Of a DNA stretch of 64,000 bases, positions 1 to 64,000 are shown one piece after another. The number at the start of each line of letters is the position of its first letter. The stretch's first letter is position 1. The translations under genes were made by a program, and so were the position numbers. Source of the DNA: an uncultured Woeseiaceae bacterium (GTDB taxonomy: Bacteria > Pseudomonadota > Gammaproteobacteria > Steroidobacterales > Woeseiaceae); the NCBI GenBank assembly GCA_945787845.1, contig CALZJH010000011.1, forward strand, positions 1 to 64,000. The letters run 5' to 3'. The notes under the pieces are model-generated. The model saw only the letters and a list, made by a program, of their open reading frames with translations. It did not search any database and was not told the origin of the DNA.

Positions 1-171
1 GCCGGTATTCGCGTCTTTGGTAAACAGGATGGGGTAACAGCTTTGAATATCTCTGAACTCCATGGGGTAGGTCATCATGTACATGACCGCATCGCCCAGC
101 GCCGCACCGTAGCCTGTTTTGATACGCAGGTGTCTGTGTTCTTCCTTGTTCAGAACTTCGTACTGACTCAT
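1..171 (-). CDS. SapC family protein (3' part cut by window edge)
   Basis: The track misses this gene because it runs off the left edge. Reading the minus strand from ATG at 171 gives 57 residues beginning MSQYEVLNKEEHRHLRIKTG and containing YGAALGDAVMYMMTYPMEF and YPILFTKD. This pattern matches the N-terminus of SapC-family proteins, small proteins of unclear biochemical role. They are commonly encoded beside TonB-dependent receptors and tryptophan-halogenase-like flavoproteins. The halogenase-like gene lies 28 nt upstream on the same strand, so the two probably share a transcript. A GGAG lies about 11 nt before the ATG. The C-terminal part is outside the window, so completeness cannot be judged. 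Confidence 0.75.
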   Translation of the reverse strand, partial: MSQYEVLNKEEHRHLRIKTGYGAALGDAVMYMMTYPMEFRDIQSCYPILFTKDANTG

Positions 172-199
172 TTAAATACTCTACTCCAAAACCTGCTGC

Positions 200-1762
200 T
201 TACAGCGTTTGAAATCCAAATTCGTTGACCTTCTTCAGCAGCTCCCTGTTGCTCGGCAACGCCTGCTGCAGCTGTTCTGCGCGCGCAGTGTTTTTCCGGA
301 ACAGCTCCGTCGCCGCGCGCTGAGCCAACTGGTGGCTGCGGGTAGTCGGGGGCATTGTCCTGAATCCCATGCCATACAGAATGTACTGATAGCTCGCGGT
401 GGGGAACAGGTCGTCGACTGCTTCTGCATCCGGATGCCAGGGGCTTCGATAGCGCCACAGCGACAGCTGCTCGCTGAGCTTGTCGGGGATGGACGTAATG
501 GCACGATTGTCCTGCCAATAGGCTGAGTCCTCTCGAGAGCTCAGGACATAGTGCAGCTTCAGGAATTCGATAATCTGATCCCAGTGGCGCAGGAACTTCT
601 GGTTGTAACGTTTGGCCACAACATCCATGACGTTTCTTGTCGGGGGCATCTGATCCGCTATCATCCCTGCGGCCAGCTCGATCATCACCAGCGCCGAGGC
701 CTCAAGCGGTTCAATAAAGCCTGAGGACATACCGATAGCGACACAGTTTCTGTGCCAGAACTTCTGCCGATGGCCAGGCGCAAACGCGATCTTGCGAGGC
801 GCAACACTGGCCGCAGCCTGCGCTCCGGCCGTCGCTTTGATATAGGCCGTGAGTTGAGCGGCGGCCTCATCGTCCGAAATATGCGCACTCGAGTAGACGT
901 GGCCGATACCACGGCGCGTCGGTAGCCCAATATCCCAGATCCAGCCGGCGGTCTGTGCCGTCGCATGCGTACAGGACTGGATTGCCTGGTCTTCTTCCGC
1001 ATACGGCACCTGCGCCGCGAGGGCCGTGTCGTTGAACAGGTATGCCTGCCGCGACTGGAATGGAATCTCGAAATGCTCACCGAGCAGCAGGCTGTTCGTC
1101 CCGGTACAGTCGATAAAAAGATCACCCGCTACCGCACCCGCGCTGTCGGTCGTGACCGATTGAATATCGCCGCTCTCATCCGCATTGACCTGCGTCACGT
1201 TGGCCTTGACATGTTTTACGCCGAGCTGCTCGGTGCAGTGCCGGCGCAGCAGCTCCGCAAATTTTCCGGCATCCAGGTGATAGGCATAGTTCACCACGAA
1301 GGCGTATTCCGGCGTCGTGATCTGCTTGGGGGCAAGGCAGTCGGCAAATAACGCCGTCTGTGGGGTCACAGCGTCCGCGAATTGCGGCGCATCGGCCAGC
1401 GCCAGCCAGTGCGGGGCAAGGTTCGTCTCCGCGTAGCCAACAGGGACGGTAAATGGATGGCAGTACGTCTCCCCGTTACCCGTGTGCCAGTCGCGGAAAA
1501 AGGTGCCCTGTTTGAAACTGGCGTCACACTCACGGACAAAGTCTGTTTCGGACAGTCCAACGCGCTGCAGCGTGGCCCGCATCGAAGGCCAGGTGCCTTC
1601 GCCCACGCCGATGGTCGGTACGTCCGGCGACTCAATCAACACCAGTTCAAGCGGCTTCTGTGCCTGTGCTTCGATGCAATGTTCCGCCGCGATGACCCCG
1701 GCCGTCAGCCAGCCGGCGCTGCCACCGCCGACGATAATTATTCGGGAAATCCTGTCTTCCAT
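200..1762 (-). CDS. Tryptophan halogenase-like flavoprotein
   Basis: This is a 520-residue protein of the flavin-dependent tryptophan halogenase family. The N-terminal FADH2-binding motif is GGGSAGW (about residues 12-18), followed by GVGEGTWPS. A lysine at about residue 84 (ASFKQGTFF) matches the catalytic lysine of PrnA-type enzymes. The halogenase signature appears in altered form as WIWDIGLPTRRG instead of WxWxIP. Family members use reduced flavin, oxygen and halide. In TonB-receptor loci their substrates are mostly unknown, so free tryptophan should not be assumed. It is followed by sapC, and a divergent catabolic operon starts 116 bp away. The ATG at 1762 has only a weak ribosome-binding site. 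Confidence 0.82.
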   Translation of the reverse strand: MEDRISRIIIVGGGSAGWLTAGVIAAEHCIEAQAQKPLELVLIESPDVPTIGVGEGTWPSMRATLQRVGLSETDFVRECDASFKQGTFFRDWHTGNGETYCHPFTVPVGYAETNLAPHWLALADAPQFADAVTPQTALFADCLAPKQITTPEYAFVVNYAYHLDAGKFAELLRRHCTEQLGVKHVKANVTQVNADESGDIQSVTTDSAGAVAGDLFIDCTGTNSLLLGEHFEIPFQSRQAYLFNDTALAAQVPYAEEDQAIQSCTHATAQTAGWIWDIGLPTRRGIGHVYSSAHISDDEAAAQLTAYIKATAGAQAAASVAPRKIAFAPGHRQKFWHRNCVAIGMSSGFIEPLEASALVMIELAAGMIADQMPPTRNVMDVVAKRYNQKFLRHWDQIIEFLKLHYVLSSREDSAYWQDNRAITSIPDKLSEQLSLWRYRSPWHPDAEAVDDLFPTASYQYILYGMGFRTMPPTTRSHQLAQRAATELFRKNTARAEQLQQALPSNRELLKKVNEFGFQTL

Positions 1763-1842
1763 ATTCGGACGAGTATCCCATAATTCCGCGCCTCGATAGC
1801 GCTCTGCATAGGGGGTTCTATTTGTTCGGCCAATAGGGCAGA

Positions 1843-1854
1843 ATAATATATTAT
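1843..1854. promoter_or_regulatory. 12-bp AT palindrome before the DHDPS-family operon
   Basis: ATAATATATTAT is a perfect palindrome inside a short AT-only stretch, 24 bp before the preferred start at 1879. The flanks are GC-rich. It may be the -10 region or an operator for the GntR/FCD regulator encoded at the end of the same operon. No experimental site is available, so both roles are inference. Confidence 0.4.
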
Positions 1855-1878
1855 ATATTCTTTATGGCCGGGGACAGT

Positions 1879-2787
1879 ATGCGTTTCGAAGGCATCTACG
1901 TGCCGATCATCACGCCGTTCGATGCGGACTTCTCGATTGACTGGGACGGCTTCGGGAGTGTCATCGACTGGCAGGTCGACAATGGCACGCACGGGATTAT
2001 CGTGGGCGGTTCGACCGGGGAGTTCTTCTCGCTGACGGACGAAGAGCGCGTCAAACAGCTCGGCTTCGCGGTCGAGCGCGCGGCCGGTCGCATCCCCGTT
2101 ATCGCGGGGGTCAATGACCTGCTCGTGGATCGCTGCTACGCGCATACCGCGGCGGCGCGGGATGCCGGGGTCGACGCATTGCTCGTCGCGGCACCGCCGT
2201 ATTCGCTCCCCAGCCAGAGGGAGCTGGTTGCTCATTGTCTCAAGATCGACCGCATCGCGAACCTGCCGATTATTCTCTACAACTACCCGGGCCGAACCGG
2301 CGTGAGCATGGACGAGGAATTTCTCGATCACATAGCGCAAAGCAGCAACTTCTGCGCGATCAAGGAATCGGCAGGCGAAGTCGACCGGATCCACATGCTG
2401 GCCCGGGAATACCCGCAGCTGCAGCTGAGTGCCGGGGCCGAGGACCTGGTGCTCGAATTCTATGCGTGGGGTGCGCGTAGCTGGGTATCGGTGGTGGCGA
2501 ACTTCTTCCCGCGTGAAGCCGTGCGCTTCCACGAAATCTGCGTGCTCGACGGAGACTTTGCCACGGGTCGCAGAATCATGATGGCCCTGTTGCCAATTAT
2601 GAACTGCCTCGAAAAGGGCGGTAAGTTCCTGCAAAGCGTCAAGTACGCCTGCGAACTCATGGATCGCCCGGCAGGCCCGGTTCGCCCGCCGATGCAGCCG
2701 ATGAAGAAAGAACTCCAACGCGAAGTGTTCCAGATTTTGCACACCGCCAAACGCACGCTCGGTGCAATCCTGGACGAAAAGGAATAA
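1879..2787 (+). CDS. Dihydrodipicolinate synthase/N-acetylneuraminate lyase family protein
   Basis: This Class I aldolase-type TIM barrel has the Schiff-base lysine in IKESAG (about residue 162) and the catalytic tyrosine in LYNYPGRTG (about residue 134). GGSTGEF is the usual carboxylate-binding loop. The family includes DapA, KdgD and the deaminase that makes alpha-ketoglutarate semialdehyde from pyrroline-4-hydroxy-2-carboxylate. The next two genes, an aldehyde dehydrogenase and an enolase-superfamily enzyme, favour a catabolic deaminase or dehydratase over lysine synthesis. The track starts at ATG 1864. I prefer ATG 1879, because GGGGA lies 4 nt upstream and MRFEGIYVPIITPF is the usual family N-terminus. 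It is probably the first gene of a four-gene operon, 2 nt before the aldehyde dehydrogenase. Confidence 0.85.
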   Translation: MRFEGIYVPIITPFDADFSIDWDGFGSVIDWQVDNGTHGIIVGGSTGEFFSLTDEERVKQLGFAVERAAGRIPVIAGVNDLLVDRCYAHTAAARDAGVDALLVAAPPYSLPSQRELVAHCLKIDRIANLPIILYNYPGRTGVSMDEEFLDHIAQSSNFCAIKESAGEVDRIHMLAREYPQLQLSAGAEDLVLEFYAWGARSWVSVVANFFPREAVRFHEICVLDGDFATGRRIMMALLPIMNCLEKGGKFLQSVKYACELMDRPAGPVRPPMQPMKKELQREVFQILHTAKRTLGAILDEKE

Positions 2788-2789
2788 TC

Positions 2790-4316
2790 ATGTCTGATCT
2801 CCTGACACATGAAGAGTACAAGGCGTTAGCTGCGGACCTGTCGTTGCCTGTGAATGCCTACGTTAACGGCAAGTTCATGAAGCCGAAGTCCGGCAGGACG
2901 ATGGACTCGATGAACCCGGCGACGGGCGAGGTTCTCGGCAAGATCGCAGCCTGCGATTCAGGCGATGTCGACTACACGGTGACTAAAGCGCGGGAGGCCT
3001 TTGACCGGGGAGACTGGTCACGACGCCACCCGAGCGAACGCAAGCAAGTGATCATTCAGCTTGGCAAGCTCATCAAGCGGCACCGTCATGAGCTGGCCGT
3101 GATGGAGAGCCTGGAATCGGGCAAGCCCATTCGCGAGTGTGCGTTAACCGACGTGCCCGAGACCATTCACTGCCTGCACTGGCATGCCGAAGCGACCGAC
3201 AAGCTCTACGACCAGGTGTCGCCGTCCGGGGATGATGCACTGGGTCTTGTGATTCGCGAGCCGGCCGGCGTTGTGGCCTGTGTGCTGCCATGGAATTTCC
3301 CGCTCATGATGCTGGCCTGGAAGATTGGTCCGGCGCTGTCGGCCGGTAACTCGGTCATCGTGAAGCCGGCTGAACAGACCAGCATGACCGCGCTGAGGAT
3401 TGCGGAACTGGCCAGCGAGGCAGGTCTGCCTGATGGCGTCCTAAATATTCTCCCGGGTGAGGGCCCGGCCGTGGGCGAACCCCTTGGTCGCCACGACGGC
3501 GTGCAGGTCGTGTCGTTTACCGGGTCGACCGAAGTCGGTCGCCGCTTCCTCGAGTATTCGGCCCAAAGCAACCTCAAGCGCATCGTGCTCGAGTGCGGCG
3601 GCAAGAACCCGGCCGTGGTGTTGTCTGACGCGACCAACCTCGATCATGCAGCCCGGCAGATTACCTACGCAGCACTCTGGAACATGGGTCAGAACTGCAC
3701 AGCGAACTCGCGTGTCATTGTGCACAAGAATGTACGTGATGAGCTCGTGGACAAAATTCGCGAACAAATGCGTTCGTGGAAGACCGGTGACCCGCTCGAC
3801 CCGACCAATCACCTGGGCGCCATCGTCAGCAAGGAGCAGTACGACAAGATTCTCTCTTATATAGATAAAGGCAAGAAGGAAGGCGCCACCGTCCTGGAAG
3901 GCGGAACATTCATCGACGGGGAAGGGCTGTTTATTGAACCAACCCTGTTCGACGCGGTAACGCCCGAGATGACGATCGCGACGGAAGAAATTTTTGGCCC
4001 GGTGTTTGCGATTATCGAAGTGAGTTCCGATGCGCGCGCACTCGCGGTCGCAAACGACACCTGCTACGGGCTGCAAGCGTCGTTGTTCACATCGAACGTA
4101 ACGACAGCACATCGATACGCAAGAGCGCTGCAGGCGGGCACGGTGTCGGTTAACTGCTATTCTGAAGGCGACGCCACGACGCCCTTTGGTGGTTACAAGT
4201 TGTCCGGGTTCGGCGGACGCGATAACTCGCTACAGGCACACGACCAGTACTGTGAAACCAAAACGATCTGGCTGGATCTTAGCGATGATCCCATCGATGA
4301 CGTAGTCCCCGGGTAG
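2790..4316 (+). CDS. NAD(P)-dependent aldehyde dehydrogenase (semialdehyde-type)
   Basis: A full-length 508-residue aldehyde dehydrogenase. The catalytic cysteine is in GQNCTANSR (about C303), the general base in LECGGKNP (about E268), and the cofactor motif is FTGSTEVG. The sequence resembles the PuuC/betaine-aldehyde type group. From its position between a DHDPS-family lyase and an enolase-superfamily enzyme, a likely substrate is alpha-ketoglutarate semialdehyde or a similar short semialdehyde, oxidised to an acid that enters the TCA cycle. That substrate is inference. The ATG follows the upstream stop by 2 nt, consistent with coupled translation. Confidence 0.85.
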   Translation: MSDLLTHEEYKALAADLSLPVNAYVNGKFMKPKSGRTMDSMNPATGEVLGKIAACDSGDVDYTVTKAREAFDRGDWSRRHPSERKQVIIQLGKLIKRHRHELAVMESLESGKPIRECALTDVPETIHCLHWHAEATDKLYDQVSPSGDDALGLVIREPAGVVACVLPWNFPLMMLAWKIGPALSAGNSVIVKPAEQTSMTALRIAELASEAGLPDGVLNILPGEGPAVGEPLGRHDGVQVVSFTGSTEVGRRFLEYSAQSNLKRIVLECGGKNPAVVLSDATNLDHAARQITYAALWNMGQNCTANSRVIVHKNVRDELVDKIREQMRSWKTGDPLDPTNHLGAIVSKEQYDKILSYIDKGKKEGATVLEGGTFIDGEGLFIEPTLFDAVTPEMTIATEEIFGPVFAIIEVSSDARALAVANDTCYGLQASLFTSNVTTAHRYARALQAGTVSVNCYSEGDATTPFGGYKLSGFGGRDNSLQAHDQYCETKTIWLDLSDDPIDDVVPG

Positions 4317-4322
4317 CTTGCT

Positions 4323-5426
4323 ATGAAAATCACAGCCATTCATGTTTACCAGGTTGATCTGCCCCTCGTCGAGGGGCGTTACACGTGGTCGGACGGCCGT
4401 TACGTCGATGTGTTCGACAGCACGGTCGTCGAGATCGAGACCGACACCGAGCTGCGTGGCTACGGGGAAGTCTGTCCGCTCGGACCTTTCTACCTGCCCG
4501 CGTTTGGCGCAGGCGCCAGGGCTGGGATCGGTGAGCTCGCACCGCAGCTTATCGGCCTGGACCCGACAGCGATAGGGCCGATGAATACAAGCATGGACAC
4601 GGCGCTGCTTGGCCATCCCTACGTGAAGTCAGCTATCGACATGGCGTGTTGGGATCTGCTTGGCAAGACCTGCGGACGCCCTGTCTGCGACCTCCTGGGT
4701 GGCCGGCATGGCGACTCGATTGAACTCTACCGGGCTATCAGCCAGCGCTCGGCCGCGGACATGGCCGACAATGTCGCAGGCTATCGCGACGACGGCTACC
4801 GGAAGTTTCAGCTCAAGGTCGGCGGCGACCCAGCAGACGACATCGCCCGAATTCGCGCTGTAGCGTCCATACTGAAGTCGGGTGAGACGCTCATCGCAGA
4901 TGCCAATACAGGCTGGCGTGTCGATGATGCCGCGCGCGTGGTCAAGGCCGTGCGGGACATCGATGTGTACATTGAGCAGCCGTGTATGTCATACCAACAC
5001 TGTGTGTCGATACGACGACGCACATCGTTGCCATTCATCCTCGATGAAAATATCAACGGCATCGACATGTTATTGCGGGCCTGCAACGATGGGGCGATGG
5101 ACGCTATCAACCTGAAGATCTCAAAGGTCGGCGGCATCAGTAAAGCCCGACTAATGCGGGATGTGTGTGTAACACAGAATATTCCAATGACGATCGAGGA
5201 CAGCTGGGGCGGCGACATTATCACCGCGGCTATCGCACACCTGGCGCACTCGACGCCGGAACGATACCGTTTTTCGTCGACGGACTTTAATAGCTACGTG
5301 AGCGTACGGAATGCGTCCGGGGCACCTGTTCGCGACAACGGCGCAATGCTAGCCGGTACAGCACCAGGACTCGGTATCGAACCGAATTTCGACGCGCTCG
5401 GAAAACCGGTTGCGACCTATTCGTGA
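4323..5426 (+). CDS. Enolase-superfamily (MR/MLE) enzyme, likely cis-3-hydroxy-L-proline dehydratase or hydroxyproline betaine epimerase type
   Basis: A 367-residue member of the mandelate racemase/muconate lactonizing group. Two catalytic lysines are visible, in FQLKVGGD and NLKISKVGG. Metal ligands fit ADANTGW (D), YIEQPC (E) and ILDENI (D/E). Family-typical blocks are [11 protein letters not shown] near the N-terminus and [19 protein letters not shown] near the C-terminus. From memory these resemble cis-3-hydroxyproline dehydratase and hydroxyproline betaine epimerase, but I cannot run an alignment. The neighbouring DHDPS-family and aldehyde dehydrogenase genes are consistent with hydroxyproline breakdown; a sugar-acid dehydratase remains possible. 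The stop overlaps the GntR gene start (GTGA). Confidence 0.72.
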
Positions 5427-6073
5427 GCAGACCGCTGACACTTGCCCAGTCGGTGGCGGCGCAGATTCGCGAGCAGATTCTGATTGGCGACATCAAAGGT
5501 GGCGAACCCTTGCGCCAGGATTCGATCGCGAAAGAACTTGGCACCAGCATCATCCCGGTCAGGGAGGCGCTGCGCCAGCTTGCCGCAGAAGGGCTTGTCG
5601 AACTCAAGACGCACCGAGGCGCTGTTGCGACGGAGCTTACGCTCGAAAAGGCACTGGAGTGGATCAACCTGCGACGCCTGATTGAGACCGACCTGATCAG
5701 CGTGGCGATCGACAGTATCACCGAAGAGGATCTCGCTCAGGCAGAACAGATCCTCGGAAGATTCAATCATGTGATGGAGCGGCGCGAAGACATCGAGCGC
5801 TGGAGCGACTATAACTTCGAGTTTCATGCCGCGCTCTACGGACCGGCGAACAGGCCGGAGACGATGAAGATCCTCGCCTTGCTGCATGGAAAATGTGATC
5901 GGTACCTGCGTTTGCAGCTCCTCGGCGGCGACCATATCAAGCGTGCTGAGGCCGAACATCAGCTGCTCATTGAGCATTGTCGCAAGCGTGACAAGCGTGC
6001 TGCTAAGTCGCTGACTAATCAACACATTATTGGAATCGAAAAAGACATCATCGAGGCGTTGTCGGGTAGGTAA
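5423..6073 (+). CDS. GntR family transcriptional regulator (FadR/FCD subfamily)
   Basis: A 216-residue regulator. An N-terminal winged helix (about residues 5-70) contains [20 protein letters not shown], the GntR recognition region. A helical FCD ligand-binding domain follows, with LRRLIETDL and the histidines in FEFHAAL and [10 protein letters not shown] that commonly bind a metal and a carboxylate effector. It starts with GTG overlapping the stop of the enolase-type gene by 4 nt (GTGA), so it is translationally coupled to the enzymes it probably controls. The likely effector is a substrate or intermediate of this operon. The AT palindrome at 1843-1854 is a candidate operator. Confidence 0.88.
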
Positions 6074-6161
6074 TACTCCGAATACTCGCTCCGGCCCCGC
6101 ATTGCGATCATGGCTGTGGCGTAGTAGTTTCAACGCCGACGACAGGCCAGGAGGATACAAC

Positions 6162-6761
6162 ATGCGCTCGTTCTCACGCATTTTCTTATTCGCGTTTGCG
6201 CTATTGTGCGCCGCCACCGCCTGGTCCGGCGATTTCAAGAAAGGCTGGGACGCCTACAGTTCCACCGATTACGCTACGGCACTCAGTGAGTGGCAGGACC
6301 TCGCCGACGCGGGTGACAGAGACGCGTCCTACGGGTTAGGCCTCTTGTACGGGAACGGTTTCGGCGTCGAAATGAACGATGAGCTGGCGCTCAAGTACTA
6401 CGGCGCAGCGGCTGAACAGGGACATGCCGACGCACAGTTCAACCTGGCCGTCATGCACCAGAATGGCTGGGGCGTTCCGGCGAGCGATGACAGTGCGAAT
6501 CAATGGTACCTGCTCGCTGCCGAACAGGGCATTACCGGTGCGCAGGTTGCGTTGGGCCGCTACTACGCGATGGATTTTCTTGATACCTACGATCCGGTCG
6601 AAGCGTACAAGTGGTTCGGCATTGCCGAACGACTGGGTGACGTAGACGCCGTCGTCAAGCGCGAGTTCCTGGCATCCCGCATGACCTCGGAGCAGATTGT
6701 CACGGCTGACGCGATTGTCGAGAAATGGGTACAGGGGCACCCGGCCCTGTTCGCCAAGTAA
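6162..6761 (+). CDS. Exported Sel1-repeat (tetratricopeptide-like) protein
   Basis: The track starts at 6030, but a perfect AGGAGG at 6149-6154 sits 7 nt before ATG 6162. That start reveals a signal peptide (MRSFSRIFLFAFALLCAATAWS, then GD), so it is preferred. The mature protein of about 178 residues has several Sel1 repeats, for example ASYGLGLLYGNGFGV, AQFNLAVMHQNGWGV and AQVALGRYYAMDF. Such helical solenoids mediate protein-protein contacts and are often periplasmic. No enzyme motif is visible and the partner is unknown. It stands alone between the GntR gene and the SDR gene. Confidence 0.8.
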   Translation: MRSFSRIFLFAFALLCAATAWSGDFKKGWDAYSSTDYATALSEWQDLADAGDRDASYGLGLLYGNGFGVEMNDELALKYYGAAAEQGHADAQFNLAVMHQNGWGVPASDDSANQWYLLAAEQGITGAQVALGRYYAMDFLDTYDPVEAYKWFGIAERLGDVDAVVKREFLASRMTSEQIVTADAIVEKWVQGHPALFAK

Positions 6762-6796
6762 CAGCTTCTTCTCTGCGTTCCCCCCGAGAGTACCCA

Positions 6797-6821
6797 GGGC
6801 CCGGCCGCGATAGCCGGGCCC
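6797..6821. other. GC-rich hairpin between the Sel1 and SDR genes
   Basis: GGGCCCGGC and GCCGGGCCC form a perfect 9-bp stem with a 7-nt loop, 35 nt after the Sel1 stop. There is no run of T on either side, so a classical intrinsic terminator is not supported. It may stabilise the mRNA end or pause transcription. Confidence 0.4.
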
Positions 6822-6881
6822 AATGCATTATGGCGCTGCCATGGTAGAGTGACGCCTTCAAAAAAACCAAGAGGGTGGGAC

Positions 6882-7844
6882 ATGACGAAGTTCACTCATG
6901 CAATCGTGCTGGCAGCAGCGATTCTTGCGCTGCAGCTCAGTCCGCTGGTGTCTCTTGCCGACGAACAAAAAGCGGTTCTGATCACCGGTGCCAGTACGGG
7001 CATCGGCCGTAACATGGCAGAGCGGCTGGCGCACGACGGGTACTTCGTTTATGCAGGTGCACGCAAGGCCGAGGATCTCGAGGAGCTTGATGCCATCGAG
7101 AATATCAAGGCGGTGCGGCTTGATGTCACGAGCCAGGACGATGTGGATGCGGCCGTTGCAATAATCACAGAGGAAGGTCGTGGCCTGTGGGGGCTCGTCA
7201 ATAACGCGGGTGTCGCAACGCGAGCACCCGTCGTCGAGTTACAGGATTCGGAAATTGATTTCGTTTTCGGGGTCAATGTGAAGGGTGTCGTCCGCGTCAC
7301 ACGTGCGTTCCTGCCGCTTATCGTCGAGAACAAAGGGCGCATCATCACGACAGGATCGATTGCGGGGATTCGCTCGACCCCCACCGGTTCCCTATACAGC
7401 ATGAGCAAGCATGCAGTCGAGGCATTCACGGATTCCCTTGCGGCTGAAGTGGCGGGCGCCGGAGTGCAGGTTAGTGTCATCGAGCCGGGCAGCTACAAAT
7501 CTCGTATACGTCGCAATGCGATCGGGAGGTACATGAATCAGCTCGAAGCTGCCGACATGGAAGTGACCGACGAACTGCGTGCGGCCGCTGCGCAACTCGC
7601 GGCAGAGGAGCTTGCGATGGACGAGCCCGATGATGTCTCAGCGGCGCTGGTGCATGCTTTGTCTGCCGAAAAAGCGCACCGTCGTTACCTGGTAACGCCA
7701 AACGACGCGCAGGCGGAGAGAACGATTCGAGTGTTCGTCCGCGAGCTCGTAGAGGTCAACCAGTGGGAGCTGCGTCATTTCACGCGTGACGAACTGGTCG
7801 CCATGCTCGACGACGCGCTTGCGGCTCAGGAAGCGTCTGACTGA
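6882..7844 (+). CDS. Short-chain dehydrogenase/reductase with N-terminal signal sequence
   Basis: A classical SDR with cofactor motif TGASTGIG, NNAG, and active site Ser plus YSMSKHAVEAF (YxxxK). Before the Rossmann fold lies a hydrophobic segment MTKFTHAIVLAAAILALQ followed by LVSLADEQ, which looks like a cleavable signal peptide or a membrane anchor. That is unusual for an NAD(P)-dependent enzyme. The track start is GTG 6849. ATG 6882 is preferred because a GAGGGTGGGA sequence precedes it and it gives a clean signal sequence. The substrate is unknown. Its 3' end overlaps the convergent maiA by 19 nt. Confidence 0.8.
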   Translation: MTKFTHAIVLAAAILALQLSPLVSLADEQKAVLITGASTGIGRNMAERLAHDGYFVYAGARKAEDLEELDAIENIKAVRLDVTSQDDVDAAVAIITEEGRGLWGLVNNAGVATRAPVVELQDSEIDFVFGVNVKGVVRVTRAFLPLIVENKGRIITTGSIAGIRSTPTGSLYSMSKHAVEAFTDSLAAEVAGAGVQVSVIEPGSYKSRIRRNAIGRYMNQLEAADMEVTDELRAAAAQLAAEELAMDEPDDVSAALVHALSAEKAHRRYLVTPNDAQAERTIRVFVRELVEVNQWELRHFTRDELVAMLDDALAAQEASD

Positions 7845-8458
7845 GCCTCGGGGGCTGCGTCCCGGAACGCGGTGAGCTCGTTGCAGGTGTCGGTGGCGGC
7901 CACCAGTTTTGGAAAGTCGTCGAGCGGCACCTTGAATCGTCGCGCATTATAAACCTGGGGCACCAGCAGCACGTCGGCCAGCGTCACCTCACCGCCAAAT
8001 ACGTAAGGGCCATCGCTGGCCAGGATCTCGGCTGCGGTGAACCCTTCGCGGACCCAGTGAGCGTACCAGGCGTCGGTTGGGTCGGCGCCGTACTCGCTCT
8101 TGATGTAATTCATGACCCGCAAATTGTTGAGCGGGTGGATATCGCAGGCGATCATGTTGCAGAACGCGCGTACGCGGCTGCGCATGGGTTCCGATTGCGG
8201 CAGCAGCCGAACGCCGGGATAGGCCTCCTCGAGGTACTCGAGAATCGCCATTGATTGCGCAATGCCCACTTCGCCATCGTCCAGGAACGGAATGAGCATT
8301 TGCGGGTTCTTGGCGCGATAGGCGTCACCACGATGTTCGGAAACGCCCGGCGCCAGCGACACGGGCACGATTTCGTGATCGAGCCCCTTCAAGTTCAGCG
8401 CGATCCGGACGCGGTAGGCCGCGGATGAGCGCCAGTAGCTGTAAAGGCGAATGGGCAT
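7826..8458 (-). CDS. maiA: Maleylacetoacetate isomerase (zeta-class glutathione transferase)
   Basis: A 210-residue protein with the zeta-class signature SSAAYRVRIAL near residue 11, where the serines activate glutathione. The thioredoxin-like half includes QSMAILEYLEE. A helical C-terminal half follows, with NLRVMNYI and ADVLLVPQVYNA. The enzyme isomerises maleylacetoacetate to fumarylacetoacetate in tyrosine and homogentisate breakdown. It is the last gene of the hppD operon, 8 nt after the fumarylacetoacetase gene, which acts next in the pathway. The 3' end overlaps the SDR gene tail to tail. Confidence 0.92.
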   Translation of the reverse strand: MPIRLYSYWRSSAAYRVRIALNLKGLDHEIVPVSLAPGVSEHRGDAYRAKNPQMLIPFLDDGEVGIAQSMAILEYLEEAYPGVRLLPQSEPMRSRVRAFCNMIACDIHPLNNLRVMNYIKSEYGADPTDAWYAHWVREGFTAAEILASDGPYVFGGEVTLADVLLVPQVYNARRFKVPLDDFPKLVAATDTCNELTAFRDAAPEAQSDAS

Positions 8459-8466
8459 GAGCAGAT

Positions 8467-9468
8467 CTAAGGACCTTCGTATTTCTCGACGACCTGGTCG
8501 ATGCTACCAAAGATCGAGGCGCCGTCGGCGTCGTTCATTTCGATACGGATACGGTCGCCGAACTGCATAAATGATGTCGATGGTTTGCCGTAATTGATGG
8601 TCTCAATGGTCCGGATCTCCGCGATACAGGAGTAGCCGACGCCGCCGTCTGCAATCGGCTTGCCCGGACCGTCGTCGAGCTTGTTGGATATTGTGCCCGA
8701 GCCAATGATGCAGCCGGCGCATAACGGTCTCGACTTGGCAGCGTGTGCAATAAGCTGACCGAAATGGAATGTCATGTCGATGCCCGCATCCGGTCTGCCG
8801 AACGGCTCGCCATTCAGCGCGGACAGGAGCGGCAGGTGCAGTTTGCCGTCGCGCCATGCGTCACCGAGTTCGTCAGGCGTAACGGCAACCGGCGAAAAAG
8901 CGCTCGAGGGTTTCGACTGGAAGAAGCCAAAGCCCTTGGCGAGTTCGCCCGGGATCAGGTTACGCAACGATACATCGTTGACGAGCATGACCAACTGGAT
9001 GTGATTGAGCGCATCAGTGGCCGAGACCCCCATCGGGACATCATCTGTCACCACAACAATCTCGGCTTCGAAGTCGATGCCCCAGGCCTCGTCGGCCATC
9101 GGGATATTTTCGCGCGGTCCCAGGAACGAGTCCGAGCCGCCCTGGTACATGAGCGGATCAGTCCAGAATGTTGCCGGCATTTCCGCGCCCCGAGCCTTGC
9201 GCACCAGTTCAACGTGGTTCACATAGGCCGAACCATCAGCCCACTGGTAGGCGCGAGGTAAGGGTGAGTCGCAACTGGCCTCGTCAAAAGCTTCGCCTTC
9301 GCCGGCGTCAACCCGCCGGGCCAGGTCTTCGAGAGAGGGGCGCGCCGTGGCCCAGTCGTCGAGCGCAGCCTGCAACGTAGCCTGCTCAGCAGGCAGATAT
9401 CTTTGCAGATCTTTCGAGACCACAACGAGGCGGCCGTCGCGGCCGTCTTTAAGAGATGCGAGTTTCAC
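8467..9468 (-). CDS. fahA: Fumarylacetoacetate hydrolase family protein
   Basis: A 333-residue FAH-fold hydrolase. The metal-binding acidic residues are visible in WGIDFEAEIVVV, and IGSGTISNKL is the typical substrate-loop region. Family members cut fumarylacetoacetate to fumarate and acetoacetate. The position between the VOC gene and maiA fits the last step of tyrosine catabolism. The start is GTG, directly abutting the stop of the VOC gene (TAAGTG), so re-initiation by the same ribosomes is likely. This is the shorter bacterial form; the exact substrate rests on context. Confidence 0.88.
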   Translation of the reverse strand: MKLASLKDGRDGRLVVVSKDLQRYLPAEQATLQAALDDWATARPSLEDLARRVDAGEGEAFDEASCDSPLPRAYQWADGSAYVNHVELVRKARGAEMPATFWTDPLMYQGGSDSFLGPRENIPMADEAWGIDFEAEIVVVTDDVPMGVSATDALNHIQLVMLVNDVSLRNLIPGELAKGFGFFQSKPSSAFSPVAVTPDELGDAWRDGKLHLPLLSALNGEPFGRPDAGIDMTFHFGQLIAHAAKSRPLCAGCIIGSGTISNKLDDGPGKPIADGGVGYSCIAEIRTIETINYGKPSTSFMQFGDRIRIEMNDADGASIFGSIDQVVEKYEGP

Positions 9469-10011
9469 TTATTTCTGTCCTGTAAATTCCAGTTCGTGCA
9501 GCCAGGCTGCATGACGAGGAGCCTTCTTGGTCTGGCTCCATTCTTCGAGCATGGCCGGCGCTACGCGTTTTAGTTCATCGATCTGTTCCTGCGTCTGCGT
9601 GTTGGCGACGAGCTCCAGGCGGTGACCATTCGGGTCAAAAAAGTAAATGGACTGGAAGATCCCGTGATTGGTCGGGCCGATAACATCCAGACCTTCCGCC
9701 TCCACCTGCGCCTTCGCTTCGAGCAGGGCGTCATAATCCTCGACTTCGAACGCGATGTGCTGCACCCATTCGGGCGTATTGCGGTCCCGGTCCATGTCGG
9801 GCCGAGTGGGTAATTCGAAAAACGCGAGCACATTGCCCATGCCGCAATCGAGGAAGACATGCATATAGGGGTCCGGTTCCTTGGTCGAGGGCACCTGGTC
9901 TTCTGCGAAAGCGACCGTGAATTCCATGTTGAGCACGCGCCTGTAGAAGTCGACGGTTTCCTTCGCATCGTTGCAGCGATACGCGACGTGATGAATTCGT
10001 TTGAGGTTCAT
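9469..10011 (-). CDS. VOC (glyoxalase/dioxygenase superfamily) protein in the tyrosine operon
   Basis: A 180-residue single-chain VOC fold made of two beta-alpha-beta-beta-beta modules. Likely metal ligands are H8 (IHHVAYR), E66 (AFFEL), H85 (VQHIAFE) and E133 (GHRLELV). This four-ligand arrangement resembles glyoxalase I or epimerases, although H/H/E sets also occur in extradiol dioxygenases. It lies between hppD and fahA, where homogentisate 1,2-dioxygenase would be expected, and no cupin-type HmgA is encoded in this window. It may replace that enzyme or do an accessory step. Its function is not established by sequence. Confidence 0.75.
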   Translation of the reverse strand: MNLKRIHHVAYRCNDAKETVDFYRRVLNMEFTVAFAEDQVPSTKEPDPYMHVFLDCGMGNVLAFFELPTRPDMDRDRNTPEWVQHIAFEVEDYDALLEAKAQVEAEGLDVIGPTNHGIFQSIYFFDPNGHRLELVANTQTQEQIDELKRVAPAMLEEWSQTKKAPRHAAWLHELEFTGQK

Positions 10012-10023
10012 GACTCGCTCCTC

Positions 10024-11103
10024 TCAGGCTTCTGCATTGACGACGCCGCGCGCCACCTGGTCGCGCTCGATCGATTCGAACAGCGCTTTGAAATTGCCCT
10101 CGCCAAAGCCTTCATCTTCCTTGCGCTGTATGAACTCGAAGAACGTCGGACCCACCATGTTGGCCGAAAAGATCTGCAGCAACAAGCGGGGCTCGTCGCC
10201 CTCTGTCGTGCCGTCGAGCAGGATACCGCGTGAGCGGAGCTCGTCGACCGGTTCCCCATGACCCGGGAGTCGTTCTTCGAGCATTTCGTAGTAGGTCTCG
10301 GGAGGTGCCGTCATGAACTCGATACCGTTTTTCTGCAGGCGGTCCCAGCAGGCGTACAGGTCGTCACAGGAGAAGGCGATGTGCTGAATACCTTCACCAT
10401 TGAATTCCATGAGGTATTCCTCGATCTGGCCGGTCCCCTTGGAGGCTTCTTCATTGAGCGGGATGCGAATCTTGCCGTCCGGTGCCGTCATGGCCTTCGA
10501 GACCAGGCCCGTGTATTCGCCCTTGATATCGAAGTACCGGATCTCGCGGAAGTTGAACAGCTTCTCATAGTAGTCGGCCCAGTAGTCCATGCGGCCACGA
10601 TAGACGTTATGGGTCAGGTGATCGATGACCTCGAAGCCGCAGCCCTCGGGATGACGGTCGACGCCCTCGATGAAGTTGAAGTCGATGTCGTAGATTGACG
10701 AACCATCTTCGTAGCGGTCGATCAGGTAGACCGTCGCGCCGCCGATGCCCTTGATGGCCGGCAGGCGAATCTCCATCGGACCTGTCGGAATCTCGACCGG
10801 TTGAGCGCCCTGATCCAGCGCGTGCTTGTACGCACGGTGCGCGTCCCTGACCCGGAACGCCATGCCGCAGGCGCAGGGTCCATGCTCACGCGCAAAATAC
10901 CAGGCCTGGCTCTTTGGCTCATTATTGATGATGAAGTTGATGTCGCCCTGGCGCCAGAGCGTAACGGCCTTCGAACGATGCCGCGCCACCTCGGTGAATC
11001 CGAGCAGCTTGAACGCGGTTTCGAGAACGCTGATGTCCGGTGCCGCGAATTCCACGAATTCGAAGCCGTCGAGCCCCATGGGGTTGTCGAATAGATCTGC
11101 CAT
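10024..11103 (-). CDS. hppD: 4-hydroxyphenylpyruvate dioxygenase
   Basis: A 359-residue enzyme that converts 4-hydroxyphenylpyruvate to homogentisate using Fe(II) and oxygen. Iron ligands fit the histidines in [11 protein letters not shown] and GIQHIAFSC and the glutamate in TFFEFIQRK, the standard HPPD arrangement. The [18 protein letters not shown] tail closes the active site. The track extends to 11214, but ATG 11103 ([16 protein letters not shown]) matches the family start and has AGGA upstream. It is the first gene of the operon with the VOC gene, fahA and maiA, and is divergent from an Lrp-type regulator that probably controls it. Confidence 0.95.
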
Positions 11104-11130
11104 TGCCGAATCCTCTGTGTTGGTCGTCTT

Positions 11131-11157
11131 GCGCAAAATCTTTTCGACATTATGCGC
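11131..11157. promoter_or_regulatory. Imperfect inverted repeat before hppD
   Basis: GCGCAAAAT and ATTATGCGC are imperfect inverted arms around a 9-nt spacer, 28 bp before the hppD start. Together with the perfect repeat at 11202-11225 it could form part of a multi-site Lrp-type control region. This is suggested by position and symmetry only. Confidence 0.3.
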
Positions 11158-11201
11158 GAATTTGTGAGAACAGGTGCTCAAAGTGCGTGCTAAAAATGGC
11201 A

Positions 11202-11225
11202 ATTTTGAAAGCATTGTTTCAAAAT
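11202..11225. promoter_or_regulatory. Perfect 9-bp inverted repeat, candidate Lrp-type operator
   Basis: ATTTTGAAA and TTTCAAAAT are perfect inverted arms with a 6-nt spacer (GCATTG). The repeat sits between hppD and the divergent Lrp/AsnC gene, 28 bp before the regulator's start. AT-rich spaced palindromes of this kind are typical of Lrp-family sites, so autoregulation plus hppD control is likely but unproven. Confidence 0.5.
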
Positions 11226-11253
11226 ATCGAAATAGTTGAACGGAGTGATCAAT

Positions 11254-11712
11254 ATGGAGCTGAGTCGGACCGACCGGCGGCTGCTGGCGGAGTTACAGGC
11301 CGATGCCAACCGTAACCAGAGTGAGCTCGCCGAACTTGTGGGCATGTCGCGGACGTCCTGTTGGCGCCGTATTCGCGACTTCGAAGAAGCCGGATTGATC
11401 GAACGACAGGTAGCGCTGCTTAATCCCAAGATTGCCGGCTTCAATCTGCAGGTCCTGTTGCTGGTCGCGATGCAGGAGCACACCGACAAGAACCGCGAGA
11501 GTTTTGAGCGTCACGTATCCCTGCTGCCCGAAGTCATGGAATGTTTCTCCGTGTCGGGCGATCGCGATTACCTCTTGCAGGTCGTCGCCCACGACATGGA
11601 TAGCTACAACGACTTTCTCAACCGGCAGATATTGCGGCATGCAGCGGTGCAGTCGGCAAGTTCGACCTTCGTATTGCGGCGCGTGAAGTACTCGACAGCC
11701 CTGCCTCTGTAG
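11254..11712 (+). CDS. Lrp/AsnC family transcriptional regulator (hppD-linked)
   Basis: A 152-residue feast/famine regulator. The N-terminal helix-turn-helix is [29 protein letters not shown] effector domain follows, with [35 protein letters not shown] and the C-terminal [15 protein letters not shown]. The track uses TTG 11236, but ATG 11254 has GGAG 8 nt upstream and is preferred. It is divergent from the hppD operon, and two inverted repeats lie in the shared region, so it probably senses an aromatic amino acid or keto acid. A second, similar regulator (53049-53507) flanks the indolepyruvate oxidoreductase gene. Confidence 0.92.
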
Positions 11713-11715
11713 GCG

Positions 11716-13737
11716 TTAGCCTGATATAAGCAGCGCTATCGACTGCGCGGGCACCATGACTTTGAGTGGTTCGTCGAGCTCCGGGTTTTGCCGGGCGCTG
11801 CAGAAAGCAACGCGCCATTCGTGGTTTGCCTCGCCGCGTGACAGGCGCATTTCCGCCTCATGTTCGTGGGCATTGATAAGAATTGCCACCGCCGATGCAG
11901 TGCCATCATGTCGGGCGAGTTCTATAATTTTGGTGAAGGCGCGGCTGTGTGCCCACTCTGCTTCCTGCTTGGTGTCGCCGAACTGGTTGATCCAGTCGAC
12001 TCGCACCACGCCTTCGGGCACTTCGAGCGACCCGTGAACATACTGCGGCAGTCGCAGCAGCGGGTTCTCGCGCCGTAGCCGAACCAGCTGGCAGACCAGC
12101 TTGTTGAACAGGGCTTCGTCGTCCAGGCCGGACCAGTCGAGCCAACCGGTCTCGTTGTCCTGGGCATACGCGTTGTTGTTGCCCTGTTGCGAGTTGCCGA
12201 ATTCGTCACCCGCAAGGAGCATTGGTGTGCCCTGGGACATGAGTAATGTCCCCAGCAGGTTGAGGCTGTGCCGCCGGCGTTGCCGCATGATGTCGTCATC
12301 AACGCTGTCGCCCTCGACGCCATAGTTGCAGCTGTAGTTGTGCGAGTGCCCGTCCCGGTTGTCCTCGCCGTTTGCCTGGTTGTGGCGGTTCACGTAGCTC
12401 ACGGAATCGCGCAGCGTGAAGCCGTCGTGGGCGGTGACGAAATTGACGCTCGCCGTGGGGCCGCGACCGCTGGCCTCGAAGATATCGGCGGAGCCGTGCA
12501 GACGCCTTGCCAGCACGCCACTCTTGCCGTAGTCGCCGCGCCAGAACTGGCGTAAGCCGTCGCGGTAGATGTCATTCCATTCTGACCAGCGCGGCGGAAA
12601 ATTACCGAGCTGGTAACCGCCTGGGCCCGGGTCCCAGGGTTCGGCAATCAGCTTGGTATCGGCCAGACGATCGTCGTTGCTGATATCGAGCAGCAGGGGA
12701 TGACCTTTCGAGAAGCCATGATGACGGCGCCCGAGGATAGTCGCGAGGTCAAAACGAAATCCGTCGATGCCCATGGTCTCGGAGAAATACGCAAGACTGT
12801 CGAGCACGATCTGTCGCACCCTGGGGTGTTCGACGTTCAGCGTGTTGCCACAGCCCGTGTCGTTGACATAGGTCGCCGGGTCGTCTGGCAGCGTTCGATA
12901 ATAGGTGAGGTTATCGATACCGCGAAACCCGACCGTCGGTCCGTCACCGTCGGCCTCTCCGGTATGGTTGTAGGCAACGTCGAGAACGACCTCGAGCCCG
13001 GCATCATGAAGGCTGCGCACCATGTCGCGCATCTCGACGTCGGCTTCGTTGTTTGCGTAGCGCGGCATTGGCGCGAAAAAGGAAATGCAGTTGTAGCCCC
13101 AGAGGTTTCGCAGACCCTGCTTCACCAGGTGGTGTTCGTCGATGAAGGCATACACGGGCATCAGTTCGACGGACGTCACACCCAGCGCTTTGATGTACTC
13201 GATGACCTTCTTGTTGCTAAGGCCCGAGAATTTGCCACGGTCAGCTTCATCAACCCCGGGATGACGCATCGTGTAACCGCGGACATTGCATTCGTAGAAG
13301 ATCGTCTCTTCCCACGGAATACCTGGTTTGCGATCGTCCTGCGTCCTGCCCACCGGTGTGACGACAGAGAACGGCACGTGGCCGACGCTGTCCCGGTCGT
13401 TGCTGTCGAACACGGCGTCGTCCCAGCGAAACTCACCGTCAAGCCGACGGGCGTAGGGATCGACGAGCAGCTTGGACGGCTTGCAGCGCAGCCCGCGGGC
13501 AGGGTCGAAGGGTCCGTGGACACGAAACCCATAGCGTTGGCCGCTCACGCAGCCGGGCAGATAGCCGTGCCAGACACCGTTGTCGCAGCTGGGCAGGTCA
13601 TGGCTTGCTATTTGCCGACCCGCATCGTCAAACAGGCACAGCTCAACCCGATCCGCGACCGACGAATACAGCGCAAAATTCGTTCCGTCCCGGTCGGGTG
13701 ATGGACCAAGGGTGTGGGCGAATCCCTGTTCTATCAT
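11716..13737 (-). CDS. glgX: Glycogen debranching enzyme
   Basis: A 673-residue GH13 enzyme with an N-terminal CBM48-like module (TNFALYSSVADRVELCLFD). It cuts alpha-1,6 branches of glycogen after phosphorylase trimming. GH13 conserved regions are visible: DVAYNHTGE, GFRFDLATIL (nucleophile Asp), LIAEPWD (acid Glu) and FVTAHDGF (third Asp). The track's longer start at 13932 lies inside glgP. ATG 13737 overlaps the glgP stop as ATGA and gives the normal start [18 protein letters not shown]. It is the last gene of the malQ-glg operon, ending 3 nt from the convergent Lrp gene. Confidence 0.94.
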   Translation of the reverse strand: MIEQGFAHTLGPSPDRDGTNFALYSSVADRVELCLFDDAGRQIASHDLPSCDNGVWHGYLPGCVSGQRYGFRVHGPFDPARGLRCKPSKLLVDPYARRLDGEFRWDDAVFDSNDRDSVGHVPFSVVTPVGRTQDDRKPGIPWEETIFYECNVRGYTMRHPGVDEADRGKFSGLSNKKVIEYIKALGVTSVELMPVYAFIDEHHLVKQGLRNLWGYNCISFFAPMPRYANNEADVEMRDMVRSLHDAGLEVVLDVAYNHTGEADGDGPTVGFRGIDNLTYYRTLPDDPATYVNDTGCGNTLNVEHPRVRQIVLDSLAYFSETMGIDGFRFDLATILGRRHHGFSKGHPLLLDISNDDRLADTKLIAEPWDPGPGGYQLGNFPPRWSEWNDIYRDGLRQFWRGDYGKSGVLARRLHGSADIFEASGRGPTASVNFVTAHDGFTLRDSVSYVNRHNQANGEDNRDGHSHNYSCNYGVEGDSVDDDIMRQRRRHSLNLLGTLLMSQGTPMLLAGDEFGNSQQGNNNAYAQDNETGWLDWSGLDDEALFNKLVCQLVRLRRENPLLRLPQYVHGSLEVPEGVVRVDWINQFGDTKQEAEWAHSRAFTKIIELARHDGTASAVAILINAHEHEAEMRLSRGEANHEWRVAFCSARQNPELDEPLKVMVPAQSIALLISG

Positions 13738-16235
13738 TTGGCGTCGAGGACGATGGGGTCCAGGTGCCAGATGTCGTTGTTGTAATCGCGCATGGTCCGG
13801 TCCGTCGAGAACCGTCCCGAGCGTGCCGAGTTCAGGATGCTCATGCGGGTCCACCGGTCCTTGTCGAGGTACGCCTTGCCTGCCACGTCCTGGGCATCGA
13901 CAAAGCTGCGGAAGTCGGCCGCCGTCATCCACATGTCTGCGGGCTCCTTGATCGACTGGATGATCGAATCGAAGATGCCGGGTTCGAAGTGATTGAAGTG
14001 CCCGCTTTGCAGCAGGTTTATTACCCGCCGGAAATCGTCGTCGTTGTCGATAATGGACAGCGGATCATAGCTGCCGCGCAGCGCCTCGATTTCCTCGACC
14101 GTGTTGCCAAACAGGAAGAAATTCTCTTCGCCGACGGCCTCGCGGATTTCGACATTCGCGCCGTCGAGCGTGCCGATGGTAACGGCACCATTCATCATGA
14201 ACTTCATATTGCCGGTACCGGAGGCTTCTTTACCGGCTGTTGAAATCTGTTCCGAGAGGTCGGCAGCGGGACAGATCTTCTCCATGGCGGACACGTTGTA
14301 ATCGGGATAGAAGACCAGTTGCAGCCGTCCCTTCATGGCGGGGTCGGAGTTAATCACGCGCGCGACGTTGTTGATGCACTTGATGACGGATTTCGCCATG
14401 ACGTAACCGGGGGCCGCCTTGCCGCCGATCAGGATCAGCCGCGGTACGAGGCCATCGCCGTCGCCACGGCGAATACGGTCATACAGGTGAATGGCATGCA
14501 GCACATTGAGCAGCTGTCGCTTGTACTCGTGAATACGCTTGACCTGGACATCGAACATCATGTCCGCCGACACGCTGAGTTTTGTCTTCTTCTTTATGTC
14601 GGCAGCCAGGCGTTCCTTGTTGCTTCGTTTCACGTCGCGCCAGCGGGCCTGGAAATCCTTGTCACCGGCATACGAGCTGATGGCGTGCAGCTTGTCGAGA
14701 TCGGTCTTCCATTTCTCACCGATCGTCTCGCTGATCAGGGACGACAGACCCGGGTTACAGGCTGCCAGCCAGCGCCGCTGCGTCACACCGTTGGTCTTGT
14801 TGTTGAAGCGTTCGGGCCAGAGCTCTGCGAAGTCGCGGAACAGGCCCTCACGCAGCAGGCGCGAATGCAAAGCGGCGACGCCGTTGATCGAAAAGCTGCC
14901 GACGATGGCCAGGTAGGCCATGCGAATCATGGGTTCCGGACCTTCCTGGATCAGCGACATACGGCGAATTCGCTGGTTGTCGCCGGGCCAGTGCTGGCCG
15001 ATATCGGCAATGAAGCGGGCATTGATTTCGTAAATGATGTCGAGGAGCCGCGGCAACAGCCGACGGAACATTGCCACGGGCCACATTTCCAGCGCCTCGG
15101 GCAGCAGCGTGTGGTTCGTGTAGGCCATCGTACTGCGTGTAATGTCCCACGCATCGCCCCAGTCCATACCGTGCACGTCGATGAGCAGTCGCATGAGCTC
15201 CGCCACGGCGACCGCGGGATGCGTGTCGTTGAGCTGGAAGCAGTTCTTCTCGGCGAACGTGGAGAAGTCGTCACCATGGCGTTCCTGCCAGTTGCGAATC
15301 GTGTCCTGGAGACTCGCCGATGCCAGGAAGTACTGCTGCCGCAAACGCAGTTCCTGTCCGTTCTCCGTCGCGGCGTTCGGGTACAGGACCATCGTGATGT
15401 TCTCGGCTTCGTTCTTGGACGCGACCGAATCGGCGTAACTGCCCGCGTTGAATTCCTCGAGATCAAATTCGTCGCGGGCAGCGGCCGACCAGAGGCGCAG
15501 CGTGTTGACGACATTGTTTTCGAAGCCCGGCACCGGGATGTCATACGGGATCGCGAGCACGTCGTGCGTATCGACCCAGACGTGACGGGACTTGCCCCGT
15601 GCGTCAATCTGAACGTCGCTGCGCCCGCCGAAGTGAATTGTCTGCGCGTACTCGATGCGTTCGATTTCCCACGGAAAACCCTCGCGCAGCCAGGAGTCGG
15701 CTTCTTCGACCTGGAAGCCGTTCTCAATTCGCTGGTGAAACATGCCGTACTGGTAGCGAATGCCGTAGCCGATGACCGGCAGGGACAGGGTGGCGCAGCT
15801 GTCGAGAAAGCAGGCAGCAAGCCGGCCGAGACCGCCGTTGCCGAGGCCGGCGTCGCGTTCCTGTTCACAGACATCTTCGAGATCCAGGCCGATGCGGTCG
15901 AGCGCTTCGGTTGTTTCCTTCTCGATGCCGAGATTGAGCAATGCATTACGCAGCAGTCGGCCCATCAGGAATTCCAGGGAAAGGTACGCGACACGTCGCG
16001 TGTCATTGGCCTCGGTCGCGTTGCGTGTCTTGTTCCAGCGCTCCATGAGCCGATCGCGCGCCGCGTAGACGACTGACTGGTATAGGAAAGGCGAATCGAC
16101 CTTGATCGTGCGCCGCCCGAGCATCCGGCCGAAGTAGTGCGTAAAGTCGCTTAAGATGGCGTCGGCCGTCATCGGCAATTCCGACGTCTGCAGCAGTTCC
16201 CGATCGCCGGGCTGGCGGTCAGTCTTTGCGGTCAT
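13734..16235 (-). CDS. glgP: Glycogen/alpha-glucan phosphorylase
   Basis: An 833-residue GT35 phosphorylase that releases glucose 1-phosphate from alpha-1,4 chains. The pyridoxal phosphate lysine lies in [15 protein letters not shown]. Other family blocks are [27 protein letters not shown] and [18 protein letters not shown]. It overlaps both neighbours by 4 nt (ATGA), so translation is coupled to glgB upstream and glgX downstream. A 585-residue ORF on the opposite strand (14319-16076) is a shadow of this gene. Confidence 0.96.
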
Positions 16236-18394
16236 TGAACTTTCTCCAGTATCACAGTTGCCAACGGTGGCAGGGTCAGGTCGATCGAGTACGGCCTGCC
16301 GTGTTGCCCGTCGTTCTTCGAGGCCACGACAGGAATGCTGACGCCGCTACCTCCGTAACGTTCGTCATCAGTGTTCAACAGGGGCCGGTAGCTGCCGCTC
16401 TCTGGCACACCGATCGTGTAGGATTCGCGCAAGAGGGGGGTCATGCTGGTCACGCACACGACGAAATTTCCGTGGCTGTCGCGCCGCAGCCAGCTCAGCA
16501 CGCTGCTGTCACTGTCGTTCCAGTCGATCCACTCGAAACCCCTGCCGTCGAAGTCGATTTCGTGAAGCGCCGGCGTCGAGGTATACAACTGATTGAGATC
16601 GCGCATGAGCGTCTGGATGCCCCGGTGACTGTCCCAGTCAAGCAGGTGCCAGTCCAGCGACTGGTCGTGATTCCATTCATCCTGCTGTGCAATCTCGTTG
16701 CCCATGAACTGCAGTTTCTTGCCCGGATGCGCAAACATCACGCCGTAATAGGCGCGCAGATTCGCAAATTGCTGCCAGCGATCGCCCGGCATACGCCCGA
16801 GTATCGACCGTTTGCCGTGCACGACTTCGTCATGTGACAACGGCAGCACGAAATTCTCGTTGAACGCGTACACGAGGCCAAAGGTCATCTTGTCGTGATG
16901 GTACTTGCGGTGCACCGGGTCTTCCGACATATAGGCCAGCGTGTCGTTCATCCACCCCATGTTCCATTTGTAGGTGAACCCCAGGCCACCCGCGTCGACC
17001 GGCCGCGACACACTCGGCCACGCCGTCGATTCCTCGGCATAGGACGTCGCACCGTGTGCATGAATCTCCGTGTTCAGGCGCTTGAGGAACGCGACGGCCT
17101 CGAGATTTTCATTGCCGCCGAATTCGTTGGGCACCCATTGACCATCCTCGCGCGAGTAGTCGAGGTACAGCATCGACGCAACCGCATCGACCCGCAGCCC
17201 ATCGATATGAAACTCGTCGATCCAGTACAGGGCATTACCGATCAGGTAGTTGATGACCTCACGGCGGCCGTAATTGAAGATCAATGTGCCCCAGTCGGCA
17301 TGTGCGCCTTTGCGCGGGTCGGCGTGCTCATACAGCGCCGTGCCGTCAAAAAAGCGCAAGCCGTGCTCGTCGTTCGGGAAGTGCGCAGGCACCCAGTCCA
17401 TGATAACGCCGACGCCGTGCGCATGGCAGGCATCGATCAATGCACGAAAATCATCGGGTGTGCCAAAGCGCTGGGTTGGCGCGAACATCCCGATCGGCTG
17501 GTATCCCCACGAACCGTCGAACGGGTGCTCGGTAACGGGCAGCAGCTCAATATGAGTGAAGCCCATGTCGGCGACGTAGGGCACGAGTTCGTTGGCGAGG
17601 TCGCGGTAGCTCAGGTAACTGCCGTCGTCCTTGCGGCGCCACGATCCCAGGTGCACCTCGTAGATGCTGGTCGGCGCATCCAGGTGCGGCCCGTCGCGGT
17701 GCTGGCTCAGCCAGTCGTCATCGCGCCACTCATAGTCGCTTTCGAACACGATCGACGAATTGCCTGGCGGCGGCTCGTGAAACGTCCCGAAGGGATCGGC
17801 TTTCAGCGGCAATAGCTTGCCATTGCTGTCCGTGATCTCGTACTTGTACAAGGCGCCGTTGCCGATCGCGGGAATGAATATCTCCCAGATGCCGTTGCCC
17901 GGATGCACTCGCATGACGTGGCGACGGCCGTCCCAGGCGTTGAAATCGCCAATCACACTGACGCGCGACGCATTCGGCGCCCAGACGGCAAAACGGGTGC
18001 CGCTGACGCCCTGGAGCGTTCTGAGCTGTGCGCCGAGCTTGCGGTACACGTACCGGTCGGAGCCTTCGCCGAGCAGGTAGAGATCCATTTCACCCAGAGT
18101 CGACGCGAAGCGATACGGGTCCTCGGTCTGCTGTACGTCGCCGGACTGCCAGGTGATACGCAGTGCGTAGCTGCGTTTACGCGGCGGCAACTGCGCTTCG
18201 AACAGTCCCGCGGCATGCATGCGTTTCATGGACGCCAGTTTGCGTCCGCCCCGATCGACCAGGTCGACGGATTTGGCGTCGGGCTGGAAGGTCCGGACTA
18301 CGCGTCCCGCGCGCGTCTTGTGCGGTCCGAGAAAAGCAAACGGGTTGTTGTGCCGGCCCGCGACCAGTGCATCGATTTGGGATTCGTCAGTCAT
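16232..18394 (-). CDS. glgB: 1,4-alpha-glucan branching enzyme
   Basis: A 720-residue GH13 branching enzyme that makes alpha-1,6 branches in glycogen. The N-terminal part carries two CBM48-like segments; the second contains [21 protein letters not shown]. Catalytic regions are [22 protein letters not shown] (nucleophile), AEESTAWP (acid) and [12 protein letters not shown]. It starts 8 nt inside the end of glgA and ends in an ATGA overlap with glgP. Length and motif set match the usual bacterial GlgB. Confidence 0.96.
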
Positions 18395-19943
18395 GATTGT
18401 GGTCGTACAGCGCCTTTATGGTTTGTTGTGCAGATAATGCCCAGTCAAAGCGCTGGGCGGCGGCGGCCTTGCGAATGGTGTCCCAGGCAACCGGATCTTC
18501 AGCGCGCAGTTTCAGGGCTGCGAGCGTGGTCTCAACGAAGGCATCGGCCTGCGCATCGGGCGTGTTGCCCTCGAACAGGAAACCGGTCTCACCGTGCCGG
18601 ATCGTGTCCCTGAGACCACCGACGGCATGGGCGACACAAGGCTGGCCGCGGCGCATGGCCAGCATCTGGCTGATGCCGCAGGGTTCGAAGCTTGAGGGCA
18701 TCAGGAACAGGTCGCCGGCGTGATACACCGGATCGGCAAGCACTTCAGAGTAGCCACGAAGAAAGATCAGGTTGGGAAGCCTGGCGGCTATGTCCAGGAT
18801 GCGGGCTTCATAGCTCGCCTCGCCACTGCCGAGCACAATGATGACCGCGTCGCGCCCCAGCTTGTTGGCTATGCGTTCGATGGGTGATTCACCCGACGCA
18901 TTCGCGTGCAGCAACAGCGTTGCTTTCTGCGCCACGAGCCTGCCAATGCTCGTGACGAGGTGTTGTGGCCTGCGTTTCGGCATTTTCGCAACGCGCTCGA
19001 GTGCCAGTTTATGCGCCTCGTTGGCCGGCGCTTTAAGCTGCCAGTCGTGGAGCTGTGCTTCGATCATGCTCATTAATCGTTGCCACCCGGGCCGACGGCC
19101 TGGCGAGTCACCGTAGAAGCAGCCGTTCAGGACGCCCGCAAGACGCCCCTCATCGGCGGCACTCTGCAAGAGAGACTCGAGCCCCTCGCCACCGACAAAG
19201 CCGACATCCGGATTGCTGGGCCGGCAAATTTCCCGGGCATAGGTCGGCGATACGGTGCTGACCCGGTCAGCAAGGCGAATCGCGGCTGCCATCGGGTTGA
19301 TGCAGTGCGTGTGTACGGGGTCCGCAACCGAGTCCCTGTTGAAGTCCACCTGGTGAAACCACGCGGCGAGGGACGACTCGTCGCCGTCGAGCGGTCGAGT
19401 CCCCTGGTAGGAGAGGTTGTGGATGGTGAAGACAGTGCGGATACCGCGCAGCTTATTCAACTCGTGGGAGTACTCGATCAACGGCAAATAGAGCGCCGCA
19501 TGCCAATCGTGAAGATGCACGATGTCTGGTGGACGATCCAGGGACCGAATCCAGCAAGCAGCAGCGATGCAATAGAACGCAAACTTGTTGGCGTCTGTCG
19601 CAAAAGGGCGGTCGATATCCTCGTCGAAGTAAATGCGACCCGCGCCATGCTCCTCGAACAAGGCATGATGCAGGATAATGTTTTCGACGCCCTCGTCGCT
19701 GATCAGTCGCCAGACCTCCACCTCGTGCTTTGTACCCCGAAAGGGAGTCAAAACCGTCCCCAGCTGTTCAGTCCCGGTCAGCCGGTGGAGCGTTCCGTAC
19801 GAGGGGGTTGCGACCCGCACCCGCCAGCCTTCGCCTGCCAGTGCTTTTGGCAGGTCGCGCACGACGTCACCGACGCCGCCCACCTTGCCGCCGGGCAGGG
19901 CACCGTTCTCGGATGCGATGAATATGACTTGCCGTGTAACGAT
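18387..19943 (-). CDS. glgA: Glycogen synthase (ADP-glucose type), start codon unclear
   Basis: A GT5 glycogen synthase that extends alpha-1,4 glucan from ADP-glucose. Family motifs are [37 protein letters not shown] and [22 protein letters not shown]. The track begins at GTG 19883, but that codon is the valine inside the substrate-binding motif KVGGVGDV. Reading upstream in frame gives ITRQ-type residues then [15 protein letters not shown], the normal GlgA N-terminus. No ATG, GTG or TTG occurs in that upstream part before an in-frame TGA inside glgC. I place the start at ATC 19943 (11 nt after the glgC stop) as the least bad choice. Identity of the enzyme is secure; its exact start is not. 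Confidence 0.85.
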
Positions 19944-19953
19944 GCCGGGCGAC

Positions 19954-21234
19954 CTATCGAGTGTGATGCAGCGGCTGCCCGAGCATGTCGGGCGTCACGA
20001 GAGTACGACCGGCCTCGGTCACGCGGAAGCCCCGCTCGCGGTCGTCGTCGTGATTTTCGCCAATCACATCGCCGTCGGCGATCGTGGCGCCCGCGTCGAT
20101 GATGCAATTTTCAATACGGCAGTGGTTGCCGACCTTGACGTCGGGCAGAAGCACCGAGCCCTTTACGCTGCTGAAGGAATTGACGGTGACGCGCGAAAAC
20201 AGCAGCGAGCCTCTGACCTCGGCACCCGACACAACGCAACCGCCCGACACCATCGACTGGATCGCCGCACCGCGGCGGTCCGGGTCGTCGAAGACGAACT
20301 TCGCCGGCGGCGCTTGTGTCTGGAGGGTCACGATCGGCCATTTCTGGTCGTAGAGGTTGAGCTGCGGCGTAACCGATACGAGCTCCATGTTGGCTTCCCA
20401 GAAGGCATCCAGGGTGCCGACATCGCGCCAGTAGGCCTGCTGCTGCGTCTCGGGGTCGCGGAACGGGTAGGCATAGACCTGGTAGTCCTTGATGATGGCC
20501 GGAATGATGTTTTTTCCGAAATCGTGGGCCGATGCCGGCGTGTCGGCATCCTTGATGACCTGCTCGTACAGGAATTCGGTATTGAAAACATAATTGCCCA
20601 TGGATGCGAGGCAGATCCCGGGCTTGCCGGGTATCGAGTTGGGTTTTTCAGGTTTCTCGTCGAAGGCGATGACCCGGCCGTTTTCATCGACGGTCATGAC
20701 CCCGAACTGGCCGGCCGCTTCTTCGCACGGCAGTTCGACGCAACTGACCGTCATGTCGGCGCCCTTGTCATCGTGCATGGCGAGGAATGGGCCGTAGTCC
20801 ATCTTGTAGATGTGATCACCGGCCAGGACCAGCACGAGGCGCGGGTCGTGAGTTCGGAAAATGTCGAGATTCTGATAAACGGCGTCCGCCGTGCCGCGGT
20901 ACCACTCGCCGCCAACCCGTTGAGATGCGGGGAGAATTTCCACGAACTCGCGCGCACCGGCCTGGAATCGGGACCAGCCGTGAACCAGGTGCCGGATCAA
21001 GGAATGGGCCTTGTACTGGGTGAGCACGCCGATACGACGCACGCCGGAATTGATGCAGTTCGAAAGGGCAAAGTCGATGATGCGGTACTTGCCGCCGAAG
21101 TAAAGGGCGGGTTTCGCCCTCCAGCTCGTCAGCTCGTAAAGTCTGGAGCCCTGTCCGCCTGCCAGAACAAGTGCCAGGGTATCCCGAGTGAGCAGGCTGA
21201 CGTGACGAGAAAACTCGCTATTCGATTGGTCCAT
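19954..21234 (-). CDS. glgC: Glucose-1-phosphate adenylyltransferase
   Basis: A 426-residue ADP-glucose pyrophosphorylase, the committed step of bacterial glycogen synthesis. The nucleotide-binding motif is [15 protein letters not shown]. Other blocks are [31 protein letters not shown] and, near the C-terminus, a left-handed beta-helix with [16 protein letters not shown]. It overlaps malQ by 17 nt and ends 10 nt before the inferred glgA start. The enzyme is usually under allosteric control by glycolytic metabolites. Confidence 0.96.
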
Positions 21235-22780
21235 GTGATGACGGTCCGCGCTCTGAGGCTGTTACCAGTGACGCGATATTGTCGCAGATTTCGGGCGTCA
21301 GTTGCTCGTCAATTACGCGCCAACGCCAGTTACCGCCGGATGTTCCCGGTGTATTGATGCGAGCCTCGGATCCCAGGCCCAGGAAGTCCTGCAATGGTGC
21401 TATAGCGATGCAGGCGGCCGTCGAAAATGCGGCCCGGATCAGGTCATGATGCATGGTTTCGGGGGTTCCCCCGGTAACGCGCAACGCGGCTGCCTGGTCG
21501 GCCTCGATGTCTGCGGCGCTGCGGATATCGTCCGGGCTGCCCCGGAACCAGCCTGCGGTCGTGTCGTTGTCGTGCGTACCTGAGTAACAAACGCTGTTTT
21601 CGCTCACATCAGACAGGGAGAAATTGGGATCGCAGACGTCGAACTGCAGCACATGCATGCCCGGGATCTGATGACGGTCCCGCAGGGCGGTTACTTCCGT
21701 CGTGATGACACCGAGGTCCTCGGCGACGATCGGCAGGTTGCCCAGCGCATCGCGCATGGCATCAAAGATGGCATCGCCCGGCCCGGGTTCCCAGGCGCCG
21801 CTTCGTGCCGTATCCGCGTCTGCCGGCACCGCCCAGTAAGCTTCGAAGCCGCGAAAGTGATCGATGCGTACGAGGTCGGCGAGCTCCGCCGTCGCGCGCA
21901 GGCGGTCGACCCACCACGCGTAGTCATCCGCCGCGTGCTGCGCCCAGTCGTACAGCGGGTTGCCCCAGAGCTGACCGTCCGCACTGAAATAGTCGGGCGG
22001 CACACCGGCCACATAGTCGGGACGTCCGTCTTCGTCGATGCGGAGGATTTCCCGGTTGGCCCAGGCGTCCGAGCTGTCGAGTGCGATGCAGATCGGCATG
22101 TCGCCGAACAGCACCACACCATTCTCGTGGGCATAGTCCCGCAGGGCCCACCATTGTCGGAAAAACAGGTACTGTATGATTTTGATCGCCTTGATACGGT
22201 CCGCTTCCTGCCGCTCGAGCCTCGCCAGTGCCGTGGCTTCGCGATGCACGTACTCAGGCTTCCATTCCGGCCATGGCCGTTCACCATGACGCGTCTTGAG
22301 GATGCGGAACAGCGCATAGTCATGCAGCCACTCCTTATCGTTTCTCGCAACGAAGCTATTGAAATCACTGAGAATTTCGTCGCTGACGGTGCTTTCGAAA
22401 CGGCCGGCAGCCAGCGCCAGCAGTCGATTCTTGACCGGTATCAGCGCGCCATAATCGACGTATCGATCAGGAAGCGTCGTCAATTCGCTGACTTCGCCGT
22501 GGTTGAGCAGTCGCAAATGAATCAATTCGCCAATATCAACGAGCATTTCATTGCCGGCAAACGTCGACAGCGGCTGGTAAGGCGAATCGCCGTAAGCGGT
22601 CGGGCCGAGCGGCAGGAATTGCCATACCGAAAGCTCCATGGCCCGCATTCGGTCCACGAAGGCATGCGCCGCCGCCCCGAGCTCGCCGATGCCATAGGGG
22701 CCGGGGAGAGACGTCATGTGCAGGCAAACGCCGGCACGCCGATCCCGCAGCAATTCCGGACCTTTCAGAATCTCAGCCAT
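21218..22780 (-). CDS. malQ: 4-alpha-glucanotransferase (amylomaltase)
   Basis: A 520-residue GH77 enzyme that moves maltooligosaccharide segments between chains and releases glucose. Conserved regions are [29 protein letters not shown] (nucleophile Asp), VAEDLG (acid Glu) and [13 protein letters not shown]. It is the first gene of the six-gene operon malQ-glgC-glgA-glgB-glgP-glgX and its 3' end overlaps glgC by 17 nt. The start faces the LacI-type twin operator at 22812-22861, 31 bp upstream, so it is likely repressed when maltodextrin is absent. Confidence 0.95.
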
Positions 22781-22811
22781 TGGAAGAACCTAAAGACAGC
22801 CCTTTCTGAGG

Positions 22812-22861
22812 GCAACGCGATGCATACGTATTCACCAATGAATACGTATGCATCGCGTTGC
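22812..22861. promoter_or_regulatory. Twin LacI-type operators in a perfect 23-bp inverted repeat
   Basis: Arms 22812-22834 and 22839-22861 (GCAACGCGATGCATACGTATTCA and its exact complement) are separated by CCAA. Each arm holds a near-palindromic LacI-type site with a central ACGT: TGCATACGTATTCA at 22821-22834 and TGAATACGTATGCA at 22839-22852, centred 18 bp apart. The element lies between the divergent malQ operon and the TonB receptor gene. The same 14-mer recurs once at 34017-34030. The LacI-type gene at 37262-38290 is the likely binder. Confidence 0.7.
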
Positions 22862-22929
22862 TCACGACAGAGCCGCTTCTTAAGATATGGAAACATCTGT
22901 AGGTAAGGCTCTTGTGGGGGGAAATCCTA

Positions 22930-25809
22930 ATGGCCAAGAAAAGGCGCAATCGCGCTCAAACAGTTTCAAGTGAGACAAATGACTGCGAATTAAGCAGCCG
23001 TCGTACAGCGTTGTCGCTTGCGGTCGCCGCCGCACTGGCCGGTGCTCCGGTCATGAGCAACGTGGCCTACGCACAGGACGCTGACGACGAGCCGATTGAG
23101 GAAATCATAACGACCGGCATCCGCATGAGTATCCTGGATTCCGTGTCAACGAAACGAGCTGGCGATACCATTGTTGACGTCGTCGACGCCGGCGTCCTGG
23201 GCTCGCTCCCTGATCAGTCCATTGCCGATGCGCTGGGTCGCCTGCCGGGCGTCACCACCATTCGGGACTCCGGGCAATCGTCGCAGTTGAATATTCGCGG
23301 TATGAATGGTGATTTCATCCAGACGACCATGAATGGCCGCGAGCAGGTGTCGACGGCGGGCTATTCGGAAGCGACGCGCTGGAGTTCGTTTGACCAGTAT
23401 CCTGCAGAGCTGGTTAACCAGGCCGCCGTCTACAAGGCGCCGAAGGCCTCGCAGATCGAAGGCGGTGTTGCCGGTATCGTAGAGCTGAAGACAGCCAATC
23501 CGCTGGATGCGCAGAAGCCCCACAACTTCTCGCTGAACGCGCGCATGTCGCTCAATGACGCGGCCGATTCCTACGGTGGCGACGACACGGGCGAGCGCTA
23601 TACGTTTTCTTACCAGGGCAAATTTGCCGACGACAAGGTCGGAATCGCCGCCGGGTACTCATTCCTCGAGCAGCCGAATGCGTTCATCTTCTCGCGCGCC
23701 GGCGCCGACAGCCAGCTCGGATTCGGAACCCGCAACATCAATGGCGTCGATGTTTCAGTGCCGCGGGCATTCCAGTGGCAGGCCGGTAATGGCAGCGATG
23801 AGCGCACCGGCTACCTCGCCTCGATTGTGTTTCAGCCGAATGACAGGATTAAGGCCCAGGTCGACTATTTCCGTTCGGAATTCGACCGTGGCGATGCGCG
23901 CCAGGGCATCACGGTCGGCGGTCTCGATGAGGATGAGGCCAACTCCGTAATTACCAATCCTGTCGTCGTCGATGGGCTTCTCACGAGCGCGACCGTCAGC
24001 GCCGTCGATCCCAACGCGGTAGGACAGTCTCATCCGTGGTTCGAGGCTCGTACCGAAGACCAGACGACGACAGCCGATTCCGAGACAGTCGGCCTGAATC
24101 TCGAGTGGTTCATCACCGATTCCAGCACACTGTCGCTGGATTACTCGACCGGCGAGGGCACCAAGACACGCGAGGATCGCATCGCGTCGATGCACGCCTA
24201 TGAACCTGGTGGCGCAGCGGAGGCCGCCAACACGTCGTTTACCTACCAGTTGAATGGCGAAGGAATAGCGACGGGTAGCTTCAGCGGCTTCGATTTCACC
24301 GACCCGAATTCCATGATGCTGTCGCGCTACGAGCGATACCCGCACCTCTATACCGATGAGATCGATTCCTTCAAGGTTGATTTCAGGCAGGACGTTGAGT
24401 GGGGAGCCATTTCCTCGGTCGAAGCAGGCGTTCGTCTTTCGGAGCGCACGTTTGGTGCGGATCGCGGCACGTTCCTGTACGGGTCGCGCAGTGGCCAGGG
24501 AACGGGCTGGTGTGAAGACAACACGTCAAGTCTCACCTGCGCGCCGCAGTCGGTGGCCAACTTCGTCAGCACACAGTCCCTGCCGGGCGTACCGGATCAC
24601 TTCATTATTACCGACCTGAATGGTCTCGGCGATGCCATTTTCGGCCCGGGCGGTTCTGCCGGTATCAAGCTGCACAGCCGTGACTGGACCTTTATCGAGT
24701 CGAACGACATCCAGGAAGACACGGAAGCGCTTTACCTGATGGCAAACCTCGATTTCGAGTGGGGCGATGTTCCCGTCAGCGGTAACATAGGTGTTCGCTA
24801 CGTACGGACTGACGTGAAGACGATCGGTCTGCAGAACGTCGGCGCCGGCAACGGCACACCGATCACCGATGGCGTTGGCGTTACCCAGGATAACCTCGAT
24901 TTCGTCGACTACGGTCCGGACTATTCGGACACGCTGCCTTCTATCAACCTGAATTTCGAGCTCACCGAAAATGACATCCTGCGGGTCGCCGCAGCCAAAG
25001 TCATCGGTCGTCCGCCGGTCGGTCAGATGAAGGGCGGCGCCGGTTCGTGGAACGGCGGTGCGGATCCCAACACGGGCCTCATCGAGTACAACGTCTGGAC
25101 CAATGGCACGCCGTACCTGGACCCGTTCCGCGCCAATCAGCTCGACGTGTCTTATGAGCACTACTTTGATGACGGTGGCGCCGTTACGGCCGCTGTTTTC
25201 TGGAAAGACATCGAGTCGCTGGTTGAAGGCCCGACGCAGTTCACGGGCGACGACATTCCGGACGACCTCGGCATCATCGTGCCGCCGGGCCAGTTCCTCA
25301 ACATCTACCAGACCTACCTGAACAACGATAAAGGCGGCTACATCCGGGGCATCGAGCTGGCGGGCACCACGACCTTCGATTCCCTGCCCGGGATCTGGGC
25401 CGGACTGGGTGCGACGGCCAGCTATTCGTTTACCGAGAGTGAGACGCAGGTCGGCGGAGGCGCGTTCTACAATCAGGACCTGCCGTTGCCGGGTCTGTCG
25501 GAAAATGTCTGGAGTGCGACGGTGTTTTTGGACATCGACCGCTTCAGTTCACACATCAACATGCGCTATCGGGACGAGTTTGTGCAGAACCTGCCTATTC
25601 CGGGTGCTGGTTCGCCGACGCTGGCCCAGGCCTATACCACGGTCGATGCGCAAGTGTCTTACGCGTTCGACAATGGCCTCACCATCGTATTGTCGGGTAA
25701 CAACCTGACTGACGAGGAGAACATCATCGAATACGGTGTTGATAACGCATTTGGCGAGTACAAGCAGTTTGGACGCCAGTTCTACTTTGGAGTCAACTAC
25801 CAGTACTAG
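22930..25809 (+). CDS. TonB-dependent receptor, probably for maltodextrin-type alpha-glucans
   Basis: A 959-residue outer membrane receptor. A long basic N-terminus leads to a signal sequence (SLAVAAALAGAPVMSNVAYAQ). Then come an acidic stretch, a TonB-box-like EEIITTGIR, and a plug domain (SIADALGRLPGVTTIRDSGQSSQLNIRGMNGD). A 22-strand type barrel ends in the aromatic residues of GVNYQY. The layout matches the TonB-Xanth-Caul receptor group, many of which take up sugars. The track start is TTG 22912; ATG 22930 after GGGGGGAA is preferred. The upstream twin operator, the downstream alpha-glucan enzymes and the adjacent glycogen operon point to maltooligosaccharides as ligand, by inference. 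A terminator follows the stop. Confidence 0.9.
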   Translation: MAKKRRNRAQTVSSETNDCELSSRRTALSLAVAAALAGAPVMSNVAYAQDADDEPIEEIITTGIRMSILDSVSTKRAGDTIVDVVDAGVLGSLPDQSIADALGRLPGVTTIRDSGQSSQLNIRGMNGDFIQTTMNGREQVSTAGYSEATRWSSFDQYPAELVNQAAVYKAPKASQIEGGVAGIVELKTANPLDAQKPHNFSLNARMSLNDAADSYGGDDTGERYTFSYQGKFADDKVGIAAGYSFLEQPNAFIFSRAGADSQLGFGTRNINGVDVSVPRAFQWQAGNGSDERTGYLASIVFQPNDRIKAQVDYFRSEFDRGDARQGITVGGLDEDEANSVITNPVVVDGLLTSATVSAVDPNAVGQSHPWFEARTEDQTTTADSETVGLNLEWFITDSSTLSLDYSTGEGTKTREDRIASMHAYEPGGAAEAANTSFTYQLNGEGIATGSFSGFDFTDPNSMMLSRYERYPHLYTDEIDSFKVDFRQDVEWGAISSVEAGVRLSERTFGADRGTFLYGSRSGQGTGWCEDNTSSLTCAPQSVANFVSTQSLPGVPDHFIITDLNGLGDAIFGPGGSAGIKLHSRDWTFIESNDIQEDTEALYLMANLDFEWGDVPVSGNIGVRYVRTDVKTIGLQNVGAGNGTPITDGVGVTQDNLDFVDYGPDYSDTLPSINLNFELTENDILRVAAAKVIGRPPVGQMKGGAGSWNGGADPNTGLIEYNVWTNGTPYLDPFRANQLDVSYEHYFDDGGAVTAAVFWKDIESLVEGPTQFTGDDIPDDLGIIVPPGQFLNIYQTYLNNDKGGYIRGIELAGTTTFDSLPGIWAGLGATASYSFTESETQVGGGAFYNQDLPLPGLSENVWSATVFLDIDRFSSHINMRYRDEFVQNLPIPGAGSPTLAQAYTTVDAQVSYAFDNGLTIVLSGNNLTDEENIIEYGVDNAFGEYKQFGRQFYFGVNYQY

Positions 25810-25860
25810 GCAGTTAGCGACACCACTGACCTTCTTACCCCGTTTTGAAAGTCAGATAGG

Positions 25861-25898
25861 CCGCCCGGGAAGCCACGCTTGTCGGGCGGTTTTTTTTT
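25861..25898 (+). terminator. Intrinsic terminator after the TonB receptor gene
   Basis: CCGCCCG (25861-25867) pairs with CGGGCGG (25883-25889) and is followed by nine T residues. The halogenase-like gene starts only about 15 to 40 nt later, so its expression probably depends on read-through. Confidence 0.88.
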
Positions 25899-25912
25899 GC
25901 TAGGCTGTGGCA

Positions 25913-27430
25913 ATGAGACAGGCTATGAATGACAGCATGAAAAGTATTGTAATTCTGGGTGGCGGAACCGCCGGCTGGATCGCCGCAAATCTTATTGCGA
26001 CTCATTGGGAAGACAAGCAGCTCGACATCACCCTGGTCGAGGCGCCCGATATCGGCATTATCGGTGTGGGCGAGGGCTCTACCCCACCGCTCAAGACCTT
26101 CCTGGAGGTTATTGGCGTGGCAGAGGATGAGTGGATGGGGCGTTGCGATGCAACCTACAAGGTGGGTATCACGTTCAGGGACTGGTCGACGAAACCCGGG
26201 TTTGACGAGTACTTCCATCCATTCTTGTGCCAGCCCGATGAGTTCTCGGTTCCCGCCTTCTTCCACAACAGTTTCTTGCGCCGCCAGGGGGTCGACCTTG
26301 ACGGGCACCCCAGCCAGTACTTCCTTGCGTGGCAGCTGGCGAAGCAGCGGCTGGCGCCAGTCGCGCCACCAAATTTTCCGTTCGAGATGAATTACGGATA
26401 TCACTTCAATTCGGGAATGCTGGGCGAATTCCTGCAGGAGTGGGCGGCCAGGAAGGGCGTCAAATACAAGCAGGCGGCGGTAACCGAGACGGTACTCAAC
26501 GAGCACGGTTACATCGATTACCTGAAGACCGACACCGAGGAAACCATCAAGGCCGATTTCTATGTCGACTCGACGGGTTTTCGCAGCGAGTTGCTGCAAA
26601 AGGCGCTCGGCGTGCCATTTGAGAGCTGCGAGGACGTGTTGTTTAACGATTCGGCGGTCGTCTTCCCGACCGAGCCCGACGAGAACCCGTCACCGCAGAC
26701 GATCTCGACCGCGCTCAAGTATGGCTGGGGATGGAAGATTCCCTTGACGTCGAGATTTGGCAACGGCTACGTCTACAGTTCAAAGTACGTGGACGACGAC
26801 GATGCAGAGATGGAGTTCAGGCAGCACCTGGGGCTGGTGGATTCCGACATCGAAGCCCGCAGGCTCAAGTTCAAGGTAGGACGTGTCAAGGAACACTGGG
26901 CCAAGAACTGTCTCGCCGTTGGCCTGTCACAGGGCTTCATCGAGCCGCTCGAGGCGACGGCGCTCGATATGGTGCAGGAAACTGTGGTGCGCTTCATTGA
27001 AGCTGCCAATAAAGGCAATTTCACTGACCAGTACAGAGATGAATTCAACGAGCGCATCAGCAAGCGATTTGATGCAGTGCGCGACTACATCGTTTGCCAC
27101 TATCGCATCAGTTCGCGCGACGATACTGACTACTGGCGCGATTGTGCAACCAACGAGAAAATATCCAGGTCGCTGCGCGAGCTCCTCACCGCGTGGATGT
27201 CGGGCAAGAATATTACCGACGAACTCGAGCGGCAGAACCTGGACGCCTATTTCCCGAGTGTGTCGTGGAATTGCCTGTTAGCGGGGAAGGGCATTCTGCC
27301 GTCGCAGGACCAGGTCCGGCCGGGCAATGAGCTGGCGCACAAGTATGACCTTGCGAAGATTGCGAGCTATCTTGAGGGTTGCGCCCTCAACTTCAAGCCC
27401 CACCAGGAGCAGCTGCGCGCGGTTCACTGA
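25913..27430 (+). CDS. Tryptophan halogenase-like flavoprotein (TonB receptor partner)
   Basis: A flavin-dependent halogenase-family protein of about 505 residues. Motifs: GGGTAGW for FADH2, GVGEGSTPPLK, the catalytic lysine in ATYKVGITFRDW, the WxWxIP signature GWGWKIPLTSRFGNG, and GLSQGFIEPLEATAL. All key residues seem intact. Several starts are possible (GTG 25907, ATG 25913, 25925, 25937) and no ribosome-binding site decides between them. It follows the receptor terminator closely and its 3' end overlaps the convergent homologue by 7 nt. Family enzymes at TonB loci often halogenate indoles in vitro; the natural substrate here is unknown. Confidence 0.88.
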   Translation: MRQAMNDSMKSIVILGGGTAGWIAANLIATHWEDKQLDITLVEAPDIGIIGVGEGSTPPLKTFLEVIGVAEDEWMGRCDATYKVGITFRDWSTKPGFDEYFHPFLCQPDEFSVPAFFHNSFLRRQGVDLDGHPSQYFLAWQLAKQRLAPVAPPNFPFEMNYGYHFNSGMLGEFLQEWAARKGVKYKQAAVTETVLNEHGYIDYLKTDTEETIKADFYVDSTGFRSELLQKALGVPFESCEDVLFNDSAVVFPTEPDENPSPQTISTALKYGWGWKIPLTSRFGNGYVYSSKYVDDDDAEMEFRQHLGLVDSDIEARRLKFKVGRVKEHWAKNCLAVGLSQGFIEPLEATALDMVQETVVRFIEAANKGNFTDQYRDEFNERISKRFDAVRDYIVCHYRISSRDDTDYWRDCATNEKISRSLRELLTAWMSGKNITDELERQNLDAYFPSVSWNCLLAGKGILPSQDQVRPGNELAHKYDLAKIASYLEGCALNFKPHQEQLRAVH

Positions 27431-28926
27431 AAGCGCAAGGCATCGTTGTGGGGCTCGAAGTTGAGTCCACAACGGCGAATGAACTCGTCAACTGCGCGCA
27501 TGTCGATCTTGCTGCCGGACTGAGTGTCGACCGGCGTCGGCTTGATCGGAGGATAGAAGCCGTAACCTGACAGTAAACAGGTCCACGACATGGGCGTATA
27601 GGAGGAGCGAATCTGCTGGCGCTCCATTTCCTGGTTGAGGCTCTGACCCGACGTCCAGATCTGCAGTATCTTCTGTAGTTCTGCAGACACGTGCTTGTTC
27701 TCGCCGTTTTGCCGCCAGTAGTCGGTATCGGCACGTGAGTTCATGATGTAGTGGGCGACGATGTAATCCCGGATCCTCTCGAAACGGTCATTGACCCTCT
27801 CGTTGAACGTCATCTGTCCGCTCTCCGAGAATCCCTGTGCATCGACCGTGTCGATGAAGTCGTCTACCGTGTTGCAGACGAGATTCAGTGCCGTCGCTTC
27901 GAGGGGCTCGATAAAGCCCTGAGACAGACCGACAGCAAGGCAGTTCTTGTGCCAGTGCTTGTCGATGCGCCCGACCTTCATCTGCAGGTGTCGTGCCTCT
28001 ACATCGCTATCCAGTAGTCCGAGATGGGTGCGTAATTCGGTCTCGGCGTCATCGGCGGTGCAGAACGAGGAACTGTAGACATAGCCATTGCCGATGCGAT
28101 GCGTCAGCGGAATCTCCCATGCCCAGCCGTATTGCATTGCGGTGGAAACCGTTTGTGAGCCAATTTCCTCTACCTGGCTCGTGGGCAGGACGACGGCAGA
28201 GTCGTTGAACAGGTTGTCCGAAAAAGACCGGAATGGAATCTCCATCGCGTCCTGGATCAATGCGCCTCGAAACCCGGAGCAGTCGACGAAGAAATCGCCA
28301 GAAATGGTTTCTCCGGCATCGCTTACCAGGCTGCCGATGGCGCCGCTATCTGTCAGATTGACGTCGACGATCTTGGCCGCGACGTGCCGGGCGCCGCGCT
28401 GAACGGCTTTCTCGCGCAAAAACTCGCCAACGAGGTTGGCGTCGAAGTGATAGCCGTATTCGACGGCGAACGGAAAATTCTCGCTCGGCCTGGGGCCGAG
28501 TCTATTCTCGGAGAGGCTGGCCGAGAGAAAGAAACGATCGGGATGAGCATGTACGTCAATGCCCTGACGCCGTGCGTAGGTATTGAAGTAGAACGCGGTG
28601 ATTGTGTGTTGATCCAGTTGCGAAGCAAACGGATGAAAATAGCGGCTGAATCCCGGCCGCGTCGACCAGTTGGCGAAGCTAATTCCATTCTTGTAGGTCG
28701 CATTGCACCGTGGCATCCACTCGGACTCCTCGACGCCTATGGAGTCAAAGAACAGCTTCATGCGGGGGGTCGAGCCTTCCCCGACACCGACCGTCCCAAT
28801 TGCCGGCGACTCGATAACGGTGATGTTGATGTCCTTGTCAGACCAGCGCGCGAGCAGCGTGTTGCTCGTGATCCAGCCCGCGGTACCGCCGCCCAGGATG
28901 ACAATGTTCTTCGGCTTTCTAGTCAC
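27424..28926 (-). CDS. Tryptophan halogenase-like flavoprotein (GH31-GH13-esterase partner)
   Basis: A 500-residue relative of the preceding gene, on the opposite strand. Motifs: GGGTAGW, GVGEGSTPRMK, lysine in ATYKNGISFANW, GWAWEIPLTHRIGNG (WxWxIP) and GLSQGFIEPLEATAL. The track extends to 29193, but that part is a shadow of the upstream gene. GTG 28926 gives MTRKPKNIVILGGG and overlaps the stop of the giant hydrolase gene by 8 nt, which implies translational coupling to it. The two neighbouring halogenase-like genes are clearly related, so an old duplication is likely. Confidence 0.88.
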   Translation of the reverse strand: MTRKPKNIVILGGGTAGWITSNTLLARWSDKDINITVIESPAIGTVGVGEGSTPRMKLFFDSIGVEESEWMPRCNATYKNGISFANWSTRPGFSRYFHPFASQLDQHTITAFYFNTYARRQGIDVHAHPDRFFLSASLSENRLGPRPSENFPFAVEYGYHFDANLVGEFLREKAVQRGARHVAAKIVDVNLTDSGAIGSLVSDAGETISGDFFVDCSGFRGALIQDAMEIPFRSFSDNLFNDSAVVLPTSQVEEIGSQTVSTAMQYGWAWEIPLTHRIGNGYVYSSSFCTADDAETELRTHLGLLDSDVEARHLQMKVGRIDKHWHKNCLAVGLSQGFIEPLEATALNLVCNTVDDFIDTVDAQGFSESGQMTFNERVNDRFERIRDYIVAHYIMNSRADTDYWRQNGENKHVSAELQKILQIWTSGQSLNQEMERQQIRSSYTPMSWTCLLSGYGFYPPIKPTPVDTQSGSKIDMRAVDEFIRRCGLNFEPHNDALRFQ

Positions 28927-31900
28927 GATGGGCCTCTTGCCAGGTGGTCGGCGCCAACAGGAACTCCAGCTGCGCGCCTGCGCGTGCGCGCCAGGCTCGC
29001 TCACTATGGTCGGCGCCCTCGAACTTTCGCATGACGAAGTCGCGTCCTTCGACCAGCCCCTCACGCAGGAACCACTCGCGAACCGGTTGGTGATCAGCCT
29101 CGTAGGTGGCGTCCAGGGTTTCAGTTCCGTAATCGAAGTAAAAGCGCCCGCCGCGTGAAATTGTATCGCCTTTGGCAATATCCCTGACGACAAACGGTGT
29201 CGGATCGGGGCTGGTCACAGGCTCATCCCAGATGTCGACAATGTTCTGCTCTGAGAAGGCAAAGTGCGTCGATACGCAGCCACAGGCGCCAAATACGTCC
29301 GGGTGGTTCTTGACCAGGTACCAGGAGAGCAGCCCCCCCATCGATGAGCCCATCGCCGATGTGTTCCCGGGACCGGTCAGCGTTCTGAATTCGGCATTGA
29401 CCCGTGGCATCAGCTCCTCGGTCAGGAACCTTGCGTAGGCTGATGCGTCGTGCCAGGGCGAATACTCGTGACGTCGATTGGCGGTGCTCCACGCGCCAAC
29501 GACGATGGCGGGCTCATGGCGGCCCGCGGCCACGCCACGCATCATGGCCTCGTCGATGCCCCAGTCCACGCCCCAGCTCGCGATTCGCGGGTCGAACAAG
29601 TTCTCGCCGTCCGTCATATAGATGACACGATAGTGCTTCGCGGGATCATCTTCATAGCCCGGCGGCAACCAGATGACGACGTTTCGGGATGGCCCCAGGA
29701 TTTCGGATGGCATGTCCTGCCAGTAGACGATGTTGCCCAGCACGCCGGAACCGGTCGGGTCATCCACGTACGGCTGGTCGTCGAGCGGTTTGAAACGGCC
29801 TTCGCCGATGCGATAGACGAGCGATTCCAGCGGCGCCAGGCGTACCGCGACCTTGCCTGCACCCTGGTCGACGACGATTTCCCCTTCGTGGTTGCCGTAC
29901 AGAATATCCTTGAGCGCGTGGCGCCCGTCCGCAAGACGCAGGGACGCGACGACGTCGGCGGGAATATCAAGGTTCAGGACAACGTCGTCCTGGTCGTCGA
30001 AGTTACTCACCGCGATCAGGCGTTCTTCTTCAGCCCAGCGGGCGAATGCGAACAGGCGGTCGCTGCTTGCCGGCAGGTGTGCGTAAGCGCCGGACATTGC
30101 CGGGTTGTCCCGGCTGATGTTGAGGAGCCGGGCGTAGAAGTCACGCAGTGCAGCCTCGTCGGGCGCAAGCGCGCCGCCGTCGAATCTGCCGTCATTCATC
30201 CAGCGCTGATGGGCGGGGACGCCCCAGTAGTCGAATATCGTTGTTCGGGTGGCTTTGCCGAAGCCCGCATCGTTATTGGCGGGAACGCCGACTTCCTGGC
30301 CGAAGTAGAGCATGGTGGGTCCGCTGCCGATCAGTGCCGCAACGACCATGCCGGGCTTGGCGCGATCGGGACTGCCGGCGAAACCTTCACTGGCGATCCG
30401 CTGTTCGTCGTGGTTCTCGAGGAAGTGCAGCATGTGCTGCTCGATGTCCAACACGTCGGCCTGTGCGGCGGCAATACTGTCGGTGCCTGCGTCGTCCTGG
30501 ATGACGGCCCGGGTCGCATCGTAGAGACCGACCTTGTCATACAGGTAATCCATGCGCCCAAGATCGATGTAATCACGGTACATGTCCGGCACATAGATCT
30601 CTGACAACACGAACGCATCCGGATTGCGAACTTTGATCGATGCATTCAGGTAGCTCCAGAATTCCACCGGGACCATTTGCGCCATGTCATAGCGAAAGCC
30701 GTCGACGCCCTTATCGAGCCAGAAGTGGGCAATGTCCCTGAACTTCTTCCAGCTGGCAGGAACATCGCGTTCCTCCCAGAAGTCGGCAATTTGCTCGTTC
30801 GGCCAGTTGCGGGCTGCGTCGGGGAGACGGTCGAAAGCGTAGCTGCCATCCGGCCGTACTCCGAAATTTATCTTCACGGTTTCAAACCAGTCGTCGGTTT
30901 TCGGCTGTGCTGCGCGTGAGCCATTGCCGGTCCACTTGGCTGGCGACTCCGCAAATTTTCCATCAGCCAGTGGATGCTGTTCGCCACCCAGTGGCACGTA
31001 GCCTTCCGGCACCGAGAAGTCCTCGCCGACAATGTAGTAGAAGCTGTTGTCGCGCGCCCAGGCGACGCTGGTGTCGTCATCCTCACCGAAGTCCCGAATA
31101 CCGCCCGGCCTCACCAGCGAACGGTAGCTGCGCGCGATATGGTTGGGCACGATGTCGATAACCACCTGCATGCCGTTGGTATGCGTTCGCTTGATGAGCG
31201 CCTCGAACTCCTCCATGCGCTTGTCCGGATGTCGTGCGAGGTCCGGATTCACGTTGTAGTAGTCTCTTACCGCATAGGGCGACCCCGCGCGGCCCTTGAC
31301 GACATCGGGGTCGTCATTGCTGATACCGTAGTCCGTGTAATCGCCGACCAAGGCATGATGCGGGACGCCTGTGTACCAGACGTGTGTTGTTCCCAATTCT
31401 CGGATACCTTGCAATGCCGCATCGCTGATATCAGCAAACTTGCCGACACCATTGTCTTCAATCGTGCCCCAGGGCTTGTTCGTCGAGTTCTTGTTGCCGA
31501 AGAGCCGCGTGAAGACCTGGTAAACGACAGGCTTTTCTGCGGGAGGCGGACCAGGATCCTCATTAACCTCCAGCAATGCGGGCTGGTGATCCCACACGAC
31601 GCGGGCCGTCAGCCTGTCGCCCTTCTTTCGTGCTTTGACGACCCTGTCGCCAAAGCGGACCATCCTGGTGTCCGCTGTCCAATTATGGATGATGATTTCG
31701 AGCTCGCGAGCGGCCGGCATTTCCTCGTAACCCTGGCCCGACCGGTCGAGTTCGATACGCAGGTAATCGTCTTTTTGTTGCGCCTTGAATTCGAGTAACT
31801 CGAAGCGGCCGTCCTCCAGGCTCGTTCGACTGCTGCCGTCGTCCTCATACATTTGGCCGGACGCCTCCGGAACCGACTCATCAGCGTAATAGTGGAGGGT

Positions 31901-33943
31901 GAGTTTCTCGCTCGAGTAGTCGCGTGTCGTCTGGATCTCGGGCGTCATCGGAACGAATGAGCCGGCGCGCACGAGCACGGGAATCGTCTCGAGTGTTACG
32001 GGGATATCGATGCGCCGTCCGCCCTCGAGGCGTTCGCCGGTCCAGAAGTTGAACCAGGCCCCCGGCGGCACCAGCGTGCTGACCGTCTCTACGCCCGGGT
32101 CGGTCACGGGTTTGACGAGGAACGCATCGCCCCAGAAGTAGCTGTCCTTGATGTCGATGAGCTGCGGCAGCGACTCATCCACGAAGAACGCAGGACGCAT
32201 GAGCGGCATGCCGGTCGTGCTGTTCTCGTACGCCAGCGTGTAGTTGTACGGCATCAGGCGATAGCGCAGGTTGATTGCGTCGCGCACAATACGGCGCGTC
32301 CTGCGGTCGTGAAATACGGGCTCAGCCGGAATGTGTTCCTGTGCGTGTGGACGATAGACTGGCTGGAACACGCCGTACTGCAGCCAGCGGATATACATTT
32401 CCCGGTCGAAGGTCTCGCCGCCGGCAAAGCCGCCGAGATCCGAGTGCATGTAGGCGAGGCCGAACAAGCCGCCCTGCAGCGCCAGTTCGACCTGCGGCTT
32501 GAGTCCGCCCCACTCACGACTGACGTCACCGGTCCATGGAATGAGGCCATAGCGCTGCGAGCCGGCGAAGCCGGAACGCATCATTATCATTGAGCGCATG
32601 TCCGGATACTTCCGGATCTGGCGTTCGTAAACCATGCGTGCCCATTGATGGCCGTACGCGTTGTGAATTTCATCGCCCGTCGCCTCGATACCGGCCTCCG
32701 ACAGCCGGTGCAACGCGTCGCCCGGATGCACTTCAGGTTCCCCGAGATCGCCCCACGTCGCGGCGGTTCCCTGCTCAAACAGCCTCTCGTAGGGCTTCCA
32801 GAACCAGTCGGCCGCCCGATCGTCGAAGACGTCGATAAGCCCTGTGTTGCCGAAATAGAAGTCGAATCGGCGCGGCTCGCCCGACGATGTGCGTGCGAGT
32901 ACCCTGTTATCGACCGCGTCCTGCCAGCGCTTCGACGTGCTCAGGACAAAGGGCTCGGTAATGGCAATGGTCTTCACGCCATCGCTGGCGAAGTCGGCCA
33001 TCATGTCTTCGGGAGTCGGCCACGCGTCCCGGTCCCAGTCGAGGTTGCCCATATGGCCCTTGATGTCGGGACCGAACCAGAAAATGTCGAGGATGATGGC
33101 GTCGAGCGGAATCCTGTGTCTGCGAAAACGCCGCACTACATCGCGCGTCTCTTTTTCCGAGTGATATCCGAAACGCGATGCGAAGTTGCCGAATGCCCAG
33201 CGCGGCGGCAGCGGCTGCTTGCCGGTGACGTCCGTGTAGTTGTCGATGAGATCTGGGTAGCTATCGCCGGCGACGATGATGTACGAGGTGCGCCCGCCAA
33301 CCGCTTCGAACTGCAGAATATCCGGCTCCGTATGGCCGATGTCCAGCCAGCCACTGGCGGAATTGTCGAAGACGACCATGTACTTGTCCGACGACATAAT
33401 TGCCGGGAGGCTGTAGTACATCTGCTCGGACTCGGTCGTGTAGCCATAGTGCGCCTTGTTATAGAGCGGCATCCGCTTGCCGCGTCGGTCCATGCCCATG
33501 ACCCGCTGGCCGCCGCCGAGTATCTTCTCGCCATCGTCGAGCGCGAAGCGAAAACCGCGTGCCTCGTCGTCGATGAAGTAGCCGTCACGCTCTTCGATCA
33601 ATGCCTCGCCGCCACGCAGGAATGAAATACGTACGGGTGATTTCTCGACCACCGCTGTTAGCCCGTCGACCTGTATCGAGATCGTCTGGTCGGATTCTTT
33701 GACGACCGGGGCAACGTGGGGCAGGTGCGGTGCCAATGCGAATGAGGGTAGCTGCTTGACGCCGGTCTCGAGGTAGTGGACCTCGAAGCCATGGTCATCA
33801 ATCGCCCGGATGCTCAGGTCACCGCGCTCGCTGTGTACCACGACCCTGTCGTCTGAGACTTCGTGTGACTCGTACTCACCGAAATCGGCAACGGCCCACG
33901 GTGCCGCCAGTAACAAAACGATACGGATAGCAAGGTGTCTCAA
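28919..33943 (-). CDS. Exported three-domain protein: GH31 alpha-glucosidase, GH13 alpha-amylase and esterase
   Basis: One unbroken frame of 1674 residues. TTG 33943 is preferred over the track's GTG 33970: GGGAG lies 6 nt upstream and the protein then starts with a signal peptide (MRHLAIRIVLLLAAPWAVA). Domain 1 (about residues 60-795) is GH31, with nucleophile D399 in WGDLGE and acid/base D502 in HSDLGGF. A short proline linker (GPPPAEKP) leads to domain 2 (about 800-1345), GH13, with IDIVPNHI, D1086 in GFRYDMAQ, E1115 in LSEIY and D1179 in ENHDEQ. Domain 3 (about 1400-1674) is an enterochelin-esterase/EstD-like alpha/beta hydrolase, with S1534 in GSSMGG and H1646 in GADHSERAW. All three active sites look intact. 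It probably digests alpha-glucans in the periplasm or outside; the esterase substrate is unknown. Confidence 0.9.
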   Translation of the reverse strand: MRHLAIRIVLLLAAPWAVADFGEYESHEVSDDRVVVHSERGDLSIRAIDDHGFEVHYLETGVKQLPSFALAPHLPHVAPVVKESDQTISIQVDGLTAVVEKSPVRISFLRGGEALIEERDGYFIDDEARGFRFALDDGEKILGGGQRVMGMDRRGKRMPLYNKAHYGYTTESEQMYYSLPAIMSSDKYMVVFDNSASGWLDIGHTEPDILQFEAVGGRTSYIIVAGDSYPDLIDNYTDVTGKQPLPPRWAFGNFASRFGYHSEKETRDVVRRFRRHRIPLDAIILDIFWFGPDIKGHMGNLDWDRDAWPTPEDMMADFASDGVKTIAITEPFVLSTSKRWQDAVDNRVLARTSSGEPRRFDFYFGNTGLIDVFDDRAADWFWKPYERLFEQGTAATWGDLGEPEVHPGDALHRLSEAGIEATGDEIHNAYGHQWARMVYERQIRKYPDMRSMIMMRSGFAGSQRYGLIPWTGDVSREWGGLKPQVELALQGGLFGLAYMHSDLGGFAGGETFDREMYIRWLQYGVFQPVYRPHAQEHIPAEPVFHDRRTRRIVRDAINLRYRLMPYNYTLAYENSTTGMPLMRPAFFVDESLPQLIDIKDSYFWGDAFLVKPVTDPGVETVSTLVPPGAWFNFWTGERLEGGRRIDIPVTLETIPVLVRAGSFVPMTPEIQTTRDYSSEKLTLHYYADESVPEASGQMYEDDGSSRTSLEDGRFELLEFKAQQKDDYLRIELDRSGQGYEEMPAARELEIIIHNWTADTRMVRFGDRVVKARKKGDRLTARVVWDHQPALLEVNEDPGPPPAEKPVVYQVFTRLFGNKNSTNKPWGTIEDNGVGKFADISDAALQGIRELGTTHVWYTGVPHHALVGDYTDYGISNDDPDVVKGRAGSPYAVRDYYNVNPDLARHPDKRMEEFEALIKRTHTNGMQVVIDIVPNHIARSYRSLVRPGGIRDFGEDDDTSVAWARDNSFYYIVGEDFSVPEGYVPLGGEQHPLADGKFAESPAKWTGNGSRAAQPKTDDWFETVKINFGVRPDGSYAFDRLPDAARNWPNEQIADFWEERDVPASWKKFRDIAHFWLDKGVDGFRYDMAQMVPVEFWSYLNASIKVRNPDAFVLSEIYVPDMYRDYIDLGRMDYLYDKVGLYDATRAVIQDDAGTDSIAAAQADVLDIEQHMLHFLENHDEQRIASEGFAGSPDRAKPGMVVAALIGSGPTMLYFGQEVGVPANNDAGFGKATRTTIFDYWGVPAHQRWMNDGRFDGGALAPDEAALRDFYARLLNISRDNPAMSGAYAHLPASSDRLFAFARWAEEERLIAVSNFDDQDDVVLNLDIPADVVASLRLADGRHALKDILYGNHEGEIVVDQGAGKVAVRLAPLESLVYRIGEGRFKPLDDQPYVDDPTGSGVLGNIVYWQDMPSEILGPSRNVVIWLPPGYEDDPAKHYRVIYMTDGENLFDPRIASWGVDWGIDEAMMRGVAAGRHEPAIVVGAWSTANRRHEYSPWHDASAYARFLTEELMPRVNAEFRTLTGPGNTSAMGSSMGGLLSWYLVKNHPDVFGACGCVSTHFAFSEQNIVDIWDEPVTSPDPTPFVVRDIAKGDTISRGGRFYFDYGTETLDATYEADHQPVREWFLREGLVEGRDFVMRKFEGADHSERAWRARAGAQLEFLLAPTTWQEAHRD

Positions 33944-33992
33944 AGCAAACTCCCGATCAGGATGCGGCACGGCAGGATAGTACTGAATACTA

Positions 33993-34030
33993 GATAATCG
34001 CCGGTTTTCGCGGGGATGAATACGTATGCA
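33993..34030 (+). promoter_or_regulatory. Candidate promoter with downstream LacI-type operator
   Basis: GATAAT at 33993-33998 could be a -10 box for the MFS/amylase pair. TGAATACGTATGCA at 34017-34030 is identical to the right half of the twin operator at 22839-22852. A repressor bound there would block transcript start or early elongation. The site also lies 74 bp before the divergent GH31-GH13-esterase start, so both directions may be controlled. The operator is seen directly; the -10 box is a guess. Confidence 0.6.
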
Positions 34031-34099
34031 GGCAAGCCGGCCCGGGGAAGTGGGTTGCTACAATTGGACGCATCACGGGGGAACACAGGCGCAACAACA

Positions 34100-35605
34100 A
34101 TGAAACAAAAGCCGGTATTGAGCTTCTGGCAAGTCTGGAACATGTGTTTCGGATTCCTCGGGATCCAGATGGGTTTCGCGTTGCAGAACGCGAACGTCAG
34201 TCGCATCTTCCAGACGCTCGGCGCAGCCGTCGATGAGATACCTATCCTGTGGGTCGCGGCGCCGCTGACGGGGCTCATCGTGCAGCCGATCATCGGCTAC
34301 ATGAGCGACCGTACCTGGAATAGGCTCGGCCGGCGTCGCCCGTATTTCCTCGTTGGCGCGATCCTCGCGTCGCTGGCGCTGTTTGTCATGCCGAACTCCC
34401 CGTACCTGTGGTTCGCCGCCGGCATGCTGTGGATCATGGACGCCAGTATCAATGTATCGATGGAGCCGTTCCGCGCCTTTGTCGGCGACATGCTTCCCGA
34501 GAAGCAGCGGACATCGGGCTTCGCGATGCAGACGTTTTTCATCGGTGTCGGTGCGGTCATCGCATCGGCATTGCCCTGGATCATGACCAACTGGCTCGAT
34601 ATCAGCAATACCGCGCCGGCCGGAGAGATCCCGGATTCCGTCAAGATCGCCTTCTATGTCGGCGGCGCGGCATTCCTGCTGGCCGTGACGTGGACCGTGT
34701 TCCGCACCAGGGAGTATTCACCCGACGAGCTGGCCGCGTTCGATGCCGCACGCCCACCCGAGCACGTGGCTGACGACACCTCGTTGCGGGCAGCGTCCAG
34801 GTACCGCAACGGCGGCGTCGCCTGGCTCGGTGTTGGACTGGCATTCCTGTTCTGGATCGCCAACAGCGGCCTCGACAAGGAGCTGTATATTCTCGCCGGC
34901 GGCATCGCCGTGTTCGGCCTGTTCCAGGTTGTCGTAGCGTTCCTGCAAGACAGGGGAGCAACGAGCAACGGTTTTTACGAAATAATGCACGACCTGTTTC
35001 ATATGCCGAAGGTCATGCGGCAGCTCGCGGTCGTGCAGTTCTTCTCCTGGTTTGCAATGTTCGCGATGTGGATCTACGGGACGTCTGCCGTCACGAGTTT
35101 CCACTTCGGCGCCACCGACGTAACCTCAGCCGCGTATAACGATGGCGCCGACTGGAACGGCGTGCTGTTCGGTTCCTACAACCTGTTCGCAGCGCTGGCT
35201 GCCATTGCCATTCCCTTCGTCGCCAACCGGCTGGGCTGCCGCATGAGTCACCTGTTCAACCTGGCGCTCGGTGGGATCGGCCTGATCAGTTTCTACTTCA
35301 TCAGGGATCCCTACCTGTTGCTGATCCCGATGGTCGGTGTCGGCTTTGCATGGGCGTCGATCCTGTCTCTGCCATATGCCCTGCTGTCGAACAACCTGCC
35401 GTCCCACAAGATGGGCGTGTACATGGGGATTTTCAATTTCTTTATCGTGATCCCGCAGCTCGTCGCGGCGAGTATCCTGGGACTGTTGCTGCGCGAGTTC
35501 TTCGACCTGCAGCCGATCTTCGGCCTGATTATCGGAGGTATTTCGCTGCTGATCGCCGGTGCAGTGACCTTGCTCGTCGACAAGTCTGCGGAACCTGCGG
35601 CATGA
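34100..35605 (+). CDS. MFS (GPH/SLC45-like) sugar transporter, probably maltose/maltodextrin
   Basis: A 501-residue transporter with 12 likely membrane helices. The N-terminus LSFWQVWNMCFGFLGIQMGFALQNANVSR is characteristic of proteobacterial sugar:cation symporters near maltodextrin genes. Loop motif DRTWNRLGRRRPYF fits the MFS A-type motif. The track's start at 34016 would translate through the operator; ATG 34100 is the family-like start, although the ribosome-binding site is weak. Its stop overlaps the next start as ATGA. It would bring the maltose or short oligosaccharides made in the periplasm into the cell for MalQ and GlgP. Confidence 0.88.
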   Translation: MKQKPVLSFWQVWNMCFGFLGIQMGFALQNANVSRIFQTLGAAVDEIPILWVAAPLTGLIVQPIIGYMSDRTWNRLGRRRPYFLVGAILASLALFVMPNSPYLWFAAGMLWIMDASINVSMEPFRAFVGDMLPEKQRTSGFAMQTFFIGVGAVIASALPWIMTNWLDISNTAPAGEIPDSVKIAFYVGGAAFLLAVTWTVFRTREYSPDELAAFDAARPPEHVADDTSLRAASRYRNGGVAWLGVGLAFLFWIANSGLDKELYILAGGIAVFGLFQVVVAFLQDRGATSNGFYEIMHDLFHMPKVMRQLAVVQFFSWFAMFAMWIYGTSAVTSFHFGATDVTSAAYNDGADWNGVLFGSYNLFAALAAIAIPFVANRLGCRMSHLFNLALGGIGLISFYFIRDPYLLLIPMVGVGFAWASILSLPYALLSNNLPSHKMGVYMGIFNFFIVIPQLVAASILGLLLREFFDLQPIFGLIIGGISLLIAGAVTLLVDKSAEPAA

Positions 35606-37287
35606 GAGTTGTCGTTGCAGGAATCGCGCTACTGCTGGCGTCGTGCGCGACGCCGCCGGATGCAAGTCATGCAAGCCGGGAGTACTACGGCACGCTCGAG
35701 CCGTTCGCGGCCGAGGCCGTGTATTTCCTGCTGACCGACCGCTTCGTCGATGGCGATCCGACTAATAATTTCCCGGAGCAGGGCGGCGGTCCGGATACGC
35801 GTACTTTTGACAGGCCGATTCATGTCCCCGGCTACGAGCCGGCGAACATGGGCTACATCGGCGGTGACTTCAAGGGCGTGCTCGACAACGCGGCCTACAT
35901 TGCCAACATGGGGTTCACGGCTGTCTGGACAACTCCGATTGTCGACAACCCGGACGAAGCCTTTACGGGCAGCACGATTCCTGGAAGAGGGCCGGGCGGG
36001 GATCGCGGCAAGTCGGGATTTCACGGCTACTGGGGCGTGAACTTCTTTGTCGTTGACGAGCATCTTGAGTCTGCCGATCTTACCTTCGCAGATTTTACCC
36101 GGGAGCTCCGGGATGGGCACGACCTCAAGTACGTCCTCGATGTGGTTTGCAACCACGGTTCACCGGCGTACACCATGCCCGCAGACCAGCCCGATTTCGG
36201 CGAGTTGTATGACGCTGAAGGGCAGCTTGTCGCCGACCACCAGAACCTGCACCCGTCGGAACTGGACCCGGAGAATCCGCTGCACGCGTTTTATAACCGC
36301 GAGCCGGGACTGGGTGAATTGTCCGACTTCAACGAAAACAACCCCGAGGTCCTGGACTACTTTGTTGCCGCGTATTCGCAGTGGCTCGACCAGGGTGTTG
36401 CAGCCTTCAGAATCGATACGATCGCTCACATGCCGCATGCTTACTGGAAAGCGTTCAGCGACAGGATTCGGGAGAAGCGCCCGGGGCTCTTCATGTTCTC
36501 GGAGAACTTCGCCTACGATGCAACTGCCATTGCACCGAACACGTGGCCGGAAAATGGGCAGATCAGTGTCCTCGATTTCCCCGGTAAGCAGGCGATGAAC
36601 CGGGTATTTGCGGACGGCGCGAATTACAGTGAACTGTCCAGCTACCTGTACCTGGATTCAGGCCTCTACGACAATCCCTATGACCTGATGACGTTTTACG
36701 ACAATCACGATATGGACCGCATGAGCGCCGATACGCACGGGTTCATCGACGCCAACAACTGGTTGTTTACGAGTCGCGGCATACCTGTCGTCTACTATGG
36801 TTCGGAAATCGGCTTCGAGGCGGGTACCAACGAGCACACAGGCAACCGCAATTACTTCGGGCAGGTCAATGTCGAACGCGCAAAGTCGCATCCGATCCAT
36901 GCGGCGCTGACGCGCATTGCCAACATCCGCAAGAACTCAGTCGCACTGCAGCGGGGCCTGCAGGTTTACACGGGCTTCGGTCCGCGCTCGGCGAGTTTTT
37001 TTCGCGTGTATCAAAAAGACGGTGTGCGCCAGACCGCACTCGTACTGCTTAATGGTGGCGACGAGGCCATTACGATGGAGTTTGGTCAGCTACCGGCGAA
37101 CGGTGCCTGGAAGGATGCTGTGACAGGACATGTTGTCCAGGTAGACGAGGATTTCACGGGACTGGCCGAGGAGGTTGCGCCGCACAGCGTGCGTGTCTAT
37201 CTCAACGATGAGCCGCTCGCGCACCCGGAATTCGTGAAATTGCTGGACGAAGCGCAGGCTGCTAAAGCGCGCCGCACGATGCCCTGA
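35602..37287 (+). CDS. Lipoprotein alpha-amylase (GH13)
   Basis: A 561-residue secreted amylase. A lipoprotein signal is visible (MRVVVAGIALLLASC, Cys at about residue 15). GH13 regions are DVVCNHGSP, AAFRIDTIAHM (nucleophile Asp), MFSENFAYD (acid Glu) and FYDNHDMDRM. DRFVDGDPTNN near the N-terminus is a typical calcium-binding start of the barrel. The serine and alanine that follow the lipobox Cys do not suggest inner-membrane retention, so it probably sits in the outer membrane. It is coupled to the transporter by ATGA. The 3' end overlaps the convergent LacI-type gene by 26 nt. Confidence 0.92.
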   Translation: MRVVVAGIALLLASCATPPDASHASREYYGTLEPFAAEAVYFLLTDRFVDGDPTNNFPEQGGGPDTRTFDRPIHVPGYEPANMGYIGGDFKGVLDNAAYIANMGFTAVWTTPIVDNPDEAFTGSTIPGRGPGGDRGKSGFHGYWGVNFFVVDEHLESADLTFADFTRELRDGHDLKYVLDVVCNHGSPAYTMPADQPDFGELYDAEGQLVADHQNLHPSELDPENPLHAFYNREPGLGELSDFNENNPEVLDYFVAAYSQWLDQGVAAFRIDTIAHMPHAYWKAFSDRIREKRPGLFMFSENFAYDATAIAPNTWPENGQISVLDFPGKQAMNRVFADGANYSELSSYLYLDSGLYDNPYDLMTFYDNHDMDRMSADTHGFIDANNWLFTSRGIPVVYYGSEIGFEAGTNEHTGNRNYFGQVNVERAKSHPIHAALTRIANIRKNSVALQRGLQVYTGFGPRSASFFRVYQKDGVRQTALVLLNGGDEAITMEFGQLPANGAWKDAVTGHVVQVDEDFTGLAEEVAPHSVRVYLNDEPLAHPEFVKLLDEAQAAKARRTMP

Positions 37288-38290
37288 CGATCAGGCGCGG
37301 CGCCATTTGCGTCGATTCGACGGGCTTGCCCTCGATCAGTCCGACGATGCCGCGTACCAGGCCTTCGGCGGCCTGCCTGATGTCCTGTTGAACGGTGGTG
37401 AGTGCGGGTGTGACGTGGCCCGCCAGCGAAATGTCATCAAAACCCACGATAGCAATGTCATCGGGAATCGTTAAGCCGTTGTCTTCGAGCGCCCGCATGG
37501 CGTCGATTGCGATGACGTCAGTGACAGCAAAGATAGCGTCGAATTCTACGTCTCGCGAGAGTAAATCGAGGGCGGCCCGGTAGCCCTCTCCCTCGGAACT
37601 CATGGCATCGACTTTTAGCCTGTCGTCGGGCTCGAGGCCGGCATCGAGCAACGCCTTGCAGTAGCCGTCATAACGAGACGCCAGCTCTGGCGATCGCTGG
37701 GAGGTGCTGCCCAGGAAAGCGATGCGTTTGCGGCCATGCCCGAGCAGGTGTCGAGTTGCCTGGTATCCGCCATCGACGTTGTCGCAGCCGATCGAATGCC
37801 CAGGCTGATTGTCGATCATCGGTCCCCAGATCATAAAGCGCGTGTTGGCCCGCGCCAGCGCCTCGATCTTCTCGTGATAGGTGAGGTAGTCGCCATAGCC
37901 GAGAAGGATCAGGCCGTCGGCCCGATTGCTGGCCTGGTACTCAATATGCCAGTCGTCAGTCAGTTGCTGCATGGAGATCAGCACATCGTATCCCAACCCT
38001 GACGCAGCGCGAGTGATGTAACCCAGCATCGACAGGAAGAACGGATTGATTTGTGCATCTTCGCCCTCGGTCTCGTCGAACAGGAGCAGCGCAATCGTGT
38101 TGCTTTGCTGGGTCCGCAGACCCGCCGCGTTGCGGTTTACGAAGTAGTTCAACTCACGCGCGATTTGCTGCACACGTTGGCGCGTTTCCTCCCGCACGAG
38201 GGGACTGTTGCGCAACGCGCGCGAAACGGTTGCCTGCGATACGCCGGCAAGCTCCGCGATATCCCGCGATGTCGGGTTGTCAGCTTTCAT
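37262..38290 (-). CDS. LacI family transcriptional regulator of alpha-glucan use
   Basis: A 342-residue LacI-type repressor. The N-terminal helix-turn-helix is SRDIAELAGVSQATVSRALRNSP with the hinge helix region NRNAAGLRTQQSNTI. A periplasmic-binding-protein-like effector domain follows, with IAIVGFDDISLAGHVTPALTTV. Effector is probably maltose or another alpha-glucoside. The palindromes at 22821-22852 and 34017-34030 have the central CG step typical of LacI-family operators. It starts in an ATGA overlap with the DUF2189 gene and ends 26 nt inside the convergent amylase gene. Confidence 0.9.
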   Translation of the reverse strand: MKADNPTSRDIAELAGVSQATVSRALRNSPLVREETRQRVQQIARELNYFVNRNAAGLRTQQSNTIALLLFDETEGEDAQINPFFLSMLGYITRAASGLGYDVLISMQQLTDDWHIEYQASNRADGLILLGYGDYLTYHEKIEALARANTRFMIWGPMIDNQPGHSIGCDNVDGGYQATRHLLGHGRKRIAFLGSTSQRSPELASRYDGYCKALLDAGLEPDDRLKVDAMSSEGEGYRAALDLLSRDVEFDAIFAVTDVIAIDAMRALEDNGLTIPDDIAIVGFDDISLAGHVTPALTTVQQDIRQAAEGLVRGIVGLIEGKPVESTQMAPRLIVRASCGAL

Positions 38291-39123
38291 TCAACGTGCT
38301 CGTCTTCCGCAGCTGAATCTGTGCGGGGCACAGACGTGATACCGACTTCATGTCTGGGGAAATCATCGGCAATGATGGTTTCCAGGTAGCCGTGCCAGGC
38401 GGCGTAGCCGATTACCGGGATGATGACGATCAGCCCGACAAACACCGTGGCGACGCCAAGCAGCAACAGCAAAACGACCAGCAACAGCCACACGATCATG
38501 GCGCGCTTGTTGCGCAAGACGGCGTTTACGGACGTGACGATCGCCGTAATGCTGTCGACGTCCCGGTGCATGATCATCGGCAGCGAGAACGCGCTGGCGG
38601 AAAACGTCACCGCGGCAAACACGGCGCCGATCATGGAGCCAAAACCCAGGTACATGAACCAGTCCTTGAACGTCGGGTCGCCGTCGGTCGGGAAGAACAC
38701 GCTGACCATCACGGCCGCCCGCGCCCACACGAGGAAAATGACCAGCAGGGCAAGGGCGAAGATCATCTCATTGCCGAAGTGGCGTTTCCAGGCAGCGCGT
38801 GCGCTGCGGATCATCTGCGGATCCTGGCCGCGCTCGAGTTGCGCGCTGATGGCATACAGGCCAATGCAGGTCAGTGGTGCGATGAAGACGAAGCCGCCGA
38901 GCATGGCGTACATGATCCACTGGCCGCCCTTGAACCAGGCCAGCAGACTGACGCTGGCGATCAGGATTGCGACGGTCAGGCCATAGGCCAGGCTGTGCTG
39001 CGGCGCGTGGACCAGGTCCTTGATGCCGAGCTTCAGCCACCTGAACGGCGCAAAAGGAGAAAGCTTTTTGCAAGGCGCTACAAAGGGCAGTTCGTCACGG
39101 TCCGGTGCGGCTTGCTCGGTCAT
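38287..39123 (-). CDS. DUF2189 family integral membrane protein
   Basis: A 278-residue protein with about six hydrophobic helices, for example LTVAILIASVSLLAWF, AMLGGFVFIAPLTCIGLYAI and VWLLLVVLLLLLGVATVFVGLIVIIPVIGYAAW. The order RWLKLGIKDL near the N-terminus, GLYAISAQLERG and the final GYAAWHGY match DUF2189 proteins, whose function is unknown. The track start at 39468 is within the upstream glycosyltransferase gene. ATG 39123, with AACAGGAT before it, is preferred. It couples to the LacI-type gene by ATGA. Confidence 0.8.
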   Translation of the reverse strand: MTEQAAPDRDELPFVAPCKKLSPFAPFRWLKLGIKDLVHAPQHSLAYGLTVAILIASVSLLAWFKGGQWIMYAMLGGFVFIAPLTCIGLYAISAQLERGQDPQMIRSARAAWKRHFGNEMIFALALLVIFLVWARAAVMVSVFFPTDGDPTFKDWFMYLGFGSMIGAVFAAVTFSASAFSLPMIMHRDVDSITAIVTSVNAVLRNKRAMIVWLLLVVLLLLLGVATVFVGLIVIIPVIGYAAWHGYLETIIADDFPRHEVGITSVPRTDSAAEDEHVE

Positions 39124-39145
39124 ATCCTGTTCCCCCCTGGTCGGA

Positions 39146-40240
39146 TTAGTCCGGGTTTGGCACGAGTTCCTTATACAAGGCGATCGTCTTAAGGACAGTG
39201 TCTTCATTTCTGAAGGCCGTTGCAATCCGTTCGCGCGCAGCAACGCCCATTTGCCTGCGCAAATTGTCATCTCGATAAAGCTTCTCAATCGCATTTGCGA
39301 TCGCCTGGGCGTCTTTCGGCGGCACCACGATGCCCGAAACCCCATCGACAACCAGTTCAGGGCTGCCGCCGGTATCCGTAACGACGGGAGGGACGCGATA
39401 CACCATGGCCTCGATAATGGCCCGTGCGAGGCCCTCTCGTTTGGTCGACGGCATGCAGAAAACGTCACAGGCTGCGCTTAACTCCGGCGCATTGGTGACG
39501 TATCCGACGCGGTGGATACGATCTTTCGCCGGGCTGCGCTCGATGCGCCGGGTCAGTTTCGGGGCATCCATGTGGCCGACGAGCATGAGATGGACGGGCA
39601 CGTCATCCGGTAGCGCTTCGATCGCGTCGATGAGGTAGTCGATCCCCTTGCGCGGCCGGTAATTTGCGGTACAGCCGACGACGAATGCCCCGTCGGGAAT
39701 GCCTTGCTCAGTGAGGTCCGCGGGCGTTGCCGTGTACCACTCGAGCTTGTGGCCCTTGTGTATGGTTACGGGCCGCTCGGCGGGCATCCGCAGGAAGGCG
39801 GGCTGCATTTCCAGGAAATGGCGGCGAATCGCGTCAGCGACGCAGATGATACGGTCGATGCGGGGGTTCAGATAGCGCATCCACGACATGGGGTCGAGAA
39901 AGCCGACGGCGCCGACGATGCCCCGGTAACAGACTACTTTGACGGGCAGGCCCTTGCAGGCACGCAGGCCGTTGCTGACTGCCTTGTTATTGTAGGTGTG
40001 CATGATGTGGTAGCGGCCGCGAATGAGTTCCTCGCGCAGCGCGGCGATACCGGTTTTGTTGAAATTGGTCGGCAGGCGGATGTCCACCGTGGGTACGCCG
40101 GCATCCGTCAGTGTCTTGTCGTTCGGGTGGTCGCTGGGGCACACGACGGTGACGTCGATGCCCGCCTCGTGCATGCCGATAAAGGTCGCAACGGATGGCC
40201 GGTCGGCGCTTTCCGTGATGCAGAGTGACCTGATCGGCAT
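39146..40240 (-). CDS. Glycosyltransferase, GT4 family
   Basis: A 364-residue GT-B-fold enzyme. The C-terminal donor domain shows TANYRPRKGIDYLIDAI, MLVGHMDAP and the E-x7-E element in KREGLARAIIEAMVYRVP, followed by TDTGGSPELVVDG. The acceptor-side half carries HIMHTYNNKAVSNGLRA. No signal peptide, so it acts at the cytosolic face, probably adding a sugar to a lipid-linked or surface glycan. The donor is unknown. It lies 8 nt after the methyltransferase gene in one operon with DUF2189 and the LacI-type gene. Confidence 0.85.
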   Translation of the reverse strand: MPIRSLCITESADRPSVATFIGMHEAGIDVTVVCPSDHPNDKTLTDAGVPTVDIRLPTNFNKTGIAALREELIRGRYHIMHTYNNKAVSNGLRACKGLPVKVVCYRGIVGAVGFLDPMSWMRYLNPRIDRIICVADAIRRHFLEMQPAFLRMPAERPVTIHKGHKLEWYTATPADLTEQGIPDGAFVVGCTANYRPRKGIDYLIDAIEALPDDVPVHLMLVGHMDAPKLTRRIERSPAKDRIHRVGYVTNAPELSAACDVFCMPSTKREGLARAIIEAMVYRVPPVVTDTGGSPELVVDGVSGIVVPPKDAQAIANAIEKLYRDDNLRRQMGVAARERIATAFRNEDTVLKTIALYKELVPNPD

Positions 40241-40248
40241 CGGTGGCG

Positions 40249-40947
40249 CTAGCCCGCGTAGTCCGGGTTCTCGAGAATACGGACGGCGACCTGCTGGCCC
40301 GTCACCGAGAAACAGATGTACTCATAGCGGAGCCCTGAGCGCTCGACAAATTCCTGGAACGCCTTGAACTCGTGCTCCTGCCAGCGGTGGAAATTGTAGT
40401 ATTCATCAAACAGCACGATGGCACCGGGCTGCAGCCGACTGCCGAGTGCGTCGAAAATCGTCACTGTGGACGAATAGAGATCGCAGTCAACGTGCAGGAA
40501 CGCGACGGGGTCTGTGTGCTTCTCGAGGAAGCCGGGCAAAGTTGCGTCGAAATAACCGATCTGGAACTCGACGTTTTCAGGAACCTTGGGTAATTTCTTC
40601 TGGGCGAACGCGCCGACGGGGTTCCCGTTCCAGTACTCCTGGATGCCGTCGAACGAGTCGAAGCCATAGACAGTGCCGTCGACCTGCGGCGCGATCCAGC
40701 GCATGGACTTGCCGCGTCCCACGCCGAACTCGAGATAGAGGCCGTCCTTTCGAACCTGACCCAGCGTGTAGTCAACCAGGGCGGGGTGCTTCTCGAAGAA
40801 GGGCGCATCGATCATGTTGGCCTTGATGTAGTCAAGGGTCTGCTGCTTGGCTTCGAGGTTCATGTCGACGAGCAGGTTCGACGCATAGTGCTTGAGCATA
40901 AAGCGCCGAAAAATAAACTCGCTGAGGGTACGTTTGAATAAGGGCAT
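40249..40947 (-). CDS. TylF/MycF-like class I SAM-dependent O-methyltransferase
   Basis: The SAM-binding motif is YLEFGVGRGKSMRWIA and the acidic SAM-ribose site is in VYGFDSFDGI. LHVDCDLYSSTVTIFDAL and FDEYYNF match the metal-binding region of TylF/MycF macrocin-type sugar O-methyltransferases. With the downstream glycosyltransferase it may methylate a glycan sugar. The track starts at GTG 41022; ATG 40947 (MPLFKRTLSEF) is my choice but neither start has a clear ribosome-binding site. Confidence 0.78.
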   Translation of the reverse strand: MPLFKRTLSEFIFRRFMLKHYASNLLVDMNLEAKQQTLDYIKANMIDAPFFEKHPALVDYTLGQVRKDGLYLEFGVGRGKSMRWIAPQVDGTVYGFDSFDGIQEYWNGNPVGAFAQKKLPKVPENVEFQIGYFDATLPGFLEKHTDPVAFLHVDCDLYSSTVTIFDALGSRLQPGAIVLFDEYYNFHRWQEHEFKAFQEFVERSGLRYEYICFSVTGQQVAVRILENPDYAG

Positions 40948-41078
40948 CGATTCGCTCGAAAAGGGGCAATCCAACGCCGCGTAAGGTACCACAAGCTTGC
41001 TCCAGATAGTGCGCTGCGTCACGGATCAGAGGCTGGATCGGCCGTAGACTGTGGCTCTTATTGTTAAATGTCCCAGCG

Positions 41079-43010
41079 ATGAACGGATCCCTACAAGCCT
41101 CGTCCAACCGGGTGCTGGTCGTCGACACCGACGCCGGCCAGATCGACGCGTATGTCGCCTGCCTGGGTGAGGATTTCGAGCCGGACGAAGCCATTGAAAC
41201 GCTGACCGACCTGGAAAAAGTCCTGCTCGGCGAAGACTCCGATGTGGATCACAACCCGCGATTCGAAGTCCATTCCAGGAACCAGGGCGACGCGGCGGTC
41301 GATGCCGTCCGCTACGCCCTGGAAAAGAATCGACCCTTCTCGGCGGTGTTTCTTGAGCTGGACCTGCCGCCCGGCATCGACGGCATCGAGACGGCCCAGC
41401 AGATCCGGGCGCTGGACCCGAACGTCAATCTCGTCATCGTGTCGGGTTCCCCCGACGCAAACCCCGAGAATCCCGGCAAGAAGATCCCGCCGGCCGACAA
41501 GGTCTTCTTTTTTCGCAAACCCTTCCATGGCGTGGAATGCCGGCAACTGGCAGCGGCGCTTTGCGGTAAGTGGCATGCGGACATGGCATTGCGTCAGGCT
41601 AACGAAGATCTTGAGCGCCGGGTCGAGGAGCGCACCGCCGCCCTGCAGAAAATTGCCTATTTCGATATGGTCACGCGCCTGCCCAACCAGCACCTGCTGA
41701 TCGAAGAGCTCAGGAACCTCATCGCCGCGGCCGAGGATGCTGAAGGCGACACCGTGGTGGTGCTGCTCGACATCGATCGCTTCAGTTTCATCAACGAGAC
41801 AATGGGCTTCGATGCCGGTAACGAACTGCTGCGCTCGGTGGGCAATCGCCTGAGTCGAACCTTCGCTGAAGACGGCGACGGCGAGCAGGCGATCGTGGGC
41901 CGCTTCGGCGCCGACGAGTTCGCCGTGCTGCTGCCCGGCGTCAATTCAGATCTGGAGATCCCGGATTTCGCGGCCATGGTCAAGCAGACGGTCGAAGAAC
42001 CGTTCCTGATCCACGGGCGTGACCTGTTTCTAAAAGTCGCCGTCGGCGTGTCCTGGCACCCGGTGCATGGCCGCGACGCGAAGACCGTGTTTCGATGCGC
42101 CGAAGCGGCGTTGCACCGCTCGATGCGCAGCATCGATCATGCGATTACTTATTACCACAGCGAAATGCGCTATCGCGCCCGTCACCGCTTCAGTCTCGAG
42201 GCAGAGCTGCGCGGCGCGATCGAGGGCGGTGAAATAGTGGCCCACTACCAGCCGCAGGAGTCCACGCGGACCGGCAAACTGGAGGGTGTGGAGGCCCTGG
42301 CGCGCTGGAATCGTCCCGATGGGTCAGTCCTTTCATCGGCTGATTTCGTGCCGCTGAGTGAGGAGATGGGCATCTCGGACATGTTGTTCGAGTCCATCCT
42401 TCGAAGCGTCTGCAAGGATCTCGCCGCCTGGCAGGAGGAGGGCGAGTGGAACGTACCGGTCAGTGTCAACCTGTCTGCACACCAGCTGCGTAACCGTGAG
42501 CTGGTGCAGCTGATCAAAGACGTCATGAAAGACGCCGGCATCGGCGAGGAACTCATCAATCTCGAGCTCACGGAAACGGTGCTCCTTGAAGATCTGACCA
42601 TCGCCCAGCCCGTTCTCGACGACCTGGCATCTTTCGGTGTGGGCATCCATATCGACGACTTTGGCACCGGCTACTCGTCGTTGAGTTACCTCGCCCAGCT
42701 GCCGGTGCAGACGCTGAAGATCGACCAGGCTTTTGTCGCACAGCTTTCCGAGCCCGACGCGACGACCAAGCTCGTGGAGGCCATTATCGCGCTCGGTAAG
42801 GCGCTGGATCTCGAGGTTATCGCTGAAGGCGTTGAGACCAATCAGCAGTACGCCATCATCCGGCGCCTGGGTTGCGACCTGGTCCAGGGCTACTTTATTG
42901 CCCGTCCGATGCCTGCCGACCAGTTGCGCAGGTGGTGCGGCGGTTACGAGGATACCCAGAGCCTCAAGCGTGGCTCCGCAGTGGTGGATATCGAAAAAGC
43001 CCGCAAGTAG
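41079..43010 (+). CDS. REC-like, degenerate GGDEF and EAL domain protein (probable c-di-GMP phosphodiesterase)
   Basis: A 643-residue signalling protein. The N-terminal receiver-like domain has VLVVDTD and FLELDLPPGIDG, with Glu where the phosphoacceptor Asp is normally found. A coiled-coil linker (RQANEDLERRVEERTAAL) leads to a GGDEF domain whose signature reads RFGADEF, with no inhibitory RxxD five residues before it. The EAL domain keeps VEALARW, NLSAHQL, LELTETV, DDFGTGYSS, KIDQAFV and AEGVET, so it should be catalytically competent. ATG 41079 is preferred over TTG 41061. It probably hydrolyses cyclic di-GMP; diguanylate cyclase activity is doubtful. Confidence 0.87.
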   Translation: MNGSLQASSNRVLVVDTDAGQIDAYVACLGEDFEPDEAIETLTDLEKVLLGEDSDVDHNPRFEVHSRNQGDAAVDAVRYALEKNRPFSAVFLELDLPPGIDGIETAQQIRALDPNVNLVIVSGSPDANPENPGKKIPPADKVFFFRKPFHGVECRQLAAALCGKWHADMALRQANEDLERRVEERTAALQKIAYFDMVTRLPNQHLLIEELRNLIAAAEDAEGDTVVVLLDIDRFSFINETMGFDAGNELLRSVGNRLSRTFAEDGDGEQAIVGRFGADEFAVLLPGVNSDLEIPDFAAMVKQTVEEPFLIHGRDLFLKVAVGVSWHPVHGRDAKTVFRCAEAALHRSMRSIDHAITYYHSEMRYRARHRFSLEAELRGAIEGGEIVAHYQPQESTRTGKLEGVEALARWNRPDGSVLSSADFVPLSEEMGISDMLFESILRSVCKDLAAWQEEGEWNVPVSVNLSAHQLRNRELVQLIKDVMKDAGIGEELINLELTETVLLEDLTIAQPVLDDLASFGVGIHIDDFGTGYSSLSYLAQLPVQTLKIDQAFVAQLSEPDATTKLVEAIIALGKALDLEVIAEGVETNQQYAIIRRLGCDLVQGYFIARPMPADQLRRWCGGYEDTQSLKRGSAVVDIEKARK

Positions 43011-43026
43011 GGCGCGCCAACAAGAA

Positions 43027-43058
43027 AAGGCGCGAACGGCCGGGGCCGCTCGCGCCTT
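43027..43058. terminator. Two-tier hairpin between convergent genes, probable shared terminator
   Basis: AAGGCGCGA and TCGCGCCTT enclose an inner stem CGGCC/GGCCG with a GG loop and one A-C mismatch. On the minus strand it is followed by TTTTCTTG, a fair U-rich tail for the OmpA-like gene. On the plus strand there is no T run, so termination of the EAL gene is less certain. Confidence 0.6.
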
Positions 43059-43083
43059 GTCACGTGGTCAGGCTTCGCTGTAC

Positions 43084-44349
43084 TTAGCGGGCCGTAATTC
43101 GCAGTACCACGCGGCGGTTCTGCGCCTTGCCGGCCGCAGTTGCGTTGTCCGCAATCGGCTGTGCTTCACCGTAACCGCGAACAGTCATGCGATTGGTAGC
43201 CACGCCATTCGCTGCGAGGTAGTCACGAACCGTCTGCGCGCGGCGCGATGACAGGCTCTCGTTGTACTCGGCGGCACCATCACTGTCGGTATGGCCGGCA
43301 ACTTCGACCCGGATAGTCGGGTTCTTGTTCAGCGTAGCCGCGGCATCATCGAGAATGCTTGCGGCACCCGGCAGGAGGCGATCCGAGTTTGTCTCGAAAT
43401 TCACGCCTTCGAGCCTGATTTCTGCCTTGATTTCGCAGCCCTTGATATCCACCTGCACACCGGCAGTGGTGTTCGGACATTCGTCGAGGCGATTCACAAC
43501 ACCGTCGCCGTCGTCATCGAGTTCGCAGCCGTTCGCATCAACAGGCGCGCCGGCTGGCGTGTTCGGGCACTGGTCCTTGTCGTCGGTGACGCCGTCGCCA
43601 TCACTGTCGTTCGGGCATCCGTTCGAGCCGACCGCAACGCCGCGAGGCGTTCCCGGGCACTCGTCTTTCGAATCTTTAACGCCATCGCCATCGCTGTCGA
43701 GCTCACAGCCAAAGGTATCGACGCGCGCACCGGCCGGTGTGTTCGGACAGTTGTCCGAACTATCCGCCACGCCGTCGCCGTCGGTGTCCACCCACTTGGG
43801 CGCGCTCGAGCCAAACGGAAGTTGCAGGCCCAGGCTGAACAGGTTGTCGCTCATGTCGGACACCATCGCGCTGTCGGTGCGGTACCGATACTCGCCGCGC
43901 AGCGCAACCTCGGATGAGAACAGGTCGAGCAGGAAGCCAGCCCCAACAGAATACATCGGGCCATCAGGAACGGTGGTGCTGCCTGCCTGGCTGACATTGA
44001 AATAGCCCAGTCCAGCGTGCAGGTAGGGGCTGAAACGCTCGGCCCGGCGGAAGACACGCTGCACATCGATGCCTGCGCCGAACTGATCCTGATCCGTGGT
44101 GGGGATCGAGAGGTAATCAGGGGACGCAATGGACACCATTGCTTCAATATTGTACTTGTCGTTGATGGCGTAGCCGAGCCCAAACTGGCGCCCGCCAAAG
44201 GAGTCGTCAACCCCACGATTGCTGTCGTATTCGGTATAGATGCCCATGGCAGACAGGTAAGGCTGCCCGGCCTCGGCTTCGGCATACGCCGTCTGGGCGC
44301 TCCCAAGCGCCATGAAAGTCGCCAGGGCGACATAAAAGAACTTCTTCAT
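43084..44349 (-). CDS. OmpA/OprF-like outer membrane protein with thrombospondin type 3 repeats
   Basis: A 421-residue outer membrane protein. A signal peptide (MKKFFYVALATFMALGSAQTAYA) leads to an eight-strand type barrel (about residues 25-185). Four calcium-binding type 3 repeats of the form DxDGDGVxDxxDxCPxTPxG follow. The C-terminal OmpA domain (about 305-421) has GHTDSDGAAEYNESLSSRRAQTVRDYL, which binds peptidoglycan. It anchors the envelope and may form a minor pore. A terminator-like hairpin lies after the stop. The nearby ECF sigma factor and channel genes suggest an envelope-stress theme. Confidence 0.92.
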   Translation of the reverse strand: MKKFFYVALATFMALGSAQTAYAEAEAGQPYLSAMGIYTEYDSNRGVDDSFGGRQFGLGYAINDKYNIEAMVSIASPDYLSIPTTDQDQFGAGIDVQRVFRRAERFSPYLHAGLGYFNVSQAGSTTVPDGPMYSVGAGFLLDLFSSEVALRGEYRYRTDSAMVSDMSDNLFSLGLQLPFGSSAPKWVDTDGDGVADSSDNCPNTPAGARVDTFGCELDSDGDGVKDSKDECPGTPRGVAVGSNGCPNDSDGDGVTDDKDQCPNTPAGAPVDANGCELDDDGDGVVNRLDECPNTTAGVQVDIKGCEIKAEIRLEGVNFETNSDRLLPGAASILDDAAATLNKNPTIRVEVAGHTDSDGAAEYNESLSSRRAQTVRDYLAANGVATNRMTVRGYGEAQPIADNATAAGKAQNRRVVLRITAR

Positions 44350-44578
44350 TGGTTATAGCTCCCTAATTTATTCTATATTCCCGCGTTGCAAACCCACGGG
44401 ATCGAATTCTGATGGCCCAATAGACGTCCAGGTGCTCGATTGAGTCACATTTTCAGGGCAGTCCGGGCCAGGGGTGAATATTACCTTATTCATTGTGACT
44501 TCAGAGCTGACTCTGCCGTCTATTTGGAACATCATTGCGTCTATACATCGCGGGCCCCGGAGCGAAGAAAGTACCAAC

Positions 44579-44872
44579 ATGGCAGATACGCGTAAAGAAG
44601 AAGAAATACGCCAGCTCATGCAGGCCGGCATGGATACCGACGAACGCCCGTCGCGCGCCCTCTCCGCTGTGAGCCGCGCCCGCCGCCAGGTCGGGCAGCG
44701 CGACACCCTGGCGTTCGCGCTGGTCCGGGTCTGGTCGGTATTGGCCCGTCTTCTCGCGCCTCTGTTTACGTTCTTCGGTGAGAAACAGGCGCAGACGGTC
44801 TATCAGCAGTCGGCCGGCAAGGTCAAAAAGAGCGCCGCAGCCAGAGACGGCAAGGCCAAAGACCAAGAATAA
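44579..44872 (+). CDS. Small basic hypothetical protein (97 aa)
   Basis: The track starts at 44474, but ATG 44579 (MADTRKEEEIRQLMQAG) looks like the true start. The 97-residue product has an acidic amphipathic N-terminus, a basic centre (SAVSRARRQVGQR) and a hydrophobic segment (TLAFALVRVWSVLARLLAPLFTFF) that could be one membrane helix. The C-terminus is lysine- and alanine-rich. I do not recognise the family. It precedes the MscS-type channel gene by 53 nt in the same direction and may be a membrane-associated companion. Confidence 0.55.
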   Translation: MADTRKEEEIRQLMQAGMDTDERPSRALSAVSRARRQVGQRDTLAFALVRVWSVLARLLAPLFTFFGEKQAQTVYQQSAGKVKKSAAARDGKAKDQE

Positions 44873-44881
44873 TTCGATCCG

Positions 44882-44908
44882 GGCGGCCCCATGTCCGGGT
44901 CGGCCGCC
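44882..44908. other. GC-rich hairpin before the channel gene
   Basis: GGCGGCC and GGCCGCC form a 7-bp stem around a 13-nt loop in the 53-nt gap between the small protein and the MscS-type gene. No T run follows, so it may be a transcript-processing or pausing structure rather than a terminator. Confidence 0.35.
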
Positions 44909-44925
44909 AGTAAGAGGGGAAAATC

Positions 44926-45756
44926 ATGATAGATGAAGTACAGGAAACACTGTGGCAGCCAATGGTCGGCCTGTGGACCAAGGTGGCGGAATTCTTGCCA
45001 AATATCGCGGGCGCATTATTCTTGCTCATCATTGGCTACCTCGTGGCCAAGGGTATCGGCCTTGCGATCGCCAAGCTCCTTGCAAAGCTCGGCCTCGACA
45101 AGCTGACCGAAAGCTCCGGCGTTGCGTCGGCCGTGCAGAGTACGGGCTTCGAGACGTCGGCTTCGGCGATTATCGGCAAGATCGTCTATTGGCTGATTTT
45201 TCTGCTGTTCATGATTGCGGCGGCAGACAGTCTCGGGTTGCCGCGCGTATCCGACACGATTAATGGATTCGTTCAGTACCTGCCGAAACTCATTGGCGCG
45301 ATGCTCGTCGTCATCATCGGCCTGTTCGCGGCGCATCTCGTCAGGTCGGCCGTGGAAACAGCATCGGCGAGTATGCAGCTGGACTACGGCAAGCCACTGG
45401 GCACGCTGATCTACATGCTCATCGTTATCGTGGTGGTGTCGCTGGCAATTGGCCAGCTGGAGATTGAAACGGACCTGCTGAACCAGGTCGTATCCATCAT
45501 CCTGTTTGCGATCGGCGCAGCGGTGGCGCTTTCACTGGGAATGGGAACGCGTGCAACGGCCGGCAATATCGTGGCCGGCCTCTATGCACGTGACCTGTTT
45601 CCGCCAGGGGACAAAATAACGGTTGGGGACATCTCCGGCCGTGTCATTGAGGTCAGTGCGACGAATACACTGCTCGAACTCGACGACGGTACGACGTACA
45701 CGTTGCCGAACAGTGTATTGGTAGAAAGCCAGGTTCATACGACCGACCGCCTCTGA
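44926..45756 (+). CDS. Small-conductance mechanosensitive channel family protein
   Basis: A 276-residue membrane protein with about five hydrophobic helices. The N-terminal helix AGALFLLIIGYLVAKGIGLAIAKLL resembles conserved TM-helix repeats. The last part (GDKITVGDISGRVIEVSATNTLLELDDGTTYTLPNSVLVES) is the MscS beta domain. GAAVALSLGMGTRATAGNIVAGL matches the pore helix. Such channels open under membrane tension to release solutes. AGAGGGGAAAAT precedes the ATG. The next gene, an ECF sigma factor, begins 1 nt after its stop. Confidence 0.87.
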   Translation: MIDEVQETLWQPMVGLWTKVAEFLPNIAGALFLLIIGYLVAKGIGLAIAKLLAKLGLDKLTESSGVASAVQSTGFETSASAIIGKIVYWLIFLLFMIAAADSLGLPRVSDTINGFVQYLPKLIGAMLVVIIGLFAAHLVRSAVETASASMQLDYGKPLGTLIYMLIVIVVVSLAIGQLEIETDLLNQVVSIILFAIGAAVALSLGMGTRATAGNIVAGLYARDLFPPGDKITVGDISGRVIEVSATNTLLELDDGTTYTLPNSVLVESQVHTTDRL

Positions 45757-45757
45757 C

Positions 45758-46348
45758 GTGAGCGTTCGGCGCAGAACGCCGTTACCGAAGGAGTATCGGG
45801 CTCTTTTGGACGAGCAGCTTGTTGAGCGTGCGTGCCACGAGCTGCCGTATCGTACGCGTGCGTACGAGGAACTCATGCGCCGGCATGAAAAACTGATGTT
45901 CAGCGTTTGTCTGCGGCTGCTCGGGAACAGGCAGGATGCGGAGGACATCACGCAGGACGTCATGCTCAAGATCTTCTCGAAGCTGCATGGCTTTGAAGGC
46001 AGGTCATCGTTCAAGACATGGCTGGTTCGAGTGACCCGCAACGCCTGCAAGGACTGGTTGAAAAAGAGGGCGATCTCGAAACATTATTCCGAGGCTCTGG
46101 CGAACGAGCCGCAGGAACAGTCGACCATCAAATACGAGGAGGACCGCCTGATCGGCTTGCTGAAACACCTTTCCCCCACCGATCGGGAAATCCTGACCTT
46201 GAGATTCGTGGCCGACCTGAGCCTGAAGGAGATTGCGGAGATGTCAGAGTTGAGCTTGAGCGCAACGAAAATGCGCCTCTACCGGGCCGTTGACAGGCTG
46301 CAGGAGCTCGCGACTGATACGATTGGCGATGAGCTGCAGGATTACTAG
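45758..46348 (+). CDS. RNA polymerase sigma-70 family (ECF-type) sigma factor
   Basis: A 196-residue ECF-type sigma factor starting at GTG 1 nt after the channel stop. Region 2 includes MRRHEKLMFSVCLRLLGNRQDAEDITQDVMLKIF and SSFKTWLVRVTRNACKDWL. Region 4 has LSPTDREILTLRFVADLSLKEIAEMSELSLSATKMRLYRAVDRL, with a helix-turn-helix for the -35 element. No anti-sigma gene is visible nearby. Dodecin and YegP follow, so it may act on stress or envelope genes and could be activated together with the channel. Confidence 0.9.
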   Translation: MSVRRRTPLPKEYRALLDEQLVERACHELPYRTRAYEELMRRHEKLMFSVCLRLLGNRQDAEDITQDVMLKIFSKLHGFEGRSSFKTWLVRVTRNACKDWLKKRAISKHYSEALANEPQEQSTIKYEEDRLIGLLKHLSPTDREILTLRFVADLSLKEIAEMSELSLSATKMRLYRAVDRLQELATDTIGDELQDY

Positions 46349-46386
46349 TTTCCCGAACAAACCGACAATAGAAAAGGAGATAAACC

Positions 46387-46587
46387 ATGAGTGTTGCAAA
46401 AACGTCCGAGATTTCAGCGTCATCGTCCAAGAGTTTTGAGGACGCAATGCGCAAAGGCATTCGCAAAATGGGCGAAACTGTGGACAATATCGAAGGCGCC
46501 TGGGTTAAGGAACAAAAGGTCGTCGTCAACGATGGGGAAGTCACGGCGTATCGTGTGACAATGAAAGTAACGTTCATCGTCAAATAA
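46387..46587 (+). CDS. Dodecin family flavin-binding protein
   Basis: A 66-residue protein. The N-terminal SVAKTSEISASSSKSFEDAMRKG, the centre TVDNIEGAWVKEQKVVV and the end YRVTMKVTFIVK are classic dodecin blocks; the tryptophan in GAW stacks on the bound flavin. Dodecins form hollow dodecamers that store or buffer riboflavin, FMN or FAD and limit flavin photochemistry. AAAAGGAG lies before the ATG. It follows the sigma factor by 38 nt. Flavin storage could be relevant to the halogenase-like flavoproteins of this window, but no direct link is shown. Confidence 0.93.
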   Translation: MSVAKTSEISASSSKSFEDAMRKGIRKMGETVDNIEGAWVKEQKVVVNDGEVTAYRVTMKVTFIVK

Positions 46588-46632
46588 CGTGAAGCACTTG
46601 CTCAAGAATTAGCCGTAAGACAGGAGATAGAG

Positions 46633-46965
46633 ATGGCAGGTAAGTTTGAAGTATACAAAGACAAGGCAGGCGAGTTTCGGTTTCGCCTGAAAGCGGGCAA
46701 TGGCCAGAATATCCTCGGGAGTGAAGGGTACAAAGCCAAGTCCAGCTGCATGAATGGCATCGAGTCGGTCAAGAAGAACTCGCAGAATCCGGACCGCTTT
46801 AACAAGAAATCGACCGCGTCGGGCAGATTCACGTTCAGCCTGTGCGCATCGAACGGCCAGTGTATCGGCACGAGTCAGACCTACGAGTCTGAGTCGGGCT
46901 GCGACAACGGCATGAAGAGCGTTGCTGAAACGGCGCCGGGTGCGTCTACAGACGACCAGACCTGA
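46633..46965 (+). CDS. yegP: YegP family protein (tandem DUF1508)
   Basis: A 110-residue protein made of two DUF1508 repeats. The first is KFEVYKDKAGEFRFRLKAGNGQNILGSEGYKAKSSCMNGIESVKKN and the second is RFTFSLCASNGQCIGTSQTYESESGCDNGMKSV. The function of YegP proteins is not known; many occur beside stress genes. AGGAG lies 8 nt before the ATG. It is the last gene of the group and is followed by a strong terminator at 47000-47032. Confidence 0.88.
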   Translation: MAGKFEVYKDKAGEFRFRLKAGNGQNILGSEGYKAKSSCMNGIESVKKNSQNPDRFNKKSTASGRFTFSLCASNGQCIGTSQTYESESGCDNGMKSVAETAPGASTDDQT

Positions 46966-46999
46966 GACTCCGGACGCCGCAAGGCGTATGCAGTCGAGA

Positions 47000-47032
47000 C
47001 CGGCGGCACTGATGTGCCGCCGGTTTTTTTTT
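47000..47032 (+). terminator. Strong intrinsic terminator after yegP
   Basis: CCGGCGGCAC and GTGCCGCCGG form a perfect 10-bp stem with a TGAT loop, followed by nine T residues. It ends the sigma factor, dodecin and yegP transcript. Confidence 0.93.
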
Positions 47033-47092
47033 GCGCCGGCGATACGGCTTCGTTAGTCTGGGCGACATCTGCATCGCCGTGGTTCAAGAATA

Positions 47093-48499
47093 ATGACAAA
47101 ACGCAACTGGTCGATTGATTCCCTGGTCCTGATTTTCTCGTTTATCGTCTTCGCGCAATTACTGTCCTACGCCATACCGCACGGGGAGTTCGAGCGCGCG
47201 CCTTCGGCGGACGATCCAAGTCGCATGGTCGTCGTCGATGGTACCTACACGCAAATGGCCGCCGACGAGAGCGTAACGCTCGCGCCATGGCATTTCCTGA
47301 TGGCCATCACGAAGGGGCTCGAGTCGGCGCAGGGGATCATCTTCCTGATCTTCCTCGTAGGCGGTGTGATCGAGGTATTGCGCAAAACCGGCGCGATCGA
47401 CGCTGCGTTGCACGGCGCAGTCGATCGACTGGGCAAGAGTCCCTGGTTGCTGATCGGTGGTTGCCTGCTGCTATTCAGCATCGGCTCCTTTACGATCGGC
47501 ATGGGCGAGGAGTATGTGCCGCTCGTGCCAATTATCGTGACCATGTGTCTCGCTATGCGCATGGACGCCATCGTGGCGATGGGTATGGTCTGGATCCCGT
47601 ATGGCATCGGCTGGGCCTGCGCGGGCATCAATCCGTTTGGTGTCCTGATCGCGCAAAATATTGCGAGCGTGCCGCTGACGTCGGGCTGGGGTTTCCGCCT
47701 GATCATGATGTTCGCGTTCCTCGCGATAGCGTTTCATCACATCTACCGGTACGCGCGTCGCGTGCAGGCGGACCCGTCGTACAGCTACGTGGCCGATGTC
47801 GATTACAGTTCTGGGTTTGAGGCCCCAGGGGACCTGCACTTTAACGGTCGGCGCGTCGCCATACTGGCTGTGTTTGTGATCGGACTCGTGGTCTTTGTTT
47901 ACGGCGTATCAGAACACCACTGGTATATCACCGAACTCAATTCAATCTTCCTCGCCATTGGCCTGATTGCCGCGATTATCGCGCGCCTGCCTGCCGGTGA
48001 AACGAGTCGCACGTTTCTCGAAGGTGCTGCGGCGATGACGCCGGCTGCCTTGCTCGTGGGATTTGCCCGGACCATCGAGGTCGTCATGACGGACGGGCAG
48101 ATCATCGATACGGTCGTTTTCTCCATCGCAGGACTGCTCGAAGGGCTGCCGTCTGAGGCCTCGGCAATCGGCATGCTCGCCGTGCAAACGGTTTGCAACT
48201 TCTTCATTCCCTCGGGCAGCGGCCAGGCGTTCGTAACGATGCCGATCATGTCACCGCTCGCGACATTGACCGATGTTCCGCAACAGACGGCCGTGCTGGC
48301 CTACCAGTTTGGTGATGGCTTTACGAACATGATCGTGCCGACGAGTGCGCTAGTGATGGGTGCGCTGGCGCTCGGTAAGGTTCCCTATGCGGCATGGTTC
48401 AAGTTCGTGGGGCCGTTGCTGTTAAAGATGTTTGCACTCGCGGCGGTGTTTCTCGTCGTGTCGATGCACATCGGAACGGCGTTCGGTTTTCACAGCTAG
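47093..48499 (+). CDS. YfcC family carrier (C4-dicarboxylate/short-chain carboxylate or amino acid type)
   Basis: A 468-residue integral membrane protein with about 11 to 12 helices. Blocks such as FLVGGVIEVLRKTGAIDAAL, GMGEEYVPLVPIIVTMCLAMRMD and FFIPSGSGQAFVTMPIMSPL are characteristic of the YfcC/DcuC-like family, and GFTNMIVPTSALVMGAL lies near the C-terminus. The substrate is not determined by sequence; carboxylates, amino acids or peptides are possible. Its stop shares CTAG with the convergent MBL-fold gene. The terminator upstream isolates it from yegP. Confidence 0.82.
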   Translation: MTKRNWSIDSLVLIFSFIVFAQLLSYAIPHGEFERAPSADDPSRMVVVDGTYTQMAADESVTLAPWHFLMAITKGLESAQGIIFLIFLVGGVIEVLRKTGAIDAALHGAVDRLGKSPWLLIGGCLLLFSIGSFTIGMGEEYVPLVPIIVTMCLAMRMDAIVAMGMVWIPYGIGWACAGINPFGVLIAQNIASVPLTSGWGFRLIMMFAFLAIAFHHIYRYARRVQADPSYSYVADVDYSSGFEAPGDLHFNGRRVAILAVFVIGLVVFVYGVSEHHWYITELNSIFLAIGLIAAIIARLPAGETSRTFLEGAAAMTPAALLVGFARTIEVVMTDGQIIDTVVFSIAGLLEGLPSEASAIGMLAVQTVCNFFIPSGSGQAFVTMPIMSPLATLTDVPQQTAVLAYQFGDGFTNMIVPTSALVMGALALGKVPYAAWFKFVGPLLLKMFALAAVFLVVSMHIGTAFGFHS

Positions 48500-49521
48500 C
48501 TGCGGCGGTAATACGTAACGCCAGCGTCGTTCCGCTCGGCGAGCATGTCGCCCGTGTTGCAGAGGTAGGTGAGGTGTGAAATCGCTTCACCGCTGGCCAT
48601 GACGCGGTTGCTGTCGGAGATGGCCGAGTTAAACAGGATGTCGAATACATCGACTGCACGCCGGGGAATGCTCGCAGTCTCGAGCAGCTTGTCGAGATTG
48701 TCCGTATGTTCCCTGCGCAGCTGCTCGAGCCGGACATGGACACCTCGAAAGGGCTTGCCATGCGCCGGTAACACGAGGACGTCGTCAGGCAGCGTTGCTT
48801 CGAGCCGGTCAATCGACTCAAACCAGTCCTTCAGCGGGTCGGCGTGGGGTTCCGTCGGCCAGACGCTGACATTGGGTGAAATGGTCGGCAAAATCTGGTC
48901 GCCGGAAATCAGGATGTTGCGCGTTCGGTCGTACAGGCACGCGTGTTCGGGTGAGTGCCCGCGCCCGACAATAATTTCCCAGTCATGCCCGGCGAATGAG
49001 CACAGGTCGCCGTCCTGCAGTCGCCGGTAGGACTGTGGCAGCTCTCCGACGACCCGCCCGAACATGCCAAAGTTGTCCCTGTACAGCTGCAGTTGCGCAT
49101 CGTCGAATCCCGCCGCCCTGTAGAAGCGCACAGCTTCTTCGGGGGCTTCGTGTCCCGTGTCGCCAACGAGAATGCGGCACAGCAGGTACTCGTCACGCGT
49201 CATCCAAAGGTCGGCGTCGAAGTGCTGCACGAGCCATCCGGCACACCCGACATGGTCCGGGTGCAGGTGCGTGGCAATGACGTGTGTCGCCGGATCGCCG
49301 CGCATAGCGTCCTTGAAGGTCGTTCCCCAGACGTCCCGACTCGTGCGCGTGTCGACGCCCGTATCAACGATGACCCAGCCATCGTCGTCGCGCAGCAACC
49401 AGAGGTTGATATGGTTCAGGGAGAACGGCAGGGGCATGCGCAGCCAGGTGATGCCATCGGCCATCGCCATCGTCTCGCCGTTCGCCGGGCGTGAAATGTG
49501 CTCGTAATGAATCCGATCCAT
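48496..49521 (-). CDS. MBL-fold metallo-hydrolase
   Basis: A 341-residue beta-lactamase-fold hydrolase. The metal motif is THLHPDHVGC, with further ligands in GRGHSPEHACLY and ISGDQI, and the last histidine in LPAHGKPF. The glyoxalase-II-like order and C-terminal helical part match a broad thioesterase/hydrolase group. The track starts at TTG 49542, overlapping the oxidoreductase stop; ATG 49521 is preferred. It lies in one operon with the indolepyruvate oxidoreductase, so it might hydrolyse a CoA thioester or aryl ester made in that pathway. That role is inference. Confidence 0.82.
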   Translation of the reverse strand: MDRIHYEHISRPANGETMAMADGITWLRMPLPFSLNHINLWLLRDDDGWVIVDTGVDTRTSRDVWGTTFKDAMRGDPATHVIATHLHPDHVGCAGWLVQHFDADLWMTRDEYLLCRILVGDTGHEAPEEAVRFYRAAGFDDAQLQLYRDNFGMFGRVVGELPQSYRRLQDGDLCSFAGHDWEIIVGRGHSPEHACLYDRTRNILISGDQILPTISPNVSVWPTEPHADPLKDWFESIDRLEATLPDDVLVLPAHGKPFRGVHVRLEQLRREHTDNLDKLLETASIPRRAVDVFDILFNSAISDSNRVMASGEAISHLTYLCNTGDMLAERNDAGVTYYRRS

Positions 49522-49538
49522 CGGCGGATACTCGCACG

Positions 49539-52500
49539 TCAACCTGTTGCGCGCATCTCCTCGACCGCCAGTTCCTTGACCGGGCCATAGCCGCGAATTT
49601 CGAGGTAGGCCTGGACGGATTCCAGAAGCTGCTGGTAGTTGTCGGTCGACAGTGTCGGCAGGGATTCGCCGAGCAGGGCTTCAAAGTCGACGATAAGCTG
49701 CCTTTCCATGCGACGCTCGGCCGTATAGCCAAAAATGTCAAAGGCTGTGCCACGAAGGCCGCGCAAGCGCGCAAGCAGCCCGAAGACGGGGAGGATCCAG
49801 GCGCCGAACTCACGCTTCAGAGGCCGTCCGCGGGCGTCCTTTTTGCCGCCGAGAAACGGGGGCGCGAGGTGAAACCGGAGCTTCGCATCGTTACCGAAAT
49901 CACGTCGGACCGAGTCGAGAAATTCCGGGCTGCAGTGCAGGCGGGCGACTTCGTATTCGTCCTTGTAGCTAAGGAGTCGGAACCAGGCCTGTGCGACGGC
50001 ACGGGTCAGCTGTTCACCCTCGGTGATGGCGCGCTCTGCGTTTCGCACGCGCGCCACGATTGCCATGAACCGCTCGGCGAGTGCGTCATCCTGGTAAGCC
50101 CTGAGGAACTCGCGCCGTGACTCCAGCATCTCATCAACAGTCTCTTCCTTGCCGCGCAACACCGCGCCCAGCAAGGCAGCGACGGCCTCGGGATCGTGTG
50201 CGGCGATGCGCCCCCAGGTGAAGGCCTGCTGGTTGGCTTCGATCTTGACGCCATTGAGTTCAATGGCGCGCTGCAGGGCAGCGAGCGACACGGGTATCAG
50301 GCCTTGCTGCCAGGCGCAGCCGGTCATGATCACGTTGGCGTAGATGGCATCGCCCATGAGCTTGCGAGCCAGCGTATTGGCATCAATGGTGCTCAGCATG
50401 CCGTCGCCAACGGCATTGCCGATTGCGGCAAGCCGGGCATCGACGCGCAGATTGGCGTCCCGATGCTGGATGAAATCGCCTGTCAGCATCTCCGCCGTAT
50501 TGACGAGTGCGCGGGTATGGTCTTTCTGGTACGTGATGGACGCCTTCGGCGATGAGCTGACGACGAGGTCACAGCCTATCAGGGCATCGGCGCGTGCCGG
50601 CTCGATGCGGACCTGGTTGATGTCGGCCGGCTGTTCGCCGATGCGCAGGTAGCTCAGGACCGGACCGAACTTCTGGGCGAAGCCCATGAAGTCGAGTTCG
50701 CTGGCGCCCTTGCCCTCGAGGTGCGCCGCCATCGTAATGAGTGCACCAACGGTAATGACACCCGTACCGCCGACGCCGGTCACCAGCAGGTCGTAGCAGG
50801 AATCGATCGCGGGAATCGGGGCGTCAGGCAAGTTGCGGCCCAGCGATTGGAGCTCGCCCTCGAACGCCGAGGCGGCGCGCGGGCGTTCGATGTTGCCCTC
50901 CACGGTCACGAAGCTCGGGCAAAAGCCGTTGACGCAGGAGTAGTCCTTGTTGCAGCTGTCCTGGTCGATCTGGCGCTTGCGGCCGAAGGGTGTTTCCTTG
51001 GGAATGACGGAAAGGCAATTCGACTCGACCGAACAATCGCCGCAGCCTTCGCAGACGAGTTCATTGATGACAACAAACTTGTTGGGGTCCTCGAGCTTGC
51101 CGCGCTTGCGGCGGCGCCTCTTTTCGGTGGCACAGGTTTGCGCGTAAATGAGGACCGTTACACCGGGAATTTCCCGGAGCTCGCGCTGCACGCTATCGAG
51201 TTCGCGCCGGTGGCTGATCGACGTGCGCGCGGGGAAGTCGGCAGGATCGAAGAGCTCGGGCTCATCGGAAACGAGCGCGATGCGCTCAACGCCCTCGGCG
51301 CGGACAGCCTGGGCAGTGCTCTGCACGGTCAACGGGCCGTCCACGGGCTGGCCGCCTGTCATCGCCACCGCGTCGTTAAACAGAATCTTGTACGTGATGT
51401 TGGTACCAGCGGCTATCGACTGCCGAATCGCGAGTGATCCCGAGTGGTAGAACGTGCCGTCGCCGAGGTTCTGGAACACGTGTTCACCGCCGTTGAACTT
51501 CGAGCGCGCGATCCAGTTGACGCCTTCCCCGCCCATCTGGATCAGGCCGTCGGTGTCCCGGTCCATCCAGCTGGCCATGAAATGGCAGCCGATGCCCGCA
51601 AGTGCCTTGGAACCCTCGGGAACCTTTGTCGACGTGTTGTGCGGACAGCCAGAGCAAAAATACGGCATGCGTGTCGCGCCTTCGACCGTGATGTCGGGTC
51701 CGCGTTGCCGCGCGAGAATTTCGGCCCGCTGGCTGAATCGCGTTCCGCCAAACTCAAGGTCAAGGCGGCGAGCGACAATCGGTGCGAGTTGTACCGGCGA
51801 AAGTTCGCCAATCCAGGGCACCAGCCGGTCGCCGTTCTCATCTGCCTTGCCGACCATGCGTTTCGGCTTCTTGCCCGGGTAGTCGTAGAAGTATTCCTTG
51901 AATTGGCTTTCGATGATGCCGCGTTTTTCTTCGACGACGAGGACTTCGTCCTTGCCCTGCACGAAATCGAGCGCACCCTTGGGCTCAAGGGGCCAGACCA
52001 TGCCGACCTTGTAGACGTCGATGCCGAGGCGGCGCGCCTCGTCTGCCTCGATGCCAAGCAGACGCAGCGCTTCCATGAGGTCGAGATGCGCCTTGCCGGT
52101 CGTCACGATGCCGAAGCGAGCCTTCGGCACGTCAAAGATCTTGCGGTCGATCGGGTTCGCGGCCGCGAACGCAAGCGTTGCCGCTTTCTTGGCTTCGAGG
52201 CGTTCTTCGATCTGCGGGCCCGGAAAGTCCGGCCAGCGATAGTGCAGGCCCGTGGCTGGCGCGACAAAATCCGCCGGAATGACGAACTGGGGGTAGGGCG
52301 GCAGCTCGAACGACATGGCCGACTCGACCGTTTCGGTAATGGCCTTGAAGCCCACCCACATGCCTGAGAAGCGCGACAGCGCGATGCCGTACAGGCCATA
52401 TTCGAGGTACTCGGAAACGTTGGCCGGGTTCAGGTGCGGCATCATGAACGTCAGGAAAGCGACGTCCGACTGGTGCGGCATCGATGACGAAATGCAGCCG

Positions 52501-52940
52501 TGATCGTCGCCCGCAACGACGAGCACGCCGCCCGTGGGCGAACTGCCGTAGGCGTTGCCGTGCTTGAGTGCGTCGCCGGCGCGGTCGACGCCGGGTCCCT
52601 TGCCGTACCAGATACCGAACACGCCATCGACGTTCTTGCCGGGGTCTGTCTCGACCTGCTGGGAGCCGAGGACTGCGGTTGCGGCCAGGTCCTCGTTGAC
52701 GGCCGGCAGGAATTCGATGTGGCTTTCTTCGAGAAACCGGCGCGCGCGCCACAGCTCCTGGTCCACCATGCCGAGCGGTGAACCGCGATAGCCGCTGATG
52801 AAACCGGCGGTATTCAGGCCGGCGGCCTCGTCCATGTTGCGCTGCATGAGCGGGATGCGGACAAGCGCCTGGGTGCCGGTCATGAGCACGCGCCCCGACT
52901 CGCGCCGGTAGCGGTCGATGAGTTCGTAGTTATCAAGCAT
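49539..52940 (-). CDS. Indolepyruvate ferredoxin oxidoreductase, alpha/beta fused form
   Basis: An 1133-residue fused enzyme that oxidatively decarboxylates aryl pyruvates to arylacetyl-CoA, reducing ferredoxin. The N-terminal part has GTQALVRIPLMQRNMDEAAGLNTAGFISGYRGSP. The thiamine diphosphate region is GIGCHFMASWMDRDTDGLIQMGGEG, and VCEGCGDCSVESNC with SCNKDYSCVNGFCPSF provides iron-sulfur cysteines. The C-terminal gamma-type part begins near DLLVTGVGGTGVITVG. ATG 52940 is chosen because it matches the family N-terminus. A divergent Lrp-type gene lies just upstream. Phenylpyruvate would give phenylacetyl-CoA for the paa genes nearby. Confidence 0.93.
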   Translation of the reverse strand: MLDNYELIDRYRRESGRVLMTGTQALVRIPLMQRNMDEAAGLNTAGFISGYRGSPLGMVDQELWRARRFLEESHIEFLPAVNEDLAATAVLGSQQVETDPGKNVDGVFGIWYGKGPGVDRAGDALKHGNAYGSSPTGGVLVVAGDDHGCISSSMPHQSDVAFLTFMMPHLNPANVSEYLEYGLYGIALSRFSGMWVGFKAITETVESAMSFELPPYPQFVIPADFVAPATGLHYRWPDFPGPQIEERLEAKKAATLAFAAANPIDRKIFDVPKARFGIVTTGKAHLDLMEALRLLGIEADEARRLGIDVYKVGMVWPLEPKGALDFVQGKDEVLVVEEKRGIIESQFKEYFYDYPGKKPKRMVGKADENGDRLVPWIGELSPVQLAPIVARRLDLEFGGTRFSQRAEILARQRGPDITVEGATRMPYFCSGCPHNTSTKVPEGSKALAGIGCHFMASWMDRDTDGLIQMGGEGVNWIARSKFNGGEHVFQNLGDGTFYHSGSLAIRQSIAAGTNITYKILFNDAVAMTGGQPVDGPLTVQSTAQAVRAEGVERIALVSDEPELFDPADFPARTSISHRRELDSVQRELREIPGVTVLIYAQTCATEKRRRRKRGKLEDPNKFVVINELVCEGCGDCSVESNCLSVIPKETPFGRKRQIDQDSCNKDYSCVNGFCPSFVTVEGNIERPRAASAFEGELQSLGRNLPDAPIPAIDSCYDLLVTGVGGTGVITVGALITMAAHLEGKGASELDFMGFAQKFGPVLSYLRIGEQPADINQVRIEPARADALIGCDLVVSSSPKASITYQKDHTRALVNTAEMLTGDFIQHRDANLRVDARLAAIGNAVGDGMLSTIDANTLARKLMGDAIYANVIMTGCAWQQGLIPVSLAALQRAIELNGVKIEANQQAFTWGRIAAHDPEAVAALLGAVLRGKEETVDEMLESRREFLRAYQDDALAERFMAIVARVRNAERAITEGEQLTRAVAQAWFRLLSYKDEYEVARLHCSPEFLDSVRRDFGNDAKLRFHLAPPFLGGKKDARGRPLKREFGAWILPVFGLLARLRGLRGTAFDIFGYTAERRMERQLIVDFEALLGESLPTLSTDNYQQLLESVQAYLEIRGYGPVKELAVEEMRATG

Positions 52941-53048
52941 ATCCAACAGTGTCGCAGAATAGCCGCGAAAACGGGTGCCTATCATTCCGCAAATACGCAA
53001 TAAAACGGTATACTGTGCCGAATCAATGAAAAAAACGGCAAAATATTG

Positions 53049-53507
53049 ATGCTGGAGAGCAAAGACCGCCGAATTCTCTCGGAGCTGCAGGCCGACAGCC
53101 GCCTCACGATGCAGGAACTCGGCGAGCGCACCGGTATGTCCAGTTCAGCCTGCTGGCGCCGCGTGAAAAGCCTAGAGGAGGCCGGCATCATCGACCGCTA
53201 CGCGGTCGTCGTGAATCGCCGCAAGGCGGGCTTCGGGTTTTCGTCCGTCGTGCACGTGTCGCTGGCGCGGCACGAGCAGGAAAACGTCGACCGCTTTATT
53301 CGCGAGGTGCATCGGCATCCCGAGATACTCGAGTGCTTTGCGACAAGCGGCGAAGCGGATTTCCACCTGCGCGTCGTGGTGGAAGATATCGACGCCTACA
53401 ATGCATTCCTCGACGGCTTCATCTTTCGGCTTCCCGGCGTGTCACAGGTGCGCTCGAATATCGTGCTCAAGGAGATCAAGGCGGACACGGCGTTGCCGTT
53501 CAAATAG
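53049..53507 (+). CDS. Lrp/AsnC family transcriptional regulator (indolepyruvate oxidoreductase-linked)
   Basis: A 152-residue regulator related to the one at 11254-11712. Helix-turn-helix: LGERTGMSSSACWRRVKSLEEAGII. RAM domain: VVHVSLARHEQENVDRFIREVHRHPEILECFATSGEADFHLRVVVEDIDAYNAFLDGF. The C-terminal VLKEIKADTALPF closely resembles its counterpart. ATG 53049 is used; TTG 53046 is also possible. It is divergent from the indolepyruvate oxidoreductase gene, with about 108 bp between starts, and probably responds to an aromatic amino acid or keto acid. Confidence 0.92.
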   Translation: MLESKDRRILSELQADSRLTMQELGERTGMSSSACWRRVKSLEEAGIIDRYAVVVNRRKAGFGFSSVVHVSLARHEQENVDRFIREVHRHPEILECFATSGEADFHLRVVVEDIDAYNAFLDGFIFRLPGVSQVRSNIVLKEIKADTALPFK

Positions 53508-53554
53508 AAAAGCCATGACGGTGGGTCCGGGCTATTGAGAACCAGGAAAGTGTA

Positions 53555-54271
53555 ATGACCGAACATCAAGTTATTCCCTGGAAACGTATCGCTGTTCAGG
53601 CGACGGCAATTGTTATCAGTATCTTGTTGGCCTTCGCAATCGATGCCTGGTGGGCAGAGAGACAAGAGAGAGAACTGGAACACAGGACGCTCGAGGCCTT
53701 GCGAAGTGATCTTGAAGCCACTAACAAAGAACTGGATCGGCTGCTTCGAGGCGTAGCGACTGCGCGAGCAAACTTTTCGCGTTTCCAGTCTGCGTCACCA
53801 GCCGAACTGGTTGAGCTGGATTCGGAAGAGGTTCGCCTTACTATCGTCAGCCTTGTCACGCCAGCCTCGTTCAATCCCATTACTGCCACACACGACGCGC
53901 TGTCCAATGACGGGCGACTTGGGCTGATCAGTGATCCCGAGCTGTTAAGGCACCTGTCCAATTGGCAGAGGGCCTTGGACGACATCGAAGCAAATAGTAT
54001 CGATCTTGGTGCCGAATCCGTACGTGTCCTCCGGTCCATGGAGAAATACGGTGGACCGTTCATCCGTTGGCGGCGGAGTGTGGATGACCTTGAGGTTCTT
54101 CAAAATGCGAATGGCGAAATCCTGGTGGTATTGCGTCAGGACGCAGATTTCATGGGCAAGGCAAGGATGCACCAGTACACGCTATCGGGTTATCTCCTGG
54201 AGCTTCGACGATTGGACGAAAATCTGGACTCTACGCTGGTATTTCTCGAGCAGGAAATTGCTCAATTCTGA
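53555..54271 (+). CDS. Single-pass membrane protein of unknown function (DUF6090-like)
   Basis: A 238-residue protein. One N-terminal membrane helix (AVQATAIVISILLAFAIDAWW) is followed by a charged, mostly helical domain with possible coiled coil (RQERELEHRTLEALRSDLEATNKELDRLL). The pattern resembles DUF6090-type proteins seen in many marine bacteria, but I cannot confirm it. No catalytic motif is visible. The stop abuts the stop of the convergent MFS gene (TGATCA). It follows the Lrp-type gene by 47 nt and probably has its own promoter. Confidence 0.75.
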   Translation: MTEHQVIPWKRIAVQATAIVISILLAFAIDAWWAERQERELEHRTLEALRSDLEATNKELDRLLRGVATARANFSRFQSASPAELVELDSEEVRLTIVSLVTPASFNPITATHDALSNDGRLGLISDPELLRHLSNWQRALDDIEANSIDLGAESVRVLRSMEKYGGPFIRWRRSVDDLEVLQNANGEILVVLRQDADFMGKARMHQYTLSGYLLELRRLDENLDSTLVFLEQEIAQF

Positions 54272-55522
54272 TCACGCCGAAGACACATCCCTGATCGATA
54301 TTTTCCGATGCAGAATGAGTGTCGCCACCAGCCCGATGGCACATATTCCGGCTACCAGGAAGAAGAAGATCTTATAGCCTTCCGGCCCTGGAAACCGGTC
54401 CAGGATTACACCACCCATGAGCGGCATGAAGATGTCAGGCGTATATCCGAACACTGAAATCACACCGGCAGCCGTTCCTGTGACAGCTAGCGGAATGCCG
54501 CCTTCGTCGAGTAGCGCAAAGTAAATTCCTCGCATCGCAAAAACAGCGAGCGACGCTATCGCGACATTCAGGATCATTATTGCAAGTAGTGAAGGTTTGC
54601 CTGGCATCAGCGCGAATACTGTGAAGGATGCGATAAGCACGACGAACAAAAAGGCAACAGACCTCGCGATGCCGAGTTTGTCAGACACGAATCCCGCAAT
54701 GAGCGCTGCCACTGGTTTTGCCCACATCTTTCCAACGCTGATCACAGCGGCCATCGTCACGGTCAATGCAAATATGTCGGTGGAGTAGGACGTAAAACGG
54801 AAGGTCCCCCAATAGGCAGAATACCCAGCAAAAATAATGACGGCTATCAGCCAGACCGCAGGCAGTTTCAAAACCGCAAGAACCTCCCTAGGTCCTACTT
54901 TGAGTTGCTCTGCCGCAAGCTCCTGACCGGCGGCGCTATCTTCAATAGTGAACCAGGCCATTACGCCGAGAACCACAATGATCACCGAAAAAATCGTAAT
55001 AACAGTCGACAGCGCAAACTTATCGCTACCAAGGATGCCGAACACGCTCAGCATCGCCATAGAAGTGAGTACCTCGCCGAGACCCCGCCCGGTTTCAAGG
55101 ATGCCGAAGGCCTTGCCCTGTTCGTTTGACGGTGCCCAGCTTCGGGTCACCCGAATCATGGCGGCCCAAAAAAGCAACGTGATCGTGACGCCCCAGATCG
55201 CGTGAATGGCCAAACTGATTGCGTAGCCGGGATAGGTCGCAAAGTAGAAGCCGAGCCCGCCAGTCAGGAGCAACGAACCTGTTAGTAGTTTCCTTGGAGA
55301 AACCCGATCAGCCAGCCAACCGCCCGGTGCATAAGAGAGCATGGCGGTGACACCAAATGCGCTCATCAACGACCCGACTTCAGTGTTGTCGAGAGAAAGT
55401 GCTTCGGCGAGTGGCTTGTAATAAACCTCTTGCAGAAAAGGCAACAGGAAAATTATGCCTCCAGATAAGCTCAGCACCGTCATCGTCAGCCAACGACGCA
55501 CGCTCGCGGCGTCATACCTCAT
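54272..55522 (-). CDS. MFS transporter linked to ureohydrolase
   Basis: A 416-residue major facilitator protein with about 12 helices. The loop after helix 2 reads APGGWLADRVSPRKLL, the MFS signature. Other blocks are GILETGRGLGEVL and the C-terminal GYTPDIFMPLMGGVILDRFPG. The overall look is of the organophosphate/anion-like branch but the substrate is unknown. It starts 4 nt inside the end of the ureohydrolase gene, so the two are coupled; the carrier may bring in the guanidino compound that the enzyme cleaves. Confidence 0.82.
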   Translation of the reverse strand: MRYDAASVRRWLTMTVLSLSGGIIFLLPFLQEVYYKPLAEALSLDNTEVGSLMSAFGVTAMLSYAPGGWLADRVSPRKLLTGSLLLTGGLGFYFATYPGYAISLAIHAIWGVTITLLFWAAMIRVTRSWAPSNEQGKAFGILETGRGLGEVLTSMAMLSVFGILGSDKFALSTVITIFSVIIVVLGVMAWFTIEDSAAGQELAAEQLKVGPREVLAVLKLPAVWLIAVIIFAGYSAYWGTFRFTSYSTDIFALTVTMAAVISVGKMWAKPVAALIAGFVSDKLGIARSVAFLFVVLIASFTVFALMPGKPSLLAIMILNVAIASLAVFAMRGIYFALLDEGGIPLAVTGTAAGVISVFGYTPDIFMPLMGGVILDRFPGPEGYKIFFFLVAGICAIGLVATLILHRKISIRDVSSA

Positions 55523-56481
55523 CCGCAGTGACCCGCCCTGATTGAAGCGCCTATAAAATTGCAGATAAGTCTTTCTGCATGGATCATGGTGATGTTCCCG
55601 ACGTCATATCGTGGAGCGATTTCGACAAGATCCATACCGAGTACTCGTCCCTTTCTCACCAGGCCCTGCACGAGCTTTCGGGTCTGCATCCAGTCAAGAC
55701 CGCCCGGGGTCTGAGCCATCACCGCGGGCATAATTGTCGGGTCGATGCCGTCGGCGTCAATCGTCAGATAATAAGGGCCGCCGTCAGGGATACGGTCCAG
55801 AACAGCGTCCATGCCGATATCATGTATTTCGTACGCCGAAATCAGATCGGCGCCGTAGGCGCGCGCGTCTGCCACTTCCGTCGCCCTTGCACTACCGATA
55901 CCACGTAGTCCAATTTGCACGATCTTGTCGATCCAGGGCATCTCGGATGCGCGCCGGATAGGGCTTGAGTAGCCCTCTGTTTCGCCGTTGACCTCATCGC
56001 GCCAGTCCAAATGCGCGTCGACATGCACCAATGTCACTGGTTCATCAAATACATCGAGTGCCCTCATGACCGGAATGGGAACACCATGATCGCCGCCAAG
56101 TGCGATCAGGACAGCACCGCTGGAGAAGATTTTGCGCGCAGCCTGTTCGGCAAGGCGATAGTGTTCCTTAGGGTCAGTGGGATTCGCGATTACGTTGCCG
56201 CAGTCGACTACTTTGATGTTCTTTCCGGCGAACAGGTGACCGTCGAGATCAAAATCGAAGTGATTCCTGGTGTATTCAATATCTTCTGTCGTTGGCGTGC
56301 GTCGAATTGCGTCTGGCGCTCGACTTTGATCATTCGGCATTGCTGCCGCTCGATACGGCATTCCGAATGGAATTCCCAAGATCGCGAAGTCCGCGTCGAG
56401 ACCATCCAGGTCATCGGCGAACGGGAAGTCAAGAAAAGTCCGTGAGCTCGAGGGAGGTGTTTCGGTCAGTCTCTTTGCCAT
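55519..56481 (-). CDS. Ureohydrolase (agmatinase/arginase family)
   Basis: A 320-residue member of the arginase superfamily. The two-manganese site is clear: ALGGDHGVPI, VHVDAHLDW and TIDADGIDPTIMP. Family enzymes remove urea from guanidino compounds such as agmatine, guanidinobutyrate or arginine. Substrate loops near SPIRRASEMPW do not let me choose. The downstream MFS gene is coupled to it, and no polyamine genes are nearby. Start ATG 56481, MAKRLTETPPSSSRTF. Confidence 0.88.
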   Translation of the reverse strand: MAKRLTETPPSSSRTFLDFPFADDLDGLDADFAILGIPFGMPYRAAAMPNDQSRAPDAIRRTPTTEDIEYTRNHFDFDLDGHLFAGKNIKVVDCGNVIANPTDPKEHYRLAEQAARKIFSSGAVLIALGGDHGVPIPVMRALDVFDEPVTLVHVDAHLDWRDEVNGETEGYSSPIRRASEMPWIDKIVQIGLRGIGSARATEVADARAYGADLISAYEIHDIGMDAVLDRIPDGGPYYLTIDADGIDPTIMPAVMAQTPGGLDWMQTRKLVQGLVRKGRVLGMDLVEIAPRYDVGNITMIHAERLICNFIGASIRAGHCG

Positions 56482-56569
56482 GCCGTGTCCTGAATTTTAA
56501 CGACTACATTCTTCTTGGTTGCTTGTGCGTCCTTATACGTCTCAGGATGTGTTGGAGGCGGCCGGCCTC

Positions 56570-58795
<2,226 letters not shown>

Positions 58796-58857
58796 TTATT
58801 TTTGTGCCGCAAAATGCGGCGCATTATATAGAGCGCCGGCCAGTATTGCACCGAATC

Positions 58858-60912
58858 CTACTGTACCGAGGCCCACTGTTCGTCGGTTGCCACCATGGTC
58901 AGGACGTCATACTGAGCCACGACTTCTTCATCCTGGTTCGTGACTTCGGCATCCCAGCGGACTTCCCCGTACCCGGTGCCGGCGCGCAGGGTTTTCTGCT
59001 TGCAACAAAGCCTCACCCTGAGCGTATCACCGTAGTTCACAGGCTGGGCGAAGCGCAGGTCGTCGACGCCGTAATTCGCCAGCACCGGTCCGAAGTCCGG
59101 ATCGACAAAAAGGCCCGCCGCGAATGACACGATCAGGTAGCCATGTGCCACACGGCCGTCAAAGAACGGGTTTTTCGCCGCCGCCTCTTCGTCGGTGTGC
59201 GCGTAGAACGTATCACCTGTGAATTCGGCGAAATGCTGGATGTCCTCGAGGGTTACTTCGCGCGAGTCGGTAACGACCGTATCGCCGATCGAGAGTTGTT
59301 CGAACGTCTTGCGGAACGGATGCACGCCCGGGTCATTCTGGTCCGCTCCCCGAATCCACCGTCGACCGATGGCAGTCAGTGTCTGTGGCGATCCCTGGAT
59401 GGCGGTGCGCTGCATGTAGTGCTTGACGCCCCGAATGCCGCCCATTTCTTCGCCACCCCCGGCGCGGCCGGGTCCGCCATGTACAAGATGCGGCAACGGT
59501 GACCCATGTCCTGTCGATTCTGCGGCGCAGTCGCGATTAATGACGATCATGCGACCGTGGTAGGCCGCAGTACCGAGCACCAGTTCGCGTGCGACATCGT
59601 CGTCGTTGGTCACGATCGAACCGGCCAGGCTGCCTTCGCCCAGTCGCGACAACTCGACCGCTTCGTCGAGGTTGGCGTAGGGAAGGATGGTGCTGACCGG
59701 GCCGAAGGCCTCCACCGAGTGCACCGCGGACGCCGTTAATGGCTTCTCGCAGTGCAGCAGTGTTGGCATAAAGAAAGCGCCTTTGCCCGCGTCGGCGTCG
59801 ATGACATCAAAGTCCTTTTCGCCGCCGTAGACGATGCTGGCCTGGTGCGACAGTTCGTCGACACGGTCACGTACTTCGTCGCGCTGACCCTGGCTGGCCA
59901 ATGCGCCCATGTCGACATCTTTGCTGGCCGGGTTGCCGATACGTACTTCGCCCAGCGATTTCGCCAGCGCTGCAGCAACTTCGCCAGCAATCGTCGCCGG
60001 CGCAATGATGCGCCGGATTGCCGTGCATTTCTGGCCGGCTTTGCTGGTCATTTCCCGCGTCACTTCCTTGATATAGAGGTCGAACTCGGGCGTTCCCGGT
60101 AGCGCATCAGGCCCCAGGATGGACGAATTGAGCGAATCGGTCTCCGCCGTAAACGCCACCGACTCGCTTATGACACGAGGATGCTGTTGCAGGAATTCAG
60201 CGGTATTTTTCGATCCCGTGAAGGCAATCGTGTCCTGGCAATTCAGATGATTAAACAGGTCACCGACACTGCCGCAGACCAGCTGCAGGGCGCCATCGGG
60301 TAAGATGCCCGACGCATGGATACGACGCACCATCAGTTCGGTCAGGTACGCGGTGCTCGATGCCGGTTTGACGATGGCCGGGACCCCGGCAAGCAGTGTC
60401 GGAGCGAGTTTCTCCAGCATTCCCCAGCACGGGAAATTGAACGCGTTGATATGCACCGCTGCGCCGAGCTTGGGTGTGTAAATGTGCTGCCCGACAAAGG
60501 TCCCGTTGCGCGACAAATACTCGGGCGGGCCGTCGAGGTAGACGTAGTCGTTGGGCATTTCACGCCGCCCCTTGCTCGAGAATACGAACAGCGTCGAGAT
60601 ACCGCCGTCAATATCCACCCAACTGTCAGCGCGGGTTGCGCCGGTGGCCGTCGAGAGCGCGTAAAGCTCCTTCTTGTGCTCCATCAGGTACTTGGCGAGT
60701 TCCTTGAGCATTTCACCGCGCTGATGGAACGTCAGCTTGCGCAAGTTGGCGCCGCCGGTCTGACGTGCGTATTGGAGCAGATCACCAAAGTCGAGTCCGT
60801 CGCTCGTGATGCGTGCGACGGGCTCGCCGTCAACGGCGCTGGTCAGCAGGGTGCCGTCGCCGTCGCCCTCGACCCACGTGTCGAGCGCCAGATTGCCTAG
60901 TTTGTTCGTCAT
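58858..60912 (-). CDS. paaZ: Bifunctional oxepin-CoA hydrolase/3-oxo-5,6-dehydrosuberyl-CoA semialdehyde dehydrogenase
   Basis: A 684-residue PaaZ. The N-terminal aldehyde dehydrogenase half (about residues 1-520) has the catalytic cysteine in [11 protein letters not shown] and the base in [11 protein letters not shown]. The C-terminal MaoC-like hydratase half has [18 protein letters not shown] and [11 protein letters not shown]. It opens the oxepin ring and oxidises the resulting semialdehyde in aerobic phenylacetate catabolism. It is divergent from paaX, 75 bp away, so PaaX very likely represses it. Confidence 0.96.
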
Positions 60913-60987
60913 ACAAAACTCGCAATAATTTGAAAAAATCTGTATCGAATTGTACGGTCACCCCCATTGAAAGCAAGCCGTCCCGCC

Positions 60988-61929
60988 ATGAGTATCCAGA
61001 ACGCCTGCAAGAAACTCGTCGATGACTTTCGTTCGCGGCCGACACTGCGCGCGGGTTCTTTGATCACGACGGTGTTTGGCGACGCGATCGCGCCGCGCGG
61101 CGGCACGGTCTGGCTGGGAAGCCTCATCAACGCAATGGCCGACTTCGGGATCAGCGAGCGGCTCGTCCGGACATCCGTTTTTAGGCTGGCGAAGGACGGT
61201 TGGCTGCAGTCCCGGCAAATTGGCCGGCGTTCCTACTACAGCCTGACAGCGGAAGGGCGGGAGCAGTTCGAGCAGGCAACCAATCGCATCTACGGCGAGC
61301 CCGTCGACCAGTGGGACGGTGAATGGTGCCTGTTGTTATTGTCGGGGCTCGACACACCAACGAAGGACATCGTGCGCCGGGAATGTGGCTGGCTCGGTTT
61401 TGGGCCGCTCTCAGCCAACGTGCTGGCGCACCCGGCGCCCGAGCCTGCTGAACTTGACGGTACGATGCGGCGACTGGGTGTGCAGGAAAAGCTCGTGGTC
61501 ATGCGTGGCCAGACTGTTGACGGTGATCGTGCGATGCGCGAGCTGACGCGTACTTGCTGGAACCTGGATGAGATCGATGCGCGCTACGCGGATTTCGTCC
61601 GGCGTTTCCGTCCCGTCTACAAGGCGTTGTCGGGTAAACAGGCGTTAATCGACAAGTCCGCTTTCCTGATCCGGACCTTGCTGATCCAGGAGTATCGCAA
61701 GGTACTGCTGCGAGATCCGTGGCTGCCGGCAGAGTTGTTACCGGCGGAGTGGCATGGTGCGGCTGCGTACCAGCTATGCCGCAACCTGTATCGAGGTGTG
61801 CACGGCCGGGCCGATGCCTACCTCGACGTCGTGATGGAAACTGCGGATGGGCCGCTGCCGCCGCCATCGCGTGCCTTTGCGCGCCGCTTTGGCGGCCTCA
61901 ACGCGGCTCGAAAGGTGAGCAATGGATGA
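60988..61929 (+). CDS. paaX: PaaX family transcriptional repressor
   Basis: A 313-residue PaaX repressor. The N-terminal winged helix contains SLINAMADFGISERLVRTSVFRLAKDGWL. The centre includes WCLLLLSGLDTPTKDIVRREC, and the C-terminal helical part has FLIRTLLIQEYRKVLLRDPWLPAELLPAEWHG. PaaX dissociates from DNA when it binds phenylacetyl-CoA. ATG 60988 is preferred over the track's TTG 60967. It overlaps paaI by 8 nt. The divergent paaZ and downstream paaA are the probable targets. Confidence 0.94.
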   Translation: MSIQNACKKLVDDFRSRPTLRAGSLITTVFGDAIAPRGGTVWLGSLINAMADFGISERLVRTSVFRLAKDGWLQSRQIGRRSYYSLTAEGREQFEQATNRIYGEPVDQWDGEWCLLLLSGLDTPTKDIVRRECGWLGFGPLSANVLAHPAPEPAELDGTMRRLGVQEKLVVMRGQTVDGDRAMRELTRTCWNLDEIDARYADFVRRFRPVYKALSGKQALIDKSAFLIRTLLIQEYRKVLLRDPWLPAELLPAEWHGAAAYQLCRNLYRGVHGRADAYLDVVMETADGPLPPPSRAFARRFGGLNAARKVSNG

Positions 61930-62347
61930 CCTGAAAACAGCACAGCAATGCGCCGAGACTATGCTGGCCAACGACCGCTCGTCGCAAGCGATGGGTATCA
62001 GCATTGAGATTATAGGGCCTGGCAAGGCCATCGCCCGGATGAGGGTACGTGACGACATGTTGAATGGATTTGCGGTGATCCATGGGGGACTCACGTTCGC
62101 CCTCGCGGACACCGCGTTCGCGTTCGCGTGCAACAGCTACGACCAGCAGTCGTTTGCCGCGGCCGCACAGATCGAGTTCCTGCGTCCAGCCGTGGCCACC
62201 GATGTGCTGTCGGCGACGGCGAGCGAAGACTACCGAGGCCGCCGCAGCGGCTACTACACCGTCGAGGTGCGGAACCAGCGGGATGAACTCGTTGCGCTGT
62301 TTCGCGGCCGTTCGGCCAGCAGCAGCAAACCCGTGATTCAATCCTGA
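61922..62347 (+). CDS. paaI: Hydroxyphenylacetyl-CoA thioesterase
   Basis: A 141-residue hot-dog-fold thioesterase. GFAVIHGGLTFALADTAFAFACNS contains the active-site HGG and the catalytic aspartate. FLRPAVATDVLSATASE and GYYTVEVRNQRDELVALFRGR complete the fold. It rescues CoA from stalled or hydroxylated phenylacetyl-CoA intermediates. It starts 8 nt inside the end of paaX and lies 71 nt before paaA. Confidence 0.94.
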   Translation: MDDLKTAQQCAETMLANDRSSQAMGISIEIIGPGKAIARMRVRDDMLNGFAVIHGGLTFALADTAFAFACNSYDQQSFAAAAQIEFLRPAVATDVLSATASEDYRGRRSGYYTVEVRNQRDELVALFRGRSASSSKPVIQS

Positions 62348-62418
62348 AGTGATACCGAATATGTTGAAAAAAACGAATTTCCGTGACACATTGTCGAGCA
62401 ATCTCCAGGAGTTTTGAC

Positions 62419-63414
62419 ATGTACACACAAGGCCTTGACCAGGCGGGCAAAAGTGGCCCCGATACACGCGAGGCAGAGACCGCAACGCAACTCGATGCGT
62501 TCCAGGCGCGTATCGATGCCGAGGAAAAGATCGAGGCCAAGGACTGGATGCCGGAGGCCTACCGCCGCACGTTGATCCGGCAAATCTCCCAGCATGCGCA
62601 TTCCGAAATTATTGGCATGCAGCCCGAGGGCAACTGGCTGACGCGGGCGCCCACCATGAAACGCAAGGCAATCCTGCTGGCCAAGGTGCAGGATGAAGCC
62701 GGCCATGGTCTGTATCTCTACAGCGCGGCCGAGACGCTCGGTGTCTCGCGCGATGAGATGGTTGGGGAGCTGCTGTCGGGGAAAGCGAAGTACTCGAGTA
62801 TTTTCAACTACCCGACATTGACCTGGGCTGATATCGGCGCCATTGGCTGGCTCGTCGACGGCGCGGCCATCATGAACCAGATTCCGCTATGCCGCTGTTC
62901 CTACGGCCCGTACTCGCGCGCCATGGTTCGTGTGTGCAAGGAAGAGAGCTTCCACCAGCGGCAGGGGTACGAGCTCATGCTGACGCTCTGTCGCGGAACG
63001 GAGGAACAGAAGGCGATGGCGCAGGATGCCTTGAACCGTTTCTGGTGGCCGGCGCTAATGATGTTCGGGCCCAACGATGCGGCGTCCAGCCATTCGGCGC
63101 AGTCGATGGCCTGGAAGATAAAGCGCTTCAGCAATGACGAGCTGCGGCAGAAGTTCATTGACGTTACCGTGCCGCAGGCCGAGTTCCTCGGTCTTTCGGT
63201 GCCCGACGAGGCGCTCTGGTTCAACGAAGATACCGGGCACTACGAGCATTCGGACATCGACTGGCAGGAGTTCTTCGATGTCATTTCCGGCAACGGTCCT
63301 TGCAACAGGCAACGACTCGCCAAGCGTCGCAAGGCGCAAGACGATGGCGCATGGGTGAGGGAAGCGGCCCGTGCTTACGCAGACAAGAAAGCAGCGGCCG
63401 AGGCCGCCGCATAG
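62419..63414 (+). CDS. paaA: Phenylacetyl-CoA epoxidase subunit PaaA (catalytic)
   Basis: A 331-residue subunit of the di-iron phenylacetyl-CoA monooxygenase. The metal ligands fit [12 protein letters not shown] (ExxH) and [12 protein letters not shown] (ExxH), plus an earlier glutamate near HAHSEIIG. With PaaBCDE it epoxidises the CoA-bound ring using oxygen. The track starts at 62383; ATG 62419 has AGGAG 7 nt upstream and is preferred. paaB follows 8 nt after the stop. Confidence 0.97.
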
Positions 63415-63422
63415 GACATACG

Positions 63423-63710
63423 ATGACCCGACAAGAATGGCCCCTATACGAAGTATTCATCCGTAGCCGCTCAGGACTCAGTCACCGGCACGCCGGCAGC
63501 GTCCACGCGGCCGATGATGAAATGGCGCTGAACAACGCGCGTGATACGTACACGCGCCGCAGCGAAGGTGTGAGCATCTGGGTCGTCCGTTCCGACCGGA
63601 TTGTGGCATCCGATCCGGCCGAGACATCGGCGTTCTTCGACCCGGCCGAGGACAAGATCTATCGTCATCCAACGTTCTACGACATTCCCGACGAGGTGGA
63701 AAACCTGTGA
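63423..63710 (+). CDS. paaB: Phenylacetyl-CoA epoxidase subunit PaaB
   Basis: A 95-residue subunit; ATG 63423 (MTRQEWPLYEVFIRSRSGLSHRH) is used rather than the track start 63300, which lies within paaA. LSHRHAGSVHAADDEMALNNARDTYTRR and GVSIWVVRSDRIVAS are typical PaaB blocks. PaaB bridges the PaaAC heterodimers in the epoxidase. The stop overlaps the GTG start of paaC (GTGA). Confidence 0.95.
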   Translation: MTRQEWPLYEVFIRSRSGLSHRHAGSVHAADDEMALNNARDTYTRRSEGVSIWVVRSDRIVASDPAETSAFFDPAEDKIYRHPTFYDIPDEVENL

Positions 63711-64000
63711 GTTCCGACGAGACACTGGTGGCCTACGCTTCGCGCCTGGGCGACAACGCGCTCATTCTCGGGCAGCGCATGATTGAGCTCGTGGCGGCAA
63801 GTCCCGAGCTCGAAGAGGAGCTCGCCAATGCCAACTTTTCGCTGGACTATATCGGTCAGGCCCGGATGTACTACACCTACGCGGGTGAACGTGAGGGCGC
63901 CGGTCGAGACGAGGACGACTTCGCGTTTCTGAGGCCGGAACACGATTACAAAAACCTGTTGCTCGTCGAACAGTCGAATGGGCATTTTGGCGACTCCACG
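63707..64000 (+). CDS. paaC: Phenylacetyl-CoA epoxidase subunit PaaC (cut by window edge)
   Basis: GTG 63707 overlaps the paaB stop by 4 nt. The visible 98 residues begin MSSDETLVAYASRLGDNALI and include LGQRMIELVAASPELEEELANANFSLDYIGQARMYYTYAG, then EDDFAFLRPEHDYKNLLLVEQSNGHF. These are the N-terminal part of PaaC, the structural ferritin-like partner of PaaA. The track does not list the gene because it has no stop here. PaaD and PaaE probably follow outside the window. Confidence 0.93.
   Translation, partial: MSSDETLVAYASRLGDNALILGQRMIELVAASPELEEELANANFSLDYIGQARMYYTYAGEREGAGRDEDDFAFLRPEHDYKNLLLVEQSNGHFGDST

Follow-up and report, generated by a model that had tools for sequence, protein, structure and literature searches.

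Results

A mirrored pair of LacI-type operators between malQ and a TonB receptor gene

The stretch of DNA analysed here (the window, 64,000 nucleotides) carries a maltodextrin cluster in which malQ and a TonB-dependent receptor gene diverge from an inverted repeat with the following genes and elements:

21218..22780, minus strand: malQ, 4-alpha-glucanotransferase (GH77), heading a series of minus-strand glycogen-metabolism genes
22812..22834, plus strand: left arm of the repeat, 9-bp flank GCAACGCGA and operator TGCATACGTATTCA
22821..22834: LacI-type operator TGCATACGTATTCA, malQ side
22835..22838: spacer CCAA
22839..22852: LacI-type operator TGAATACGTATGCA, TonB-receptor side
22839..22861, plus strand: right arm, operator TGAATACGTATGCA and 9-bp flank TCGCGTTGC
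22930..25809, plus strand: TonB-dependent receptor (TIGR01782), followed by a tryptophan-halogenase-like gene
28919..33970, minus strand: GH31, GH13 and esterase-domain protein, presumed regulon member
34017..34030: third operator copy, single, between the divergent GH31 and MFS genes
34100..35605, plus strand: MFS sugar transporter, presumed regulon member
35578..37287, plus strand: GH13 alpha-amylase-type enzyme, presumed regulon member (ORF start putative)
37262..38290, minus strand: LacI-family regulator of 342 aa with recognition helix VSQATVSR, presumed binder

The GH31, GH13 and esterase domains at 28919-33970 share one 1683-aa ORF, a putative fusion. Downstream of the receptor lie two convergent tryptophan-halogenase-like genes (25907-29193), and such genes adjoin receptors in many related loci too.

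The two arms of 23 nt are 100% complementary across a spacer of 4 nt, each consisting of a 14-bp LacI-type operator and 9 more mirrored bp, and the operator centres lie 18 bp apart, which confirms the twin operators in a perfect inverted repeat that a first-pass annotation had described. Since the operator consensus equals its own reverse complement, an inverted repeat arises from any two copies, and the symmetry is to that extent trivial; what is not trivial is the mirrored orientation of the half-sites (TGCA outside, TGAA inside) together with the 9 mirrored bp past each operator. We found no second close inverted repeat of comparable quality in a scan of the window, and a chance origin of the repeat was considered and rejected. 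With up to two mismatches allowed the motif occurs 3 times in the window, compared with a mean of 0.37 in shuffled sequences, none of which reached 3. Across the 3.68-Mb genome TGMATACGTATKCA occurs exactly 3 times, always in the maltodextrin cluster, and its reversed control not once, so that the idea of dedicated operators survives the question of whether the motif is scattered at random; approximate sites (2 mismatches) number 73 genome-wide versus 36 for a control pattern, about half thus being expected by chance. All three exact sites are even palindromes with a central CG (TGMATACGTATKCA), as LacI operators are defined (PMC4052901), and the third is flanked by the -10-like boxes TACAAT (34059-34064, plus strand) and TAGTAT (33991-33986, minus strand).

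The cluster's own LacI protein as the probable binder

The genome encodes 3 LacI-family proteins, with recognition helices VSQATVSR (the cluster protein), VSIATVSR and VSIKTVSR, and the cluster protein alone has Q at the helix specificity position where the other two have I. LacI homologues encoded beside ATACGTAT pairs in Proteobacteria, Bacilli and Actinobacteria nearly all have Q at that position, and the helix does not vary among the 33 orthologues in which it was read. The protein scores above the cut-offs of PF00356 (LacI helix-turn-helix) and PF13377 (periplasmic-binding-protein-like sensor), while none of the named NCBI LacI equivalogs (GntR, RbsR, GalR, MalI and others) was reached, the best score being 158 bits versus a cut-off of 400. 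Among 73 genomes of the genus an orthologue (at least 65% identity) is present in 35 and the operator pair in 30; 29 genomes have both, 1 the pair only, 6 the LacI gene only and 37 neither (Fisher test 4e-13, with kinship ignored), and the sole genome with a pair but without an orthologue is 79% complete. Considering that the motif is exclusive to the cluster, that the VSQ helix matches and that pair and orthologue co-occur, the binder is very probably the protein at 37262-38290, and the earlier attribution of the operators to it is well supported by these comparisons. The two further LacI-family genes leave room for another regulator at these sites, be it one of their products or a non-LacI protein, but we regard this as very unlikely, since it is the cluster gene that co-occurs with the pair; the other two LacI proteins were rejected as binders on account of the I in place of Q in their helices. 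The target genes suggest maltodextrin as the signal.

A fixed register between operators and predicted promoters

Comparative alignment of the pair loci of the host family (probably Woeseiaceae), read outward from each operator, placed the following promoter elements:

22787..22792, minus strand: predicted -10 box TAGGTT, malQ-side promoter, start at about 22780, at or beside the malQ ATG
22810..22815, minus strand: predicted -35 box TTGCCC, malQ-side promoter
22858..22863, plus strand: predicted -35 box TTGCTC, TonB-receptor promoter
22881..22886, plus strand: predicted -10 box TAAGAT, TonB-receptor promoter, start at about 22893

TTG stands at outward positions 6-8 on the receptor side of 31 of the 35 family loci and on the malQ side of 27, and a TAnnnT box begins at positions 28-30 in 33 of the 35 on each side; we predict these to be -35 and -10 boxes about 17 bp apart. 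A longer operator that would include TTGC was rejected, as the TAnnnT box 23 bp further out marks the TTG as a -35 box. In the source genome each operator, on the malQ side as on the receptor side, is thus centred about 47.5 bp upstream of the start predicted for its own promoter (position -47.5), close to the -35 box. A promoter and terminator consensus scan returned no promoter at either site, the predicted promoters being weak consensus matches. The predicted malQ-side start (about 22780) coincides with the annotated malQ ATG, which would point either to a leaderless malQ mRNA or to a true start codon further in.

The same register is seen outside the family. Of the 184 flanks of 92 further pair loci, mostly proteobacterial, 43 have TTG exactly at +6 (the average offset has 4.8) and 73 have TAnnnT at +29/+30 (where about 10 would be expected), the -10 box being better kept than the -35 box. 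TonB receptors, GH13, GH31 and MFS proteins are among the products of the genes around these loci, and because these genes vary, one inherited promoter is not the whole answer. Regions with a single site, too, have a -10-like box to either side of it, at about +25 to +29, which puts the site at about -43.5 to -47.5 in a looser register.

Spacing of the pair and its helical phase

Of the 35 family loci, 31 lie between divergent malQ and TonB-receptor genes, one is truncated by the end of its contig, in one the receptor is encoded on the opposite strand, and two are in genome G098. In the last, two operator pairs 2.7 kb apart (L182 and L223, on G098:C1) differ in flanks and spacers, one lying between malQ and a GH13 gene and the other in front of a TonB receptor. 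The centres of the operators are 19 bp apart in 31 family loci and 18 bp apart in 4, the source genome among the latter, and in other bacteria the spacing peaks at 19, 29-31 and 39-41 bp. This periodicity (R=0.60 at 10.5 bp, phase 0.83 turn) was as strong in 0 of 5000 null sets; a helically phased distance between sites is kept across species, as in cooperative tandem sites. With spacings of 19, about 30 and about 40 bp, related pairs hold one helical phase, and the two dimers are therefore predicted to sit nearer the same DNA face than opposite faces. Earlier they had been placed on nearly opposite faces, about 1.7 turns apart; for 18 bp that arithmetic is correct, yet a fraction of 0.71 turn puts the second site about 100 degrees away from the same face, not nearly opposite, and the phase analysis does not support binding to opposite faces.

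In the closest relative (G042, locus L150) MalQ is 92% and the LacI protein 95% identical and the mirrored flanks are the same, with a TonB receptor only about 35% identical. The comparison suggests that the receptor was replaced behind a conserved promoter.

Symmetry beyond the operators

The five bases between operator and TTGC differ between species, and yet they mirror each other exactly in 14 of the 23 register-aligned family loci, where permutation gave 4.9 on expectation and a maximum of 11 in 20,000. The excess holds for distinct flank pairs (6 of 14 mirrored versus 0.7 expected) and in a thinned set (9 of 17 versus 2.2 expected). Mirrored flanks include TCGCG (source genome and G042), TTAGG (G014), TCGCA (G051), TCGGA (G002), TTCCA (G096), TGGCC (G098) and TTGCA (several loci), the last of which could be plain retention. 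In the MalQ tree G014, G051, G002 and G098a group together (support 86/73, weak), each with a different mirrored flank; many forks of this tree are weak, so it is uncertain how many of the paired flank changes were independent. Mirror runs in the 23 register-aligned loci fall into two classes, 0-3 and at least 9, with a maximum of 16 (G070), and the full set of 35 adds two intermediate runs, of 4 and 7, both from G098. Changes between species appear joint, multi-base and nearly all-or-none in the two arms. The five-nt spacers of the family end in A towards the TonB-receptor gene in 27 of 31 cases, and the remaining 4 match the family pattern only when inverted, 3 of these belonging to loci whose mirror runs measure 7-9. 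In a Saccharophagus-type locus (L069) with a 26-nt gap between the operators, the flanks are mirrored too, with TAGCATTG on both sides.

Template switching between inverted repeats is described as leaving homogenised arms together with inverted spacers (PMC8604942, PMC8794818), and on this basis we infer that arm symmetry has probably been restored repeatedly by template-switch homogenisation, that is, by DNA-copying errors. A quite different view is that the whole repeat is selected as a DNA structure, a cruciform or hairpin that regulates both promoters; the flanks do covary as base pairs would, and a single DNA strand of the repeat folds strongly (-30 kcal/mol, z -11). We consider selection for such a structure unlikely, given that 9 of the 23 register-aligned loci have kept operators and promoters without flank symmetry and that symmetry is lost nearly all-or-none, not pair by pair. 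An RNA hairpin acting as attenuator or terminator would likewise have a strong stem if the repeat were transcribed (the fold was computed on the DNA strand), but transcription from either predicted start would begin beyond the repeat and run away from it, and neither arm is followed by a T tract; we rejected this reading as highly improbable. The first-pass annotation had proposed a cruciform or an RNA hairpin in both transcripts: a DNA structure could form, whereas the RNA hairpin is not supported, with the repeat outside the predicted transcripts.

Discussion

Taken together, these comparisons give the operators a constant register on the upstream side of the two -35 boxes and close to them (the promoters being predicted, not mapped), as in an activator-type promoter site. 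Since such a register is what an activator needs, its recurrence suggests contact with RNA polymerase and, probably, activation; weak core promoters and a better-kept -10 box fit this without proving it. The reading that we favour, as somewhat the more probable, is that phased MalR-like dimers activate both promoters and that the symmetry is a by-product of template switching. The repeat would be the common control element of a divergent maltodextrin/glycogen promoter pair, at which two dimers of the cluster's own MalR-like LacI regulator would bind side by side, one operator per promoter, with cooperativity arising from the second, helically phased operator. The bound regulator would then touch RNA polymerase and, on balance, activate both promoters upon the maltodextrin signal. 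As for the symmetry, two near-palindromic operators 4-5 nt apart could form a hairpin during replication, and template switching would repeatedly copy one arm onto the other and sometimes invert the spacer, with exact mirror symmetry past the operators as the by-product.

The sites had earlier been taken to bind repressor dimers, a role that their position makes doubtful. In the classical repressor scheme, two dimers would bind cooperatively by the -35 boxes and shut both promoters to polymerase until released by a maltodextrin ligand. Repression is indeed the mode of most LacI-family sugar regulators that have been characterised, among the MalR-type proteins pneumococcal MalR, for instance (PMC4451989), and an operator this near a -35 box could interfere with sigma or with the alpha subunit of polymerase. 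However, simple blocking needs no common register upstream of -35 of the kind shared by many genera and target genes, and the core promoters are weak; we therefore see classical repression as a serious contender that is nonetheless appreciably less probable than activation. A repressor that contacts polymerase could need a fixed register too, and is the main alternative to activation.

We regard the element as a variant on the paired LacI operators already known. In this family Cra (FruR) of Escherichia coli activates ppsA from a site just upstream of the -35 box. A literature search for a Cra precedent at -45.5 found no supporting text, and a search for the ATACGTAT motif with LacI found nothing relevant. 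Cra resembles the regulator proposed here in being a LacI-family protein that, according to the available part of one survey (Ravcheev et al. 2014, PMC4052901), both represses and activates; it differs in controlling fructose and central metabolism. That survey, in the same part, likewise has even palindromes with a central CG, reads paired sites with helical spacing as cooperative binding and predicts the mode of regulation of PckR from site position. Its spacing peaks are at 13, 22 and 32 bp, as against 18-19, about 30 and about 40 bp here, so that our phasing fits that of its tandem sites (22 and 32 bp) without matching its exact distances; it gives distances to start codons, whereas the register described here is to -35 and -10 boxes.

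Among maltodextrin regulators the closest likeness is to the LacI-type MalR of Shewanella, whose predicted sites, in the text available to us (PMC2996990), precede transporter and glucosidase genes as well as a divergent TonB-receptor operon. Here too sites stand upstream of receptor, transporter and alpha-glucan enzyme genes (malQ/TonB receptor and GH31/MFS), as in a proteobacterial MalR regulon. The Shewanella receptor faces malZ-glcP, whereas here it faces malQ and glycogen genes, and the same portion of that report describes no mirrored pair. For the symmetry the parallel is with quasipalindromes in yeast genes (PMC8604942), rRNA genes (PMC8794818) and an E. coli reporter (PMC7202029), which share homogenised arms and joint multi-base changes and have inverted spacers, as the four exceptional spacers here may be; those are coding genes, rRNA genes or reporters, whereas ours is a bacterial double operator with putative template switching.

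At present we can only tentatively extend this picture, at somewhat less than even confidence, to VSQ-type LacI activators at about -47.5 that would be widespread at proteobacterial TonB-receptor and glycan genes, with double operators kept symmetric by template switching. If this is true, template-switch copying would be a mutational route to the concerted evolution of a pair of regulatory sites. In annotation, LacI-family sugar regulators usually appear as repressors, and the register at about -47.5 across many genera would make activation a directly testable prediction for many TonB-receptor loci. Moreover, the covarying flanks look like a natural bacterial case of changes that resemble selected base pairing and are probably replication errors, and as such they are a warning for structure inference based on covariation.
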